Source of the DNA: Rothia mucilaginosa ATCC 25296
Lineage (GTDB): Bacteria; Actinomycetota; Actinomycetes; Actinomycetales; Micrococcaceae
Length of the DNA stretch: 64,000 nucleotides
Direction of reading: 5' to 3'
NCBI RefSeq assembly: GCF_000175615.1
Contig: NZ_ACVO01000001.1
Coordinates: 1 to 64,000, forward strand
In this document: in pieces, positions 1-64,000 of the stretch
Layout: every line of letters begins with the position of its first letter
How positions within the stretch are numbered: the stretch's first letter is position 1
The notes under the pieces: model-generated
What the model was told of the DNA's origin: nothing
Seen by the model: only the letters and a program-made list of their open reading frames with translations
Database searches by the model: none
Program-made: the position numbers and the translations under genes

Positions 1-279
1 CAGAATGGGGGGAGGAGCCGGGGGCTTTTTCGCATACATATAGGTGTAGGCGCGGGCAGAGAAGCTGGGGGGAGAGAGAAGACGCCGGTTGAGCCGCCAC
101 TCATCCTTAAGGATGATGCCAGTACCCCGCCCAGCCTGCCGCAGGCTCACCTCAGCCCGTGGAATGAGCGGGGAACCTGCGCATCCGCAGGTCAAGACCC
201 GGTGAACACCCGCCAAAATCAACCTGGAGGATGAGAAAAACCCCGTAGTCAGCACCACATCGCGTGAAATAATTGAACT
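1..279. other. Upstream non-coding region of the ABC exporter
   Basis: No credible gene is visible. The stretch holds small inverted repeats: CATCC-TTAA-GGATG near 109-122, AGCCTGC-C-GCAGGCT near 143-157, and ACCTGCG-CATC-CGCAGGT near 173-190. These could form a structured leader or belong to a gene that lies left of the window. An AT-rich AATAAT at 268-273 sits six bases before the ATG at 280, a spacing compatible with a weak leaderless promoter. No Shine-Dalgarno sequence is evident. Confidence 0.4.
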
Positions 280-1047
280 ATGACTACGACAACTCCTCAC
301 GCACAGACGGCACAGGTTGCCGTCTCCGCACGAAACCTTTCCAAAACCTACGGCATGGGTGAAGCAACTGTCCACGCCCTCAACAACGTCTCCGTCGACT
401 TTGAGCAGGGCAAGTTCACCGCCATTATGGGCCCCTCCGGTTCCGGTAAGTCCACGCTGATGCAGACCATCGCAACCCTGGACACCCCCGACCCGAACCC
501 GGCAACCTCCATCCGTATCGGCGGTACCGAGCTCTTCGGCCTGAAGGACAACGCCCTCACCGAGTTCCGCCGCGAACACATCGGCTTCATCTTCCAGGCG
601 TTCAACCTGGTGCCCACCCTCACCGCGGGCCAGAACATTGACCTGCCCCTGGGTCTTGCCGGTAAGAAGCCGGACCCGCAGTGGCGCGACTACCTGGTCA
701 AGACCCTCGGCCTGGAAACCCGCCTCGACCACCGCCCCGAACAGCTCTCCGGCGGTCAGCAGCAGCGCGTCGCCATCGTGCGTGCACTGCTCGCACGCCC
801 CGAAGTGGTCTTCGCCGACGAACCGACCGGTAACCTCGACTCCAACTCCGGCGCCGAGGTGCTGCGCCTGCTGCGCGCCGCCGCAACCGACCACGCACAG
901 ACCATCCTCATGGTCACCCACGACGCAAACGCCGCCTCCTACGCAGATCGCGTGGTCTTCATCAAGGACGGCATGGTTGCCGGCGAAATGATCGAACCCA
1001 CCTACGACGCCGTCCTCGGCGCAATGGCACAGCTGGAAGGTCGATAA
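280..1047 (+). CDS. ABC transporter ATP-binding protein, MacB/LolD type
   Basis: This is the nucleotide-binding subunit of an exporter-type ABC system of the MacB/LolD family, which energises a partner FtsX-like permease from the cytoplasmic face. Walker A GPSGSGKST lies at residues 51-59, the Q-loop at about 106, the signature LSGGQQQR at 156-163 and Walker B VVFADEPTGNLD at 176-187. The length of 255 residues is normal, with a short N-terminal tail. The permease gene begins three bases after the stop, so the two are surely co-transcribed and form one transporter. The substrate is not evident: such pairs move peptides, lipids or antibiotics, or act in cell-envelope stress. The ATG at 280 has no clear ribosome binding site and may be leaderless. 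Confidence 0.93.
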   Translation: MTTTTPHAQTAQVAVSARNLSKTYGMGEATVHALNNVSVDFEQGKFTAIMGPSGSGKSTLMQTIATLDTPDPNPATSIRIGGTELFGLKDNALTEFRREHIGFIFQAFNLVPTLTAGQNIDLPLGLAGKKPDPQWRDYLVKTLGLETRLDHRPEQLSGGQQQRVAIVRALLARPEVVFADEPTGNLDSNSGAEVLRLLRAAATDHAQTILMVTHDANAASYADRVVFIKDGMVAGEMIEPTYDAVLGAMAQLEGR

Positions 1048-1050
1048 GCC

Positions 1051-3804
1051 GTGGCAACCACACTGAACACGGTGGCGCGCTCCAATCTGCGCGCCTCCAA
1101 AGGAAAATACATCCTTACGGGCATAGGCATCGCGATCTCATCCTTCTTCATCGCAGCCATTATGATGCTCACCAACTCGTTGCAGGCGACCGTCAACTCC
1201 TCCGTAGGCGACGTGCTCTCCCGCGCCGAGGCGGTCGTCGCCTCCGCTGCTACAACCAGCGACGGTAAAGACAGCACCTCTATCTACCTGACTCGTGACC
1301 AGATTCAGAAAGTAGAAAAGAGCGACCTGCTCTCCGGCTACTGGGTACAGTACGCCGTCACGGGTTCGATCGGTACCGGCGACCAGAAAACCCCCGTGCA
1401 GTACAACCAGCTGCCCGCCGACTCGAGCCTCTTCCCGTACAAGGTACAGGGTAAAATCCCCAGTAGCGACCACGAAATCATGGTCTCTACCTACTTCGCG
1501 AAGAAGCACAACCTCTCGCTGAACGGCAAGGTCACCAGCACCGACGTTGTAGAATCCGTCAGCGCCCCCGGTACTGACAAGACCGCCGAATACACCGTCG
1601 TCGGTCTGTTCGACCCCGGTTTTGAAGGCTCCACCACCAATCAGGCTGTCTTCATTGGCGGCACCAGCCTTGGCGAAGCCACCCTGAAAGCAGCCGAGAC
1701 AGAAAACAAGAGTTCCGCGGCAGGCTACCGGGGCATGGCTGGCGCGAACCTCATCTACCTCAAGTTCAAGGACGGCGTAACCGACGCCAAGCTCAAGAGC
1801 CTGCAGGACTCCCTCAGCAGCGGCGACACCAAGAACGACCCGCGCGTCATGACCGGTCAGAAGCTGCTGGAGGACTACCAGAAGAGCATCTCCACGGTCT
1901 TCACCTCCATTAGCGTGGTCCTGGGCGCCTTCGCAGCACTGGCTCTGCTGGTTTCCTCGTTCGTCATCTCCAACACCTTCGCGGTGCTGGTCGGCCAGCG
2001 CATCCGTGAACTGGCTCTGCTGCGCACCCTCGGTGCCCGCGGCGGCTCCCTCGTACGGATGCTACTCATCGAATCCATTACCGTGGGCGTGGTGTTCTCC
2101 CTCATCGGTGCACTGCTGACCTACCCGGTTGGCGCGCTGGTTGGTGCAAACCTCACCACCATCATGATTTCGTACTCGATTACCCCGATCCTGGTGAGTG
2201 TGCTCCTCTGCACCATTGTCACGATTCTGGCGTCGCTCTCCCCGGCACGAAGCGCCCTGCGCATCTCGCCCATTAGCGCGATGAGCGAGCACACCAACCG
2301 CGAAGTCAACAAGCCCGGCAAGGTCGGCCCAATCCTGGGCCTGGTTTTCGGTGCCGCAGGTATCGGCCTGGTTATGCTGGCTCAGAACCAGGGTTCCGGT
2401 GAGGGTGCCGGCAATAAGGCCATTGCCTTCATGATGGGGGCCGCGCTGCTGCTCGGTATTGCGGTCTTCCTCCTCACCCCGCTGGTACTGCCGCCGCTGG
2501 TACGTGCCCTCGGTAAGGTTACCCGCACCCAGACCGGCAAGCTGGCGCTCGCCAACGCACTGCGTTCGCCCAAGCGCACCGTCTCCACCGGTCGTGCCGT
2601 GCTGGTGGGTACCCTGGTCGTGTCGACTGTGCTGACCGGTTACTCGGTGCTGAGCGCCTCGCTGACCAAGGCCCTGGATCAGCAGTACCCGATTTCTGCA
2701 CAGGCAAAGTACAGCTCGTATGACCAGTCCGAGGCAACCTCCACCGTGACCAAGGCGGAGGAAATCGCCTCCAAGGTCAAGGGTATTAAGAACGTTCAGG
2801 CATCCGCCGTCGGTTACGCAGCCGGTGTGGTTGACTACACCGTCGAGTACGAGGGGCAGACCGCCAACCAGAATTCCGACCTGGTGGCGTTGAGCTCCTC
2901 CGATCTGAAGGCAATCCTGCCGGGCGAAAACTCGAACCTTGCCGATGACACCGTGCTCGTACCGCAGGGCCTCTGGAAGTCCGCTGGATTGAATGAGTCC
3001 AGCCGTCTGAAGGCACACGGCCCGCTCGGCGAAGTGGAACTCAAGCCCGTCAAGTCCACGACCAAGCAGAACCTGCTGATTGTCAACCCTGCCACCGCCG
3101 CCAAGCTGCAGGACGCCAAGAACCCGCAGAAGGTTGCCAACCCTGCCGCTGAGGAAGCTCAGAAGCGCCTGGAAGAAGCAATCGCCAGCGGTGACAAGGA
3201 AGCTCAGACGAAGGCAGCACGTCTGACCGTCACCAGCCAGGCAACCGGTAACGACACCGTCGTTCTGGTGCGTGCCGCCTCCCCGCTGACCAGTAGCGAG
3301 AACGAGACCCTGCAGGCTGACCTGAACCGAGCCAGCCCGAACAGCTCCTTCACCGGTGGCTTGCAGGAACGTCAGACCTACGACCAGATACTGACCGTTA
3401 TGCTGACCTTCACCCTGGTGATGCTCATGCTCGCAGTGGTCATCTCCATCATTGGTGTGGCGAACACGATGACCCTGTCGGTCAACGAACGCCGCCGCGA
3501 GAACGCGATGCTCCGCTCGCTGGGTCTGTCCCGCAAGCAGCTGCGCCGCATGATCTCCATTGAGGCGATTCTGATTACGCTCGCCGCTGTGGTACTCGGT
3601 ATGGTTTCCGGTGGTGTGATTGGTAGCCTCTCGGCGCAGATTATTATGTCTTCCATGAGTGCTTCCGCCCCGCTGGTGCTTGACCTGCCGTACGTCTGGT
3701 ACGTGGTCATCCTCGTGGTGGGTGTGCTCGCCGCGATGCTGGCTTCGGCTCTGCCGGCGGCTCGTTCGGCTCGCATGTCCCCGGTTGAGGGTATGCGCGG
3801 CTAA
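1051..3804 (+). CDS. ABC transporter permease with two FtsX domains
   Basis: Large membrane subunit of 917 residues that pairs with the ATPase just upstream (GTG start, three-base gap). It has an N-terminal membrane segment at about residues 20-42, then a large extracytoplasmic MacB-like domain to about 270. A first FtsX block of membrane helices spans about 275-410, with the typical ELALLRTLGA coupling sequence. Further helices lie near 430 and 460, a second extracytoplasmic region spans about 530-780, and a C-terminal FtsX block with ENAMLRSLGLS ends at the stop. This duplicated layout is typical of actinobacterial efflux permeases. Lysine- and glutamate-rich stretches in the second external domain look like exposed helices. 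The exported compound cannot be told from sequence. Confidence 0.9.
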   Translation: MATTLNTVARSNLRASKGKYILTGIGIAISSFFIAAIMMLTNSLQATVNSSVGDVLSRAEAVVASAATTSDGKDSTSIYLTRDQIQKVEKSDLLSGYWVQYAVTGSIGTGDQKTPVQYNQLPADSSLFPYKVQGKIPSSDHEIMVSTYFAKKHNLSLNGKVTSTDVVESVSAPGTDKTAEYTVVGLFDPGFEGSTTNQAVFIGGTSLGEATLKAAETENKSSAAGYRGMAGANLIYLKFKDGVTDAKLKSLQDSLSSGDTKNDPRVMTGQKLLEDYQKSISTVFTSISVVLGAFAALALLVSSFVISNTFAVLVGQRIRELALLRTLGARGGSLVRMLLIESITVGVVFSLIGALLTYPVGALVGANLTTIMISYSITPILVSVLLCTIVTILASLSPARSALRISPISAMSEHTNREVNKPGKVGPILGLVFGAAGIGLVMLAQNQGSGEGAGNKAIAFMMGAALLLGIAVFLLTPLVLPPLVRALGKVTRTQTGKLALANALRSPKRTVSTGRAVLVGTLVVSTVLTGYSVLSASLTKALDQQYPISAQAKYSSYDQSEATSTVTKAEEIASKVKGIKNVQASAVGYAAGVVDYTVEYEGQTANQNSDLVALSSSDLKAILPGENSNLADDTVLVPQGLWKSAGLNESSRLKAHGPLGEVELKPVKSTTKQNLLIVNPATAAKLQDAKNPQKVANPAAEEAQKRLEEAIASGDKEAQTKAARLTVTSQATGNDTVVLVRAASPLTSSENETLQADLNRASPNSSFTGGLQERQTYDQILTVMLTFTLVMLMLAVVISIIGVANTMTLSVNERRRENAMLRSLGLSRKQLRRMISIEAILITLAAVVLGMVSGGVIGSLSAQIIMSSMSASAPLVLDLPYVWYVVILVVGVLAAMLASALPAARSARMSPVEGMRG

Positions 3805-3861
3805 CCCGCTGTATCTGGCATAGTCACAGTACCTGGCGAACCCGGATACTCGGCGTGAGAA

Positions 3862-3911
3862 AGCCCCGGAGGGTGCCTCGATTAGGAGGCGCCCGCCGGG
3901 GCTTCACTGTG
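3862..3911 (+). terminator. Terminator, copy 1 of a duplicated pair
   Basis: A GC-rich hairpin (AGCCCCGG...CCGGGGCT) follows the ABC permease. The whole 50-base segment, including the tail TTCACTGTG, recurs almost exactly at 4371-4420. Only two base differences are visible. The second copy has the better-paired stem (CCCTCC rather than CCCGCC). Confidence 0.8.
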
Positions 3912-3970
3912 TCCTCTAGTTTGGCGTGCTCTCAGACTCTTGGAGCTGACCTGTAGCCTGGCTTTGCGCG

Positions 3971-3982
3971 TATGATGGGTGT
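3971..3982 (+). promoter_or_regulatory. Leaderless promoter of the nucleotidyltransferase gene
   Basis: TATGAT at 3971-3976 is a near-consensus -10 box placed six bases before the ATG at 3983. Transcription would therefore start at or next to the start codon, giving a leaderless message. No clear ribosome binding site is present. Confidence 0.6.
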
Positions 3983-4300
3983 ATGAGCACTAGCCACCCC
4001 AATCTGCGTCGCAGGTACACGCTACCCCATGAAGCGGAGGTTCTTCAGATCCTCCGTGACGCTGGTGTGCGCCGTGCCCGACTCTTCGGCAGCGCCGCCC
4101 GCGGTGAGCTGACCGAAACCAGCGACCTGGATTTTTTGGTGCAGATGCCGGGGGCGGCCCCTTTTGACGAGTTCATGCAGATGGTCGATGCTCAGCACCG
4201 CATTGAACAGCTGACCGGCCGTAGCGTTGATATGGTCACCCGGTTGCGCCCCCGCATCTATGCGGAGGCAGAACCAGACATGGTGGAGCTGCCGCTATAA
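3983..4300 (+). CDS. Minimal nucleotidyltransferase, MntA-type antitoxin-like
   Basis: Small (105 residues) MNT-fold protein. The nucleotidyltransferase motif GSAARGE is at residues 36-42, followed by SDLD at 47-50, and a third acidic position is likely D83 in SVDMV. Proteins of this family usually act as antitoxins that AMPylate a partner HEPN RNase toxin encoded immediately downstream. Here no full HEPN gene follows. Only a 15-codon open frame (4317-4364) remains before the next terminator. The gene has its own leaderless promoter and lies between two copies of the same terminator, which suggests it arrived as a unit. It may be an orphan antitoxin, or a solitary nucleotidyltransferase with another role. 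Confidence 0.85.
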   Translation: MSTSHPNLRRRYTLPHEAEVLQILRDAGVRRARLFGSAARGELTETSDLDFLVQMPGAAPFDEFMQMVDAQHRIEQLTGRSVDMVTRLRPRIYAEAEPDMVELPL

Positions 4301-4316
4301 GAAGTTGCCTGAGCTG

Positions 4317-4364
4317 ATGAGCGACTTTGAGCGAATCATCGACGAGATACAAGAAACTACTTAA
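4317..4364 (+). pseudogene. Possible vestige of a HEPN (DUF86) toxin partner
   Basis: A 15-codon frame (MSDFERIIDEIQETT) starts 17 bases after the nucleotidyltransferase stop, where a HEPN toxin gene would normally begin. The helical pattern ERIIDEIQET weakly resembles the first helix of DUF86 proteins (DILEAIE-type). This could be a truncated remnant or chance. The sequence alone is too short to decide. Confidence 0.25.
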
Positions 4365-4370
4365 CTAAAG

Positions 4371-4420
4371 AGCCCCGGAGGGTGCCTCGATCAGGAGGCG
4401 CCCTCCGGGGCTTCACTGTG
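4371..4420 (+). terminator. Terminator, copy 2 of the duplicated pair
   Basis: Nearly identical to 3862-3911, with stem AGCCCCGGAGGG...CCCTCCGGGGCT and the same TTCACTGTG tail. It closes the nucleotidyltransferase cassette and faces the 3' end of the response-regulator gene on the other strand. It may stop transcription from both sides. Confidence 0.8.
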
Positions 4421-4438
4421 CCCTTATATAAGGGAGCG

Positions 4439-5302
4439 CTAGTGGGCGATACCCGCCTCATACGCCATAATGACCGCCTGCACACGATCACGCGCACCCA
4501 ACTTCGCCAACACATGCGACACATGCGTCTTCACCGTCGCCTCCGACAGCACCAGCTCCCGCGTAATCTCCGCATTCGACAAGCCACGCGCAATCAAACC
4601 CAGCACCTCAAACTCACGCGGCGACAACTGCTCAATCAACTCACGATGCGGATAATCCTGCGCAGGCTCGCTCTGATAAGAAGAATTAGCCGGGCTTGCA
4701 TGCCCAGCCGGAATAAACGTTGCCTTAGGAAGCTCAGAACCAGCAGCCGGGGGAGTAGCAGGAACAGACTCAGCGGCAGGAGCGGTAGGAACAACAGGAG
4801 CGGGGGAGTCCAACACCGGAATCATCTGCTCCAACAGGCGGCGAGTCGCAGACGGCGCAATCACCGCATCGCCGCGGTGCACCGTACGAATCGCCTCCAG
4901 CAGCTGCTCCGGCGGAGTGTCCTTCAACAAGAAACCGCTCGCACCCGCACGCACCGCCGAATACACGTACTCATCAATATCGAAAGTCGTGAGCATAATA
5001 ATGCGCACCCGCTCATCCTCGGAAACTTCACGCTCGCCGTCACGCTCCAGAATACGGCGCGCCGCCTCCAGGCCGTCGCAGTGCGGCATGCGCACATCCA
5101 TGAGGATGACCTGCGGCGCCTGCCCCTCAGAGACCATGCGGTCAAAAACGTCAATCGCCGCCAGGCCGTCATCAGCTTCCATGACGACCTGCAGGTCCGG
5201 CTGGGAGTTGACGAGCATGCTCAAGCCGCCGCGCACTAGGCGCTGGTCGTCAACGAGCATCACGCGGATCGGCTGGGTAGTCTGTGGTGCAGAAGAGTAC
5301 AT
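4439..5302 (-). CDS. NarL/FixJ-family response regulator
   Basis: DNA-binding response regulator of 287 residues. The receiver domain has acidic D18/D19, phospho-acceptor D69 in VILMDVRMP and K127 in GFLLKDTPPEQ. The LuxR-type helix-turn-helix lies at about 225-285 (LSPREFEVLGLIARGLSNAEI). Between them is an unusually long Pro/Ala-rich linker at about 160-220. The sensor kinase lies immediately upstream on the same strand, 41 bases away, so this is the regulator of that kinase. A -10-like TAGGAT seven bases before the ATG suggests it can also be made from its own leaderless transcript. Target genes are unknown. The ABC exporter to the left is a plausible target by proximity only. Confidence 0.92.
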   Translation of the reverse strand: MYSSAPQTTQPIRVMLVDDQRLVRGGLSMLVNSQPDLQVVMEADDGLAAIDVFDRMVSEGQAPQVILMDVRMPHCDGLEAARRILERDGEREVSEDERVRIIMLTTFDIDEYVYSAVRAGASGFLLKDTPPEQLLEAIRTVHRGDAVIAPSATRRLLEQMIPVLDSPAPVVPTAPAAESVPATPPAAGSELPKATFIPAGHASPANSSYQSEPAQDYPHRELIEQLSPREFEVLGLIARGLSNAEITRELVLSEATVKTHVSHVLAKLGARDRVQAVIMAYEAGIAH

Positions 5303-5309
5303 AGTTTCA

Positions 5310-5315
5310 ATCCTA
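5310..5315 (-). promoter_or_regulatory. Putative internal -10 box for the response regulator
   Basis: Read on the minus strand, TAGGAT is followed by seven bases and the ATG of the regulator. It lies in the 41-base gap after the kinase gene. The arrangement matches other leaderless starts in this window. Confidence 0.4.
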
Positions 5316-5343
5316 GATCACGAGGTAGTAGAGGGCACGGGTA

Positions 5344-6786
5344 TTAGAGGTCGCGGTAGGGCAGCGCCGCCTCAACGAGCCAGCCGCCGTCAGGTTGCAG
5401 ACCGTAGGTGAGGGTGCCGTGGTAGAGGGCGATGCGTTCGCTCATGCCGCGCAGACCGTTGCCGCTACCGGGCACAGGGCGGGCAATGTGCTGAGCCGCG
5501 GCAGAGGAAACCGGGCCGTTATGAACCCACAAGTGCAGACCGTCCTCGCCCCAGTGAATGGTTACGGTGGTTGCCGCACCGGGGGAGTGCTTGAGCGCGT
5601 TGGTGAGCGCCTCCTGCACGGTGCGGTACGCCGCCAGCTCGGCACCCTGCGGCAGGGTGCGCGCCATGGTGCCGGTGATTCCGGTGAAGGTGACGGGTAG
5701 CCCGGCGCGTCGGCTCTGCTCCACGAGGGCGGGTACATCGCTGAGGGCGGGCACGGGCGCGTAGGCGGTTGCCTCGTCTGTGCGCAGTAGCCCGAGTAGG
5801 GAGCGCATCTGGGTGAGGGAGTCGCGTGCCGTGTCTGCGATGAGTTCTAGGGTCTGCTCGGCAATATCCGGTTCGCTCTGCTGCTGAGCCTGACCCGACT
5901 GCTCTACCTGTGCAGTTTGCTGCTCTGCCTGCTGTGCCTGTTGTGTTTGCTGGGCGCGTGCGGTGCGGGCGCTTGCGGCGGCGTAGCGTGCCCCGTCCGC
6001 TTGGGAAATAATGCTGGAGAGTGAGTGCGCCACAATATCGTGCATTTCGCGGGCGATGCGGGTGCGTTCGTCCTGCGCGGCGAGGCGGCGTTCCTGTTCC
6101 TGCTCGTATTCGAGGCGGCGGGCGCGTTCTTTGAACTCTTCGCTGCGCAGTTCGCGCATGCGGCGGGAGTCGCCGAGGAACCAGAAGACGGTGAAGATGG
6201 ATCCGCAGAGCACGCCGAGCATCAGGGAGATGAAGATGCGGGCGGGTATGTCGTCCCAGTGGTAGAGGAACGATAGCGAGGCCTGCACGGTGACGGCGAG
6301 TGCGCCGACCCAGCCGAGAATGAGGCCGCGGAAGCGGGCGCGGCGGGTCCAGTGCCTGCCGATGTGGTAGGCGGCGAGGCTGACGGGCGGGTAGCAGGTG
6401 ATGGCGAGTGAGTCGGGGAAGGGCTCCACGAGGGTGAGGCAGAGCGCCGCGATGATCACGTAGATGCTGCCGTAGGGGAAGCGGTAGCGGAAGTAGAGTG
6501 CGGTGGTGCTGCAGAGCGCGGAGATGACCGGGATCCAGCCGTAGCTGTTGACGAAGGCTGCGGAGAGTACGCAGCAGAAGAACTGCATGTGCGCGACGAC
6601 GATGACGTTCATCCAGCCGCGTTTGTCTCTGAGGTAGTTTTGCACGCGGCTGGAGGCGCTGATTGCGTCGGCGGGTAGATCGCTGTTTTCTGAGCTGCCG
6701 CGGGTATGCGTTACGGCGTAGCCTGATTCGGCTGTCTCTGTGCTGTGCTGTGGGTTCTGCTGGGGTTCGGTGTGCTTAAGGGGCAT
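5344..6786 (-). CDS. Two-component sensor histidine kinase (HisKA_3)
   Basis: Membrane sensor kinase that phosphorylates the adjacent NarL-type regulator. With the ATG at 6786 it has 480 residues. About five or six membrane helices span residues 60-205, followed by a coiled-coil-like charged stretch. The phosphorylation box EMHDIVAHSL has its histidine at about 249. The HATPase_c domain follows, with NALKHSP and GSGNGLRGM. An in-frame GTG at 6900 would add 38 Pro/Lys-rich residues. I prefer 6786 because a minus-strand TACACT lies six bases before it, fitting leaderless initiation. A Gln/Ala-rich insertion at about 273-307 separates the two helices of the dimerisation domain, which is unusual. 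The sensed signal is unknown. Confidence 0.9.
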   Translation of the reverse strand: MPLKHTEPQQNPQHSTETAESGYAVTHTRGSSENSDLPADAISASSRVQNYLRDKRGWMNVIVVAHMQFFCCVLSAAFVNSYGWIPVISALCSTTALYFRYRFPYGSIYVIIAALCLTLVEPFPDSLAITCYPPVSLAAYHIGRHWTRRARFRGLILGWVGALAVTVQASLSFLYHWDDIPARIFISLMLGVLCGSIFTVFWFLGDSRRMRELRSEEFKERARRLEYEQEQERRLAAQDERTRIAREMHDIVAHSLSSIISQADGARYAAASARTARAQQTQQAQQAEQQTAQVEQSGQAQQQSEPDIAEQTLELIADTARDSLTQMRSLLGLLRTDEATAYAPVPALSDVPALVEQSRRAGLPVTFTGITGTMARTLPQGAELAAYRTVQEALTNALKHSPGAATTVTIHWGEDGLHLWVHNGPVSSAAAQHIARPVPGSGNGLRGMSERIALYHGTLTYGLQPDGGWLVEAALPYRDL

Positions 6787-6792
6787 GTGTCC

Positions 6793-6798
6793 AGTGTA
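6793..6798 (-). promoter_or_regulatory. -10 box for leaderless transcription of the kinase
   Basis: On the minus strand TACACT is followed by GGACAC and then the ATG at 6786. The six-base spacing matches the other leaderless starts here and supports the downstream start choice. Confidence 0.45.
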
Positions 6799-7106
6799 TC
6801 GGGGTGGTGGGGTGGGATTGGGAGCCTCTTTTTTGCTCTCACGTGCAGGAATATTTTGTGGGTTTGTGTGTGGGGGCGTGTGCTTGAGTGAGTATGACAC
6901 GTCAAAAACAGCTATTTTTAGTGACCTTAATTACTTTTTTATAGATTATTTATTCAACTAAAGCTTGAGAGTTTGGGGTTGTATGGGGTTCGAATTCGGG
7001 TTTATGAGACCCATAACTCCCTTAAGTAACCTATTTTGGTTGAAAAACCTTCAACCAAGGCGGAGAGTTTAAGGGAAACCCCCTCATCAAACCATTTTTG
7101 GAACCA
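6799..7106. other. AT-rich intergenic region with a perfect hairpin
   Basis: No gene is supported. Positions about 6895-6965 are strikingly AT-rich compared with the neighbourhood. At 7036-7058 TTGGTTGAA and TTCAACCAA form a perfect nine-base stem around a five-base loop. It lacks an obvious following T-run, so it may be an operator or a protein-binding element upstream of the promoter at 7107-7135. Confidence 0.4.
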
Positions 7107-7135
7107 TTGCGGTGTAGGTCCTTGATGGGTATAGT
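7107..7135 (+). promoter_or_regulatory. Sigma-70-type promoter of the glycine-rich protein gene
   Basis: TTGCGG at 7107-7112, a 17-base spacer and TATAGT at 7130-7135 form a strong housekeeping promoter of the same type as the tRNA promoters in this window. Predicted transcription start is near 7142, leaving a leader of roughly 230 bases. Confidence 0.65.
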
Positions 7136-7141
7136 TTTGGC

Positions 7142-7374
7142 TGTACCCGAAATCTACGCCGATGGTCTATGACCTCGCAGAGCGAACACCAAGCGCTCTG
7201 AAACGCGAAAGTCCCTAAGCAGGGGACCGGTTACAGCATTATGTCGTTATCACCAGAGGTTAGGCACAAGCCTACTTCACTCACTCGAATCTCATCAGGT
7301 GACGTTCTTCGCCGCGCACGACGGCGGGTGATAACTTTTATTCCTCAAAATGACATCACTCTCGAAGGACATAC
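7142..7374 (+). other. Long structured 5' leader
   Basis: The predicted untranslated leader contains a CAGAGCG...CGCTCTG hairpin near 7178-7202, then GTCCC-TAAGCA-GGGGAC near 7211-7227, and a TAGGC-ACAA-GCCTA stem near 7261-7274. I could not match it to a known riboswitch class. It ends with a weak ribosome binding site (GAAGGA) before the ATG at 7375. Confidence 0.4.
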
Positions 7375-8802
7375 ATGTCTACTAACATTTCTCGCCGCAA
7401 GGTTGTCGCTGGCGCAGCATGGGCTGCTCCGGTTGTCGCAGCATCTGCTGCAGTTCCCGCTTTTGCATCTTCCACTGAGTGCGACTACGCATCTGCTCCC
7501 AAGTTCAACATTTCCGGTCAGCCCTCCGGCGCTAAGGACACCGTCAAGTTCACCGTTCCCGCGAAGGTCGACAAGATCAAGTTCGAGGTTGCTGGTGGCG
7601 CAGGTGGCGGTTCCAACCAGGTTGCTGGTGGTTCCGGTGCTCTCGTGACCGGTGTAATCCCCGTCAAGGAAGGCCAGGTCATCGAGCTGGTCGCAGCTTC
7701 CGGTGGTGTGGCTTACCTGGAGTCCGTCAGGGGCGTCGACAGCCCCGCACTGTGGCAGACCCGCCCCGCAACCGGTGGTAAGGGTTACGGTAACGGTGGT
7801 GACGTCAACGAGCAGCCCGTTCCCGCTGACGTCAAGGCTCAGGTTGACGCTAACTGGTCCAAGCCTTCCGACATGAAGCGTTACCTCTACGGTGGTTCCG
7901 GCGGCGGTTCCTCCGCTCTGATCATCAACGGCACCCCGGTTGCTGTTGCAGGTGGCGGTGGCGGTGCGGGTATCCGTACCCAGCCCGGTACCAACAACAT
8001 GCCCTCGGGTAAGTACTACAACCCCAAGGCAGTCGACGCTTCCACCACCCGCCTGAGCGACCCCGACGTTAAGTCCGTTCTGCCCGCAGGTGCAAGCGCA
8101 TCCGCAGCAGTCGGTGACAGCGCTGAGACCTCCATCTCTCACTACACCGTTCTGAAGCCGCACACTACTGATGGCACCGCTATGAAGGTTGCCGGTGGTC
8201 ACGGTGGCGGTAACGGTCAGGGTGGTGCAGGTGGCGAGCAGCCCCTGCTGTACTCCACCCTGGGTAATGTCTACGGCGTTTTGGGCTTCAAGAGCCAGAA
8301 CAAGCAGGAGCTCTTCAGCTCCGCTACCGCTGGTGACAAGGGTGGCTCCGGCTTCGACGGTAAGGGTGCAGACGGCGTCTTCGCATACTCCTACCAGATT
8401 GACAACAACGATATCTCCAAGCTGGAAATCGTTCACGCGACCAACCCTGTTAACCTCAACGATAAGACCAACCTGGACGAGGACTCCACCCGTAAGTCCT
8501 TCAACGGTTACCAGACTGTTGTCTCCGCAGGTGGTGGCGCAGGCTACGGTGGCGGTGGCTCCGGTGCTGCTCGAGGCCTCTCCTCCATCATCACCTCCCA
8601 GAAGTGGAACGGTAACGAAGAGCCCACTCGTTACCGCCAGAATGTTAGCGCACTGCTTCAGGCAGGCGCAGGTGGCGCTGGTGGCTCCTACGTTGCTCCC
8701 AGTGTTACCGGCGGTGCCATCGCATCCGCTAACAACGCTGCGAAGGCATCCGGCGTTCGTAACCCCGGTTACGTGAAGGTCTACCTCTGCGAGCGCTCCT
8801 AA
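7375..8802 (+). CDS. Tat-exported glycine-rich surface/secreted protein
   Basis: Protein of 475 residues with a twin-arginine-type signal (SRRKVVAGAAWAAPVVAA, cleavage probably after AFA at about residue 31). The mature part starts with a beta-rich segment (VKFTVPAKVDKIKFEVAGGAGGG) of the kind seen in glycine-rich domain proteins, followed by many Gly-rich turns (GGSGGGSSALI, GGGAGYGGGGSG, GAGGAGGSYV). It ends with GVRNPGYVKVYLCERS. There is no LPXTG motif or C-terminal membrane helix, so it is probably released or held non-covalently. A paralogue with the same architecture is encoded at 61137-62588. Function is unknown. Roles as adhesin or matrix protein are guesses. Confidence 0.8.
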   Translation: MSTNISRRKVVAGAAWAAPVVAASAAVPAFASSTECDYASAPKFNISGQPSGAKDTVKFTVPAKVDKIKFEVAGGAGGGSNQVAGGSGALVTGVIPVKEGQVIELVAASGGVAYLESVRGVDSPALWQTRPATGGKGYGNGGDVNEQPVPADVKAQVDANWSKPSDMKRYLYGGSGGGSSALIINGTPVAVAGGGGGAGIRTQPGTNNMPSGKYYNPKAVDASTTRLSDPDVKSVLPAGASASAAVGDSAETSISHYTVLKPHTTDGTAMKVAGGHGGGNGQGGAGGEQPLLYSTLGNVYGVLGFKSQNKQELFSSATAGDKGGSGFDGKGADGVFAYSYQIDNNDISKLEIVHATNPVNLNDKTNLDEDSTRKSFNGYQTVVSAGGGAGYGGGGSGAARGLSSIITSQKWNGNEEPTRYRQNVSALLQAGAGGAGGSYVAPSVTGGAIASANNAAKASGVRNPGYVKVYLCERS

Positions 8803-8844
8803 TAGCGTCTAAGTTCTTACCCTGTGAGAACTCGTAGATAAACG

Positions 8845-8886
8845 ATATTCCCCGGCTGAATATTCAGCCGGGGAATATTGTTTTAA
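8845..8886 (+). terminator. Rho-independent terminator
   Basis: Long perfect palindrome ATATTCCCCGGCTGA/TCAGCCGGGGAATAT followed by TGTTTT, directly after the glycine-rich protein gene. Confidence 0.85.
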
Positions 8887-8972
8887 TCTGCAGTGCCCAT
8901 CTAGCCCACCCCTGCCTAGCCCAGAGTCTGAGAACCCGCCCGCACACTCTACCGCCCACCCGCGGCGCGTAT

Positions 8973-8978
8973 TACGGT
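8973..8978 (+). promoter_or_regulatory. -10 box for leaderless leuB
   Basis: TACGGT is followed by six bases and the ATG at 8985. No Shine-Dalgarno sequence is present, so a leaderless message is likely. Confidence 0.5.
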
Positions 8979-8984
8979 AGAGGC

Positions 8985-10040
8985 ATGACTGAAGCACGTA
9001 GCATCGACCTCGCCGTCATCCCCGGCGACGGCATCGGCCCCGAAATCATTACCGAAGCCCAGCGCATCCTCACCCGCGCCTGCGAGCTCGAAAACATCAC
9101 CGTAACCCCCACCCACTACAAGCTCGGCGCCGAGCACTGGCTGGAAACCGGTGAAACCCTGCCCGACTCCACCATGGACGCCCTCAAGCAGCACGACGCG
9201 ATCCTCTTCGGCGCTATCGGTGCAGACCCGCGCAGCGGCAAGATTCCCTCCGGCCTCATCGAACGCGAAATGCTCCTGAAGCTGCGCTTCGCCTTCGACC
9301 ACTACATCAACCTGCGCCCCTCCCGCCTGTACCCCGGCGCAGTCTCCCCGCTCGCCAACCCCGGCAACATTGACTTCGTCGTTGTGCGTGAAGGCACCGA
9401 AGGCCCCTACATCGGCAACGGCGGCGTGATTCGCCAGGGCACCCCGCACGAAATCGCCACCGAAGTCTCCCTCAACACCGCACACGGTGTGGAGCGCCTG
9501 GTACGCTACGCCTTCGAGCTGGCATCCACCCGCCGCAAGAAGGTCACCCTCGTGCACAAGACCAACGTGCTCACCCACGCAGGTCGCCTCTACAACCGCT
9601 ACTTCACCGAAATCGCGGCTGAATTCCCCGAGGTTGAGACCGACTACCTGCACATTGACGCGACCACCATCTTCATGGTCACCGACCCCGCCCGCTTCGA
9701 CGTGATCGTCACCGACAACCTCTTCGGCGATATCATCACCGACCTCGCTGGTGCAGTGACCGGCGGTATCGGCTACGCGGCAAGCGGCAACATCAACGCC
9801 GTCGGCGAGTTCCCCTCCATGTTCGAGCCCGTACACGGCTCCGCACCGGACATTGCCCGCCAGAACAAGGCAAACCCCACCGCCGCAATCCTCGCCGGTG
9901 CAATGTTGCTGCGCCACCTCGGCCACGACGCCGCCGCAGCCCGCATTGAGGACGCTGTCGAGGCAGATATGCGCGAAAACGGCGCGACCGTGCGTGGTAC
10001 CGACCAGGTCGGCGCGGACGTGCTCGCACGCCTCGGTTAA
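8985..10040 (+). CDS. leuB: 3-isopropylmalate dehydrogenase
   Basis: Cytosolic enzyme that oxidises and decarboxylates 3-isopropylmalate to 2-oxoisocaproate with NAD+, the third dedicated step of leucine synthesis. The 351 residues match the actinobacterial enzyme. Visible family features are PGDGIGPEI near the N-terminus, the substrate-binding LRPSRLYPG region, [10 protein letters not shown] and the metal-binding [12 protein letters not shown], then [12 protein letters not shown]. The gene stands apart from leuCD (58928-60990) and lies upstream of ilvE. It is probably transcribed alone, because a hairpin terminator follows at 10089-10121. Confidence 0.96.
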
Positions 10041-10088
10041 TACTTGCCCGGCTAAAACTGGCTCGGCTAAAACGTGAACTACGCTAGC

Positions 10089-10121
10089 GAAGCCCGGAAG
10101 GAACGCACCTTCCGGGCTTCA
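10089..10121 (+). terminator. Terminator after leuB
   Basis: GAAGCCCGGAAGG-AACGCA-CCTTCCGGGCTTC is a perfect 13-base stem. A long T-run is absent, as is common for terminators in this genome. Confidence 0.75.
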
Positions 10122-10393
10122 CCTGTTCACATCCTGAATGGGAGAAAAGGTGCGCATGCGGCAAACGCATCTTTCCGGTACTCTAAACAGGTCAGGCACA
10201 CCCGCCCGGCACCTCGGCGGTGGACACCCTCCACCACTCGCTTGATGCATCCAACTAGCACAGACCGCTAGATGCACCATCTGCCCCGCACGACAACGCG
10301 CCCGGCGGCACACACCGGCTCTACGCCCCGACGCAAGAACCGCGAATCAAAGAACGCCTGCAAAAGCAACTAGACAAAGAGGAACGCAGAACG
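10122..10393 (+). other. ilvE upstream region
   Basis: No gene is supported. TACTCT at about 10179-10184 is a possible -10 box, which would give a leader of roughly 200 bases. Within it a nine-codon frame begins ATGCATCCAACT near 10244, but it has no run of branched-chain codons, so I do not call an attenuator peptide. The region ends with AAAGAGG, a ribosome binding site ahead of ilvE. Confidence 0.35.
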
Positions 10394-11491
10394 ATGGCCA
10401 TCGAATTCAGCCACGAAGCAAACCAGTCACCCGCCACCGCCGAACGCCGCGCCGAAATCCTTGCAAACCCCGGCTTCGGTGACTACTTCACCGACCACAT
10501 GGTCACTATCGACTGGGAAGGCGACTACAAGACCGGCGGCACCTGGTACGACGCACGAGTTCGTCCCTACGGCCCGCTCGTCCTCGACCCCGCAGCATCC
10601 GTGTTCCACTACGGCCAGGAAATCTTCGAGGGCATCAAGGGCTACCGTCACGCTGACGGTTCCGTATGGACCTTCCGCCCCGAAAAGAACGCGGCACGCT
10701 TCGCGAACTCCGCACGCCGCCTCTCCCTGCCCGAGCTGCCCGAAGAGACCTTCATCGAATCCCTGCGCGAACTCGTGAAGATGGACGAGCAGTGGGTACC
10801 CACCGGCGACGGTGAAGCCTTCTACTTCCGCCCCTTCATGATCGCAACTGAGGCGTTCCTCGGCGTTCGCCCCGCACGCCACGTGCAGTACCACGTGATT
10901 GGCTCGCCCGCAGGTAACTACTTCGGCACTCCCGAACCCGTGGACATTTGGCTCTCCACCACCTACGCCCGTGCAGGCGAAGGCGGCACCGGTGCGGCAA
11001 AGTGCGGCGGTAACTACGCAGCATCCATGATTGCCCAGACCGAGGGTGAAAAGCACGGCTGCAAGCAGGTTATCTTCAAGGACCCGCACCGCGGCGACGC
11101 CATCGAAGAGCTCGGCGGCATGAACGTGTTCTTCATCTTCGGCAAGGAAAACAAGATCGTCACCCCCGAACTGACCGGCACCATCCTGGAGGGTGTGACC
11201 CGCTCCTCGCTGATTCAGCTCGCTAAGGACCGCGGCATGACCGTGGAGGAGCGCGCTATCACCCTCAACGAGTGGCGTGAAGGCGTGGCAAACGGCGACA
11301 TCACCGAAATCTTCGCCTGCGGCACCGCGGCAGTGGTCGCACCCATCGGCAAGCTCAAGGCAGAAGACTTCGAAATTCCGGCACCCACCGAGCACTTCGG
11401 CGAAATCTCCAAGAGCCTGCGCGAAGAGCTCGTCGGCATTCAGCTCGGCACCGTTGAGGACCGCCACGGCTGGATGACCCGCCTCATCTAA
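10394..11491 (+). CDS. ilvE: Branched-chain amino acid aminotransferase
   Basis: PLP-dependent fold-type IV transaminase of 365 residues that interconverts leucine, isoleucine and valine with their 2-oxo acids in the cytosol. Characteristic segments are FHYGQEIFEGIKGYR, FRPEKNAARF, the region ending GTGAAKCGGNYAAS that holds the PLP-binding lysine, GGMNVFFIF and EIFACGTAAVVAPIG. A ribosome binding site (AAAGAGG) precedes the ATG. It lies just downstream of leuB, consistent with a shared role in branched-chain amino acid synthesis, but a terminator separates them. Confidence 0.96.
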   Translation: MAIEFSHEANQSPATAERRAEILANPGFGDYFTDHMVTIDWEGDYKTGGTWYDARVRPYGPLVLDPAASVFHYGQEIFEGIKGYRHADGSVWTFRPEKNAARFANSARRLSLPELPEETFIESLRELVKMDEQWVPTGDGEAFYFRPFMIATEAFLGVRPARHVQYHVIGSPAGNYFGTPEPVDIWLSTTYARAGEGGTGAAKCGGNYAASMIAQTEGEKHGCKQVIFKDPHRGDAIEELGGMNVFFIFGKENKIVTPELTGTILEGVTRSSLIQLAKDRGMTVEERAITLNEWREGVANGDITEIFACGTAAVVAPIGKLKAEDFEIPAPTEHFGEISKSLREELVGIQLGTVEDRHGWMTRLI

Positions 11492-11516
11492 AACGTGAAT
11501 CTAACGTAACCCGCGA

Positions 11517-11563
11517 AATCCCCGCAGGATGCGCCCGCACCCGGAACGCGCACCCGCGGGGAT
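11517..11563 (+). terminator. Terminator after ilvE
   Basis: AATCCCCGC...GCGGGGATT forms the outer stem, with further GC pairing inside (GCGCCCGC/GCGCACCC). It is followed by CGCTGTG, like other terminators in the window. Confidence 0.65.
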
Positions 11564-11726
11564 TCGCTGTGCCCGGTCAGTGCTGTGCTCAGCGAATATT
11601 GCGCGCGGCGTTGATAGCGCGATGACAGGGGAGGGGAGGCACACCCCGCCGCCGTCCCTCGATAAAACCCGCCCCGCCGAACCCGACCCCGCTAAAACCC
11701 GACCCGCCGCCGCCCTCGAAGGCTGG

Positions 11727-11732
11727 TACCCT
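11727..11732 (+). promoter_or_regulatory. -10 box for the hydrolase gene
   Basis: TACCCT is followed by seven bases and the ATG at 11740, the leaderless arrangement. Confidence 0.5.
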
Positions 11733-11739
11733 AGAAAGT

Positions 11740-12492
11740 ATGCGTATTGCACGATTTACCGTAAATAATGAGCTCCACTTCGGGCTGGTAGAAGGCGACG
11801 CAGGCGAAGAAACCCTGCGCGTACTCGCCGGCGACCCCTTCTACTCGGGCATCGAACCGACCGGCACCACCTACCCCATCGATCAGGTGCGCCTGCTCGC
11901 CCCGATCATCCCCCGCTCCAAGGTGATTGGAGCGATCGCAAACTGGGCAGGAACCGAGGCGCCCGCCTCCCCGCAGTTCTTCCTCAAGCCCAACACCACC
12001 GTGATTGGCCCCGGCGACCCCGTGACCCTGCCCGAGTACTCCGAAGCCGTCAGCGCAGAAGGTGAACTCGCCGTCATTATCGGTCGTATCGCCAAGTCCG
12101 TGCCTCTTGAGCGCGTACACGAAGTCATCTTCGGCTACACCGTAGCCAACGACCTCACCGCCCGCGACCTGCTCGAAGACCGCCAGTGGACCCGCGCCAA
12201 GGGCTTCGACGGCTCCACCCCGCTCGGCCCCTGGATCGAAACCGACCTGGACACCGACTCGCTGAACATCACCACCTGGGTTGACGGCGACGTCGTGCAG
12301 GAAGGTAACACCTCCGAAATGCACTACTCCGTAGCCGAACAGGTTGCCGCAGCCTCCGAAATCTTCACCCTGCTGCCCGGCGACGTACTGCTCACCGGCA
12401 CCCCCGCCGGCATCAGCGTACTGCGCGACGGCAACGAAGTAGAGGTCGAAGTCGAAGGTATCGGCTCCCTCGTCACCCGTGTGCGCGACTAA
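11740..12492 (+). CDS. Fumarylacetoacetate hydrolase family protein
   Basis: Member of the FAH superfamily, metal-dependent enzymes that cleave C-C bonds or decarboxylate 2-oxo acids. The 250-residue length fits the short FahA/YcgM-like class. Visible features are the metal-binding glutamates in SAEGELAVIIG, the conserved GYTVANDLTARDL block, and TPLGPWIETD. The C-terminal LLPGDVLLTGTPAGI motif is classic for the family. The substrate cannot be assigned: acylpyruvase or oxaloacetate decarboxylase activity are both possible. The gene sits 57 bases ahead of gltX, a pairing common in actinobacteria. gltX has its own ribosome binding site (AAGGAG) and the two are probably co-transcribed. Confidence 0.9.
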   Translation: MRIARFTVNNELHFGLVEGDAGEETLRVLAGDPFYSGIEPTGTTYPIDQVRLLAPIIPRSKVIGAIANWAGTEAPASPQFFLKPNTTVIGPGDPVTLPEYSEAVSAEGELAVIIGRIAKSVPLERVHEVIFGYTVANDLTARDLLEDRQWTRAKGFDGSTPLGPWIETDLDTDSLNITTWVDGDVVQEGNTSEMHYSVAEQVAAASEIFTLLPGDVLLTGTPAGISVLRDGNEVEVEVEGIGSLVTRVRD

Positions 12493-12549
12493 ACAGCCCG
12501 CACCCAAAAACGTAACGTACATCCTGAAACACACCGTCAAGGAGACATC

Positions 12550-14061
12550 ATGACCGAATACCACGGTCCCGTACTCAACAGCCCCGCAGACACCCGCGTC
12601 CGCTTCTGCCCCTCGCCCACCGGCACCCCGCACGTGGGCATGGTCCGCACCGCCCTCTTCAACTGGGCGTATGCACGCCACACCGGCGGCAAGCTAATCT
12701 TCCGCATCGAAGACACCGACGCGGCACGCGACTCCGAAGAGTCGTTCAACCAGGTGCTCGAATCCCTGCACTGGCTCGGCATCAACTGGGACGAAGGCGT
12801 TGGCGTCGGCGGCCCCCACGAGCCCTACCGCCAGTCCGAGCGTAAGACCGCAGGCATCTACAACGAGATCTTCGAAAAGCTCGTTGAAGGTGGCTACGTG
12901 TACGAAGACTTCTCCACCCCCGACGAGGTGAAGGAACGCCGCAAGGCAGCCGGTCAGGACCCGCAGCTCGGCTACGACAACTACGACCGCAACCTCACCG
13001 AAGAGCAGAAGGAAGCCTACCGCGCCGAGGGCCGTAAGCCCGTGTGGCGTCTGCGCATGCCCGACGAGGACATCACCTTCAACGATCTCGTTCGCGGTGA
13101 AATCACCTTCAAGGCCGGTACTGTTCCCGACTACGTGGTCGTCCGCTCTAACGGCGACCCGCTGTACCCCTTCGTGAACCCCGTCGACGACGCACTCATG
13201 GGCATCACCCACGTGCTGCGCGGCGAAGACCTGCTCTCCTCCACCCCGCGCCAGATCGCGCTCTACCGCGCACTCATCGACACCGGCGTGACCAGCTTCA
13301 TCCCCGAATTCGGCCACCTGCCCTACGTCATGGGCCAGGGCAACAAGAAGCTCTCCAAGCGCGACCCCGAGTCGAATCTCTTCCTGCTGCGCGACTCCGG
13401 CTTCATCAAGGAAGGCCTGCTGAACTACCTGTCCCTGCTGGGCTGGTCCCTTTCCGCAGACCAGGACGTCTTCAGCATCGACGAGCTCGTCGAGCACTTC
13501 GACGTACACGACGTTGTCGCCAACCCCGCACGCTTCGACGTGAAGAAGGCAGAGTCCATCAACGGCGACCACATCCGTGCGCTCGACCCCAAGGACTTCC
13601 GCGACCGCCTCATCCCGTACCTGCAGGCTGCAGGCGTACTCGGCGAAACCCTCACCGAGCGCCAGGAGCAGGTCCTCACCGAGGCCGCACCCCTCGTCCA
13701 GGAGCGCATGCAGCTGCTCGGCGAAGCACCCGGCCTGCTCGCATTCCTCTTCAAGGCTGACGAAGAAATCAGCACCGCAGACGACGCACGCAAGCAACTC
13801 AAGGAATCCGCACCGCAGGTCCTCGCCGCTGCAATCGAAGCTCTGGAGCCCCTCGAGGACTTCACCGCAGCCAACATTGAGGCAGCCCTGCGCGCCGCAA
13901 TCGTCGACGGCCTGGAAATCAAGCCGCGCCTCGCATTCGGCCCCGTGCGTATCGCAGTGTCCGGTGAGCGTATCTCCCCGCCCTTGTTCGAATCCATGGA
14001 AATCCTCGGCAAGGAATCCTCCCTCGCACGCCTGTGCAAGCTTGCCGCTGAACTGAGCTAA
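12550..14061 (+). CDS. gltX: Glutamyl-tRNA synthetase
   Basis: Class I aminoacyl-tRNA synthetase of 503 residues that charges tRNA-Glu. In bacteria without a glutaminyl-tRNA synthetase it also mischarges tRNA-Gln for later amidation. The HIGH-type signature is [11 protein letters not shown] (HVGM at residues 28-31) and the KMSKS-type signature is KLSKR at 267-271. The [14 protein letters not shown] motif is also present. A strong AAGGAG precedes the ATG. Its tRNA substrates, tRNA-Gln and tRNA-Glu, are encoded 1.3 kb downstream. A small membrane protein gene follows after two bases. Confidence 0.97.
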
Positions 14062-14063
14062 CC

Positions 14064-14501
14064 ATGAGCCAGCCGAATAACCAATCCATCATCGGCAAGG
14101 CGCTGCTGAAGGGCACCCTCATGGCGCTCACCAACGCCTGCATTATCTGGCTGTTCGCCTACATTGCCGGCTTTGACCGCTCCGTGTGGATGGTCGTCAT
14201 CATTATTGCCGGTGCGGCGCTCGCCTACGTGACCGCATTCCTGGAGGCACGCGCCATGCAGAACGCGGCTCGCGGCGGCGATGTGAGCACCTCGTCGTCT
14301 GTTGTTGATTCTTTGGACTCTTCTGACTCTTCGGACGAAGAAGACGACTTCGTGGACCCGGGCCCCGACCCGGACGCGGGCGACTTCGACGCCGGAAGCT
14401 CCAGCAGCTCCAGCAGCTCGGACTACAGCAGCTACAGCAGCTCCGACTACTCTGGCGGCGGAGATTCCGGTGGAGGCGACTCCGGCGGTAGCAGCGACTA
14501 A
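14064..14501 (+). CDS. Small two-helix membrane protein with acidic Ser-rich tail
   Basis: Protein of 145 residues, not recognised by name. Two hydrophobic helices at about 15-35 and 44-64 are joined by a short loop. The C-terminal half (80-145) is a low-complexity tail of Asp, Ser, Gly and Tyr (DSSDSSDEEDDF, SSSSSSDYSSYSSSDYSG). The start is two bases after the gltX stop, so it is translated from the gltX message. The same arrangement of a small membrane protein after gltX is known in related actinobacteria. Function is unknown. The tail is likely disordered and exposed. Confidence 0.75.
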   Translation: MSQPNNQSIIGKALLKGTLMALTNACIIWLFAYIAGFDRSVWMVVIIIAGAALAYVTAFLEARAMQNAARGGDVSTSSSVVDSLDSSDSSDEEDDFVDPGPDPDAGDFDAGSSSSSSSSDYSSYSSSDYSGGGDSGGGDSGGSSD

Positions 14502-14510
14502 GCTCTAGAG

Positions 14511-14582
14511 AATCCCCTTATCCAGCGGGAATCAGACGACCGAAAGGTCTGAAGAAACCCGGCGGATAAGGGGATTTTTTAT
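14511..14582 (+). terminator. Strong terminator after the gltX operon
   Basis: A 13-base outer stem AATCCCCTTATCC/GGATAAGGGGATT encloses a second hairpin (AGACGACCGAAAGGTCT) and is followed by a T-run. Confidence 0.88.
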
Positions 14583-14690
14583 AAATTTGAGAATATTTTT
14601 TGTGATGGGTGTTTCCTGTAAAACTACTAGTCAGTATGTTTTATTGGGGTGAATCTGGCTCAATTTTGGGGAGTATGGCAAGAATTTGGT

Positions 14691-14719
14691 TTGCGCACCC
14701 CGGCAAAGGCTCGTATAGT
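14691..14719 (+). promoter_or_regulatory. tRNA-Gly promoter
   Basis: TTGCGC at 14691-14696, a 17-base spacer and TATAGT at 14714-14719. The same TTGNNN-N17-TATAGT arrangement precedes the other independently transcribed tRNA genes in the window. Confidence 0.75.
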
Positions 14720-14764
14720 AGTACCTGTTGTTGCGACGAACTGAAAAGTTCAAAGCGAAAACAT

Positions 14765-14840
<76 letters not shown>

Positions 14841-14843
14841 CTG

Positions 14844-14873
14844 AAGCCCCGAGGTTCGCCTCGGGGCTTTTTC
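14844..14873 (+). terminator. Terminator after tRNA-Gly
   Basis: AAGCCCCGAGG-TTCG-CCTCGGGGCTTTTT: a perfect stem with a stable tetraloop and T-run. Confidence 0.9.
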
Positions 14874-15294
14874 GTTGTCTCCAGAATTTATCGGCTCCGA
14901 AATTTGCTGTCTCTGGGGGTTTTAGGTTTTGGAGGCGCGAGTGTGGGGTAGGGGCTCTGTGATCTTTTCTGAGGTGAATGCTTGGGTGAGCTGACTGCTT
15001 GACTGCTTGGCTGCCTGGCTGCTTTGGTTATCTGACGACCTGACTGTCCTGTCATCTGGCTACCGGGAGGCAGTGTAGGAAAAATCTTCAAAAAAATTTG
15101 GGATGCAAAGCGTGCGGGGGAGAGGGTGAAACTACTCTCTGAGTCACCTCGGAGCTGCTTTGAAGGGTGAAAATCGGCCCTAAAACCCTCTTTTTGAAGA
15201 AATTTAAAAAACTTTTTAACCCCAAAAACCCCGGAAACACGCGGAAGTGGCGGGTATAAAACTGTGAATGTGAGGCGGCTCTCCAGATTTCAGC
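14874..15294. other. Non-coding spacer between tRNA-Gly and tRNA-Gln
   Basis: No gene is supported. Around 14990-15030 there is a short degenerate repeat of CTGACTGCTTGACTGCTTGGCTGCC type. From about 15080 to 15240 the sequence becomes A-rich with runs of A (AAAAAAATTTG, AAAAAACTTTTTAACC). This could be an upstream element stimulating the tRNA-Gln promoter, but nothing more specific can be read. Confidence 0.35.
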
Positions 15295-15323
15295 TTGCAT
15301 GCCTCCAGAAAGACCCGTATAGT
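15295..15323 (+). promoter_or_regulatory. tRNA-Gln/tRNA-Glu promoter
   Basis: TTGCAT at 15295-15300, a 17-base spacer and TATAGT at 15318-15323. The transcript leader contains CGTTCCG...CGGAACG pairing at about 15332-15366, probably removed during tRNA maturation. Confidence 0.75.
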
Positions 15324-15384
15324 TATTACTCGTTCCGGTGAAAAGCCGAAAGGCGAAAAACGGAACGGTAACTCAATAGAGTAA

Positions 15385-15456
15385 TGGGATATGGTGTAAT
15401 TGGCAACACGAAGGTTTCTGGTTCCTTTGTTCTAGGTTCGAGTCCTGGTATCCCAG
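15385..15456 (+). tRNA. tRNA-Gln(CTG)
   Basis: Acceptor TGGGATA/TATCCCA with discriminator G, D-arm ATTGGCAAC, anticodon arm AAGGT-TTCTGGT-TCCTT giving anticodon CTG, and T-arm with GGTTCGAGTCC. The last anticodon-stem pair is T-T, a mismatch. CCA is not encoded (CTA follows), so it must be added enzymatically. Confidence 0.92.
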
Positions 15457-15478
15457 CTAACCTCCTAACGGAGGTTGC

Positions 15479-15554
15479 GGCCCCATCGTATAGCGGCCTA
15501 GTACTCCGCCCTCTCACGGCGGCAACACCGGTTCAAATCCGGTTGGGGTCACCA
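15479..15554 (+). tRNA. tRNA-Glu(CTC)
   Basis: Acceptor GGCCCCA/TGGGGTC with discriminator A and encoded CCA. The anticodon arm CCGCC-CTCTCAC-GGCGG gives anticodon CTC, and the T-arm is CCGGTTCAAATCCGG. It lies 22 bases after tRNA-Gln and shares its promoter. Its 3' end is duplicated about 200 bases downstream. Confidence 0.94.
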
Positions 15555-15560
15555 CTAGGA

Positions 15561-15600
15561 AATAAACCCTCAGTCTTCTGGCTGAGGGTTTATTTGTTTA
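15561..15600 (+). terminator. Terminator after tRNA-Glu
   Basis: AATAAACCCTCAG-TCTTCTGG-CTGAGGGTTTATT followed by TGTTTA. Confidence 0.88.
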
Positions 15601-15602
15601 TT

Positions 15603-15841
15603 GGGCAAAACTGAGCCCAGATTCTATGGTGCCGCCGTGAGCCTCTCACGGCGCCGCTCCTTACGTCGCGGCACTCCGGGGCATGATGGATTTCCTCGCG
15701 CGCTCGGCATCATGCCCCTCCGTCACCTGTTCACATCCGGTTGGGGTCACACTAGGAAAAAGCCTGGTTTCTTCGGAAGCCAGGCTTTTTTGTTTATATC
15801 TGTATCTGTCGGAAGATCTCTTAGAATCTATGGTGCCGCCG
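15603..15841 (+). repeat. Decayed tandem duplication of the tRNA-Glu 3' module
   Basis: The tRNA-Glu 3' end plus flank at 15531-15562 recurs at 15729-15759 with one substitution and one deletion. Each copy is followed by a different terminator hairpin, and then by the same TCTATGGTGCCGCCG (15623-15637 and 15827-15841). The unit is about 200 bases. Between the copies, GCCTCTCACGGCG at 15641-15653 echoes the anticodon arm. An 11-base inverted repeat GGGGCATGATG/CATCATGCCCC at 15679-15719 looks like an insertion. The second copy is not a functional tRNA. Confidence 0.6.
15757..15792 (+). terminator. Second terminator in the tRNA-Glu duplication
   Basis: AAAAAGCCTGG...CCAGGCTTTTTTG. It occupies the position equivalent to the tRNA-Glu terminator in the duplicated unit, but its stem sequence is different. 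Confidence 0.8.
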
Positions 15842-15863
15842 CATACTCCTCGAAAAGCTACAA

Positions 15864-15904
15864 GTGTTTCGAGAAGCCACCATTTTTGTGGCTTTTCGAA
15901 ACAC
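15864..15904. repeat. Long inverted repeat
   Basis: GTGTTTCGAGAAGCCAC and GTGGCTTTTCGAAACAC form a 17-base stem with one mismatch around CATTTTT. A third partial copy, GTGGCTTCTCG, follows at 15907-15917. It may be a bidirectional terminator or a small mobile hairpin remnant. Confidence 0.55.
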
Positions 15905-15956
15905 AAGTGGCTTCTCGGCAGGAAAGGAACGGGGAGAAAAAAGGGGAGCGCAAAAT

Positions 15957-15985
15957 TTGACCTTCACGCCAAGCCTCGGTATAGT
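15957..15985 (+). promoter_or_regulatory. tRNA-Val(CAC) promoter
   Basis: TTGACC at 15957-15962, a 17-base spacer and TATAGT at 15980-15985, only 11 bases before the mature tRNA 5' end. Confidence 0.78.
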
Positions 15986-15996
15986 CTTATCCGTAA

Positions 15997-16071
15997 GCGT
16001 GATTGGCGCAGTGGTAGCGCGCTTCGTTCACACCGAAGAGGTCACTGGTTCGAACCCAGTATCACGCACCA
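15997..16071 (+). tRNA. tRNA-Val(CAC)
   Basis: Acceptor GCGTGAT/ATCACGC, discriminator A and encoded CCA. The anticodon arm CTTCG-TTCACAC-CGAAG gives anticodon CAC, and the T-arm is CTGGTTCGAACCCAG. Confidence 0.96.
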
Positions 16072-16073
16072 AT

Positions 16074-16103
16074 AACCCCCGTTTCAAGGAACGGGGGTTT
16101 TAT
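16074..16103 (+). terminator. Terminator after tRNA-Val(CAC)
   Basis: AACCCCCGTT-TCAAGG-AACGGGGGTT followed by TTATT. Confidence 0.88.
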
Positions 16104-16176
16104 TATGCCCACCGGGTCAAACCCACCGGCAACAGTCCACCGCAGCGGACACAACCACCCGAGAATGAGGTACCCT

Positions 16177-17025
16177 GTGACAACACCCGAACTCGCCGCA
16201 GCCACCGACTACGGACGCATGTACTCCCGCAAACGCGGAGGAGAACTCCTCGTCCCCTCCATCACCACCGTCATCGGGCAGCACGCCAACGACCTCAGCG
16301 GCTGGCACGGGTACATGGCCGCCAAGGCCGCCCTCGAAGACCAGCGCGCCTACCGCGCCACCGGATCGCACGGCCTCAAATTCGCCATCATCCGCGACGC
16401 AGCCAGCGCCTCCGAACGATACCGCGACGCAGCTGCCGCCCGAGGCGACCGCGTGCACAACTACGCCGAAAACGTCGCCCTACGCGCCATGGGCCGCGAA
16501 CACAACCTCGACGAAAGCCGCGAACAGCTCATCATCAACGGCGAACAAGCCTACGCCGACCGCTTCGACGAATGGTGGGAAGCCTTCAAGCCCCGCCCCC
16601 TCGCCGCCGAAGTCACCATCTGGAACGACACCGTCGGCTACGCGGGCACCCTCGACCTCGTCGCAGAAATCGCAGGCCGAACCTGCATCATCGACTACAA
16701 AACCAAAGGCACCGACAAACGCGGCCGAGTCAAAGCACTCGACGAAAAAGTCGTCATGCAGCTCGTCGCCGGGCTCAAAGCCGAAGAATCCCTCCTCGAC
16801 CCCGACGAAGGCACCTGGGAACCCTGGAAATACGGCGACGCGCCCGTCCTCATGGGCGTAGCCCTCGGCGAAACGCAGGTGCTGCCGCAGCAGGCAAACC
16901 CCGCCGTGCTCGAACGCAACTGGTACAAGTTCTGCGCCCTGCGCCGCGTCTGGGAATTCGACCGCCAGGTCCAAGAATTTGAAGACCCCGCGCTCATGCC
17001 CGTAGTACCCCCGCCCGCGGTATAG
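16177..17025 (+). CDS. PD-(D/E)XK nuclease-like protein, RecB/phage exonuclease type
   Basis: Protein of about 282 residues from the GTG at 16177, which has GAGG seven bases upstream. In-frame ATGs at 16165 or 16105 would lengthen it, but the latter lies inside the tRNA terminator. A central block TVGYAGTLDLVAEIAGR followed by CIIDYKTK fits the PD-(D/E)XK pattern of RecB-like and phage-type exonucleases (GTxDL, then DYKT with catalytic Asp and Lys). The N-terminal VPSITTVIG also recalls phage-type exonucleases. No recombinase, terminase or helicase gene is adjacent, so it stands alone beside a tRNA cluster with signs of duplication, a typical integration neighbourhood. It could be a domesticated phage gene. 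Function is not certain. Confidence 0.7.
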   Translation: MTTPELAAATDYGRMYSRKRGGELLVPSITTVIGQHANDLSGWHGYMAAKAALEDQRAYRATGSHGLKFAIIRDAASASERYRDAAAARGDRVHNYAENVALRAMGREHNLDESREQLIINGEQAYADRFDEWWEAFKPRPLAAEVTIWNDTVGYAGTLDLVAEIAGRTCIIDYKTKGTDKRGRVKALDEKVVMQLVAGLKAEESLLDPDEGTWEPWKYGDAPVLMGVALGETQVLPQQANPAVLERNWYKFCALRRVWEFDRQVQEFEDPALMPVVPPPAV

Positions 17026-17263
17026 GGGAGTAGCGATAATAGCCGGGGAGAGATGAGGCTCAGCCTTCGCCCCAACGCCTCGATTCGTTCTAGATTCGCG
17101 CTACTGAATCGGCGACAATAGAACAATAGGCAGAACGGCGCGCACCTGCTGTGAAGAACCCGCTGCGAAGATTGCGCCTGCTGGGGAAAACCGTCAGCGC
17201 AGTTCTGCCGCCATATTGAAATCCGTAAGCACATTCCCGGCACACCGCCGGCAAAGGAGGACC

Positions 17264-17869
17264 ATGACCATCCTGAGCATCCGCACCGTAGGCGACCCGG
17301 TGCTGCGCAGCGTCTGCGACCCCATCACCGTCTTCGACGACGACCTGGCACGACTCATCGACGACATGCTAGAAACCATGTACGACGTGGGCGGCGTGGG
17401 CCTTGCCGGCCCGCAGGTTGGTATCTCCAAGCAGATTTTCACCTTCGGTGGTATTGACGACCGCGAAGGCTACATCATCAACCCTGTGCTCGAAGTCGGC
17501 GAAGAAGACCAGGAAGGCGGCGAAGGCTGCCTGTCCGTGCCCGGTCAGAAGTCCGCGACCCCGCGCAAGAACTGGGCGCGTGTGACCGGCGTGGACCGCC
17601 GCGGTGAGCCCCTCGTGCTGGAGGGTGAGGGCCTGTTCGCGCGCATGCTGCAGCACGAGACCGACCACCTGCACGGCAAGCTGTTCATCGACCGCCTCGT
17701 GGGTGAAGACCGCCAGCGCGTGATGCGTGCCCTGCGCGCCGCAGACTACAACACTGTCGCCGCGAAGACCGTGACCGAGCGTGCAACCCGCGTGGGCGGT
17801 GCCTTCGGCGGCGGTGGTGCGTTCGGTGCCGGTTCTGCCGGTTCCTCCTTCGGTAGCTTCGGAAAGTAG
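17264..17869 (+). CDS. def: Peptide deformylase
   Basis: Metal-dependent hydrolase that removes the N-formyl group from new proteins. Three family motifs are intact: GVGLAGPQ at about 43-50, EGCLS at about 87-91 and HETDH at 131-135. These supply the metal ligands and catalytic Glu. The ATG at 17264 follows AAAGGAGG, a strong ribosome binding site. The upstream in-frame extension to 17216 lacks one. The 201-residue protein ends in a Gly/Phe-rich tail (GGAFGGGGAFGAGSAG), probably disordered and unusual for the family. fmt follows after six bases, pairing formylation with deformylation. Confidence 0.96.
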   Translation: MTILSIRTVGDPVLRSVCDPITVFDDDLARLIDDMLETMYDVGGVGLAGPQVGISKQIFTFGGIDDREGYIINPVLEVGEEDQEGGEGCLSVPGQKSATPRKNWARVTGVDRRGEPLVLEGEGLFARMLQHETDHLHGKLFIDRLVGEDRQRVMRALRAADYNTVAAKTVTERATRVGGAFGGGGAFGAGSAGSSFGSFGK

Positions 17870-17875
17870 GCTCAC

Positions 17876-18844
17876 ATGCTCAACATCATTTACGCAGGCA
17901 CCCCCGACGTTGCTGTGCCTCCGCTCGACTACCTGGCGAACTCCGATAAGGTTCGCGTGGTCGGCGTGCTCACCCGCGAAGACGCCCCCGTGGGCCGCAA
18001 GCGCGTGCTCACCCCCTCCCCGGTCGCGCAGCGTGCCGAAGAGCTCGGCCTGCCCATCGTGAAAGCAAACCGCTGGAACGACGAAGCCGCCGCAGCCATT
18101 GCCGAACTGAACGCTGACGCAGCCGCCGTGGTCGCCTACGGCGCCCTGCTGCCGTTGCCCGCGCTCGAATCCCTGCGCTACGGCTGGGTCAACCTGCACT
18201 TCTCCAAGCTGCCCGCATGGCGCGGCGCCGCCCCCGTGCAGCGCGCCCTCATCGCCGGTGAGCAGGAAATTTTCTCCACCACCTTCCTGCTCGAAGAAGG
18301 CCTGGACACCGGCCCCACCTTCGAACAGGAATCCACCGCCGTAGCCGCCGACGGCACCGCAGGCACCGTGCTGATGCGCCTCGCAACCAGCGGCGGCGCA
18401 CTGCTTGAACGCACCTTCGAACGCCTCGAAGCGGGCGAGAACGGCACCGTGCAGGTCGAGGACGAGTCAGTTAGCTACGCCTCCAAGATGAGCATTGCCG
18501 ACGGCCGCCTCACCTGGACCGAACCTGCCGAACAGATTCTGGCACGCTTCCGCGGCGTGACCCCCGAACCCGGCGCATGGTGCGAACTGGGCGAAAACCG
18601 CTTCAAGATCGGTGGCCTGGCGGTTGCCGACGAGCGCCTGGTGCAGTCCCTGACCGAGGCGAACGGCGGCCCCCTCGCACCCGGTGCGGTGCGTCTGCAC
18701 GCGAAGAAGGTACTCGTCGGCACCGGTACCGAACCCCTGATGCTGCTGCAGGTTCAGCCTGCCGGTAAGAAAATGATGGATGCGCCCGCGTGGGTTCGCG
18801 GCGCTGGCAAGGACATGGCGGAAGGCCTGGTGGTACTCGCATGA
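17876..18844 (+). CDS. fmt: Methionyl-tRNA formyltransferase
   Basis: Transfers a formyl group from 10-formyl-tetrahydrofolate to initiator Met-tRNA. The 322-residue length fits the family. The N-terminal Rossmann part starts MLNIIYAGTPDVAVPPL. The catalytic region carries NLHFSKLPAWRGAAPVQRAL and DTGPTFEQE. The C-terminal domain follows from about residue 205. It lies between def and rsmB, the standard order, and its stop TGA overlaps the rsmB start by four bases (ATGA), indicating translational coupling. Confidence 0.96.
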   Translation: MLNIIYAGTPDVAVPPLDYLANSDKVRVVGVLTREDAPVGRKRVLTPSPVAQRAEELGLPIVKANRWNDEAAAAIAELNADAAAVVAYGALLPLPALESLRYGWVNLHFSKLPAWRGAAPVQRALIAGEQEIFSTTFLLEEGLDTGPTFEQESTAVAADGTAGTVLMRLATSGGALLERTFERLEAGENGTVQVEDESVSYASKMSIADGRLTWTEPAEQILARFRGVTPEPGAWCELGENRFKIGGLAVADERLVQSLTEANGGPLAPGAVRLHAKKVLVGTGTEPLMLLQVQPAGKKMMDAPAWVRGAGKDMAEGLVVLA

Positions 18845-20820
18845 GCAACGAAAAGCGCCCCTACAAGGGAGGACACGGCAAGTCCGGCAACGGCAAGTTC
18901 AGCCAGGGTAACGGTCAGGGTAAGTTCAATCAGGGCGGCGGTCAGGGGGAGGGCGGCGCGAAGCGTAAGCGTCGCCGCCGCTCCGGCGCTGGCAACGGCT
19001 CCGGCTCTGGTGTGAGCGAGCAGAACCGCCAGCAGTCCCAGAATTCCCAGCGTTCGCAGAATCAGCGCGCTCAGAATCAAAGCTCGCAGGGCCGCCCGCA
19101 GAAGTGGGACGACAACTCCCGCAGCGAATCGCGTACCGGCCGCCGCTTTGACGGCCTGACCAGCGTCGAACGCGCCGCACGCCGCGCCAAGACCGAGCAC
19201 GACGACACCAAACGCGGTGGCGGCGGCACCTCCCAGCGCAATAAGAGCGGCCACGAACGCAACCGCCGCTCCATGTCCGCCCGCGAATTCTCCGCGGCGG
19301 CACCCTCCGCACGCTCGCGTACCGCAGACACCGCCCGCGCAACCGTCTTCGACGTACTGCGCTCCGTAGCGGAATCCGACGCCTACGCGAACCTCGTGCT
19401 GCCCAAGGCGATTCGTAGCCACCGCCTCGACCACCGCGACGCAGGCTTCGCCACCGAGCTGACCTACGGTACGCTACGCCACCAGGGCACCTACGACGCA
19501 ATACTCAGCCGCTGCGTAGACCGCCCCATCGAGAAGGTCGGCACCACCACCCTGATCGTGCTGCGCATGGGCGTGCACCAGCTGCTGAACATGCGCGTTC
19601 CCGCCCACGCTGCGCTGAACCAGAGCGTGTCCCTGGCACGCGAAAAGATCGGTGCGGGCCCGGCAAGCTTCATCAACGCGGTGCTGCGCCGCGTCTCCGA
19701 GCGCACCCCCGAAGAGTGGTACGAACTCATCATTGAGGACGCGAAGGACGACACCGAGCGCATGGCGCTGCTCGCCTCGCACCCCGGCTGGATTGTGCGT
19801 TCCATGCGCCAGGCACTCGTCGCGCACGGCCGCCCCGCCTCCGAAATTGAGCAGCTGCTCGAAGCGGACAACCTCGCCCCCGTGGTGAACCTGGTTGCGT
19901 TGCCCGGCCTGGGTAGCCTCGAGGAGGCACGCGAACAGGGCGCCATCGACGGCGAGCTGGTTGAAGGTTCGGCGCTGTACGCCTCCGGCGACTTGGCGCG
20001 CCTGGAATCCGTACATGAAGGCACCGTACGTGCCCAGGATGCTGGCTCCCAGCTGGTGGCACGCGCGCTCGCCGCCGCACCCCTGGACGGCACCGACACC
20101 GCATGGCTCGACCTGTGCGCAGGCCCCGGCGGTAAGGCGGCGCTCCTCGGCGCGCTCGGTATTCAGCGCGGCGCATCACTGGTTGCCAACGAGGCGGCAC
20201 CGCACCGCGCGCAGCTCGTGGAATCCTCCATGCGCCCCCTGCCCGAGGACAGCTACACGGTACTCACCGGCGACGGCCGCCAGATCCGCGAGACCCTGCG
20301 CAAGAACGCCTCCGACCTGCCCGGATCCATTGAGCCCGGTCAGCTTTTCGACCGTGTGATGGTGGATGTGCCCTGCTCCGGTCTGGGTGCCCTGCGCCGC
20401 CGCCCCGAGGCGCGTTGGCGCAAGTCCCCGCGCGATATTGCCGAGCTGCTGCCCCTGCAGCGTCAGCTCCTGGACGCAGCTATTGAGGCGACCCGCCCCG
20501 GCGGCGTGATCGCCTACGTGACTTGCTCCCCGCACGCGGCAGAAACCCAGAACATTGTTGCCGAGGTGCTCGAAAGCGGCGCGGTCAGCCTGCTTGATTC
20601 CGCCGCCGCACTGCGTGAAGTCGCCCTGCACACCGAAGGCGCGAACGGCGAACCCGTGAGCGTGCTGGCGGGGGAGAAGGACCCCGGCCATACCCCCGAA
20701 ATCAAGGTCAAGAAGGGCGCACCGGTCGTGAAGGCTTCGGAGAACCCGACCACCGCGCAGCTGTGGCCGCACGTGCACGGAACCGACGCCATGTTCCTCG
20801 CTCTGCTGCGTAAGAACTAG
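18841..20820 (+). CDS. rsmB: 16S rRNA m5C967 methyltransferase (RsmB/Fmu)
   Basis: S-adenosylmethionine-dependent enzyme that methylates C967 of 16S rRNA. The ATG at 18841 overlaps the fmt stop, and 659 residues follow. The first 150 or so are a basic, low-complexity extension of Gly, Asn, Gln, Ser and Arg (QNRQQSQNSQRSQNQRAQNQ), likely disordered and RNA-binding. A NusB-like domain starts at about 160 (RATVFDVLRSV). The methyltransferase domain has the SAM loop DLCAGPGGKAALLG, VDVPCSGLGALRRRPEARW and the catalytic VTCSPH. The long N-terminal tail is larger than in the E. coli protein but common in actinobacteria. Confidence 0.93.
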   Translation: MSNEKRPYKGGHGKSGNGKFSQGNGQGKFNQGGGQGEGGAKRKRRRRSGAGNGSGSGVSEQNRQQSQNSQRSQNQRAQNQSSQGRPQKWDDNSRSESRTGRRFDGLTSVERAARRAKTEHDDTKRGGGGTSQRNKSGHERNRRSMSAREFSAAAPSARSRTADTARATVFDVLRSVAESDAYANLVLPKAIRSHRLDHRDAGFATELTYGTLRHQGTYDAILSRCVDRPIEKVGTTTLIVLRMGVHQLLNMRVPAHAALNQSVSLAREKIGAGPASFINAVLRRVSERTPEEWYELIIEDAKDDTERMALLASHPGWIVRSMRQALVAHGRPASEIEQLLEADNLAPVVNLVALPGLGSLEEAREQGAIDGELVEGSALYASGDLARLESVHEGTVRAQDAGSQLVARALAAAPLDGTDTAWLDLCAGPGGKAALLGALGIQRGASLVANEAAPHRAQLVESSMRPLPEDSYTVLTGDGRQIRETLRKNASDLPGSIEPGQLFDRVMVDVPCSGLGALRRRPEARWRKSPRDIAELLPLQRQLLDAAIEATRPGGVIAYVTCSPHAAETQNIVAEVLESGAVSLLDSAAALREVALHTEGANGEPVSVLAGEKDPGHTPEIKVKKGAPVVKASENPTTAQLWPHVHGTDAMFLALLRKN

Positions 20821-20874
20821 CCGCTTCACCGCCTAGCATCACTGGCCATACGGCACGGATTTGAAAGGAACCCC

Positions 20875-21570
20875 ATGGGTATTGCCATTAACCCGTCGAT
20901 TCTCTCGGCGGATTTCGCGAACCTGCAGCGCGAGCTGGAGCGCATTTCCACCGCAGACGCCGCGCATATTGACGTGATGGACAACCACTTCGTCCCCAAC
21001 CTCACCTGGGGCCCGCCGGTGGTCAAGCGTCTGCGCGAAATCTCCCCGGTGCCGTTCGACGTGCACCTGATGATTGAGGACGCCGACCGCTGGGCACCCG
21101 AATACGCCAGCATGGGCTGCGAATCGGTGACCTTCCACGCGGAGGCTGCAATCGCCCCCATCAAGCTGGCGCGCACCCTGCGTGCTGAGGGCGCGAAGGC
21201 GGGTATGGCGCTGCGCCCGGCAACCGCTGTGGAACCCTACCTGGACATGCTCGGCGAACTGGACATGCTGCTGATCATGACCGTGGAACCCGGCTTCGGC
21301 GGCCAGGCGTTCCTGGACGTGACCCTGCCGAAGATTGCCCGCGCCGCCAAGGCGATTGAGGGTGCGAACCTGCCGGTGACCGTGCAGGTGGATGGCGGCA
21401 TCACCGAAGAGACCATCCTGCGTGCTGCGGAGGCGGGTGCAACCTGCTTCGTTGCCGGTAGCTCGGTCTACGGTGTGGGTGAGGCGCTCGGCGGCCCGGA
21501 GGCGGCAATCGCCTCCCTGCGTGCGGCAGCCGCATCGGTCAAGCGTTCCGGTGCCGGTTGCGGTTGCTAG
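20875..21570 (+). CDS. rpe: Ribulose-phosphate 3-epimerase
   Basis: TIM-barrel metal enzyme that interconverts ribulose 5-phosphate and xylulose 5-phosphate in the pentose phosphate pathway. Visible motifs are [28 protein letters not shown] (metal His and Asp), [23 protein letters not shown] and [10 protein letters not shown]. The ribosome binding site is GAAAGGA. The 231-residue protein ends with a short Cys/Gly tail, SGAGCGC. It closes the def-fmt-rsmB-rpe operon and works with gnd (43670-45142). Confidence 0.96.
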
Positions 21571-21653
21571 CGGTGCACGCCGGTAACAGTGCCCAGTCAC
21601 TCTGATACTGTTGCCCGCGCCCATAAAACCTCAACGTCCCGTTGTGAAGTCTG

Positions 21654-21688
21654 CGCCCCGTCGCGGCTCTTCGCGGCGGGGCGTTTTG
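21654..21688 (+). terminator. Terminator after rpe
   Basis: CGCCCCGTCGCGG-CTCTT-CGCGGCGGGGCG followed by TTTT. The remaining gap to 21888 contains CATAGT-N9-ACTATG at 21760-21780, a possible operator, and no gene. Confidence 0.85.
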
Positions 21689-21888
21689 CGTGCCATGCTT
21701 TCTCAACCGCCGCAGATTTATAGCAAGGTAACAGCAGGGGAGAGATACCTGTTTAAGCGACATAGTGTCAGCAAGACTATGACAAAGCGTGATATATGTT
21801 ACCCCGCGCAATTCCGCGGCAAAACCGGGTATCCTGGCGGTCAGAGAAGGCAAACAGAACACATCTTGATGTAACACTCAGATATCTG

Positions 21889-21907
21889 TAAGGTTAGGTA
21901 TAGTTTA
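21889..21907 (+). promoter_or_regulatory. Putative IdeR/DtxR iron box over the siderophore receptor promoter
   Basis: TAAGGTTAGGTATAGTTTA matches the DtxR/IdeR 19-base consensus (TTAGGTTAGSCTAACCTAA) at 12 positions, with a nearly perfect left half. It overlaps TATAGT at 21899-21904, the likely -10 box. Iron-bound repressor would therefore block transcription of the uptake genes. A ribosome binding site AGGGGGA follows before the ATG at 21927. Confidence 0.55.
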
Positions 21908-21926
21908 GTCAAATCTAGGGGGAACT

Positions 21927-23000
21927 ATGTCTTTCAACCGAACCGAGCTGACCGACGCCGAAAACCACGGCGCATCGGGCGTTAACCGCCGCGCATTCTT
22001 CGGCCTGGCGCTCGCCTCCTCGGCTGCTCTCGCCCTCGCGGCATGCAGTAGCGAGACCACCACGACCACCACTTCCGGCGGTTCCACCTCCGGCGGCAAT
22101 AGCGGCACCCGCACCATCAAGGACATTGACGACGAGAATGTAGAAGTTCCCGCCAACCCGCAGAAGGTTATCGTCCTCTCTGAACCCACCCTCGACGGCC
22201 TGCTCGCCCTCGGCGTGACCCCCGCCGGTTCTGTCTCCGGCCGCGGTCAGTCCGGCGTGCCCAACTACCTTGCCGACCGCGCCAAGGGCGTGCAGATTAT
22301 CGGCACCGTCGCCCAGGTCAACTACGAGCAGATTGGCAACCTTGATCCCGACCTGATTCTGGTCGACTCCACCGGTGTGGACAAGCGCTCCGAGGCCTTC
22401 GAAACCCTCAAGAAGATCGCCCCCGTCGTCTACTGCGGCTACGCGGGCGGCGACTGGCGCATCAACTTCCGCAACGTCGCCAACGCTATGAACATGGTCG
22501 ACAAGGGCGAAGAAGTCATCAAGGCATACGAGTCAAACGCTGCTACGCTGAAGGACCAGCTCGCCCCCAAGTACGGCGACAAGACCTTCTCCATCGTCCG
22601 CTGGGCAGGCAACGGCCCCGCCCTGATTCTCAAGGAACTGCCCGCCGGTCAGGTACTCAACGACCTGGGCCTCAAGCGCCCCGAGTCGCAGGACCGCAAC
22701 GGCCAGGGCCACTCCGAGCCGGTCTCCCTGGAGAACCTGGCAACCATCGACGCGGACTACATGTTCCTGGGCACCCTCGGCGGCGCAAGCCAGCAGAACC
22801 CGAACGCGCAGGGCTCCGCAGGTCTGCAGGGCGCCGAAGAAGCACTGAATAAGGCGAAGGAAACCTCCGGCTTCACCAACCTGAAGGCAGTCAAGGACGA
22901 CCACGTGATTCTCGTGGACGGCTCCAAGTGGACCTCCACCGGCGGCCCGCTGCTGCTCGAGGGCATTATCGAAGACGTCAAGAAGGCGCTTCCGCTCTAA
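21927..23000 (+). CDS. Ferric siderophore-binding lipoprotein (FepB-like)
   Basis: Substrate-binding component of an iron-siderophore ABC importer, 357 residues. The signal combines a twin arginine (NRRAFFGLALA) and a lipobox LAAC with lipidated C40, so it is probably exported folded by Tat and anchored to the outer face of the membrane. A Thr/Ser/Gly linker follows. The two-lobed periplasmic-binding-protein domain starts at about 75 (KVIVLSEPTLDGLLALGVTPAG) and includes the helical backbone typical of class III binding proteins. The putative iron box, the FecCD permeases at 26527-28700 and the catechol-type NRPS indicate ferric enterobactin-like ligands, but ligand choice is an inference. 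Confidence 0.9.
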   Translation: MSFNRTELTDAENHGASGVNRRAFFGLALASSAALALAACSSETTTTTTSGGSTSGGNSGTRTIKDIDDENVEVPANPQKVIVLSEPTLDGLLALGVTPAGSVSGRGQSGVPNYLADRAKGVQIIGTVAQVNYEQIGNLDPDLILVDSTGVDKRSEAFETLKKIAPVVYCGYAGGDWRINFRNVANAMNMVDKGEEVIKAYESNAATLKDQLAPKYGDKTFSIVRWAGNGPALILKELPAGQVLNDLGLKRPESQDRNGQGHSEPVSLENLATIDADYMFLGTLGGASQQNPNAQGSAGLQGAEEALNKAKETSGFTNLKAVKDDHVILVDGSKWTSTGGPLLLEGIIEDVKKALPL

Positions 23001-23066
23001 ACACCCTGTTCTGAACGCCCCACTCTAAATACCTGTGAAGCAATCACCCGCTGAAGCTTCCGCCAC

Positions 23067-23103
23067 CCTTCCCGCCGCGATCTAGACCCGCGGCGGGAAG
23101 GGG
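23067..23103 (+). terminator. Terminator after the receptor lipoprotein gene
   Basis: CCCTTCCCGCCGCG...CGCGGCGGGAAGGGG is a strong 13-base or longer stem. It lacks a T-run and may only attenuate read-through into the surface-protein gene 36 bases on. Confidence 0.65.
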
Positions 23104-23138
23104 ATGCACGACCCACCACACCATCCTCAAGGACCACA

Positions 23139-25154
23139 ATGACCGAAACTCGACCCGTGCGCACCGCAGCCCGCTACGGTGCCGTCGTGGCTCTCGCTGG
23201 CGCGCTCATCACCCCCGGAGCAGCGCTGACCGGCTCCACTCTCGCATTCGCGGATACTCCCGCCGCCACCCAGCAGGAAGCTAAGGCTGCCGTGACCATC
23301 TCCACTGAGAAGTGGCGCGAAGGTAAGCTCGTGCTGCGCGGCACCGGCTTTACCAGCACCGCACCCGGTCGCGGCGCAGTGTTCGCAGTGAAGTTCCTCG
23401 ACGCCCTGCCGGATGAAGCGCACCAGGCGATTAACCCGATCACCAAGAAGGGCGGCAACTCGCCCGCGAACTTCATGGGAACCGCCAAGGAGGACGGCAC
23501 TTTTGAGGTTGAGGTGTCCCTGCCGACCCCCGAAAACACCGGTCTGACCGCTGAGCAGCTGAAGAACAAGGGCTGGACCGTGGAGGGTACCAGCCACCGT
23601 ATTCAGGTGCTTTCCGGCTCCCTGGGTGGTACGGATGCGGACGGCAACACCTACGACCGTCGTGCATCTGTGTCGCAGAATATTACGCTGAGCGACCCGG
23701 CACCGAGCCCGGCACCGACCGCAGAGCCCAGTGCAACTGCAGAGCCTTCTGCAACGGCTGAGCCTACTGCAGATCCCTCTGCGACCGCTGAGCCTACCGC
23801 TGACCCTAGCGCAACTGCAGAACCCACCCCCGCACCTACTGCAGAACCCACCCCGGCACCTACCGCAGAGCCGACCCCCGCGCCCAGCGAAGACTCGAAA
23901 ACCTGCGCACCCGCCGATAACTCCTTCACCCCGCGCCTGACCATCGAGAACCCCAAGGCGGTTCAGGGTGGCAAGCTGCACCTGACCGGTGACGGCTGGT
24001 GCAACCCCGAAGACAAGAAGGCATCCGTTATCGGTCTGAAGATTGACGACGGCAAGGTATCCCGTAACGACGCCACCGCGGTCAACGACAACCACACCAT
24101 CTGGGCTGTCATCACCCCCGATGAGAACGGCCATATCGACGCCTGGATTGACCTGCCCACCCGCGACAACGCAGCCTTCAAGAATGACGAAGACGCCGCC
24201 AAGTACGCCTCCGGTGAGCACACCCTGCGCCTGCTGACCGGTAGCCTGCGTGAGGGTGACCGATCCGGAACCTACGGCGGCGCCAACAGCCAAGGCGGCA
24301 TCAACACGACCTTCACCATCGGTGAGTACGCCCCCGGTGACGCGCCCGAGCCGGTCAACGCCTCCGAACTGACTAACGGTAATGGCGTGCAGGTGAGCCG
24401 TGACGGCTCCACTGTGACCGTGACCGTGCCGAACGCTGAACCGGGCACCTGGGTGTACGCCGCGACCTACCTCGGCAACTCCCCGCAGACCCTCTACGGC
24501 TCCGGCTGGAAGCGTCTGGACGGCAACCGCAGCTTCAGCTACGAAACCAGTGTGAGCATGCCCGCCGCAACCTACCGCGTGGTTGTGCACAACGGCAACC
24601 AGGGCGCTGAAAATGCGGTGCTCGGTTTTGCTGACATGACCGTGGAACGTGCTGTTACTCCTCGTCAGGACGTTTCCCGCGATGAGCAGGACGCCACCGA
24701 CCAGCTGGTCGAAGAGCTGAACGAGAACCCCGCAACCAGCACCTCTACCGCGCCGGTTCCCATGCGTAACGCGGGCGGCCGCATCAGCACCCGCGCCACC
24801 GACGTGGATGCATCCCTCGCCGCGCTCTCGCAGAGCACCGCTCCGGTCGTGAACCGTGTGCAGGCTAAGGCGAAGGTTCAGAGCGCGCAGAAGAACCTGG
24901 CAACCAACCTGCAGAAGACCGAAGCCAACGCGAAGAAGGCAGTGAAGGCTGCCGCCGGTTCGCAGAACTCGCAGAACACGCAGGGCTCGCAGAACTCCGC
25001 CGCAGGCACGAAGGCACAGGGCCCGATCGTTGAGGGTACTGAGCTGACCGGTCTGACCAAGTGGCTGGTCAACAACGCCAATAACCTGCTGCTCTCGGCG
25101 GCTGGCCTGGTGGTTTTGGCTGCGGCTCTGCTGCTGCGCACCTCCAAGAAGTAA
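23139..25154 (+). CDS. Large surface protein with repeats and C-terminal membrane anchor
   Basis: Protein of 671 residues, not recognised by name. There is an N-terminal signal peptide (cleavage near ADTPAA, about residue 41). Domain 1 (about 50-190) and domain 2 (about 265-405) share a pattern: an opening strand ending KLVLRGTGF or KLHLTGDGW, and a closing RIQVLSGSL or TLRLLTGSL. They are probably duplicated Ig-like beta domains. They are joined by a Pro/Ala/Thr repeat linker (units of TAEPSA, TADPSA, TAEPTPAP). A third beta-rich part (about 420-510) and an Ala/Gln-rich helical stalk follow, then a C-terminal membrane helix and RTSKK. No LPXTG is present. It lies inside the siderophore uptake locus, so it may present or relay ferric siderophore at the surface. 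That is an inference. Confidence 0.75.
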   Translation: MTETRPVRTAARYGAVVALAGALITPGAALTGSTLAFADTPAATQQEAKAAVTISTEKWREGKLVLRGTGFTSTAPGRGAVFAVKFLDALPDEAHQAINPITKKGGNSPANFMGTAKEDGTFEVEVSLPTPENTGLTAEQLKNKGWTVEGTSHRIQVLSGSLGGTDADGNTYDRRASVSQNITLSDPAPSPAPTAEPSATAEPSATAEPTADPSATAEPTADPSATAEPTPAPTAEPTPAPTAEPTPAPSEDSKTCAPADNSFTPRLTIENPKAVQGGKLHLTGDGWCNPEDKKASVIGLKIDDGKVSRNDATAVNDNHTIWAVITPDENGHIDAWIDLPTRDNAAFKNDEDAAKYASGEHTLRLLTGSLREGDRSGTYGGANSQGGINTTFTIGEYAPGDAPEPVNASELTNGNGVQVSRDGSTVTVTVPNAEPGTWVYAATYLGNSPQTLYGSGWKRLDGNRSFSYETSVSMPAATYRVVVHNGNQGAENAVLGFADMTVERAVTPRQDVSRDEQDATDQLVEELNENPATSTSTAPVPMRNAGGRISTRATDVDASLAALSQSTAPVVNRVQAKAKVQSAQKNLATNLQKTEANAKKAVKAAAGSQNSQNTQGSQNSAAGTKAQGPIVEGTELTGLTKWLVNNANNLLLSAAGLVVLAAALLLRTSKK

Positions 25155-25332
25155 GCTCTCTAACCACACATTCACACCGGCACCGGTCCACGCTCCACAG
25201 TTTTGACCCTGCACCCTTGAACAGGGGCGTGGATCGGGTGCCTCCAACCATTCGGGTCACGACCCGCTGAACTGCACCTCCATGAACCCGGTAGCGTTCA
25301 GCTTCGACCCCGGTAATTTTGAAAGGACCACC

Positions 25333-26388
25333 ATGCGTGCACCTTTTTCGGGAGCCCCGAAGGCATCCCTGACCTCTAAGGCGCTGACCGCCTGCGCTGC
25401 CGCAACCCTGGCGCTGGGCTTGGGCGTTGGCACCGCATCCGCTCTGCCTCCGGGCGGTGCAAAGGCATCGACTCCCGGCACCTCCTCGACCGTTTCTTCG
25501 TCTGTGAGCGAGCACGGCGTGATTTCCTTTAGCGTGAGCGGTTTCCCCGCGAACACTGTGGTGTCCGTGAAGGTTGATGACGGTAACCTGTGCCCCTCCG
25601 ATGCGGCTCAGGGCGCTTGCGTGGTGCACCAGCAGAAGACCGATGGTAACGGTAATGTCTCCGGTTCCTTCGTTCTGCCGGATGTTGGCGCTGGCACCCA
25701 CACTCTGCGTTTCCTTGCAACTGGTGAGAAGCGTGACAAGGACGGCAAGTACCTGGGCACCGAGGCGTACAGCAACCGTAGCCCCGAGTTCACTGTGGTG
25801 GGTGAGGGCGGTTCGGATAATTCCTCCTCGAACTCTTCGGGTTCTTCCTCGAGCCGTGGCTCTTCCAGCTCAAAGAGCAACGGTGGTTCCTCGAATGGCG
25901 GCTCGAACTCTAACAACTCAGACTCTGCAGACGAGGCTCAGGGCTCTAACGATTCCAACGAGTCCTCGTCCAATGGTGGTTCGAACGGTTCCTCGAATGG
26001 TTCTGCAGGTGGCGCGGCTGAGGCTGAGACCGTGTACACCGACGCTGACGGCAACACCATCACCAAGGAGGAGTACGACCGCCTGAACGCGGCAGCTGAC
26101 TCTTCCGGTACCTCCGGTACCTCCGGCACCTCTGGCTCTTCCGCTGCGCCTGCTGCTTCGGCTTCTGCAAATGCCCAGAAGAAGGCGACCGCTTCGGCGA
26201 GCGCATCTTCTTCGGCTGTTGCGCGCGGTACCGCGTCGAACCCGAGCGCTTCAGCTTCGGGCGCGGCTAACACCGCATCCACCGTTCAGGCCGTGACTTA
26301 CGGTGCTGCGTTCCCGTGGATTGGCGTGGTGGTTCTGGGCGTAAGCATTGTGGGCGCTGCTGCGCTGTTGCTGACCCGTAAGCGCTAA
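25333..26388 (+). CDS. Second surface protein with one Ig-like domain and membrane anchor
   Basis: Protein of 351 residues from the ATG at 25333 (ribosome binding site GAAAGGA). A signal peptide (ALTACAAATLALGLGVGTASA) is followed by one beta domain at about 50-155. Its strands (VVSVKVDDGNLCP, THTLRFLATGEKR) resemble the domains of the preceding protein. Next comes a long Ser/Asn/Gly-rich low-complexity stalk (about 160-310). A C-terminal membrane helix (WIGVVVLGVSIVGAAALLL) then ends in TRKR. Two cysteines in the domain could form a disulfide. Like its neighbour it lacks a sortase motif, an anchor style also used by HtaA-type haem proteins of corynebacteria. It lies between the receptor lipoprotein and the permeases. 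Function is unknown, and binding of iron complexes is a hypothesis. Confidence 0.72.
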   Translation: MRAPFSGAPKASLTSKALTACAAATLALGLGVGTASALPPGGAKASTPGTSSTVSSSVSEHGVISFSVSGFPANTVVSVKVDDGNLCPSDAAQGACVVHQQKTDGNGNVSGSFVLPDVGAGTHTLRFLATGEKRDKDGKYLGTEAYSNRSPEFTVVGEGGSDNSSSNSSGSSSSRGSSSSKSNGGSSNGGSNSNNSDSADEAQGSNDSNESSSNGGSNGSSNGSAGGAAEAETVYTDADGNTITKEEYDRLNAAADSSGTSGTSGTSGSSAAPAASASANAQKKATASASASSSAVARGTASNPSASASGAANTASTVQAVTYGAAFPWIGVVVLGVSIVGAAALLLTRKR

Positions 26389-26526
26389 GACTTAACGTCG
26401 GATGTGGGTGGGGGAGTACCCGCCCGCTCCGGCGTTTCTCTCGTTATCTATCGGTGTGCCGGGTGCCCCTCTGGTGGGGTGCCGGGTGCGCCTCCCCGTT
26501 TTCTTGTATCGAGCATAAGGAGCATA

Positions 26527-27594
26527 GTGGCCCGCACGAGCTCATTGTCCCGAGGTGTTCAGCAGGAGAGTACGTCCCGTCAGGGCTCTGTGATTCAGGG
26601 GCAGAAGCTGGGTAAGCGCCTGGCTTTTCTGTTCTTGTTTGCGGTGCTTTTGGTGGGGGCTGTGGCTGCTTCTTTGCTGTTCGGGTCGAATAATCTTCCG
26701 CCGGATCAGGTTCTGGCTGTTTTCAATGGCACTGCTTCTGAGCAGGCGCAGACGATTGTGATGGAGCAGCGTATTCCGCGTACCCTGGTGGGTCTTGCGG
26801 CGGGTGCGGCGTTGGCGGTTGCCGGTTCTCTGATGCAGTCGTTGACTCGTAACCCGTTGGCTGAGCCCGGCCTGATGGGTGTGAATGCCGGTGCTGCGGT
26901 GGCTGTGATTGGCTCCGTGGTGGTTTTTGGCGTGATGGGTATTTGGCAGTACATGGTTGCTGCGACGATTGGTGGCGCGTTGGCTGCGGTGCTGGTGTAC
27001 ACGCTGGGTCGTGGCCGTGACGGGTCGATCGTGAAGCTCGCTCTGGCGGGTGTGGCGATTTCTGCGGCGCTGTCGGCGATTGCGCAGGGCCTGATTTTGG
27101 CTGATCAGGATGCGTATAACGAGTTCCGTGTGTGGGTTGCCGGTTCGCTGGAGGGCCGCGGTATGGATATCGCGTCCACGGTGGGTCCGGTGATTGTACT
27201 GGGTATGCTGGTGGCGTTCTTTGTGGCTCCTGCGATTAATGCTTTGAGTATGGGCGAGGAGGCGGCGACCAGCCTCGGCGTGAGTGTGCGTACGACCCAG
27301 AATTTGACGTTGCTGGCGGTGACGGTGCTTGCCGGTGCGGCGACTGCTGCGGTGGGTCCGATTGGTTTTGTGGGTTTGGCGGTGCCGTTTGTGGTGCGTG
27401 CCCTACTCGGTAATGATGTGCGCTGGGTGAATTATGGTTCGGCGCTGTTGGGTCCGGTGTGGCTGCTGTGTGCTGACGTGTTGGCGCGTGTGCTGGTGGC
27501 TCCGCAGGAGACTCAGGTGGGTATTGTGGCGACTCTTGCCGGTGCCCCGGTGTTCTTGTTCTTGATGACTCGTCGTAAGGTGGAGGCTCTCTAA
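26527..27594 (+). CDS. fepD: Iron-siderophore ABC permease (FecCD family), first subunit
   Basis: Integral membrane subunit that moves ferric siderophore across the membrane. I start at the GTG 26527, which has AAGGAG at 26516-26521; the longer frame from 26404 lacks such a site. This gives 355 residues. Around ten membrane helices are visible, with family motifs RIPRTLVGLAAGAALAVAG, SLMQSLTRNPLAEPGLMGVNAGA, GPIGFVGLAVPFVVR and the cytoplasmic EAA-like loop. It forms a heterodimer with the next gene product, whose ATG overlaps the stop (TAATG). The codons are noticeably richer in T than in neighbouring genes. Confidence 0.92.
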   Translation: MARTSSLSRGVQQESTSRQGSVIQGQKLGKRLAFLFLFAVLLVGAVAASLLFGSNNLPPDQVLAVFNGTASEQAQTIVMEQRIPRTLVGLAAGAALAVAGSLMQSLTRNPLAEPGLMGVNAGAAVAVIGSVVVFGVMGIWQYMVAATIGGALAAVLVYTLGRGRDGSIVKLALAGVAISAALSAIAQGLILADQDAYNEFRVWVAGSLEGRGMDIASTVGPVIVLGMLVAFFVAPAINALSMGEEAATSLGVSVRTTQNLTLLAVTVLAGAATAAVGPIGFVGLAVPFVVRALLGNDVRWVNYGSALLGPVWLLCADVLARVLVAPQETQVGIVATLAGAPVFLFLMTRRKVEAL

Positions 27595-28700
27595 TGTCGA
27601 ATTCTTCCGCTGTTTCGACGGCGACCGTCACCACTGCAGCTAATCGTTCTGCGCGTCGTAGCGGCCGCGATTTGGGCGGTCGCCCGGTGTTGACTGTGCG
27701 CGGTCCGCTGAGTGCTCAGGTGCCGTGGCGTGTGCTGATTTTGAATGTGGCGTTGGTGGTGCTGATTGCGGCGCTGGCGTTTTGGGGCATGTTGCAGGGT
27801 GATTATAAGATCGCCCCGGAGAAGCTGATCCCGGCGCTGCTGGGTGAGGGCAAGCAGATTACGGTGACTTTCGCTCAGCAGCGTGCGGCGCGTATTGTGG
27901 CGGCGCTTCTGGTGGGTGCGGCGCTTGGTCTGTCGGGTGCGATTTTCCAGGTGATCTCGGGTAATGCCCTGGGTTCGCCGGATATTATCGGCTTCACGAA
28001 TGGTGCCGCGACCGGTGCGCTGTTGCAGATTATTGTGTTCAATTCCGGCCCCGTTGAGGTTGCTCTGGGCGCTGTGGTTGGTGGCTTGGCGACTTCGGTG
28101 CTGGTGTGGTTGTTGACGCGCCGTACGGGTTTGCATGGCTTCCGTCTGGTGCTGGTCGGTATTGGTGTGGGTTCGACCCTGGCGGCGTTCAATGCGCTGC
28201 TGGTGGTGCGTGCTTCGCTGACTCAGGCGCAGACCGCGGCGTCTTGGCTTGCCGGTTCGCTCAATGACATCACGTGGGAGCGCACCTACGCGCTGCTGGG
28301 TCTGCTGCTCGTGGTGACTCCGCTGCTGCTGATGCTGGTCCGCCCGCTGGGTGCGATTCGTTTTGGTGACCAGGTGGCATCCGGTTTGGGCGTGAGCGTG
28401 AACGCGTACCGTGTGGCGGCTCTGTTCATCGGTGTGCTTCTGGTTTCGCTGGCGACCGCGACGACCGGCCCGATTGCCTTCGTCGCTTTGGCGGCACCGC
28501 ACATCGCGAAGACTCTGTCTCGTAGCGGCGGGGTGGGCTTCACCTCCGCGGCACTTATGGGTGCGCTCATGGTGCTCGGCTCTGACCTGATTGGCCGATT
28601 CGCTGTTCCCGGACGCATCATTCAGGTGGGTGTGGTGACCGGCGCGATTGGCGGCCTGTACCTGATTTACCTGATTTACCTCGAAAGGAAGAAGAGCTAG
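27594..28700 (+). CDS. fepG: Iron-siderophore ABC permease (FecCD family), second subunit
   Basis: Second membrane subunit of the importer, 368 residues. A hydrophilic N-terminus of about 45 residues precedes the helices. Family motifs include AARIVAALLVGAALGLSGAIFQ, SGNALGSPDIIGFTNGAATGA, GPIAFVALAAPHIAK and a late GRFAVPGRIIQVGVVTGAIGGLYLIYL. The start overlaps the upstream stop by one base and the stop overlaps the ATPase start (TAGTG), so the three genes form one tightly coupled unit. Confidence 0.92.
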   Translation: MSNSSAVSTATVTTAANRSARRSGRDLGGRPVLTVRGPLSAQVPWRVLILNVALVVLIAALAFWGMLQGDYKIAPEKLIPALLGEGKQITVTFAQQRAARIVAALLVGAALGLSGAIFQVISGNALGSPDIIGFTNGAATGALLQIIVFNSGPVEVALGAVVGGLATSVLVWLLTRRTGLHGFRLVLVGIGVGSTLAAFNALLVVRASLTQAQTAASWLAGSLNDITWERTYALLGLLLVVTPLLLMLVRPLGAIRFGDQVASGLGVSVNAYRVAALFIGVLLVSLATATTGPIAFVALAAPHIAKTLSRSGGVGFTSAALMGALMVLGSDLIGRFAVPGRIIQVGVVTGAIGGLYLIYLIYLERKKS

Positions 28701-29542
28701 TGAACGCTAGTGTGACGACCCGCCTTGAAGGCGAGAACATGGTGGTTGCCTACGGTGAGCATACGGTGCTCAACGGGGTAGATTTTCAGGTGCCGGAGGG
28801 GGAGCTGACCGTTATCCTGGGCCCGAATGCCTGCGGCAAGTCGACCACTCTGAAGGCTCTTGCCCGCGTGAACCCGCTCAAGGACGGCGAGGTTCGCCTG
28901 GACGGCACCCCGCTACCGCAGATGAAGTCCCGCGCTATCGCCAAGATCCTGGCGATGCTGCCGCAGACCCCGGAGGCGCCTAGCGGCGTGACCGTGGCGG
29001 ATGTGGTGGCGCGCGGCCGCTACCCGCACCAGTCGCTGCTGCGTTCTTGGTCCGATGAGGACGAGCAAGCCTGCGTGGAGGCGATGCAGGCGGCGAACGT
29101 GCTGGAGCTTGCTGAGCGTCCCATTGAGGCGCTCTCGGGCGGTCAGCGTCAGCGCGTGTGGATTGCCATGACCCTGGCACAGCAGACCCCGCTGATTCTG
29201 CTCGATGAGCCGACCACCTACCTGGACATCACGCACCAGATTGAGGTGCTGAACCTGACGAAGAAATTGCATTCCGAAGGGCGAACGGTAGCCGTGGTGT
29301 TGCATGACCTGAACCTCGCTTTCAGGTATGCTACTCATGTTGTGTTAATGAAGCAGGGCCGGATTATCGCTCAGGGCGATCCGCGTGCGATAATTACACC
29401 GGAACTTATCCAGGAAGTTTTTGACCTGCAATCGGTCATTATTCCTGATCCATGCACTGGTACCCCTTTGGTTATTCCGAAGGAGAACCAAACAATTCAT
29501 ATTGCCGCTGACGCTATTTCGGCGGCCCGCGAAAGCGAATAG
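28700..29542 (+). CDS. fepC: Iron-siderophore ABC transporter ATPase (FepC-like)
   Basis: Cytoplasmic ATPase of 280 residues powering the FecCD permease pair. Walker A is GPNACGKSTT at about 43-52, the Q-loop falls in MLPQTPEAP, the signature is LSGGQRQRVWIAM and Walker B is LILLDEPTTYLD, followed by the switch histidine in VVLHDLNLAFRYA. The AYGEHTVLNGVDF N-terminus and the TYLD sequence after Walker B are typical of iron-siderophore ATPases. GTG start, overlapping the permease stop. It is the last gene of the transport unit before a hairpin-rich spacer. Confidence 0.94.
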   Translation: MNASVTTRLEGENMVVAYGEHTVLNGVDFQVPEGELTVILGPNACGKSTTLKALARVNPLKDGEVRLDGTPLPQMKSRAIAKILAMLPQTPEAPSGVTVADVVARGRYPHQSLLRSWSDEDEQACVEAMQAANVLELAERPIEALSGGQRQRVWIAMTLAQQTPLILLDEPTTYLDITHQIEVLNLTKKLHSEGRTVAVVLHDLNLAFRYATHVVLMKQGRIIAQGDPRAIITPELIQEVFDLQSVIIPDPCTGTPLVIPKENQTIHIAADAISAARESE

Positions 29543-29600
29543 TTTTCGCCCCTAAGCCGCGTGGGAGTTAGCACCAACCGTCTCAGTACGGGTGGAAAAG

Positions 29601-29737
29601 CTCGGCATTGCGCCGAGTAGCGAACGCTAGGATCTGAGGGACCCAGGATCCCCTGCGCGTAGGGCGCCTACCCGGTGCTCGCCCGTCTTTGACGCATGAA
29701 CGGATCCGAGCACTGGGTAGGTTCCATTTTGGGAACC
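29601..29737 (+). repeat. Consecutive hairpins in the spacer after the importer ATPase
   Basis: Three separate inverted repeats lie in a row: CTCGGC-ATTGC-GCCGAG at about 29601-29617; CCTACCCGGTGCTCG...CGAGCACTGGGTAGG at 29667-29721 (15 pairs, one of them G-U); and GGTTCC-ATTTT-GGGAACC at 29720-29737. Together with the following terminator they cover most of a 500-base gap that encodes no protein. They could be an RNA regulatory region, a small RNA, or an RNA-stability element separating the transport and esterase messages. Confidence 0.5.
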
Positions 29738-29740
29738 CGC

Positions 29741-29814
29741 AGATGAGGCACCGAGACTGCCGCATGAGACCTTCACAGTTTGAAGGTTTGATGCACGGTC
29801 TCGGTGCCTCATCT
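29741..29814 (+). terminator. Large hairpin, probable terminator of the importer operon
   Basis: GATGAGGCACCGAGAC and GTCTCGGTGCCTCATC make a perfect 16-base stem. Its large loop contains a second small stem (ACCTTC-ACAGTTT-GAAGGT). It is followed by TCATTT. Confidence 0.7.
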
Positions 29815-29965
29815 CATTTAACTGCCCGGTTTGTGGGGGCCACTGTTTGCGACCTACAGTTGGGGCCTGCATTTGAACCCCGCGCTCGCTGTCATGAATG
29901 TCATGTTTTGGTTCTTTCGCTTTTCCCTTTGGCTGGAGTTTGGGTAGGGGATACCATAGAGTGAG

Positions 29966-29984
29966 GTAGTAGAGGCTAACTAAC
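29966..29984 (+). promoter_or_regulatory. Possible IdeR/DtxR box ahead of the esterase gene
   Basis: GTAGTAGAGGCTAACTAAC keeps the central AGGCTAAC core of the DtxR/IdeR consensus and matches 12 of 19 positions. It lies about 10 bases downstream of a possible -10 box (TACCAT at about 29952-29957), where a bound repressor would block transcription. Weaker than the site at 21889. Confidence 0.4.
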
Positions 29985-30046
29985 GATAATGCGCCTCCTC
30001 ACCGATTCTCACCGATTGAGTGTTTCCACAGACCAAGGAGGAACCG

Positions 30047-31450
30047 TTGGGCGAGCACGAACCCACCGCGACCGTTCCCGCGCAGAGTATTTCTGCCCAG
30101 AACACTTCTGCCCAGAACACTTCTGAACAGGCTACTTCGGCGCAGCCGCGTACCGTTGCGCCGACCGTGCGCCCGGCCCCTCCCAAGATCCCGCGCCCCG
30201 TACCGGCACCGCGCGTGGACAGCCCCCTTATCAGCGCCCTCATTGCTGAGGCGGTCAGCCCCGAAGAGCTGAACGCCCGCATCCTTGAGGTCGTCTCCGA
30301 AGGCACCCCCATTATCGAGCTGGTGCACCGCGAAGACGGCAGCATCAGCGAGAACGAACGCATCGTTACCTTCCTGTACCACAACGAGCAGGCGGAGCAG
30401 GTGCTCATGTTCATCAACCGCCTGACCGATGAGAAGAACCTTGACCGTTCCCTCATGGCCCGCATCGAGGGCACTGGCTGGTGGCAGCTGAGCATGCAGA
30501 TGGAAACCACCTGGCGTGCCTCCTACAACTTCTTGCCGGCGCTGCCCGGCGAGCGCCCCGCTTGGCTGGGTGATGACGACCAGGTGCGCTTGCGCGCCGC
30601 TCTGGATTCCGGTGAGGGTGACCCGCTGAACCCCGAGACCGCGTGCAACCGTATCGGTCGTTGCATGGGTGTGGTGCAGCTTGAGCATGCGCCGGTGCAG
30701 GAGTTCATCCTGACTCAGGAAGAGATTGACGCGCTGCCCGCCCCCGAGTGGATGCAGACCTCTGACGGTCACCAGTATGTGCTCGGCCGCGTGGGTGACC
30801 CCGCCCCGGATGCGCCGCTGTTCATCCAGTTCGACGGTGAGATGTGGTTCAGTCAGGGTATGGAGCACACCCTCAACCGTGCCCACGAGGCCGGTCGTAT
30901 TCCGGCGATGCACGTGTTCTTCCTGCACTCTGGCGGTCGTGAGAACCGCTGGAAGGAGCTGAACGGCGACAACCCGATTGCCGACTACCTGGTAGAGATC
31001 GCGTTCCCGCACCTGGAGGCAGTGCACGGCATTAAGACCGCGCCGCAGAACATTGTGATTAACGGTCAGTCGCTGGGTGGGCTGTCCTCCCTGCTGGCGG
31101 TGCTGAGCCGCCCGGAGGCGTTTGGCGGCGCGATCGCGCAGTCTTCGTCGCTGTGGCAACCGCAGGTCATGGACCGCCTGGACGAGCTGGAGGCGGCGGG
31201 CGAGATTGATCGCCTGCGCCACCTGTACCTTGAGATTGAGGTGGGGGAGCAGGAGTGGGTTCTGGTACCGCCTCACCGCGAGTTGAAGGAGCGCCTGGAA
31301 AAGCTGGGCCTGAAGAATGCGCGTTGCACGGCCTTCAACGGCGGTCACGATTATGCGTGCTGGCGCGGTGCGATTGTGCCGGCGTTGGAACGTATTATTG
31401 CTGCCCGCCGGGAGGCTGAGCGCGCTGAGCGGAGCTTAGCTGAGGAGTAG
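30047..31450 (+). CDS. fes: Enterochelin (ferric siderophore) esterase
   Basis: Cytoplasmic serine hydrolase that cuts the triester backbone of imported ferric enterobactin-type siderophores to free iron. I start at the TTG 30047 because AAGGAGG lies just ahead (30035-30041); the GTG at 30020 has no such site. This gives 467 residues. An N-terminal Fes-type beta domain is followed by the esterase D domain with FFLHSGGRENRW, the nucleophile elbow NGQSLGG (Ser about 342) and a C-terminal FNGGHDYACWRG carrying the catalytic His. The acidic partner is not assigned. It sits between the importer and the biosynthesis genes, as expected. The N-terminal 60 residues are Pro/Ala/Gln-rich. Confidence 0.9.
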   Translation: MGEHEPTATVPAQSISAQNTSAQNTSEQATSAQPRTVAPTVRPAPPKIPRPVPAPRVDSPLISALIAEAVSPEELNARILEVVSEGTPIIELVHREDGSISENERIVTFLYHNEQAEQVLMFINRLTDEKNLDRSLMARIEGTGWWQLSMQMETTWRASYNFLPALPGERPAWLGDDDQVRLRAALDSGEGDPLNPETACNRIGRCMGVVQLEHAPVQEFILTQEEIDALPAPEWMQTSDGHQYVLGRVGDPAPDAPLFIQFDGEMWFSQGMEHTLNRAHEAGRIPAMHVFFLHSGGRENRWKELNGDNPIADYLVEIAFPHLEAVHGIKTAPQNIVINGQSLGGLSSLLAVLSRPEAFGGAIAQSSSLWQPQVMDRLDELEAAGEIDRLRHLYLEIEVGEQEWVLVPPHRELKERLEKLGLKNARCTAFNGGHDYACWRGAIVPALERIIAARREAERAERSLAEE

Positions 31451-31717
31451 CGAGAGATCGCCTAGGGATCCTGCACGGGTAGAGCACACCCCGCATGGTG
31501 GGCGTGCGGGGTTCCCGTTAGGGTAAACACCGCCGCGCCCGTATCCTAGAGAAGTACAGCCTAAGAGAAGTGCAACACTACCGCGCCGCGAGGGGTGCCG
31601 AAGGGTACCCGGCGCAGGTTGCGCACCCGCCCTCATTGACGAGATGGCATCACGCTGCGAACGCACGCAGCACGTGAGCGCTATAGAAACCGCAAACGAC
31701 ACAGAAATCGAGAGAAG

Positions 31718-33418
31718 ATGACCGTAGAACGTAGCCCCCTGGCCCCCACGCCGCTCATCCCCGAGTCTTTTGCCGCGAAGTACCGCGAAGCCGGCTACTG
31801 GATTGACCAGACCATCCCCGAGTTCCTGCTAGATGCATGCCGCGCGAAGCCGCACTTCCCGGCGCTGGTGGCGCTCTCGCACGCGCAGCTCGATGAGGAC
31901 GGCAAGCCTCAGCAGATTCGCCTCTCCTACGGTGAGCTGGAGGCGGCAGGTCGTGCCGCTGCGGCGCGCCTCGTTCAGGCTGGCGTGCAGCCCGGTGACC
32001 GTGTGCTGCTGCAGCTGGGTAACACCGCCGAGTACCTGGTGTACCTGCTGGGTATTTTCTGGGCGGCGGCGCTGCCGGTGTTCTGCCTGCCGCAGCACCG
32101 CACCACCGAGCTCGTGCACTTTGCGACCCGCACCGACGCTGCGGCGCACGTGTTCTCTTCGCTGACCCCGGGCGCAGATTTCGCCGCCCTGCACGAGGAC
32201 GTTGCCGCCGAGTTGCGCAAGAACTCCCAGGAGCCGCCGGTTGCTATCGACGTTGCGGAGCCGCTGACCCCGCTGACCGAGGAGGAGCTCGCCGAAGAGT
32301 TCGTGCCCGGCGTCATCCAGAACACCGAGAACCTGCGCGCGAGCGAGCAGGTGGCGTTCCTGCAGCTCTCCGGCGGTACGACCGGCATTTCGAAGCTGAT
32401 TCCTCGCACCCACGCCGCCTACCTGTACTCGGTGCGCGGATCGGTCGATATCTGCAAGCTGAACAACAACACGACCATGCTCGTGGTGCTGCCCGCCGCG
32501 CACAACTTCACGATGAGCTCGCCCGGTATTCTGGGCGTCATGTGCGCCTCCGGCAAGCTGGTGTTTGCGGCGGATCCGTCCCCGCAGACTGCGTTCCACC
32601 TCATTGAGATGGAGGGTGTGACCACCTCCGCGCTGGTGCCGCCGCTGGCTCAGGCGTGGGTCGCCTCCGCGGAGAAGCGCGGCGTGTCCCTGCCGTCTCT
32701 GCAGACCCTGCAGGTGGGCGGTTCGAAGCTGGCCCCGGCGGTTGCGGGCAAGATTGAGTCGGTGCTCGGCTGCACCGTTCAGCAGGTGTTCGGCATGGCT
32801 GAGGGTCTGGTGAACTACACCCGCTCGACCGACCCGATTGAGATGCGTCTGAGGACTCAGGGCTACCCGATCAGCCCCGACGATGAAATTCTGATTGTTG
32901 ATGATCAGGACCAGCCGGTTAAGCGCGGCGAGAGCGGCCACCTGCTCACCCGCGGCCCGTACACGATTCGCGGCTACTACCTGGAGGAGAACGCGAACCG
33001 CTACGGCTTCACCGAGGACGGCTTCTACCGCACCGGCGACATTGTGCGCCTGGTCGCAGGCAAGTACCTTGAGGTGACCGGCCGCGCGAAGGACCAGATT
33101 AACCGCAACGGCGAGAAGATTGCCGTGGACGAAATCGAAGAGCTGGCGCTGACCCACCCCGACGTTTTTGACGCCGTGGTCCTGGGCATCCCGGATGAGA
33201 CTGTGGGCGAGCGCGTGGGCCTGGTCATTGTGCCGCAGGAAGGCGCCGACCTGGGCGAAAACCCGCGTCGCACGATGCACGAGTTCTTCACCTCGAAGAA
33301 GCTCGCCGACTTCAAGATTCCCGAGCGCGTGCAGGTTCTGCAGGAGCTGCCCACCACGAACGTGGGTAAGATTTCTCGCCGCGAACTGCGCGCCAAGCTT
33401 GCCGAAATTTTCGGCTAA
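31718..33418 (+). CDS. entE: 2,3-dihydroxybenzoate-AMP ligase (EntE/DhbE-like)
   Basis: Adenylating enzyme of 566 residues that activates an aryl acid, most likely 2,3-dihydroxybenzoate, and loads it onto an aryl carrier protein. Family motifs are the P-loop LQLSGGTTGISKLIPRTH, HNFTMSSPGILGV, GMAEGLVNYTR, RTGDIVR, GRAKDQINRNGEKIAVDEIE and the C-terminal catalytic lysine in NVGKISRREL. The aryl carrier gene follows 66 bases downstream, unlike E. coli, where the carrier is fused to isochorismatase (EntB). Salicylate is an alternative substrate. The EntF-like partner makes dihydroxybenzoate more likely. No clear iron box was found directly upstream. Confidence 0.92.
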   Translation: MTVERSPLAPTPLIPESFAAKYREAGYWIDQTIPEFLLDACRAKPHFPALVALSHAQLDEDGKPQQIRLSYGELEAAGRAAAARLVQAGVQPGDRVLLQLGNTAEYLVYLLGIFWAAALPVFCLPQHRTTELVHFATRTDAAAHVFSSLTPGADFAALHEDVAAELRKNSQEPPVAIDVAEPLTPLTEEELAEEFVPGVIQNTENLRASEQVAFLQLSGGTTGISKLIPRTHAAYLYSVRGSVDICKLNNNTTMLVVLPAAHNFTMSSPGILGVMCASGKLVFAADPSPQTAFHLIEMEGVTTSALVPPLAQAWVASAEKRGVSLPSLQTLQVGGSKLAPAVAGKIESVLGCTVQQVFGMAEGLVNYTRSTDPIEMRLRTQGYPISPDDEILIVDDQDQPVKRGESGHLLTRGPYTIRGYYLEENANRYGFTEDGFYRTGDIVRLVAGKYLEVTGRAKDQINRNGEKIAVDEIEELALTHPDVFDAVVLGIPDETVGERVGLVIVPQEGADLGENPRRTMHEFFTSKKLADFKIPERVQVLQELPTTNVGKISRRELRAKLAEIFG

Positions 33419-33484
33419 ACCCTTTGAGCTGATCATTTTCAGCTAAACCGTACGCCCTTATTCCTACCCCTATTGAGGAGAAAA

Positions 33485-33712
33485 ATGTCCGCATTTGAGA
33501 CCCTGCGCCCCATCATGGAGAAGTACATCGTCGAGCCCGACTCCCTGCAGACCGCTTTTGACGAGCCGACCACCGACCTGTTCTCCCTAGGCATGGACTC
33601 TATGGGCGCATTCGCCCTGCTCGACGACCTTGCCGCTGAGGGCGCCGTGATTGAGTTTACCGAGCTGGTGGAGAACCCGACCGTGGAGTTCATCGCCTCC
33701 CGCCTGGGCTAA
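33485..33712 (+). CDS. Free-standing aryl carrier protein
   Basis: Carrier protein of 75 residues. The phosphopantetheine attachment motif is DLFSLGMDSMGAF with Ser39, followed by a helix (LLDDLAAEGAVIEFTEL) and VENPTVEFIA. It corresponds to the C-terminal ArCP domain of EntB without the isochorismatase part. The ATG follows GAGGAGAA, a good ribosome binding site. It would take the aryl group from the adjacent ligase and hand it to the condensation domain of the EntF-like enzyme. Activation requires a phosphopantetheinyl transferase encoded outside this window. Confidence 0.88.
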   Translation: MSAFETLRPIMEKYIVEPDSLQTAFDEPTTDLFSLGMDSMGAFALLDDLAAEGAVIEFTELVENPTVEFIASRLG

Positions 33713-33721
33713 GCGTTACCG

Positions 33722-33770
33722 CACCCCGAGTGCCCGCCTGCCGCGAATGCAGGCGGGTACCCGGGGTGTT
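33722..33770 (+). terminator. Hairpin after the carrier protein gene
   Basis: Outer CACCCCG/CGGGGTG and inner CCCGCCTGC/GCAGGCGGG pairs form one long stem followed by TTTG. It probably ends or attenuates the entE-carrier message ahead of the NRPS gene. Confidence 0.75.
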
Positions 33771-33833
33771 TGCTACTCGCTTCGTTTTTCTGTGCGCCGG
33801 TTTTACGCCGTATTGTGTAGCTGCGTTTACCCT

Positions 33834-33888
33834 TGTCAGTGCACTTCTGTCAGCGCACTTCTGTCAGCGCACTTCTGTCAGCGTGAAG
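33834..33888 (+). repeat. Tandem 14-base repeats upstream of the NRPS gene
   Basis: The unit TGTCAGYGCACTTC occurs three times in direct succession at 33834-33875. A fourth, partial copy follows (TGTCAGCGTGAAG), ending near 33888. The unit pairs partly with itself (GAAGTGC/GCACTTC). Such iterons can be protein-binding sites or slippage-prone tracts. Confidence 0.65.
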
Positions 33889-33942
33889 CGGCGGGGCAGT
33901 AGCCTGCCTTTCACACCTACCTTTAACACACCGCATATCATC

Positions 33943-33968
33943 CCTAATCCAGACCCCTAATCCAGACC
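33943..33968 (+). repeat. Direct repeat of 13 bases before the NRPS start
   Basis: CCTAATCCAGACC occurs twice in tandem, 15 bases before the ATG at 33983. A possible -10 box TATCAT lies at about 33936-33941, so the repeat would overlap the transcription start region. Confidence 0.5.
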
Positions 33969-33982
33969 TTTGAGAGGCCACC

Positions 33983-38323
<4,341 letters not shown>

Positions 38324-38350
38324 CCTCACCGGTGCCCCAATAACTGATTT

Positions 38351-38381
38351 AGCCCGGAGGTAATAGTCGTTACCTCCGGGC
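38351..38381 (+). terminator. Terminator after the NRPS gene
   Basis: AGCCCGGAGGTAA-TAGTCG-TTACCTCCGGGCT, a perfect 13-base stem. Confidence 0.85.
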
Positions 38382-38418
38382 TACATCGGTTAAAACATGC
38401 GGTTGAGTTAAAACACGA

Positions 38419-38460
38419 ATGCCCCCGGTTGATGAATCACCAGCCGGGGGCATTGCTTTA
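38419..38460 (+). terminator. Terminator, left copy flanking the accessory cassette
   Basis: AATGCCCCCGGTTGATGA...GCCGGGGGCATT followed by GCTTTA. The same element recurs at 40107-40147 with a few changes, so the two genes between them are bracketed by related terminators. Confidence 0.8.
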
Positions 38461-38776
38461 GTATTATAAAGAGTATCTTTTGAGTGATTTTAGTCACATA
38501 AAATATTTGTGTAAAAAATTATCAGTGTGCAAATGGCTCCAAATACCAAATTTTACAGCCCTTATTATACATACACCCTTAAATTTTGTGACATATGCCT
38601 CATCCATTGCTTGAAAAGGCTCCTTAATGAGTGCTACATTGTAGCCACCTCTTAAATATGATTCCGATTACATAGATAGGGGTTGTAGCTAAGAGAACGA
38701 CTTGGTAAACACCAGGCCGTGAAACGTATCTCACTCACGCAGAAGGATATCCTTCTCAAAACACTAGGAGTTTACG
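38461..38776 (+). other. AT-rich promoter region of the crystallin-like gene
   Basis: Strongly AT-rich compared with the chromosome around it. No gene is supported. A promoter is visible at 38611-38640 (TTGAAA, 18 bases, TACATT), giving a leader of about 130 bases. The leader holds a CTCTTA...TAAGAG inverted repeat and ends in a ribosome binding site (AGGAG) before the ATG at 38777. Confidence 0.5.
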
Positions 38777-39133
38777 ATGAAGCTCTACAAGGCTCTTGCA
38801 ACCGCGATGGTTGCAACGGCAGCTACCATGGCAGCGATGCCCGCCGGTAACGCCGCAGTCTTTTACGACTGGCGTAACTATAACGAGGCAGGCGGTATTC
38901 ACGACACCCACGGCGACTGGGACGTGCATCACCTGGGCGATATGAATGATCGCGTATCTTCCATCCGAAGCTATGGCGAACGTTACGTCGCTTATCAGGA
39001 TGAAAACTACCAGGGATTCTCATTCGATATCAATTATCGCGACTTCAACAGCCTCGAAGGTTTCTATGAAGGTCGAAATTGGTGGAACGGAGACTGGAAC
39101 GATAAGATCACTTCCCTTCACCGCAAAAAGTAA
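38777..39133 (+). CDS. Secreted beta/gamma-crystallin-like calcium-binding protein
   Basis: Small secreted protein of 118 residues with a clear signal peptide (cleavage near GNAAV, about residue 26). The mature 90 residues show the beta/gamma-crystallin pattern: YVAYQDENYQGFSF as the aromatic-Gly strand. Two copies of the calcium-binding consensus (N/D)(N/D)xx(S/T)S are present, NDRVSS at about 57-62 and NDKITS at about 108-113. Related folds include the peptidase-inhibitor family I36 of actinomycetes. An inhibitor, antimicrobial or structural calcium-binding role are all possible. It belongs to an AT-rich cassette with a lipoprotein gene, bounded by duplicated terminators. There are no cysteines in the mature part. 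Confidence 0.8.
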   Translation: MKLYKALATAMVATAATMAAMPAGNAAVFYDWRNYNEAGGIHDTHGDWDVHHLGDMNDRVSSIRSYGERYVAYQDENYQGFSFDINYRDFNSLEGFYEGRNWWNGDWNDKITSLHRKK

Positions 39134-39231
39134 TTTCCCCGTATAGATGGTTGGGTGGCGTGGTATTGCATAAGTACTATGCCACCCAACCATAAAATAT
39201 ATCCCCTTGTTGTTCTTGAAAGGAAAAAATC

Positions 39232-40101
39232 ATGAACCTCAAGAAAATCTTTCAGCCCGCAATGGCTTTAACATTTGCATTCACGCTAGCCTGCACATCC
39301 TGTTCTACAGGCCCGAAACTAGAACGTGATGAAACAGCCCAAGCAACTCTAGACTATAAAAACAACCGAATCATTACTCCACTCGAAGAATACAATGACC
39401 TTTTAGATGAAAATTCCCAGTATTACACTCAAGCCTTGGAAATTCTCAGGCAGCGCTGTTTTGCAAAACACGGCCAATCCTACGAAATATATATCCCGGA
39501 TATAGAAGATATTAAAATCGTTTCGTCCGGTCGCGAGTTTGGTCTCTGGAACCCCGAATACGCCGCCAAATATGGAAACTTCAAGCGATCTGGGAATGCA
39601 CCATCGTCCGCGGGCTATGACACAAAAATCATGGAACAGTGCATGCCTGAAATCTCATCCACTATGAAAGAGATTGCGGGCATCAGCATCGAAGAGCAAA
39701 GTGGCCTCTCAGAAGCCTATCGTCGAATCCACGGCGAATCTTATGCAGCTGCCATGAATCATCCCGAATGGAAAAAATACCGTGAAGCATGGTGGAAATG
39801 CCTATCAGATAAAGGTCTAACGCCACGAAAAGGCGACCAAGAATGGGGTACAAAAGAGCTATCAAATGCAACCCGCGCTAGCGGTGATGGAAATGCCCCG
39901 GCATCAGAAGAAGAAATTCGACTCAGCGTCATTGAAGCACAATGCAGTAAAGATACAGGAATGGCTCAAGGTCTTGCCAACCTCGTAGCCTCATACCAAA
40001 AACCGCTCATTCGAGATAATGAAACAAAACTAGAAGAACAGCGACAGCGGCAATCAGAAGTTAATCTTCGGTATAAAGAGTGGGTTCTCAAAAACCAATA
40101 A
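39232..40101 (+). CDS. Lipoprotein of unknown function in the accessory cassette
   Basis: Protein of 289 residues, not recognised. The N-terminal signal (KKIFQPAMALTFAFTLACTSC) ends in a lipobox-like sequence with lipidated Cys probably at 25. The mature part is mostly charged and helical. It has four cysteines (in RQRCFAKHG, MEQCMPE, WWKCLSDKG and EAQCSKD) that could pair as two disulfides, repeated WK/CL motifs, and a C-terminal Arg/Gln-rich helix. GAAAGGA precedes the ATG. Codon use is clearly more A/T-rich than in the flanking housekeeping genes, a sign of transfer. It lies about 100 bases after the crystallin-like gene and may be expressed with it. Confidence 0.7.
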   Translation: MNLKKIFQPAMALTFAFTLACTSCSTGPKLERDETAQATLDYKNNRIITPLEEYNDLLDENSQYYTQALEILRQRCFAKHGQSYEIYIPDIEDIKIVSSGREFGLWNPEYAAKYGNFKRSGNAPSSAGYDTKIMEQCMPEISSTMKEIAGISIEEQSGLSEAYRRIHGESYAAAMNHPEWKKYREAWWKCLSDKGLTPRKGDQEWGTKELSNATRASGDGNAPASEEEIRLSVIEAQCSKDTGMAQGLANLVASYQKPLIRDNETKLEEQRQRQSEVNLRYKEWVLKNQ

Positions 40102-40106
40102 ATATA

Positions 40107-40147
40107 ATGCCCCCGGTTGATGATTCATCAACCGGGGGCATCGTTTA
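40107..40147 (+). terminator. Terminator, right copy flanking the accessory cassette
   Basis: AATGCCCCCGGTTGATGA-TTCATCAACCGGGGGCAT with TCGTTTA: the right-hand relative of 38419-38460, with a longer and more perfect stem. It also lies at the 3' end of aceE on the other strand and may stop both messages. Confidence 0.8.
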
Positions 40148-40184
40148 GCGTCTAACGCAGAACCGGGGTTCTACCGCTAAATGC

Positions 40185-42917
40185 TTAGTGCTGCTCCAGC
40201 TCGGAGTTAGCGTTCACGTTCAGCAGGTCGTACTTAGCGAATGCCTTCGCGGGAACATCTGCTGCAACCTCGCCGCGCTTTGCCAGCATCTGCAGGGTGC
40301 GGACAACAACCGACTCTGCATCGATGTGGAAGAAGCGACGTGCACCCGGGCGGGTGTCTGCGAAGCCGAAGCCATCAGCACCCAGGGTTGCGAAGTCGTT
40401 CGGAACGAACTGGCGGATCTGGTCGGGAACCTCCGAAGCGAAGTCGGTGGTCGCGACGATCGGGCCAGCAGCGCCAGCCAGCTTCTGGGTCACGTAAGGA
40501 ACGCGAGCGGGCTGGTTCGGGTTCAGCAGAGCCTCTTCCTCAGCGGCAATACCGTCGCGGCGCAGCTCGGTCCACGAGGTGACAGACCAGACGTCTGCGG
40601 AGACGCCCCAGTCCTCAGCCAGCAGCTGCTGAGCCTTCTCAGCCCACGGAACAGCAACGCCGGATGCCAGCAGCTGTGCCTTGGGGCCGGAGGTCAGCGG
40701 GGACTCGCTAATCTTGTGGATACCCTTGATGATGCCCTCAACGTCAACGTTTGCCGGCTCAGCAGGCTGGTGAATCGGCTCGTTGTACACGGTCAGGTAG
40801 TACATGACGTTGTGGTCTTCGTCCTTGGTACCGTACATCTGCTCGATACCGCGCTCCACGATGTGAGCGATCTCGTAGCCGTAAGCCGGGTCGTAGATCT
40901 TGAACGCCGGGTTGGTGGACGCCAGAATCGGGGAGTGGCCATCGTTGTGCTGCAGACCCTCACCGGACAGGGTGGTACGACCTGCGGTTGCACCGATGAC
41001 GAAGCCGCGGCACAGCTGGTCGGCAGCAGCCCAGAAGCCGTCGCCAGTGCGCTGGAAGCCGAACATCGAGTAGAAGATGTAAATCGGGATCATCGGCTCG
41101 CCGTGGGTGTCGTAGGAGGAGCCCAGTGCGATGAACGCAGCGGTTGCGCCTGCCTCGTTAATACCCACGTGAACGATCTGGCCCTCGGGGGACTCGGTGT
41201 AGGTGAGCATGAGCTGGTGGTCAACGGGCACGTAGTTCTGACCGTTGGGGTTGTACAGCTTAGCCGAGGGGAAGAAGGAGTCCATACCGAAGGTACGTGC
41301 CTCATCGGGGGTGATGGGAGCGATACGGTGACCGAAGCCCTTCACGCGCATGAGGTCCTTCATCAGGCGGACGAACGCCATGGTGGTAGCAGCGGTCTGC
41401 TTGCCGGAGCCCTTCTTGGTCTGTGCGTAGACCTTGGACTCGGGCAGGATAATCTCAGGCTGGGTGTTTGCACGGCCGGGGATGTAACCGCCGAGTTCCT
41501 TACGGCGTGCCTGCATGTACTGCAGTGCCGGGTGGTTTGCCTCGGGCAGGTAGTACGGCGGGTTGTACAGATCCTTCTCCAGCTCCTCGTCGGAGATGGG
41601 GATGTTCAGGTGGTCACGGAAGCCCTTCAGCGCTTCCATGGTGAACTTCTTGATCTGGTGGGTGGAGTTACGTGCCTCGAAGTAGGGGCCGAGCTCCGCA
41701 CCCTTAATGGACTGTGCCAGGATGACGGTGGGCTTGCCCTTGGTCTCCATAGCTTCCTTGTAGGCTGCGTAGAGCTTCTTGTCGTCGTGGCCACCCAGGC
41801 GCAGGTTGAAGATCTGCTCGTCGGTCAGGTCTGCAACGAGTTCCTTGGTTTCGGGGTACTTGCCGAAGAAGTGCTCGCGGATGTAGCCACCGTCTTCGCC
41901 ACGGAAGGTCTGGTAGTCACCGTCGAGGGTCTCGTTCATCAGCTGGATGAGCTTGCCGCTCTTGTCCTTCTTGAGCAGCTCGTCGTAGTCGGAGCCCCAC
42001 AGGACCTTGATGACGTGCCAGCCTGCGCCGCGGAAGAATGCCTCGAGCTCCTGAACGATCTTGCCGTTACCGCGAACGGGGCCGTCCAGACGCTGCAGGT
42101 TGCAGTTGACGACGAAGGTCAGGTTGTCCAGGTGCTCGTTTGCAGCCAGCTGCAGTGCACCACGCGACTCGGGCTCGTCCATTTCGCCGTCGCCCAGGAA
42201 TGCCCAGACGTGCTGCTCGGAGGTGTCCTTGATCTTGTGGTTGTGCAGGTACTTGTTGAAGGATGCCTGGTGGATTGCGTTCAGGGGGCCCAGACCCATG
42301 GAAACGGTCGGGAACTGCCAGAACTCGGGCATGCAACGGGGGTGCGGGTACGAAGGAATACCGTCTGCGCCCTTGGTCTTCTCCTGGCGGAAGCCGTCCA
42401 TCTGCTCTTCGCTCAGGACGCCTTCAACGAATGCGCGGGAGTAGACACCGGGGGAGGAGTGACCCTGGAAGAAGACCTGGTCACCGCCACCGGGGTGGTT
42501 ACGGCCGCGGAAGAAGTGGTTCTGGCCCATTTCGTAGAGGTCAGCCACACCTGCGAAGGTGGAGATGTGACCGCCAACGCCGATGCCCTTCTTCTGGGCA
42601 CGCTGAACCATGATTGCTGCGTTCCAACGAATCCATGCGCGGTACTGGCGCTCGAGTTCCTCATCACCGGGGTACTCGGGCTGCTGGTCGGCGGGGATGG
42701 TGTTGATGTAGTCGGTCTTGACCAGAGTCGGGACCTTTACGCCCTTTGCGCCAGCCTCCTTGAGCAGTGCGCGAAGGATGTACTCTGCACGCTCGGTGCC
42801 GTGAGTCTTGATAAGGTCCTCGAGGGACTCGGCCCACTCCTGGGTCTCTTCTACGTCGATGTCCTTGAAGCCATCGAGAAGGGTGCTCAGGGAGTGCTCG
42901 TTCGGTACGTTAGCCAA
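40185..42917 (-). CDS. aceE: Pyruvate dehydrogenase E1 component (homodimeric type)
   Basis: Thiamine-diphosphate enzyme that decarboxylates pyruvate and passes the acetyl group to the E2 lipoyl domain. The 910 residues match the homodimeric AceE of actinobacteria, where E2 and E3 are encoded elsewhere. The N-terminus [16 protein letters not shown] is typical. The ThDP/Mg motif is [17 protein letters not shown]...NLTFVVNCN, and the middle domain has [23 protein letters not shown]. The start appears to be TTG (42915-42917), with AGAGAGG upstream on that strand. The gene is transcribed alone. Confidence 0.96.
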
Positions 42918-43320
42918 ACTAATCCAACCTCTCTTCTGTGCGGTTGTGAGATCGCCCGCCGCGCGTTGTTGCGTTGTCGAACAATCTTTGTGTTTAAGCG
43001 CTATAGGTCCGTAAGACCCACATCGCTTCTTATCTCTACTATCTTAGACCTAAAGGCGCCTCTCTTGGTCTCAAATGAGGGTTTTTGTGATGTGGGTTTC
43101 GCATTGTGACTATCTGAGTGGGAAAAATACGCATCAAAAGTACTAGTTAGGGTCTTTTTGTACCTAAATAGCGCGGAATGACGGGGTTGGCGGAATGGCG
43201 CGGAATGAAGGGGTGTGACCTGCCTAAAAGGTAATGGTCCAACATGACTTGTTGTGGCTTAGTGTGGGGTGCAGTGGGAAAGTGAAAAAAATATTGAGAC
43301 ATAGAACACGTGTTATGGAT
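42918..43320. other. Intergenic region between aceE and tRNA-Val
   Basis: No gene is supported. It must hold the aceE promoter on the minus strand and sequences upstream of the tRNA promoter. A short direct repeat GGCGGAATGGCGCGGAATG lies near 43174-43207 (GCGGAATG three times). The stretch is AT-richer than the flanking genes. Confidence 0.35.
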
Positions 43321-43349
43321 TTGCATGTCGTGCCAGAAGCCCGTATAGT
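43321..43349 (+). promoter_or_regulatory. tRNA-Val(TAC) promoter
   Basis: TTGCAT at 43321-43326, a 17-base spacer and TATAGT at 43344-43349. The spacer ends GCCAGAAGCCCG, very like the CCAGAAAGACCCG of the tRNA-Gln promoter. Confidence 0.78.
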
Positions 43350-43397
43350 TTTTTCTTGTGTTCGCCACTGGAACGAAAACGAAACAGTGAGAACTAC

Positions 43398-43470
43398 GGG
43401 TCTTTAGCTCAGCTGGTAGAGCGCCACGTTTACACCGTGGATGTCATCGGTTCGATCCCGGTAGGACCCA
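43398..43470 (+). tRNA. tRNA-Val(TAC)
   Basis: Acceptor GGGTCTT/AGGACCC with one G-U pair and discriminator A. D-arm AGCTGGTAGAGC, anticodon arm CCACG-TTTACAC-CGTGG giving anticodon TAC, T-arm with GGTTCGATCCC. The next bases are CCG, so CCA is not encoded. Confidence 0.95.
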
Positions 43471-43476
43471 CCGATT

Positions 43477-43507
43477 ACCCCGGTGCCGCAAGGTGCCGGG
43501 GTTTTTG
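43477..43507 (+). terminator. Terminator after tRNA-Val(TAC)
   Basis: ACCCCGG...CCGGGGT followed by TTTTG. Confidence 0.8.
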
Positions 43508-43656
43508 TTTACCCAGTTTTGTTTACCCGGTTTTCTTTACCCATTACCCACCGCGAGGGTGCCTGGCGGGAAGCTCACGAAGATAATCCAGCCGGAACTG
43601 TGATTCCTTCGGGCATAAAACTGCAGTCCACCTATATATAGCCTGCCCTCAGCGCG

Positions 43657-43662
43657 TATCCT
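43657..43662 (+). promoter_or_regulatory. -10 box for leaderless gnd
   Basis: TATCCT is followed by seven bases (TATATAC) and the ATG at 43670. No Shine-Dalgarno sequence is present. Confidence 0.5.
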
Positions 43663-43669
43663 TATATAC

Positions 43670-45142
43670 ATGACTGAAAACAAGAAGGCACAGATTGGTG
43701 TCACCGGCCTTGCTGTCATGGGCGCAAACCTCGCCCGCAACCTGGCACGTAACGGCTACACCGTGGCACTGCACAACCGTTCCGTAGAGAAGACCGACGC
43801 ACTGCTGGCTGAGCACGGCGCAGACGGCGACTTCATCCGCACCGAGTCCCTGCAGGAACTCGTCGACTCCCTCGAGTCTCCCCGCCGCATCCTGATTATG
43901 GTCAAGGCGGGCGCACCCGTCGACGCTGTTATCGAGCAGCTCACCCCCATGCTCGATGAGGGCGACATCATTATTGACGGCGGTAACTCCCACTTCCCCG
44001 ACACCATCCGCCGCGAGCACGCCCTGGCTGAAAAGGGCCTGCACTTCGTGGGCGTTGGCGTCTCCGGCGGCGAAGAGGGCGCTCTCTGGGGCCCCTCCAT
44101 GATGCCCGGCGGTTCCGCAGAGTCCTACAAGCACCTGGGCCCGCTGCTCGAAAAGATCGCAGCGAAGGCACCGCAGGACGGCGCACCCTGCTGCGCATGG
44201 ATTTCCACCGACGGTGCGGGTCACTTCGTGAAGATGGTCCACAACGGTATCGAGTACGCCGATATGCAGGTTATCGGCGAGGCATACGACATTCTCCGCT
44301 CCATCGCAGGCATTGAGCCGGCACAGCAGGCAGAAATCTTCAAGACCTGGAACGAAGGCGACCTGAGCTCCTACCTGATCGAAATCACCGCTGAGGTGCT
44401 CGCACAGGTAGACGCAAAGACCGGCAAGCCCCTGGTTGACGTTATCGTTGACGCAGCGGGTCAGAAGGGTACCGGCCTGTGGACCGCTAAGGCTGGCCTG
44501 GACCTCGGTTCCCCCGTCTCCGCTATCGCAGAGTCCGTGTTCGCACGCGCCCTCTCCTCCTCTGAGCGTGAGCAGCGCGAGCAGGCACAGCGCGAACTGC
44601 CCGCAGGTCTGATTGCAACCACCGGCATCGGTGCAGGCGACCCCGAGTTCGTTGAGGATGTGCGCCGCGCACTCTTCGCATCCAAGCTCGTTGCGTACGC
44701 ACAGGGCATGGACCTGCTCACCCGCGCAGGCAAAGAATACGGTTGGGACCTGAAGCTGGACACCATCGCATCGCTGTGGCGTGCAGGCTGCATCATCCGC
44801 GCCGAGCTGCTGGGCGACATCATGGCTGCCTACGCAGGCGAAGCACCCGCAAACATGCTGCTGGCACCCGCTTTCAAGAACCTCATGGAGGAGCTCGTTC
44901 CTTCCTGGCGTCGCGTGGTGGCTAAGGCAACCGCACTGGGCATCCCCGTGCCGGTGTTCGCTTCCGCACTGTCCTACTACGACGGTCTGCGCCGCGACCG
45001 CCTGCCCGCATCCCTGATTCAGGGTCAGCGTGACTTCTTCGGTGCACACACCTACGGTCGTATTGACGAAGAGGGCGCCTTCCACACCATGTGGAGCGGT
45101 GACCGTTCTGAGGTGAACGCAGCGGACATTCACGTTCACTAA
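43670..45142 (+). CDS. gnd: 6-phosphogluconate dehydrogenase (decarboxylating)
   Basis: Oxidises and decarboxylates 6-phosphogluconate to ribulose 5-phosphate with NADP+, feeding the epimerase encoded at 20875-21570. The 490 residues match the long homodimeric form. The N-terminal nucleotide fold is GVTGLAVMGANLARNLARNGYTV. IIDGGNSHFPDT, GVGVSGGEEGALWGPSMMPGG and the catalytic GAGHFVKMVHNGIEYADMQ follow. The C-terminal helical domain ends with QRDFFGAHTYGRIDEEGAFH. It has a leaderless promoter and is followed by a strong terminator. Confidence 0.97.
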   Translation: MTENKKAQIGVTGLAVMGANLARNLARNGYTVALHNRSVEKTDALLAEHGADGDFIRTESLQELVDSLESPRRILIMVKAGAPVDAVIEQLTPMLDEGDIIIDGGNSHFPDTIRREHALAEKGLHFVGVGVSGGEEGALWGPSMMPGGSAESYKHLGPLLEKIAAKAPQDGAPCCAWISTDGAGHFVKMVHNGIEYADMQVIGEAYDILRSIAGIEPAQQAEIFKTWNEGDLSSYLIEITAEVLAQVDAKTGKPLVDVIVDAAGQKGTGLWTAKAGLDLGSPVSAIAESVFARALSSSEREQREQAQRELPAGLIATTGIGAGDPEFVEDVRRALFASKLVAYAQGMDLLTRAGKEYGWDLKLDTIASLWRAGCIIRAELLGDIMAAYAGEAPANMLLAPAFKNLMEELVPSWRRVVAKATALGIPVPVFASALSYYDGLRRDRLPASLIQGQRDFFGAHTYGRIDEEGAFHTMWSGDRSEVNAADIHVH

Positions 45143-45163
45143 GCTCCCGTAGCTGAATACGTC

Positions 45164-45210
45164 AAAGCCCGCCTTCGGCTGGATGAGAATCCGGTCGAAG
45201 GCGGGCTTTC
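45164..45210 (+). terminator. Terminator after gnd
   Basis: AAAGCCCGCCTTCG...CGAAGGCGGGCTTT, a 14-base stem with a long loop, then CGTTA. Confidence 0.85.
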
Positions 45211-45348
45211 GTTATATCTTCAATATGTTGTTGCGCGGGGTGCTAAAGAGAAGCGTCCCTAGGGGAAGAACCGTAGGGGAGAGGCGTTGCGGATATTAGC
45301 TAGGAGCCTCCAGCCGCGCCTCTACCGCCTCAAAACACTTGCCAAGCG

Positions 45349-45933
45349 CTAAATCCACATGGCGGGGTCAATATACTCCACAGCGTCCACCAGCGGCTTC
45401 TTCTTCTCCGGGGTACGCGGGCGGTGCTTCGCCGGAATGCCGGTAATAATCGAATCAGCCGGATGATCATTGACCACCACAGCGTTCGCGCCAATAGCGC
45501 TATCGGCACCAATAACCACCGGACCCAGCACCTTAGCACCTGCACCAATGGTCACACGGTCACCAATAGTGGGGTGACGCTTCACCTTCTCCAGGGAGCG
45601 ACCGCCCAGGGTCACGCCGTGGTACAGCATCACGTCGTCACCAACCTCAGCGGTCTCACCAATGACAATGCCCATGCCGTGATCAATGAAGAAACGGCGG
45701 CCAATGGTCGCGCCGGGGTGAATCTCCACACCGGTCAGAAAACGAGCAAACTGCGAAAGAGTACGAGCCAGAGCCTTCGTCTCATCCTTCTGCCAGAGCT
45801 TATGGGTCAGACGATGAACCCAAATGGCGTGCATACCCGAATAGTTCAGCGCAATCTCGACAGCGCCGCGCGCAGCAGGGTCGTGCTGGCGGACGTTCTC
45901 AATATCTTCACGCAGACGCGCAATAAAACTCAT
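45349..45933 (-). CDS. cysE: Serine O-acetyltransferase
   Basis: Acetylates serine with acetyl-CoA to give O-acetylserine, the substrate of the cysteine synthase encoded next door. I place the start at 45933 ([13 protein letters not shown]), preceded by GAAAGGGA, which gives 194 residues. The left-handed beta-helix is visible as hexapeptide repeats ([27 protein letters not shown]) with the active-site histidines. The last residue is Ile (AMWI), as in CysE proteins whose C-terminal tail inserts into CysK to form the cysteine synthase complex. cysK lies upstream on the same strand, separated by a terminator. Confidence 0.94.
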
Positions 45934-46170
45934 GGGTTCCCTTTCCCTCATCGGTCGCGCTCTGTGTATGCGACCTTTCCAAAGGTACCAACAACGGGAC
46001 CCTTTCGGCTATTCCCACCGCAATCAGCAACATGATGGACGCACCCGCCCGTGTCACTGCTCAACCGCGGCGGATGCGCGCGGGACGGTAGAAAAGAACA
46101 GCCGGGGACCAACAGGGGAGCGGCGGAACAGCTCAGCTCCTCGCCGTACAGTTCGCAGAGGGCATAGAAA

Positions 46171-46208
46171 CGCCCCGCCTGCCGTGTATGCAACCGGCAG
46201 ACGGGGCG
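46171..46208 (-). terminator. Terminator after cysK
   Basis: CGCCCCG(T/C)CTGCCG...CGGCAG(A/G)CGGGGCG stem in the cysK-cysE gap, followed on the minus strand by TTTCT. The rest of the 324-base gap between cysE and cysK shows no gene. Confidence 0.8.
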
Positions 46209-46257
46209 TAGCACTATAAACCTGACGCCTCCCGATAGCGGGGGCTCAGAAGCTCAA

Positions 46258-47193
46258 TTAGCCGCGGATATCCTCGTACAGAGCGGTAGAGATGTAACGC
46301 TCACCGAAGTCGGGAACGATAGCCACAATCAGCTTGTCCTTGTTCTCAGACTTCTTAGCTTCCTCCAGAGCAGCCCACACAGCCGCACCGGAAGAAATAC
46401 CGCCCAGAATACCTTCCTGGGTAGCCAGCAGGCGGGAGGTGCGCATAGCGTCCTCAGCGCTGACCGGAGTCACCGAATCGTAGATGCCGCGGTCCAGGGT
46501 GTCGGGAACGAAGTTAGCGCCCAGGCCCTGAATCTTGTGGGGACCAACGCGACCCTCGGAGAGCAGCGGGGAGTCCTTCGGCTCAACCGCAACAACCTTA
46601 ACGTTCGGGTTCTGCTCCTTCAGGTACTTACCGGTACCGGAGATGGTGCCGCCGGTGCCAATACCCGCCACGAAAATGTCGACCTTACCGTCGGTTGCTT
46701 CCCAAATCTCGGGGCCGGTGGTGTTGTAGTGAATGGTGGGGTTCGCCTCGTTGGAGAACTGGGACGCCAGGATAGCGTTCTCGGTGGTCGCAACGATTTC
46801 CTTAGCCTTCTCCACAGCGCCGCGCATACCCTCGGTACCGGGGGTCAGAACAATCTGAGCACCGTAAGCGCGCAGCAGCACGCGACGCTCAGCAGACATG
46901 GTCTCCGGCATGGTCAGGATGACGCGGTAACCGCGAGCAGCACCCACCATAGCCAGCGCAATACCGGTGTTACCGGAAGTGCCCTCAACAATGGTGCCGC
47001 CGGGCTTCAGCGCACCCGACTTCTCAGCAGCGTCAATGATGGCGCGGCCGATGCGGTCCTTGACCGAACCTGCGGGGTTATAGAACTCAAGCTTGACCGC
47101 TACGTTACCGGGAAGACCTTCGTCCAGTCGGTTCAGCTTAACCAGGGGGGTCTGGCCGGTTGCTTCAACAATGCTGTTGAGAATCTTTGCCAT
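46258..47193 (-). CDS. cysK: Cysteine synthase A (O-acetylserine sulfhydrylase)
   Basis: PLP enzyme of 311 residues that joins O-acetylserine and sulfide to make cysteine. The start at 47193 (MAKILNSIVEATGQTPLV) is chosen because GAAGGAG lies just ahead; the longer frame to 47268 has no such support. The PLP lysine is in NPAGSVKDRIG, the substrate loop is EGTSGNTGIALA and the phosphate-binding glycines are GIGTGGTISGTG. It works with cysE just downstream. Sulfide supply genes are not in the window. Confidence 0.96.
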   Translation of the reverse strand: MAKILNSIVEATGQTPLVKLNRLDEGLPGNVAVKLEFYNPAGSVKDRIGRAIIDAAEKSGALKPGGTIVEGTSGNTGIALAMVGAARGYRVILTMPETMSAERRVLLRAYGAQIVLTPGTEGMRGAVEKAKEIVATTENAILASQFSNEANPTIHYNTTGPEIWEATDGKVDIFVAGIGTGGTISGTGKYLKEQNPNVKVVAVEPKDSPLLSEGRVGPHKIQGLGANFVPDTLDRGIYDSVTPVSAEDAMRTSRLLATQEGILGGISSGAAVWAALEEAKKSENKDKLIVAIVPDFGERYISTALYEDIRG

Positions 47194-47594
47194 GGGGTGC
47201 TCCTTCATGAGCTTAGGGGAGGCCAGCCGCGACGGGGTCTCCGCAATGAATAATCGGTTACGTGGCAACTCTACTACTCACCGGCAGTAGGTTTAAACCT
47301 GCGGTCACAGTTCGTAATAATGCCAGAGAAAAACCTCAAGGAACGAGGTTCAGAAAGAGGGTACAGAAAAGCGCCGCACAAACCCTTTCTCGACAAAGGA
47401 TGATGAATGTGCGGCGCTCTCTAGAAACATTATGTAGCCCAAAAGACAACCTCTGTATATAAGAGTAGTGGTGAACTCTGTTCACCGCAAGCTGGAGCCA
47501 CAAATTTTATTGCCATCAATGGAAAAAACAGTAGAAAACCGCATCCTGAGACGGCACAACGCTAAAAGCGGGGGAGAGAACCAGCCTCAGAGGA
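47194..47594 (-). other. cysK upstream region with a terminator at 47365-47419
   Basis: No gene is supported. On the minus strand AGCGCCGCACA...TGTGCGGCGCT, with an inner CCTTT/AAAGG stem and a following TTTTCT, forms a terminator for the lipoprotein array (47365-47419). The part nearer cysK (47194-47340) must carry its promoter. I could not identify a sulfur-responsive riboswitch there. Confidence 0.5.
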
Positions 47595-48371
47595 CTAGTT
47601 GATGTCCATGTGAAGGTCCCACTTGTTGTTCAGGTAGCGGCCAACAGCCTCACCGAACATCTTCACGTGACGCTTATCAGCCGCCACGGTCTGCTCCTTG
47701 CCGTCCTTGAACAGCTTCTCACCCAGATCCACGTTCAGAGTCACGGTCCAGTTGTACGCGCCCTGCGCCAGAACAGGGTGCTTGGTGCCAATAGTCAAAG
47801 TAGCGGTCGGGTTCACGTACCAGGTCTTCTTCTCGTCAATACCTGCCTTAGTGGAATCCGCGTACTTCTTCATTGCCGCCAAGGTCTCCTGATCGGTGCT
47901 GACCTCGTTCATGTAGTGCATATCGCCGGTACGCAGCAGGTACTCAAACGCCGCCCCGAAGTACGCCAGAGCCGCCGCAAAGCCAGCCACCGAATTCTGG
48001 TGCATAGCCTCCGGAACGATCGGGGACGGCACGTTCTGCGGCGGGTGCTCAGCGTTACCCGGCTGGTACTCGCCGTGATCCTCCATCTTCTCCAGCTTCG
48101 CTACGCCGCTGTAATCCTTATTGTCGTTAGGCAGCGGAGAGTTCGTCGCAGTAGCCGAAGCCGACGCAGAAGCGGACGGGGAAGCAGACGCCGATGCAGA
48201 AGCAGAGGGCGAGGCGGTAGCAGACCCAGAAGCAGCAGCAGAAGCGCTCTCAGAGCCAGAAGCGGAAGCAGACGCCTCAGAAGTAGCCTTAGAGCCACAA
48301 GCCGCCAGCAAAGCCATGGAGCTGACGCCCAGTACACCCAGCGCCGCGCGGCGGGTCAGGTTCTCGGACAT
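47595..48371 (-). CDS. Lipoprotein array, member 1
   Basis: Protein of 258 residues with a signal combining twin arginine (TRRAALGVLGVSS) and lipobox (LLAAC, Cys at about 25). A 50-residue Ser/Ala/Pro spacer follows. The core (about 88-258) carries the array's common pattern: HPPQNVPSPIVPEA, ENS-like QNSVAGFAAALAYF, AAFEYLLRTGDMHY, a later TWYVNPTATL and a closing NKWDLHM. From memory it resembles the actinobacterial lipoprotein family DUF6318, although the family's usual cysteine pair is missing. GAAAGG precedes the ATG. Function is unknown. The Ser/Ala tract probably spans the cell wall. It is the last gene of the five in the direction of transcription. Confidence 0.8.
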   Translation of the reverse strand: MSENLTRRAALGVLGVSSMALLAACGSKATSEASASASGSESASAAASGSATASPSASASASASPSASASASATATNSPLPNDNKDYSGVAKLEKMEDHGEYQPGNAEHPPQNVPSPIVPEAMHQNSVAGFAAALAYFGAAFEYLLRTGDMHYMNEVSTDQETLAAMKKYADSTKAGIDEKKTWYVNPTATLTIGTKHPVLAQGAYNWTVTLNVDLGEKLFKDGKEQTVAADKRHVKMFGEAVGRYLNNKWDLHMDIN

Positions 48372-48488
48372 AGTGATACCTTTCAGTCAGTCGGTGATTG
48401 CAACCAGTTTAGCCGCAAACCCAACAGGATACAGAGTTGAGCGGACGAAGCGTGAGAAGCGCCTCGCAGATAAAAGCGTTATGACGAA

Positions 48489-49484
48489 CTATGACGCCGC
48501 GGAGGTGGCGGACGCCTCAACGGACGCCTCAGCAGAAGCGGCGGCAGAAGAGGGCGCAGAAGCCGAACCGGATGCTGCCGCGCTCGCAGAGGAAACACCG
48601 CCCTGAGCAGCGCTACCCTGGGCAGTGGCACCCTGAACAGTGGCACCGTACGCCACGCTCAGCTCCCACATCTTAGAATCAGCGTGGTAGCGACCGCGGA
48701 AATCGCACTCCTGAACCGTTACCCGAGAAGCCGGACCCGCCGCAGTAGCAGTAGCAGAAGCCGAAGCAGTAGGGGACGCCGCGTCAGACACCAGCGCATC
48801 CTCGGACGGCTCAGTAGGCTCAGCAGACGCCGAAGCGCTCGCCGAGGCAACCACCGGCTGGATCTTGCCCTCAGCCACCGCCTCCGCACCGAAGTCCAGA
48901 GTGTACTTGCCCTTAAACAGCAGGTTGCCATCACTCATAATGGACGGTTGCGCACTCGAAAGCGCATAGGAAGCCGACGGATTCACATACCAGGAACCCT
49001 TCTCCACACCCGCAAGAATAGAAGCCGACAGAGCATCCACCTCAGAGCGAGTCTTCGACGACAGCTGAATACCGGTCGAGAACGCATCCGTGCTACCGGT
49101 CTTCACCAGATAATCCATAGCCGCCGCAAAATAGGCAATCGCCTCATGAAAACCCGTCACCGTATTCGCCGACAGAGCATCAGTCACCTTCGGCTTCGGA
49201 GCATTACGCGGCGGATGATCCACCGTACCCTGCTCATAATTCACCGCACCCTCATAGTGGGTGTACTCCACCAGACCCGAATAGTTCTGACCATCATCGC
49301 TGTACCCATTCGGGTTAGCGCTCGACTTCGAACCGTTCAGGCTACCGCCCTGAGAACCCGACTGCTGGCTAGAGCTACCCGAGCCGCACGCGCTCAACAG
49401 CGCCGCAGAACCGGCAACAGCGGATGCGCCCAAGCCCAAACGCAGCAGAGAACGGCGCGAGAAAGACTGAGAAAAAGAAGACAT
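48489..49484 (-). CDS. Lipoprotein array, member 2
   Basis: Protein of 331 residues. Twin-arginine-type signal (FSRRSLLRLGLGASAVAGSAALLSAC) with lipobox Cys at about 33, then a short Ser/Gly/Gln spacer. The core has DHPPRNAPKPKVTDALSANT, AIAYFAAAMDYLVKTGSTD, SWYVNPSASYAL, FDxR-type DFRGRYH and KMWELSV, matching the other members. A Ser/Ala/Glu/Pro low-complexity insertion splits the core near residues 215-250. A second Ala/Ser-rich tail ends the protein. These tracts distinguish it from member 1. Ligand or partner are unknown. Confidence 0.78.
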   Translation of the reverse strand: MSSFSQSFSRRSLLRLGLGASAVAGSAALLSACGSGSSSQQSGSQGGSLNGSKSSANPNGYSDDGQNYSGLVEYTHYEGAVNYEQGTVDHPPRNAPKPKVTDALSANTVTGFHEAIAYFAAAMDYLVKTGSTDAFSTGIQLSSKTRSEVDALSASILAGVEKGSWYVNPSASYALSSAQPSIMSDGNLLFKGKYTLDFGAEAVAEGKIQPVVASASASASAEPTEPSEDALVSDAASPTASASATATAAGPASRVTVQECDFRGRYHADSKMWELSVAYGATVQGATAQGSAAQGGVSSASAAASGSASAPSSAAASAEASVEASATSAAS

Positions 49485-49536
49485 AAGAGAAAAACCTTGA
49501 ATCCAGGAAAGCTCGTTACTACCAGAGTAAAACAGA

Positions 49537-49571
49537 TCATGCCCTAACCCGAGTGCGAGTTAGGGCATGAT
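49537..49571 (-). terminator. Terminator between lipoprotein members 3 and 2
   Basis: ATCATGCCCTAAC-TCGCACTCG-GGTTAGGGCATGAT stem, followed on the minus strand by a T-rich stretch (CTGTTTTAC). It implies separate messages for members 3 and 2. Confidence 0.75.
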
Positions 49572-49590
49572 GCCTCATCCATCTGAGGGC

Positions 49591-50445
49591 TTAAAGGTTG
49601 TCACCATTAGAATTGCCGCCATTACCGGAGTTGCCGGAATTGCCAGCATTACCGCCGTTAGCGGCACCACCGCTGGCACCACCATTAGCGCCACCATTCT
49701 GCGGCTGAGCCGATGCCTGAGCCTCGTACTCATCCTGAATAGTCAAAGTCCAGTCATTATCGTGGCGCACACCGGTAATCACCAGACCGCGCTCAGTACG
49801 GCGCACCTTCTCAGACATCTCCGCAGGAGCACCGTCAATCACCACGGTCGGACCCAAATCAATCACCAAGTCAAAGGTCCACTGCACGCTCTTCTTCACC
49901 AGCGCAGGAACTGCAGTGAACGCAGACATGGTCACCTTCGGCGACACAAACCAATCACGATTCTGCGAGCTCTCATTCGACTCATCCATAAACGAAGAGA
50001 ACGAAGCAATGAATTTCTCATCAGCCTTCGACTCACGCAGCGGAGCCGCATCACCGGTCAGCACCAGGTAGTTAATCGCCGCATACACGAACGCAATCGA
50101 ATCGTATAGACCCTGCACCGAGTTCTCCGAAGCGCTCGCTGGACGCTTGGGGAACGGCACGTTCTGCGCGGGAGCAGACTCGGTCGCCGGAATGAAATCA
50201 CCCTTCTTCTCGTAGTTATCGAAGGTTACCTCGCCGCTAAAGTCAGCGCGCGCAGAAGCAGAGGGGGAAATCTGAGGGGTATCCGCATCAGCGTCCTCGC
50301 TGGTGGACGAAGAACCACCGCACGCAACCAGTAGGGCGCTCAAAGACACGCCCGCAACGCCCGCACCCGCGTAGCGCAGAGCAGAACGGCGGCTGATGCC
50401 GGTAGTGGAACTGGGAAGCCCGGAGGTCATGGGGAAAAGCGCCAC
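49591..50445 (-). CDS. Lipoprotein array, member 3
   Basis: Protein of 284 residues from the GTG at 50445, which follows GAAAGG with normal spacing; a downstream ATG at 50430 is an alternative. The signal is GISRRSALRYAGAGVAG with lipobox LLVAC (Cys at about 39). An acidic spacer precedes the core: ESAPAQNVPFPKRPASASENSVQGL, AFVYAAINYLVLTGDAAPL, DWFVSPKVTMSAF and DNDWTLTIQDEY. A Gly/Asn-rich tail (NGGANGGASGG, NSGNSGNGGN) ends the protein. The core is shared with the other four members, while the tail composition is its own. Confidence 0.78.
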   Translation of the reverse strand: MALFPMTSGLPSSTTGISRRSALRYAGAGVAGVSLSALLVACGGSSSTSEDADADTPQISPSASARADFSGEVTFDNYEKKGDFIPATESAPAQNVPFPKRPASASENSVQGLYDSIAFVYAAINYLVLTGDAAPLRESKADEKFIASFSSFMDESNESSQNRDWFVSPKVTMSAFTAVPALVKKSVQWTFDLVIDLGPTVVIDGAPAEMSEKVRRTERGLVITGVRHDNDWTLTIQDEYEAQASAQPQNGGANGGASGGAANGGNAGNSGNSGNGGNSNGDNL

Positions 50446-50718
50446 GGAATACCTTTCGAGTGAGAATCTCAGGTGAGAGACGAGTGAGAGAAAGCCTCGA
50501 CGAGCGGATATCACACGCGGACATCCCTCTAGAGACAGTCCTAAGTATAACGCGCCCCCGCCTTCACACCCGTGTGTACCAGCGCTCAAACGAGCGTGAT
50601 ATGCCGCCCATCAGCGAACTTACCGCAACCAGCGGCAACAGCGCACCGAAAGGGGCACAGGGAATAGTGAAGGAGAGGACGCGTTCAACGTCTATAGGGA
50701 TTGTCTATAGGGGAGGGG

Positions 50719-51888
50719 CTACTGGGCACCCGCCGCGGGAGCAGCATCTCCACCAGCGGCACCGGGCTGAGCGGCACCGGGATCAGGAGCACCGGGCGCT
50801 GCGCTCGGCTGAACCGTCGCAGCGGCAGGCTGAGTTGCCACAGGCTGCGCGGTAGCCGCAGGCGCCTGGGTAGCGGCAGGCTGAGGAGCCTGAGCCGCGC
50901 CACCCTGACCGGTGCCGGTCTGCGCACCACCGTTCTGGGAGCCAGTGTACTGACGGGAACCGTTCTGGGCGGCAGGAGCCTGCGCACCACCGTTCTGCGC
51001 GGCACCATTCTGAGAAGTGCCCTGAGCCGTGCCGTTACCCGAAGTATTCGCGCCGGTGTGTGCGCCAGCATTAGCCGCCACGGTGCTGTCATCAGTCACC
51101 GTCGGGGTATAGGTCGAGGAAGGATGCGCACGCGGAGTCTGCGTCGGCTTCGGGGTCAACGCGGGATCGTACTGCTGAGGCGCAATTACCAACCAGCGCT
51201 TCGCCTCTTCATCGTACTCAGCGTAGAGAGCCTTAATCTCCTGTGCCTCAGTGTCTTCCAGAGGCTTGGTCGTATTGGTCGCCTTCTCAACCTGCATACC
51301 GTGCGCCTGAGTTACGGTGCACGCCCACGCATACTTAGTGCCGCGGGTCGTCGGCTGCTTATCGGTCAGACGGAACGTCCACTCGCCGCCCACCAGCCAG
51401 TTCGTACCGGGAGCATAGAATGCACGCAGCTTCTCCAGCGCCGCACGGTTGGTAGAGTTCTGAGCCTGAACCACCTGCAGAGCAGGACCGGGGTCACCGG
51501 TCATGCGGGCATAGTTCACCGCCGCCGCAAAATACGCGAAGGTGGCGCGCAGACCGCGGGCGTTCTTGTCGTACATGCTCTCATCCTCAATCGGGATGGG
51601 CACGGCACTCGCCTTAGAATCAACGCTTGCCGGGCCGGCAGTCGGCTCAATCGTGTAGACCTGACCGGTTTCCGGGTCGGTGCTACTCATCGGAGCTGCG
51701 CCATTACCGGGAATGTACTTGGTCCACTTCAGCTCGCCCGACAGATTGTCGTAGGCACCCGCAATCGAAGCGGAAGCAGTGGGGGAGGCGGTCGCCTCCG
51801 CAGTCTTTTTGGAACCGCAAGCGGCAAGCATCGCACCCAGGGCGGCGGTGCCCGTAAGCGCAATAAAGTGGCGGCGGCTGTGAATCAT
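50719..51888 (-). CDS. Lipoprotein array, member 4
   Basis: The longest member, 389 residues. Signal HSRRHFIALTGTAALGAMLAAC, lipobox Cys at about 24. The core includes KASAVPIPIEDESMYDKNARGL, TFAYFAAAVNYARMTGDPGP, TNWLVGGEWTFRL and KRWLVIAPQQYD, aligning with the other members. About 140 C-terminal residues form a Gln/Gly/Ala/Asn-rich tail (QNGAAQNGGAQAPAAQNG and similar units), then Ala/Pro. The tail is likely disordered and may cross the wall or bind other surface polymers. AAGGGG precedes the ATG. Confidence 0.78.
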   Translation of the reverse strand: MIHSRRHFIALTGTAALGAMLAACGSKKTAEATASPTASASIAGAYDNLSGELKWTKYIPGNGAAPMSSTDPETGQVYTIEPTAGPASVDSKASAVPIPIEDESMYDKNARGLRATFAYFAAAVNYARMTGDPGPALQVVQAQNSTNRAALEKLRAFYAPGTNWLVGGEWTFRLTDKQPTTRGTKYAWACTVTQAHGMQVEKATNTTKPLEDTEAQEIKALYAEYDEEAKRWLVIAPQQYDPALTPKPTQTPRAHPSSTYTPTVTDDSTVAANAGAHTGANTSGNGTAQGTSQNGAAQNGGAQAPAAQNGSRQYTGSQNGGAQTGTGQGGAAQAPQPAATQAPAATAQPVATQPAAATVQPSAAPGAPDPGAAQPGAAGGDAAPAAGAQ

Positions 51889-52097
51889 AGTGATCCCCTT
51901 GAATGTGCTGTGATGCGGAAGTATCGGTGATAAGTGAAGAGCTCACGCTCCAATTCTCAGCCTAACATCACGCCCCTACAGGAGGGCGCGAAGCAGTCAC
52001 CCGCAGGGCGGGTAGACGCGTATTGAGGCGAAAATGGGCGGACCTCATCTAGCCCTAGCCTATAGATTTCACGCGTGGCACACAAATAAAAGCCCTC

Positions 52098-52146
52098 ATC
52101 CGTGCCTCATATCACCCAATATGACGGGTTCTTTGAGGCACGGATG
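52098..52146 (-). terminator. Terminator after lipoprotein member 5
   Basis: CATCCGTGCCTCA...TGAGGCACGGATG stem, followed on the minus strand by GGCTTTTATTT. Confidence 0.82.
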
Positions 52147-52156
52147 TAAAGAAGCT

Positions 52157-53038
52157 TTAGGCTGAGCCTCGAATATAACGAGCCGCCTTAGAAGGGGTGC
52201 TCTTATTCGGGGTCGGGTGCGCACTCGGAATATTCGCGGACGGTTCAGCGGTAGCCGCAGGGGTGGCGGTAGCACTCGGGGAAGACTTCGGATCCTCCAG
52301 CATCTGCCAGCCCTCTTCACCAAAGTAGACGTAAGCATCCGCCTTCTGATTGCTGCCGTAGATACCGGTGAGCTGCTCACGCTGACGGGTCTCATGGTTG
52401 AACAGGAACGCGTTTTCGTCCACCTTCAGGGTCGCCTTCCAGCAGTAGACGTCCTGCTCGGTAGCGGGCACCGGCTGCGGGGAGCTCAGGTTAATGCACA
52501 TGGGGTGGTTGTTCTTAGAGACCAGCCAACCAATGTTGTAGCGGTAGATATCGCGGTACATTTGCGCCATCTGACTAAAGTGCTCCTGGCCGGGCAAATC
52601 CATGAAGGGATTGGTGTCACCGGTGAGGAGCATGTAGTTCTGCGCCGCACCCCAGTACTGCAGGAAGGCGTGCAGGCCCTCGACGGTGCGCTCTTTAGCT
52701 TCCGGGGGCATGGTGGGGCGGGGGACATTGACGGCTCGATGGCTCAGGGTACCGTTCGAGAAATTTCCGGAACGCTCAAAGAACTCATCGGGCAGGATCG
52801 CCGGTCCGCGACCGTCCAGGGCGGATGCGGGCAGGGGCTCGGCGTAGGTGATGCTGCGCGTGGTGGTCGCAGATTTAGTCTGGGCGCTCTGAGTCGCATG
52901 TGCGGCATCAGTGGGAGAAGGTTCAGTGAGTGGTTGAGGGCGAGAAACTGCGCTGGGGCTGCAAGCGCTTGCGAGTGCGCTCAATGCTGCTCCGGAAGAA
53001 AGAGCAAGAAGATGGCGACGTGACAGCGAACCGAACAT
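52157..53038 (-). CDS. Lipoprotein array, member 5
   Basis: Protein of 293 residues from the ATG at 53038, with GAAAGG six bases upstream. Signal LSRRHLLALSSGAALSALASAC, lipobox Cys at about 26. The core has HRAVNVPRPTMPPEAKERTVEGL, LQYWGAAQNYMLLTGDTNPFMDL, IGWLVSKNNHPMC and EEGWQML. It is closest in wording to the DUF6318-like pattern (EGLHAFLQYWGAAQNY) and contains two cysteines in the mature part (PMCIN, VYCW). The short Pro/Ser/Thr tail ends in a basic stretch. As the first gene in the direction of transcription, it may mark the ancestral end of the array. Confidence 0.78.
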   Translation of the reverse strand: MFGSLSRRHLLALSSGAALSALASACSPSAVSRPQPLTEPSPTDAAHATQSAQTKSATTTRSITYAEPLPASALDGRGPAILPDEFFERSGNFSNGTLSHRAVNVPRPTMPPEAKERTVEGLHAFLQYWGAAQNYMLLTGDTNPFMDLPGQEHFSQMAQMYRDIYRYNIGWLVSKNNHPMCINLSSPQPVPATEQDVYCWKATLKVDENAFLFNHETRQREQLTGIYGSNQKADAYVYFGEEGWQMLEDPKSSPSATATPAATAEPSANIPSAHPTPNKSTPSKAARYIRGSA

Positions 53039-53635
53039 ACGCAACCTTTCGCAAGAGTAAAGACGGGCAGGCAGTAACGGGTAGCTCGGATGCAGTGAAC
53101 CTCAACGGCAGTTGATTGCAGTTGCGTGAGGGGTTGGTGAGCGTTCCCGATGGGTGTGGCATACCGCGGTGAGTACGGATGCGATAGAAAGGGCAGGTCA
53201 GAAGCCGCCTGAAGGAATCGGTGTGGGTTATGACCTGCCTGGTTGTCGTGCTCAATGATTCTAAGCGTACTTTCAGGTTCACAATGACCATATCTGCGCT
53301 TGAGCGTAAAAAGTTATCAAATCTTAATATTTGCCCGTTTTATGCGGGTTATAAAACATACCAATGTGTTCCGGATGACCGCATTGAAATATGCCGCTTT
53401 CCTGCGGAAACTCAAGGATTTTCTCACCTGCTCTTCTTATGAATAAATCATAAATTGGAGTTGTTGCACCCTGTGCGCAAGTAGTATCTCAACCTCTTCA
53501 GGTTGTCCAAACACCTATCAAAAACAGCCCCTCACACAGCCTGGGCACCCCCATCCGCACAACCTAGCCACAACGCGACCGCGCCAACACCCAAACATGG
53601 CATGAAGCAGGTGCGCCCTATGGGACAATAGCGCT
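53039..53635. other. Divergent intergenic region, AT-rich in the middle
   Basis: About 600 bases without a supported gene, between the divergently transcribed lipoprotein array and the GTPase operon. The part from about 53270 to 53480 is clearly AT-rich. AACCT-CTTC-AGGTT at 53491-53504 is a small hairpin. It must carry promoters for both directions. Before the GTPase start a -10-like GACAAT lies six bases upstream of the GTG (53624-53629), a possible leaderless start. Confidence 0.4.
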
Positions 53636-55564
53636 GTGACTACCACCGACTATGCGCAGCTCAAAGCAGCTCGCGAACTGCTCACTCGAATCCCCCTCCC
53701 GCTCGACGTAGAAGCCGGCGAAACCCCCGGCACCCCCTACACCGTCACCCACGACGGCACCGCCGAGCACGGCACCGCCACCGCGCGCACCCTGCTCGCC
53801 GCCATGGCACGCCAACTCGACGACTACATCCTGCCCCGCAGCGCCAGCGTCGACAACCCCCTCACCATCGTGGTCGGAGGCTCCACGGGCGCCGGCAAAT
53901 CCACCCTCGTCAACACCCTTCTCGGCGAACCGCTCACCCAGTCCGGCGCGATTCGACCCACCACCCGCCACCCCGTACTCCTGCACCGCGCAGAAGACGA
54001 AGCGGCGCTGTCGCCCGAACGCTTCCTGCCTACCCTGCCGCGCACCCGCACCTCCGGCATGAACGCCGGATCGCAGGCACTACCCGGCCTCGACCCGAAG
54101 ATTGCGCGCGCCCTCATTCCTATTACTACCTCGGCGCTACCGCAGGGCATCGCGCTCATCGACGCACCCGATATCGACTCCGTCTCCGAGGAAAACCGCA
54201 CCCTCGCCAAGGAGCTGCTCTCCGCCGCTGACCTGTGGCTCTTCGTCACCACTGCCAACCGCTACGCCGACGCCGTGCCCTGGGAACTGCTCCACGAAGC
54301 AGCCGCACGCTCCATCGCCATCGCCGTGGTGCTCAACCGTGTGCCCGAAGGCGACGAAGAAGCCATCGAAAACGACCTGCGACGCATGCTCGACGAGGCC
54401 GGAATCCACGCCGTACTGATTCACACCGTCACCGAACAGCCGCGCGACGAAAGCGGCATGCTCGCACCCGTCAGCCTCGCCCCGCTGACCCTGTGGATCC
54501 GCGAACTCGGCGCCGACGCACCTGCCCGCGCCGCCATCGCCCGGCAGACCCTCGCCGGTGCCGTCGAAACCCTCGCCGGTAACCTGCAGGTGCTCGCCGC
54601 CGAACAGGCACGCCAGCAGGCGGCACACCAGTCGCTTGCCACCATCGCCGCCGAAGAATACGAGGACGCGCTGACCACCATTGACGGGGCGCTCTCCGAC
54701 GGCTCGCTGCTACGCGGTGAAGTGCTCTCGCGCTGGCACGACTTCGTGGGAACCGGCGACTTCTTCCGCTCCCTCGACAGCACCATCGGTCGCCTGCGCG
54801 ACCGCGTCGGCTCCGCACTGCGCGGTCAGCCCGCCGCCGCACAGAAGGTAGAAGACGCCCTCGAAAGCGGCATCCACGCCGTCGTGCTGGATGCAGCCGC
54901 CCGTGCCTCCGAAAACACCCGCACCCGCTGGCGTGCCAGCCGCGCCGGACGCTCCCTGCTGGCGCGCCTTGATGCGCCGCAGGCTGTTTCTGTTGCGCCG
55001 CAGGCTGTCTCCACCGCACCCGAACAGAACGCAGGCGCAAACGGTGAGGTGAAGGGCAACGAAGCGAAGGGCGAAGTGCAGTCCGCCGAGGACATCTTCT
55101 CCGCAGCCGTTGCCGAACAGATTCGCCTCTGGCAGGGCTCCGTGCTCGAAATGATTCGCGAAGAAGGCGCCGACAAGCGCAAACGCGCCCGCTTCCTCTC
55201 CCTGGGTGTGAACGCCACTGCCGTGATGCTCATGGTCGCCGCGTTCAGCCTCACCGGCGGCATTACCGGTATTGAGGCAGGTATTGCCGGCGGTAGTGGC
55301 GTGGTCGGCACCAAACTGCTCGAGTCCATCTTCGGTGAAGACGCGGTGCGCCGCATGGCAACCCGCGCCCGCACCGACCTGCTCGAACGCATGGCGGATC
55401 TGCTCACCGAGCACGCTCAGCCCTTCACCGTGGTACTCGAAGAAACCGACCCGCAGGCTGATGCCGAGGACATTCATCGCGCCGCCGAGCAGGTGCAGAA
55501 CATCGCCGCAGAAATGAGCGCGCAGAGCCAAACTGCCCACACTAACGGCACAGTTGCCCGCTAA
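53636..55564 (+). CDS. Dynamin-like GTPase, first of a pair
   Basis: Large GTPase of 642 residues. P-loop GGSTGAGKSTLVNTLLG lies at about 82-98, switch/G3 is ALIDAPDIDSV and the G4-like strand is VVLNRVP. Helical regions to about 510 are followed by a hydrophobic hairpin (GVNATAVMLMVAAFSLTGGITGIEAGIAGG) at about 520-555 that could insert in the membrane. This arrangement, and the second GTPase gene 48 bases later, resembles the DynA/DynB-type dynamin pairs of actinobacteria. Those act in membrane remodelling and septation in Streptomyces. A role in division or membrane repair here is an inference. The GTG start has no evident ribosome binding site. Confidence 0.82.
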   Translation: MTTTDYAQLKAARELLTRIPLPLDVEAGETPGTPYTVTHDGTAEHGTATARTLLAAMARQLDDYILPRSASVDNPLTIVVGGSTGAGKSTLVNTLLGEPLTQSGAIRPTTRHPVLLHRAEDEAALSPERFLPTLPRTRTSGMNAGSQALPGLDPKIARALIPITTSALPQGIALIDAPDIDSVSEENRTLAKELLSAADLWLFVTTANRYADAVPWELLHEAAARSIAIAVVLNRVPEGDEEAIENDLRRMLDEAGIHAVLIHTVTEQPRDESGMLAPVSLAPLTLWIRELGADAPARAAIARQTLAGAVETLAGNLQVLAAEQARQQAAHQSLATIAAEEYEDALTTIDGALSDGSLLRGEVLSRWHDFVGTGDFFRSLDSTIGRLRDRVGSALRGQPAAAQKVEDALESGIHAVVLDAAARASENTRTRWRASRAGRSLLARLDAPQAVSVAPQAVSTAPEQNAGANGEVKGNEAKGEVQSAEDIFSAAVAEQIRLWQGSVLEMIREEGADKRKRARFLSLGVNATAVMLMVAAFSLTGGITGIEAGIAGGSGVVGTKLLESIFGEDAVRRMATRARTDLLERMADLLTEHAQPFTVVLEETDPQADAEDIHRAAEQVQNIAAEMSAQSQTAHTNGTVAR

Positions 55565-55612
55565 ACCACTCCGGACAGGCACCCCGCACCACAGACGAAG
55601 AAATAACGCACT

Positions 55613-57493
55613 ATGACTACCCCCGAGAAGAAACTCGAGAACGCCGAGCGCAACGCCGAGCGAGGCGCCACCCCCACCGTGGCGACCTCGCCCTTCGTGC
55701 GCTCCGTCGCATCCCTGAAGGACGCCATCAGCTACGGCGAAGGACGAGTCCCCGAAACCGTGCTGCTCGACGCCGCCGAAACCCTCGAACGTCTCAGCCA
55801 ACGCCGCGAACTCTCCACCGAACACACCGTCATCGGCTTCTTCGGTGCGACCGGCAGCGGCAAATCCACGCTCTTCAACGCCATCGCCGGGCAGAACATT
55901 GCCCTCTCCGCTCCCACACGCCCGACCACCTCCACTGTGCAGGCGGCAATCTGGGAAGCCGAAGGCAGCGAAGAGCTACTTGACTGGCTCGGCATCGACA
56001 AGCGCGTCTACCCGCAAACTCAGGCGCTCGCCGCTGAAGGAGAGGCAACCGAGGGTAACGAAGCCAGCGGAAACAATAAAGTAGCCGGGGGAGTGGCGGC
56101 ACCCAATGCTGTCACCGAACCGGCACCCGGACTCTTCAACCGCATCCGCCGCGCAGTCGGCGGACGCGGCGAAATGCGCACCCGCACCGGCGGCCTCATC
56201 CTGCTGGATATGCCCGACTTCGACTCGGTCACCACCACCAACCGCGACCTCGCCGCCCGCATGATGCGCTACGTAGACGTACTCGTCTGGGTTGTCGACC
56301 CCCAAAAATACGCCGACGCCGTCATCCACCGCGACTTCATGGTGCCGCTTGCCGCATCCGGCGCGCAGGCGCTCTGCGTGCTCAACCAGGCGGATAAACT
56401 CGCACCCGCCGAGGTGCCCGCCGTGCTCGCTTCCCTCACCCGCCTGCTCCAGGCTGAGGGCACCGAAGCGCACCTGCTCGCCGCACCCATTGCCGTCTCC
56501 GCACGAACCGGTGAGGGCATCGACGTGCTCCGCGACCTGCTCGCCCAGGTAGCCGCCGCCAAGAGCCTATCCCTGCAGCGAACCGACGCGCAGCTGCACG
56601 CCACCGCCTCCCAGCTGCGCACCTACGCCGGGGGAGAGGGGACCGTGCTCGCCGGAGCCTACGCCCTCGAAGCGGAGCAGAAGCTCGTGAAGGCATGCTA
56701 CACCTCCAGCCAGGCAGAGCAGGTTCTGGAGGCGGCAACCGCCTCCTACCGCCGCGCCGCGGGTCAGCACACCGGCTGGATCCTCACCCGCTGGATGAGC
56801 CGCCTGAAGGCTGACCCCCTGCGCCGCCTACACCTGGGGCAGCAAGAGGAAACGAAGAGTGCATCTAAGGCCAAGAAGTCCGCTGGTATGCTCGGTTCCG
56901 ATAGCGAGAACGCACCCGAGCTGGTGGCATCCTCGCTACCCCCGCTGAGCGCCGCGCAGAAGGCAGGCATGGCAAACGCCGTGCGCCAATACAGCAAGCA
57001 GATGGCGGCGCGCATCGACGAACCGTGGAAGCGCAGCATGAAGGAAGCCGCCCTCTCCCGCGAGGCGGAGCTACCCGAACTGCTCGAACGCGACATGGTG
57101 CGCATCGACTACGGTCTGGGCCGCACCCGCGCCCCCTGGGTCATCTTCAACGCCCTGCAGTGGATCGCGCTACTGAGTGCCCTGGCGGGCGTCGGCTGGC
57201 TGACCCTGATTTCCGGCATGGCGTACCTGCAGATTCAACTGCCGCCCGCCCCGACCCCCGAGGGCTCCCCGGTGCCCCTGCCGACCCTGCTTCTGCTACT
57301 GGGCATACTCCTTGGCATCGCCTCGGCGGGTGTGGGCAGGCTACTTACCGCTATGGGCTCACGCTACTACGCGCGTAGGTTGCGGGGTCGCCTGCAGACC
57401 GGCATGGAGAAGGCGGTGCAGTCCTGCGTGGTCGCCCCGGTACAGCAGGAAGCAAAGCGCCTCAACGCCTACCGCAAGGCGCTGGACATTTAG
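55613..57493 (+). CDS. Dynamin-like GTPase, second of a pair
   Basis: GTPase of 626 residues. P-loop GFFGATGSGKSTLFNAIAG at about 75-93, G3 ILLDMPDFDSV, G4 VLNQADKL. The C-terminal part has two membrane helices at about 500-535 and 560-585 (WIALLSALAGVGWLTLISG and LLLLLGILLGIASAGVGRLL), followed by a basic end. It pairs with the preceding GTPase, 48 bases away. Hetero-oligomers are known for such pairs in other bacteria. Annotation as an ABC transporter, sometimes seen for this family, is not supported because the ABC signature motif is absent. Confidence 0.83.
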   Translation: MTTPEKKLENAERNAERGATPTVATSPFVRSVASLKDAISYGEGRVPETVLLDAAETLERLSQRRELSTEHTVIGFFGATGSGKSTLFNAIAGQNIALSAPTRPTTSTVQAAIWEAEGSEELLDWLGIDKRVYPQTQALAAEGEATEGNEASGNNKVAGGVAAPNAVTEPAPGLFNRIRRAVGGRGEMRTRTGGLILLDMPDFDSVTTTNRDLAARMMRYVDVLVWVVDPQKYADAVIHRDFMVPLAASGAQALCVLNQADKLAPAEVPAVLASLTRLLQAEGTEAHLLAAPIAVSARTGEGIDVLRDLLAQVAAAKSLSLQRTDAQLHATASQLRTYAGGEGTVLAGAYALEAEQKLVKACYTSSQAEQVLEAATASYRRAAGQHTGWILTRWMSRLKADPLRRLHLGQQEETKSASKAKKSAGMLGSDSENAPELVASSLPPLSAAQKAGMANAVRQYSKQMAARIDEPWKRSMKEAALSREAELPELLERDMVRIDYGLGRTRAPWVIFNALQWIALLSALAGVGWLTLISGMAYLQIQLPPAPTPEGSPVPLPTLLLLLGILLGIASAGVGRLLTAMGSRYYARRLRGRLQTGMEKAVQSCVVAPVQQEAKRLNAYRKALDI

Positions 57494-57550
57494 CGGCATA
57501 TCACCTGCGAAACCGCATCAGGACAAGCCTCATCAGACTAAGAGCGCACA

Positions 57551-57595
57551 AAAGAATCCCTCCCCACCTCAACCGAGGCGGGGAGGGATTCTTTT
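57551..57595. terminator. Bidirectional terminator between the GTPases and the IclR gene
   Basis: AAAGAATCCCTCCCC...GGGGAGGGATTCTTTT with A- and T-runs on both sides, placed between two convergent genes. Confidence 0.88.
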
Positions 57596-57620
57596 CGTTA
57601 AATCTATACGCTACTGAAGC

Positions 57621-58517
57621 TTAGTCCTCTTCAGTGCTCTCAGCGCAGGGAGCCTGCTGAGACGCCGCAAGCTCACGCAGACCGTCCGTAATCGCCTGAG
57701 CAGCCTTAACGACCAGCTCAGGGTAGTTGCGGTTCGGCTGGCGGGTCATGCGGTCAATCGGGCCTGAGATAGACACCGCCGCAATCACCTTGCCACCGGG
57801 CGCACGCACCGGAGCAGAGACCGAGGCGGTACCGCGCTCGCGCTCACCTACGGACTGCGCCCAACCGATGCGGCGCACAGCCGCGAGCATGGCGGCGCTG
57901 AAGTGGGCGTCGCGCAGGCCTTCAACAATGCGGTTCTGGTCTTCCCAGGCCAGCAGAACCTGGGCTGCGGAACCAGCCTGCATGGACAGCTGGGTGCCTA
58001 CCGGGATGGATTCGTGCATGCCGGAGGGTCGTGCCGCGGTTGCCGCACATACACGCCAGTCGCCCTGGCGGCGGTACAGCTGGGTGGACTCGTCAGCTTC
58101 GAGGCTGAGCTTCTGCAGAATCGGGTCTGCCACGGTGATGAGCTCATCGGAAATGGTGGCGGACGCGAGTTCGGTCAGGCGGGGTCCGAGCATGAAGCGT
58201 CCCTGCACGTCACGGGCTACGAGACGGTGGTGAGCCAGCGCCACGGCGAGGCGGTGCGCGGTGGGGCGTGCCAGACCGGTTGCCTTGACGAGGTCGCCCA
58301 GGGATACGGGGCCTGCCTCGAGGCAGTCAAGAATGAGGGTTGCCTTGTCGAGCACGCCAACGCCGGAGGAGCCGTGGGAGTGTACCTCTACCATCTGCTC
58401 GTCGGCGGCCATGTGTTCGGGCGGCTTGACAGGGTCGACAATCGGTGCGTTGTGGTGTGTGGATGCGTTGGGGTGACGCATTCCGTGTGCGTTAAAACGT
58501 GATGCGGAAGGAGTCAT
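57621..58517 (-). CDS. IclR-family regulator of leucine biosynthesis (NdgR/LtbR type)
   Basis: Transcription regulator of 298 residues, divergent from leuCD. In Streptomyces and corynebacteria the regulator in this position (NdgR, LtbR) controls leuCD and other amino-acid genes. The N-terminal 40 residues are a polar extension. The winged HTH lies at about 55-110 (GPVSLGDLVKATGLARPTAHRLAVAL). The IclR effector domain follows, with STQLYRRQGDWRVC, GSAAQVLLAW and IAAVSISGP. The start ATG at 58517 has a TAGAAT box six bases upstream overlapped by a palindrome, suggesting leaderless transcription and autoregulation. The effector is unknown. Confidence 0.9.
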   Translation of the reverse strand: MTPSASRFNAHGMRHPNASTHHNAPIVDPVKPPEHMAADEQMVEVHSHGSSGVGVLDKATLILDCLEAGPVSLGDLVKATGLARPTAHRLAVALAHHRLVARDVQGRFMLGPRLTELASATISDELITVADPILQKLSLEADESTQLYRRQGDWRVCAATAARPSGMHESIPVGTQLSMQAGSAAQVLLAWEDQNRIVEGLRDAHFSAAMLAAVRRIGWAQSVGERERGTASVSAPVRAPGGKVIAAVSISGPIDRMTRQPNRNYPELVVKAAQAITDGLRELAASQQAPCAESTEED

Positions 58518-58521
58518 TCTT

Positions 58522-58540
58522 ATATTCTATCTCAGAATAT
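58522..58540. promoter_or_regulatory. Palindromic operator over the IclR gene promoter
   Basis: ATATTCT-ATCTC-AGAATAT is a perfect seven-base inverted repeat. It overlaps the minus-strand -10 box TAGAAT (58524-58529) that drives the regulator gene. It is a good candidate site for autorepression and possibly for control of the divergent leuCD. Confidence 0.55.
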
Positions 58541-58927
58541 GAAAGATACCCCGGACTTCATGGACTCTTTGGGGTGCAGAGCTGAAGATGGAATCACCCC
58601 CTACGGGATAAATTATGAACTTTTCATAATAAGTGTTTGTGTGGGTTTATGGGTGAAAACATGCGAAAAGACGCAGAAAAATGCGAATAATCCCGCAAAA
58701 TTACCCTGGAGTCATAGAGTAAACCCACATAAAAACACTCGCTAGTTCGGGGTGTTTCTAGGCCGTCTCACAGGCTAAGAATCCGTGAAAAAATATGCGA
58801 CACGCCGCAGGGAAATACCGATTTGAGGATCCCATCGGGTACATAATCCGCCCCTCAACTCCGCAAACTTGCGGCACGCACCACACCGAACGCATCCACC
58901 GTAGGAACGCATCAAGCAGGAGAAAGC
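58541..58927 (+). other. leuCD upstream region
   Basis: No gene is supported. A possible -10 box TACATAAT lies at about 58840-58847, which would give a leader of some 75 bases. No Leu-codon-rich leader peptide is visible, so attenuation by translation is not supported. The region ends in GGAG before the ATG at 58928. The stretch 58590-58745 is AT-rich. Confidence 0.4.
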
Positions 58928-60370
58928 ATGACTAGCGAACAGAACGCAACCACCGCGGGCACCCGTCCGCGCACCCTGGCAGAAAAAGTCTGGGACGCAC
59001 ACGTCGTCGTCCCCGGTGAAAACGGCAAGCCCGACCTGCTCTACATCGACCTGCAGCTACTGCACGAAGTGACCTCCCCCCAGGCATTCGAAGGCCTGCG
59101 CATCGAGAACCGCCCCCTGCGCCGCCTCGACCTGACCATCGCCACCGAGGACCACAACACCCCCACCGACAACATCTTCGGCACCATCGCCGACCTGACC
59201 AGCCGCACCCAGATCGAGACCCTGCGCCGCAACGCCGCAGAGTTCGGCGTGCGCATCCACTCCCTCGGCGATGAGGAACAGGGCATCGTGCACGTGGTCG
59301 GCCCGCAGCTGGGTCTGACCATGCCCGGCATGACCATCGTCTGCGGTGACTCCCACACCTCCACCCACGGTGCGTTCGGCGCTCTCGCGTTCGGTATCGG
59401 CACCTCCGAGGTGGAACACGTCATGGCGACCCAGACCCTGCCCCTGGCACGCTTCAAGACCATGGCAATCAACGTTGAAGGCACCCTCAAGCCCGGCGTG
59501 ACCGCAAAGGACATCATCCTCGCTGTCATCGCGCAGATTGGTACCGGCGGCGGTCAGGGCTACGTGCTCGAATACCGCGGCTCCGCGATCCGTTCCCTCT
59601 CCATGGAGGGCCGCATGACCATGTGCAACATGTCCATCGAGGCGGGCGCACGCGCCGGCATGGTCGCCCCCGACGAGACCACCTTCGAGTACATCAAGGG
59701 TCGCCAGCACGCGCCCAAGGGTGAAGAGTGGGACAAGGCAGTCGAGTACTGGAAGAGCCTGCCCACCGACGAAGGCGCCGTCTTCGACAAGGAAATCTTC
59801 ATCAACGCTGACGAGCTCGAACCCTTCGTCACCTGGGGCACCAACCCCGGTCAGGGTATTCCGCTGAGCCATGCCGTTCCCTCCCCGGACGACTTCGAGG
59901 ACGAGAACGACAAGGTCGCAGCAGAACGCGCCCTCGAATACATGGACCTGGAGGCGGGTACCCCCATGAAGGAGATTCCCGTGGACGTCGTCTTCCTGGG
60001 CTCCTGCACCAACTCCCGCATCGAGGATTTGCGCGCCGCAGCAGACATCGTGCGTGGCCGCACCATCGCCGAGAACGTACGCATGATGGTCGTGCCCGGA
60101 TCCCAGAAGGTCCGCGCGCAGGCAGAAGCAGAAGGCCTGGACAAGGTCTTCAAGGACTTCGGTGCCGACTGGCGCTTCGCCGGCTGCTCCATGTGCCTGG
60201 GCATGAACCCCGATCAGTTGGCACCCGGTGAGCGTTGCGCCTCCACCTCGAACCGTAACTTTGAGGGCCGCCAGGGTAAGGGTGGTCGCACCCACCTGGT
60301 CTCCCCGGTGGTTGCTGCCGCAACCGCTGTGCGCGGTACCCTGTCCGCCCCGTCCGACGTCGTGGCCTAG
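58928..60370 (+). CDS. leuC: 3-isopropylmalate dehydratase large subunit
   Basis: Iron-sulfur aconitase-family subunit of 480 residues that, with LeuD, isomerises 2-isopropylmalate to 3-isopropylmalate. The 4Fe-4S ligands are visible as Cys in [10 protein letters not shown] and as the pair in [14 protein letters not shown]-terminal [39 protein letters not shown] and the C-terminal [20 protein letters not shown] are characteristic. It is divergent from the IclR regulator and 26 bases ahead of leuD. The next enzyme, LeuB, is at 8985-10040. Confidence 0.97.
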
Positions 60371-60396
60371 CACGCCGCTATAGCTAAGGAGCCATT

Positions 60397-60990
60397 ATGG
60401 AACCCATTATTAAGCACACCGGCATTGGCGTGCCGCTGCGTTCTTCGAATATTGATACCGACCAGATTATTCCCGCCGTCTACCTCAAGCGAGTGACCAA
60501 GACCGGCTTCGACGATGCCCTCTTCGCTAACTGGCGTAAGGACCCCGAGTTCATCCTGAACCAGGAGCCCTACAAGCATGGTAGCGTGCTGGTTGCGGGC
60601 CCGGACTTCGGTACCGGTTCTTCCCGTGAGCACGCCGTGTGGGCGTTGCGCGACTACGGTTTCAAGGTCGTTATTTCTGCTCGTTTTGCCGATATTTTCC
60701 GCGGCAACTCGGGCAAGCAGGGTCTGGTTACCGCGCAGGTTGCACAGGACGATATCGAGCTGATTTGGAAGGCGCTGGAGCACGAGCCCGGCACCGAAAT
60801 CACCGTTGACCTGGAGTCCAAGACCGTAACCGTGGGTGCGCTGGTTGTTCCCTTCGAGATTGACGACTACGTGCGTTGGCGCCTCATGGAGGGTCTGGAC
60901 GATATCGGTCTGACCCTGCAGAACCTCGAGGCTATTGAGGCGTACGAGGCGAAGCGCCCCTCCTGGATGCCCCGTACTCAGGAACTCTAA
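60397..60990 (+). CDS. leuD: 3-isopropylmalate dehydratase small subunit
   Basis: Swivel-domain subunit of 197 residues that completes the isopropylmalate isomerase with LeuC. Family motifs are [32 protein letters not shown] and the [11 protein letters not shown] loop. It has its own ribosome binding site (AAGGAG) and is co-transcribed with leuC. A strong terminator follows. Confidence 0.97.
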
Positions 60991-61017
60991 GCCGAGAGCT
61001 CTAAAACCTAGAGATAT

Positions 61018-61065
61018 AAAGCTCGAAGGCGGCGACTGAAACAGTTGCCGCCTTCGAGCTTTTCT
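61018..61065 (+). terminator. Terminator after leuCD
   Basis: AAAGCTCGAAGGCGGC...GCCGCCTTCGAGCTTTTCT, a long perfect outer stem with an inner ACT/AGT pair. Confidence 0.9.
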
Positions 61066-61091
61066 GTACCCAAAAACCTGGCACACATATG

Positions 61092-61127
61092 AATGTGCCT
61101 CCCCGGAACTTCCGGGGAGGCACATTT
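61092..61127 (-). terminator. Terminator after the second glycine-rich protein gene
   Basis: AATGTGCCTCCCCGG-AACT-TCCGGGGAGGCACATT, placed just past the minus-strand stop codon. It is symmetrical enough to act on both strands. Confidence 0.85.
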
Positions 61128-61136
61128 ATTGACTAT

Positions 61137-62588
61137 CTAGAGCGCGCCCTCAGTGATGGGGGTGTTCAGGGTTGCGTTCTCGGTGCAGCTGTACAGCGCC
61201 GCAGAACCGGGGGAGCGCACGCCCGCGGTCGGGTTCGCGTTCTTCGCGGTGGCAAGTGCGAAGTCAGAAACCACTTCGTGGTTAATGTAGCTGCCGCCTG
61301 CGCCACCGCCGCTGCTCAGGGAGCTGAGCGAGTAGATGTTGCCCTCGTTCTCGAACTGCACCTGGCGGCCGAAAACGCTCTCGCGGTACGCACCGATGGT
61401 CCAGATGTTCAGGCCTGCGCCGCCGCCGCCGTAGCCAGCGCCTCCGCCGGATGCTACGGAAGTGAGAGAAAGCTTGCCATGGGTGCGGGAGAGCAGGGCG
61501 CCTGAACCGCCCTTGCCGCGGTAGGAGCCGGTTGCGTCGGCGCCGCCGGTGCCCTTCTCGCCCTCGACCACGGAGTCACCCTCGTACATGTAGTAGCGAG
61601 GGAAGTCGTAGGTTTCGAACCATGGGTCGGACATGGGCATGAGCTTCAGCTCGTTATTCTCGTCGAGAACGCCGACCAGCGCCTCACCGAGGGTACCCGC
61701 CACGCCGGAGCGGCCAGCGGTACCGCCGGTGACCATGAAGCGCATGTCGAGGGTCTTGTCGTCCTCGTCGAGGGGCTTGAATTCCTGGTAGGGGCTTGCC
61801 ATGAGCATGCCACCCTGACCGGTGTTGTCGGTGCCCAGGTCGCCGCCTGCGCTACCGCCTGCGGTGGTGGATGCGTCACGGCCGTCCGGCGCTACGCGCA
61901 GTGCCGGGTTCAGCTGGTCCTTGGGCTGAGTATCGAAGACGCCCTGGTGGGTGGTGAGGGTGCCGAGCTGTGCGCCGCCACCACCGGCACCTGCGACAGC
62001 AACAATGGTGACTGCGCCGTCGCGAACGAGTTCGACCGCGGAGGAACCGCCGCCGGACGCGCCGTACACGTAGCCGCTATCAGTGCCCACTACCTGCGCG
62101 CTACCGGTTGCTTTGCTAGAACCGGTGGAGTCGCCGCCTGCCGCGTAGCCTTCGCCGCCGAGTGCGGGCTGTGCGCCGGCTGCGGAGCCGACGCCACCGT
62201 TACCCGCCCAGACGCGCAGGATGTCACCGGACTTAACCGCCAGAACGCCGCTGAGCTGTGCACCGGCACCGCCGCCAGACAGGGCCGCGTTCGTGACATC
62301 GGTCAGGTATTGGGGAGTGAAGGAGGTTGCGGCACCGCCGGCACCTCCCACGAGGTCGAAGCGTACTCGTCCAACGCCTTCAGGGACGAGCCATTCGGTG
62401 TATGCGCCAGCCTTGTCGTCGTAGCCGGTTACAGTCGGCTTGAGGGTGAGGGCGGGGGAGCAGGTGGGCTCGCCGCTTGCCGCCCATGCGGGGACGGTTG
62501 CGCTGGCAAGGATAACGGGGGCGCTCCATGCCGCGCCCTGTACGAGGCGACGGCGCGAAATGCGTGATGCAGTGTTGTGATGTGTCAT
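61137..62588 (-). CDS. Tat-exported glycine-rich protein, paralogue of 7375-8802
   Basis: Protein of 483 residues with a twin-arginine signal (SRRRLVQGAAWSAPVILASATVPAWA), almost the same wording as the paralogue. The mature protein starts TCSPALTLKP, then a beta segment (EWLVPEGVGRVRFDLVGGAGG), Gly-rich turns (GASGGGSSAVELV, VASGGGAGYGGGGAG, GGGAGGSYI) and the closing TAGVRSPGSAALYSC. The matching signal, block order and C-terminal GVR(N/S)PG show common descent. Overall the two are well diverged. There is no anchor. Function is unknown. Confidence 0.8.
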   Translation of the reverse strand: MTHHNTASRISRRRLVQGAAWSAPVILASATVPAWAASGEPTCSPALTLKPTVTGYDDKAGAYTEWLVPEGVGRVRFDLVGGAGGAATSFTPQYLTDVTNAALSGGGAGAQLSGVLAVKSGDILRVWAGNGGVGSAAGAQPALGGEGYAAGGDSTGSSKATGSAQVVGTDSGYVYGASGGGSSAVELVRDGAVTIVAVAGAGGGGAQLGTLTTHQGVFDTQPKDQLNPALRVAPDGRDASTTAGGSAGGDLGTDNTGQGGMLMASPYQEFKPLDEDDKTLDMRFMVTGGTAGRSGVAGTLGEALVGVLDENNELKLMPMSDPWFETYDFPRYYMYEGDSVVEGEKGTGGADATGSYRGKGGSGALLSRTHGKLSLTSVASGGGAGYGGGGAGLNIWTIGAYRESVFGRQVQFENEGNIYSLSSLSSGGGAGGSYINHEVVSDFALATAKNANPTAGVRSPGSAALYSCTENATLNTPITEGAL

Positions 62589-63128
62589 ATTTGGGGTCCT
62601 CCGGTAGTTCGCGGATGCAGCCGCGAAGTGACCTGTGGTTGGTTGCGATACGCCGTGGTTTTCGGTTGACTTTCGAATATTTACGGTGATGTTGAAGTGA
62701 ATTTTTGAAGTTGAAGTGAAGCAGGAAGCCGAACCGTTTTAGTTGGGCGTTATCGCAAGGTTGTATGCAGTGAATGTACGCCCGTTCCCTGCCGTGAGGC
62801 TCCGTACTGCATGGAGTGACGGCAATGCCGGCGCCGATGCCGCAGTTGAGAGCTGGTGGGTTTCTCCTTGAGAGTGGAGGCACCGCTCAGCGGGCACGAG
62901 TGTGCACGTTATTGTAGGGGCGAGGTTGCTCTCAAGTTCAAATTTGTGCGTCAAAAAGAAGAAACTAACGTCAAATTTTGGCGAAGAACCAGAAAATGTT
63001 TGCATTAGTGTGAATATTTGTGTATCTTTTTGTCTTTTCTAGATCTGATTCTGAGGAGGGGTCAGAGCGGTTTTTCACATACACAACAGAGCAAAATCTC
63101 AGTCGCGGGTTCCAAAGGTTCTTCAGTG
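62589..63128. other. Long divergent region between the glycine-rich gene and murA
   Basis: No gene is supported. On the minus strand a -10-like TACAAT lies near 62910-62915, which would give the glycine-rich gene a leader of about 320 bases, as long as that of its paralogue. The leader contains GGCATCGGCGCCGGCATTGCC-type inverted pairs near 62820-62840. Close to the start it holds GGAGGACC as ribosome binding site. The stretch 62930-63060 is AT-rich. Confidence 0.4.
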
Positions 63129-63157
63129 TTTGGAGCACCTTTACGCAGGGCTTAGAA
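63129..63157 (+). promoter_or_regulatory. murA promoter
   Basis: TTGGAG at 63129-63134, a 17-base spacer and TAGAAT at 63152-63157. Predicted leader of about 115 bases before the ATG at 63281, with AAAGGA as ribosome binding site. Confidence 0.6.
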
Positions 63158-63280
63158 TAATGATGAATATATGCGCCCGTTTCGCCCTGCTACCGGCAGG
63201 GGCGCGGCACGACAGAACGCGGCGCATCGGCACACTGTTAAAGTTCGGCCTAAACCAGCCGACTCCACAAAGGATTTTTA

Positions 63281-64000
63281 ATGACTGAGAACATCAGCAA
63301 GCTTCGCATTGAAGGTGGCACTCCGCTCGTTGGTGAGGTTCACGTTCGAGGCGCCAAGAACCTGGTGCCCAAGGCGATGGTCGCAGCACTGCACGGTTCG
63401 ACCCCCTCGACCCTGCGTAACGTTCCCGACCTGAGCGATGTCGAAATCGTTACCACCCTCGTGGAGCTGCACGGTGCAAAGGTCGACTACGACCGCGAAG
63501 CTGGTGTTCTGACCCTCAACCCCGCACAGGATGCAACCACCGCCGCAAAGAACGCAGAGGAGATTCAGCTCTTCGGTGGTAATTCCCGCATCCCGATTCT
63601 GATGGTGGGCCCGCTGCTACACACCCTCGGTACCGCACGCATCCCCAACCTGGGTGGTTGCAAGATCGGTGACCGCCCCATCGACTACCACATGTCTGCA
63701 CTGCGCAAGTTCGGCGCAGTCGTTGAGAAGGACGACGAAACCGGCACCACCCTGATTGTTCCCGAAGAGGGTCTGAAGGGTGCAGAGATTGTGCTGAACT
63801 ACCCCTCCGTGGGTGCTACCGAGCAGGTTCTACTCACCGGTGTGCGTGCTAAGGGTAAGACCATCCTGCGCAACGCTGCGATTGAGCCCGAAATTATTGA
63901 CCTGATTGCTGTTCTGCAGAAGATGGGCGCGATTATCTTCATTAACGAGGACCGCACCATCGTCATTGAGGGCGTGGACGAGCTGACCGGCTACGATCAC
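63281..64000 (+). CDS. murA: UDP-N-acetylglucosamine 1-carboxyvinyltransferase (partial, runs off the window)
   Basis: First committed enzyme of peptidoglycan synthesis: transfers enolpyruvate from PEP to UDP-GlcNAc in the cytosol. Only the first 240 codons are present. The reading frame is open to the window end, so the C-terminal part is missing here. Family features are LRIEGGTPLVGEVHVRGAKN with the conserved Lys-Asn, FGGNSRIPILMVGPLL, and LGGCKIGDRPIDYHM. The last contains the active-site cysteine (Cys115 equivalent), so the enzyme should be fosfomycin-sensitive in principle. GATEQVLL follows in the second domain. The promoter is visible at 63129-63157. Confidence 0.95.
   Translation, partial: MTENISKLRIEGGTPLVGEVHVRGAKNLVPKAMVAALHGSTPSTLRNVPDLSDVEIVTTLVELHGAKVDYDREAGVLTLNPAQDATTAAKNAEEIQLFGGNSRIPILMVGPLLHTLGTARIPNLGGCKIGDRPIDYHMSALRKFGAVVEKDDETGTTLIVPEEGLKGAEIVLNYPSVGATEQVLLTGVRAKGKTILRNAAIEPEIIDLIAVLQKMGAIIFINEDRTIVIEGVDELTGYDH

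Follow-up and report, generated by a model that had tools for sequence, protein, structure and literature searches.

A tandem array of five DUF6318 Tat-type lipoproteins with a predicted NTF2-like core in Rothia mucilaginosa

The five-gene array

The analyzed stretch of DNA from the oral bacterium Rothia mucilaginosa ATCC 25296 (64,000 nucleotides, referred to as the window) contains five consecutive minus-strand open reading frames (ORFs), A to E, in the ORF list of the window. The genes and the terminator-like hairpins between them are as follows:

52157..53038, minus strand: gene A, putative DUF6318 Tat-type lipoprotein, 47-aa Ala/Pro/Ser tail; PF19843 139.0 bits; RR and lipobox; own ortholog clade
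52097..52146, minus strand: terminator-like hairpin after A; −35.6 kcal/mol, z −6.0
50719..51888, minus strand: gene B, putative DUF6318 lipoprotein, 157-aa Ala/Gly/Gln/Pro tail; PF19843 100.1 bits; RR and lipobox; own ortholog clade
49591..50430, minus strand: gene C, putative DUF6318 lipoprotein, 51-aa Gly/Asn tail; PF19843 128.1 bits; RR and lipobox; own ortholog clade
49536..49571, minus strand: terminator-like hairpin in the C–D gap with a stem of 16 bp; −36.9 kcal/mol for a 101-nt stretch, z −3.7
48489..49484, minus strand: gene D, putative DUF6318 lipoprotein, Ser/Ala insertion and Ser/Ala tail; PF19843 91.9 bits; own ortholog clade
47595..48371, minus strand: gene E, putative DUF6318 lipoprotein, 73-aa Ser/Ala-rich stalk, 6-aa tail; PF19843 140.8 bits; core modelled

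Gene A starts with ATG, and a TTG is present at 53044; its lipobox Cys is residue 28 when numbered from this TTG. The array is flanked by a divergent GTPase-like gene pair (53636–57493) and, on the other side, by cysK-, cysE-, and gnd-like genes (43670–47268), all of which were named by eye, with no profile run.

All five proteins matched PF19843 (DUF6318) in the Pfam search with 91.9–140.8 bits, far above the gathering score of 23.8. The arrangement in five consecutive minus-strand genes (A, 52157–53038, to E, 47595–48371) and the family, both named in a sequence-only reading of this DNA, were correct. A search of A–E against NCBIfam returned nothing over its cut-offs. A, B, C, and D are 27–34% identical to E. 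The core that the five proteins were said to share is real, as seen from the invariant columns of the five-way alignment (E numbering): R7, R8, A20, A24, C25, P115, P117, G130, A140, A141, Y144, T148, G149, W184, V186, and P199. The PF19843 match comprises 135–157 residues and is preceded by a stalk of 38–73 aa between lipobox and core. Past the core match, the tails measure 47 (A), 157 (B), 51 (C), 115 (D), and 6 aa (E). The figure for D counts an internal insertion located N-terminal to the closing Trp strand, and the match of D, covering positions 2–130 of the 158 in the profile, stops ahead of it. One member had been credited with a Gln/Gly tail of about 140 residues. A long tail is indeed present on B, but it is 157 aa in length and richest in Ala (41 residues), followed by Gly (22), Gln (20), and Pro (19).

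The RR motif and the lipobox Cys were found by pattern in 5/5 proteins, in agreement with the earlier description of twin-arginine-like lipobox signals. The best hit of the Pfam TAT_signal profile had an E-value of 0.11 (protein C). TatC is encoded in 6/6 related genomes. As a control, the other lipoproteins in three groups (2, 4, and 2 ORFs, a sample too small to be informative) included one RR each. A–E are predicted to be Tat-exported, lipidated, membrane-anchored proteins.

Hairpins and transcription units

A general scan for terminator patterns found seven, compared to a shuffle mean of 6.4, i.e., chance level. The five gaps of the array were folded, and a z-score was calculated for each. 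The hairpin after A is near-identical in two of the three related loci compared (L031 and L032) and absent from the third (L034). The hairpin between C and D is retained in four related loci (L031–L034), with a changed loop in L034. Folding of the other three gaps yielded no convincing terminator: z was −3.0 downstream of B, where a T run is lacking, −1.3 in the D–E gap, and −1.9 downstream of E. The hairpins suggest A, B+C, and D+E as the likely transcription units. The terminators claimed earlier inside the array are represented by strong hairpins in the gaps after A and between C and D, although the general scan did not support them. The partly independent expression proposed with them is consistent with these two strong hairpins and their retention in related loci.

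Predicted fold of the core

A structure model (AlphaFold, AF2) was made of the core of E alone, after 5 of the 125 chosen sequences had been dropped from the modelling alignment. The model (pLDDT 96.6, pTM 0.90) has the architecture expected of an NTF2-like protein, namely a pair of packed helices with a curved antiparallel sheet. The best structural matches in the Foldseek and VIA lists, with moderate scores, were mostly NTF2-like entries. Ketosteroid isomerases and SnoaL-like proteins are among the closest folds. At the level of sequence profiles, two DUF6318 members of other genera matched Tim44 (E 9.5e-4) and NTF2_YvbJ (E 0.53), both below the cut-off, and the Pfam search of A–E matched no named NTF2-like family. 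The PDB profile search for DUF6318 found no relative, returning a single row at chance level (E 1.7). From the model, the DUF6318 core is predicted to adopt an NTF2-like fold, which all five proteins would share because they share the PF19843 profile, with E being the one modelled.

Age and constraint of the five lines

Each of A, B, C, D, and E clusters with its own orthologs from other genomes (FastTree, 179 cores), and the same five clades were recovered with SH-aLRT values of 98–100 (IQ-TREE, 197 cores). The same five genes occur in the same order in three genomes (G001, G010, and G035), whereas a fourth (G021) has four genes in this slot. On the cysK-cysE-gnd side, five reading frames are present in G016, with no GTPase pair adjoining, six in G011, and eleven, partly fragments, in G002. 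A profile search of genome contigs with the E-ortholog alignment found three loci; records very near the window were possibly omitted from it. Of note, another DUF6318 array varies in size, with 10, 8, 3, and 3 genes in G001, G010, G035, and G021 (L035, L036, L039, and L040, respectively). Outside the expansion described below, the GTPase pair and cysK lie ~61–82 kb apart in the 8/14 genomes that carry both on one contig; of the remaining six, three have them on different contigs and three have no GTPase match. A comparison with an empty slot at the array site was set aside, as the slot itself is rearranged in genomes outside the expansion.

The orthologous A–E cores are under strong purifying selection, with dN/dS values of 0.01–0.18 in 19 ortholog comparisons. 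The tails of A–D gave values of 0.15–1.00 with gap columns present (one comparison yielded no value), and only stalks and tails change quickly. Fast divergence thus applies to the stalks and tails and not to the cores. Neither paralog exchange nor rapid core change was found in the tree clades and core dN/dS values of A–E. The low identity among the paralogs reflects the age of the five lines, and repeated duplication with fast divergence does not describe genes that have been kept in order as five old ortholog lines.

Distribution of the family

DUF6318 is present in 41/59 relatives and in 55/345 genomes drawn from the class. Outside Rothia, the DUF6318-bearing genomes of this class-wide draw, in which the counts for G001 and G021 rest on 10 scored candidates, carry 1–4 copies. 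Seven same-genus genomes are expanded (G001, 38; G011, 36; G002, 33; G010, 25; G035, 23; G021, 10; G016, 9), and the other 28, two of which are <75% complete, have 0–5 matches. The nearest compared genome, G001, has 32% of sampled 31-mers in common with the window. One related genome holds its 38 matches in about 2.3 Mb, so the family may form a sizeable share of the surface of these bacteria.

A PKD-like operon partner

Where the family is not expanded, most DUF6318 genes lead a tightly spaced operon. The gene directly downstream encodes a PKD-like protein of ~230–400 residues that is secreted by its signal sequence. By a strict spacing rule, 46/55 examined copies are linked to this partner (23/28 in other Rothia and 23/27 in other genera). 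The nine unlinked copies comprise two at contig ends (L101, L103), one with the partner present at a longer overlap (L090), two additional copies next to a linked copy (L089), and four with no partner match nearby (L076, L092, L104, L133). Conversely, 60/63 partner genes directly follow a DUF6318 gene of the same orientation, and 58 of these 60 overlap it or are within 10 bp of it (46 genomes); the other three are at contig ends. Most partner loci had been selected by their DUF6318 match, and the other genera are represented by 21 genomes with mainly stronger matches. A search of 13 genomes with the partner alignment is a fairer test of linkage. It found 19 places, 16 of them off contig ends, with DUF6318 upstream in 16/16. 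Three genomes (G004, G007, and G020) have neither gene. No other neighbor is common to >4/21 genomes of other genera, and the linkage is therefore not just shared synteny.

Four partners were scanned with Pfam. One exceeded the cut-off for PKD (25.7 vs 23.5 bits), another matched weakly, and two did not match; no toxin or protease domain was found in the four at E up to 1. In an alignment of 30 partners, conservation is concentrated in the C-terminal part. In a partner model, the C-terminal domain matches 4aqo, a collagenase PKD-like domain (Foldseek E 4.6e-3, prob 1.00), and the remainder is of low confidence. The ORFs of ≥60 aa in the 64-kb window gave no match to the partner.

A split between partnerless and partner-linked copies

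A single branch (SH-aLRT 90.6; IQ-TREE fast, LG+G4) divides the 197 cores into 118 and 79 copies, and FastTree recovers the same split (support 0.853). Sixteen short-core matches were dropped ahead of the tree (192 to 179 and 21 to 18), which holds 137/174 matches of the seven expanded genomes, with unfetched and short copies absent. The 118 side contains copies from these genomes and the window, A–E included, none of them partner-linked, whereas the 79 side has 59 partner-linked and 20 unlinked copies. Eleven of the 20 come from expanded genomes, and several of these are found in D-P-D or D-P-D-D layouts (L056, L058, L117; third case, L115). One such layout occurs in another genus (L089). Such layouts suggest how an array might begin to grow.

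The two sides also differ in sequence. P199, W208, and Y246 are present in 79–88% of the 118 copies, compared to 18–29% for the commonest residue among the others, and possibly form a new common surface of the 118. Protein D is without the Trp of this set. RR is found in 98/98 lipobox-bearing members of the 118 and in 24/24 other copies of the expanded genomes, as opposed to 1/28 copies of other Rothia and 9/25 of other genera. The 20/118 copies without a detected lipobox are partly cut reading frames and partly signal-less or anchored pair genes. A CxxC in the core occurs in 27/27 copies from other genera and 0/170 Rothia copies.

Signal-less paralogs and paired genes

Short paralogs of 196–232 residues, which start near or at the core, were found in three loci (L037, L038, and L064). 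A purine-rich stretch stands ahead of a usable ATG, and their upstream frames contain no signal-peptide remnant as judged by eye. They are under purifying selection (dN/dS 0.03–0.27, four comparisons). Three kinds of signal-less paralog can be distinguished, each followed directly by a paralog that has a membrane anchor but no lipobox. This array sits between pgk- and tpiA-like genes in related genomes. L037 also contains a fourth pair, more distantly related, whose short member keeps RR and lipobox, and G011 has three convergent pairs with RR on all six genes (L060). DUF6318 paralogs might accordingly be pre-assembled as NTF2-like pairs and exported folded by Tat, with A–E as subunits of combinatorial surface heteromers, which would represent natural Tat "hitchhiking" inside one domain family. 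We regard this as unlikely; the idea is weakened because the anchored type X1 of these loci (L037, L038, L064) has no conserved RR.

Interpretation

The reading that we favor, tentatively and with somewhat less than even confidence, is that A–E are Tat-exported, membrane-tethered, surface-exposed, and probably non-enzymatic docking or receptor domains, formerly for the PKD protein and then reassigned. The twin-arginine signal would lead to export of each folded protein by Tat. After lipidation on the Cys, a flexible stalk would hold the NTF2-like cone outward, with a disordered tail or insertion added in A–D. In the ancestral operon state, we guess that the lipoprotein most likely bound the PKD protein and kept it at the membrane. 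The lipoprotein gene would then have multiplied away from its partner in the large-copy Rothia lineage, and the partnerless copies, which share the new conserved Pro/Trp/Tyr set, may bind other ligands, again a guess. Each paralog of the array would keep its own constant role. Family membership, gene order, and constraint were observed directly, as were the 118/79 split and, for the loci examined, the operon linkage; the fold, the anchoring, and the Tat route are predicted, and binding of the PKD protein, like the present ligands of A–E, is a guess. The earlier suggestion of a set of related binding proteins is a reasonable guess.

Its counterpart, surface variation, was not supported. An antigenic or phase-variable coat could explain why the low-complexity tails of A–D drift and differ from member to member. 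Nevertheless, old divergence combined with strongly constrained cores is evidence against it: orthologs group together while array neighbors do not, the order of the five genes is the same in three genomes, and only stalks and tails drift. A coat of this kind is highly improbable, and A–E look more like a dedicated binding-protein set than a fast-changing disguise. Extracellular enzymes of the ketosteroid isomerase or SnoaL type are very unlikely. The nearest folds include both, and Tyr144 is conserved, as is the TGD-motif Asp, but no conserved His and no invariant polar residue was found across 197 sequences, and extracellular NTF2-like relatives tend to be non-enzymatic (PMC3924330).

Two further possibilities also concern binding. 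Each NTF2-like cone could be a receptor with a ligand of its own, be it a nutrient, a cofactor, or a metal complex, and pass this ligand on. Tat export suits proteins that are loaded in the cytoplasm, and A–E are distinct, conserved paralogs. NTF2-like domains also commonly accommodate small molecules in a shared pocket (PMC3924330). Conserved polar positions are few, however, and no transporter was recognized by eye beside the array, where the neighbors resemble cysK, cysE, gnd, and a pair of GTPase genes; we consider such receptors unlikely. Less probable still are immunity lipoproteins, with the operon copy neutralizing a harmful secreted partner and the arrays holding orphan immunity genes against rivals' versions. 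The gene order resembles TilA-type systems (lipoprotein first, secreted partner second), orphan tandem arrays exist, including the one of variable size, and NTF2-like domains are reported to provide immunity in polymorphic toxin systems (PMC3924330). TilA is described as binding and inhibiting the secreted lipase TslA, with relatives in tandem families (PMC10730906). Against this, the four scanned partners had no toxin domain (PKD only in two, nothing at E up to 1 in two), the C-terminal part is conserved among aligned partners, and A–E are kept one-to-one under purifying selection rather than as a shifting repertoire.

The predicted fold, membrane setting, and recurrent operon partner turn DUF6318 into a question of binding, and because some copies are linked to the partner and others are not, binding specificity becomes testable.

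Comparison with known systems

DUF6318 is known by name. A literature search, which most subscription papers lay outside, found nothing on its fold, operon, or expansion, no paper naming DUF6318, and none that treated expanded gene families of Rothia by comparative genomics or twin-arginine signals of Rothia lipoproteins. The family was absent from the portions consulted of the R. mucilaginosa literature on lipoproteins, or on genome sequence and paralogs.

Elsewhere, PF19843 proteins are mostly encoded beside the PKD-like partner in the loci examined, whereas the window copies are multiplied, partnerless, and tailed. The C-terminal domain of the partner resembles the PKD-like domains of clostridial collagenases, but the partner is a stand-alone protein with no protease domain in the four scanned. 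Among secreted or lipid-anchored NTF2-like domains, DUF3828, DUF4878, and DUF3887 are similar to A–E in predicted fold, in lipobox, and in having no obvious catalytic residues (PMC3924330). A–E differ from these as a separate sequence family with an N-terminal VPxP segment and a large lineage-specific tandem expansion.

The closest analogy in arrangement is TilA-TslA together with the DUF576 tandem lipoproteins (DUF576/Lpl/Csa) of staphylococci. According to PMC10730906, these are likewise tandem paralogous lipoproteins at several loci, with an operon copy beside a secreted partner, and the lipoprotein TilA binds its operon partner TslA with a Kd of 14.2 nM. A–E have no DUF576/Lpl profile match in Pfam at E up to 1. 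In contrast to the staphylococcal proteins, DUF6318 has twin-arginine signals, its partner is PKD-like without a lipase match, and the window array is stable across relatives.

Organization of DUF6318 loci

DUF6318 genes were arranged in several ways in the compared genomes. The window-type array of Rothia genome G002 (locus L041) was split up into eleven DUF6318 reading frames of 81–269 aa, as if it had undergone partial decay. At another Rothia locus (L060, genome G011), an RR motif was found in the N-terminal signal of each of the six DUF6318 genes, which were arranged as follows:

L060, 7401-12152, alternating strands: six DUF6318 genes forming three convergent pairs

At three further loci (L037, L038, and L064), the DUF6318 genes formed alternating pairs, in which a short leaderless paralog was followed by an anchored paralog without a lipobox. 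Three of these pair types were common to the Rothia genomes G001 and G035, and one of the three was also present in G010. The arrays at these loci adjoined gap-pgk-like and tpiA-secG-like genes, as named by eye.

Extra DUF6318 copies were also located behind operons of DUF6318 and its usual downstream partner, the secreted PKD-like protein gene (L056, L058, L115, L117, and L089). This DUF6318-PKD-DUF6318 or longer layout occurred once outside Rothia, in a genome of another genus (G354, L089). At L069 (genome G033), a DUF6318-PKD operon had as its immediate neighbor the GTPase pair that also flanks the array in the window. Despite these window-type neighbors, this operon grouped closely in sequence with operons from other places.

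Gene E and the DUF6318 core

Among the matches listed, the closest public cluster to gene E (window 47595-48371, minus strand), the last gene of the array, shared 97% identity with it and represented 1076 member sequences. "DUF6318 family protein" was the sole informative source name among the 120 of 492 matches listed. The window contained a further ORF with an RR motif and a lipobox, which had no match to DUF6318:

21927-23000, plus strand: ORF with RR and lipobox signal pattern

A CxxC motif was present in the DUF6318 core of all 27 copies from other genera (L048, L049, L050, L065, and L071-L090), whereas it occurred in none of the 170 Rothia copies.
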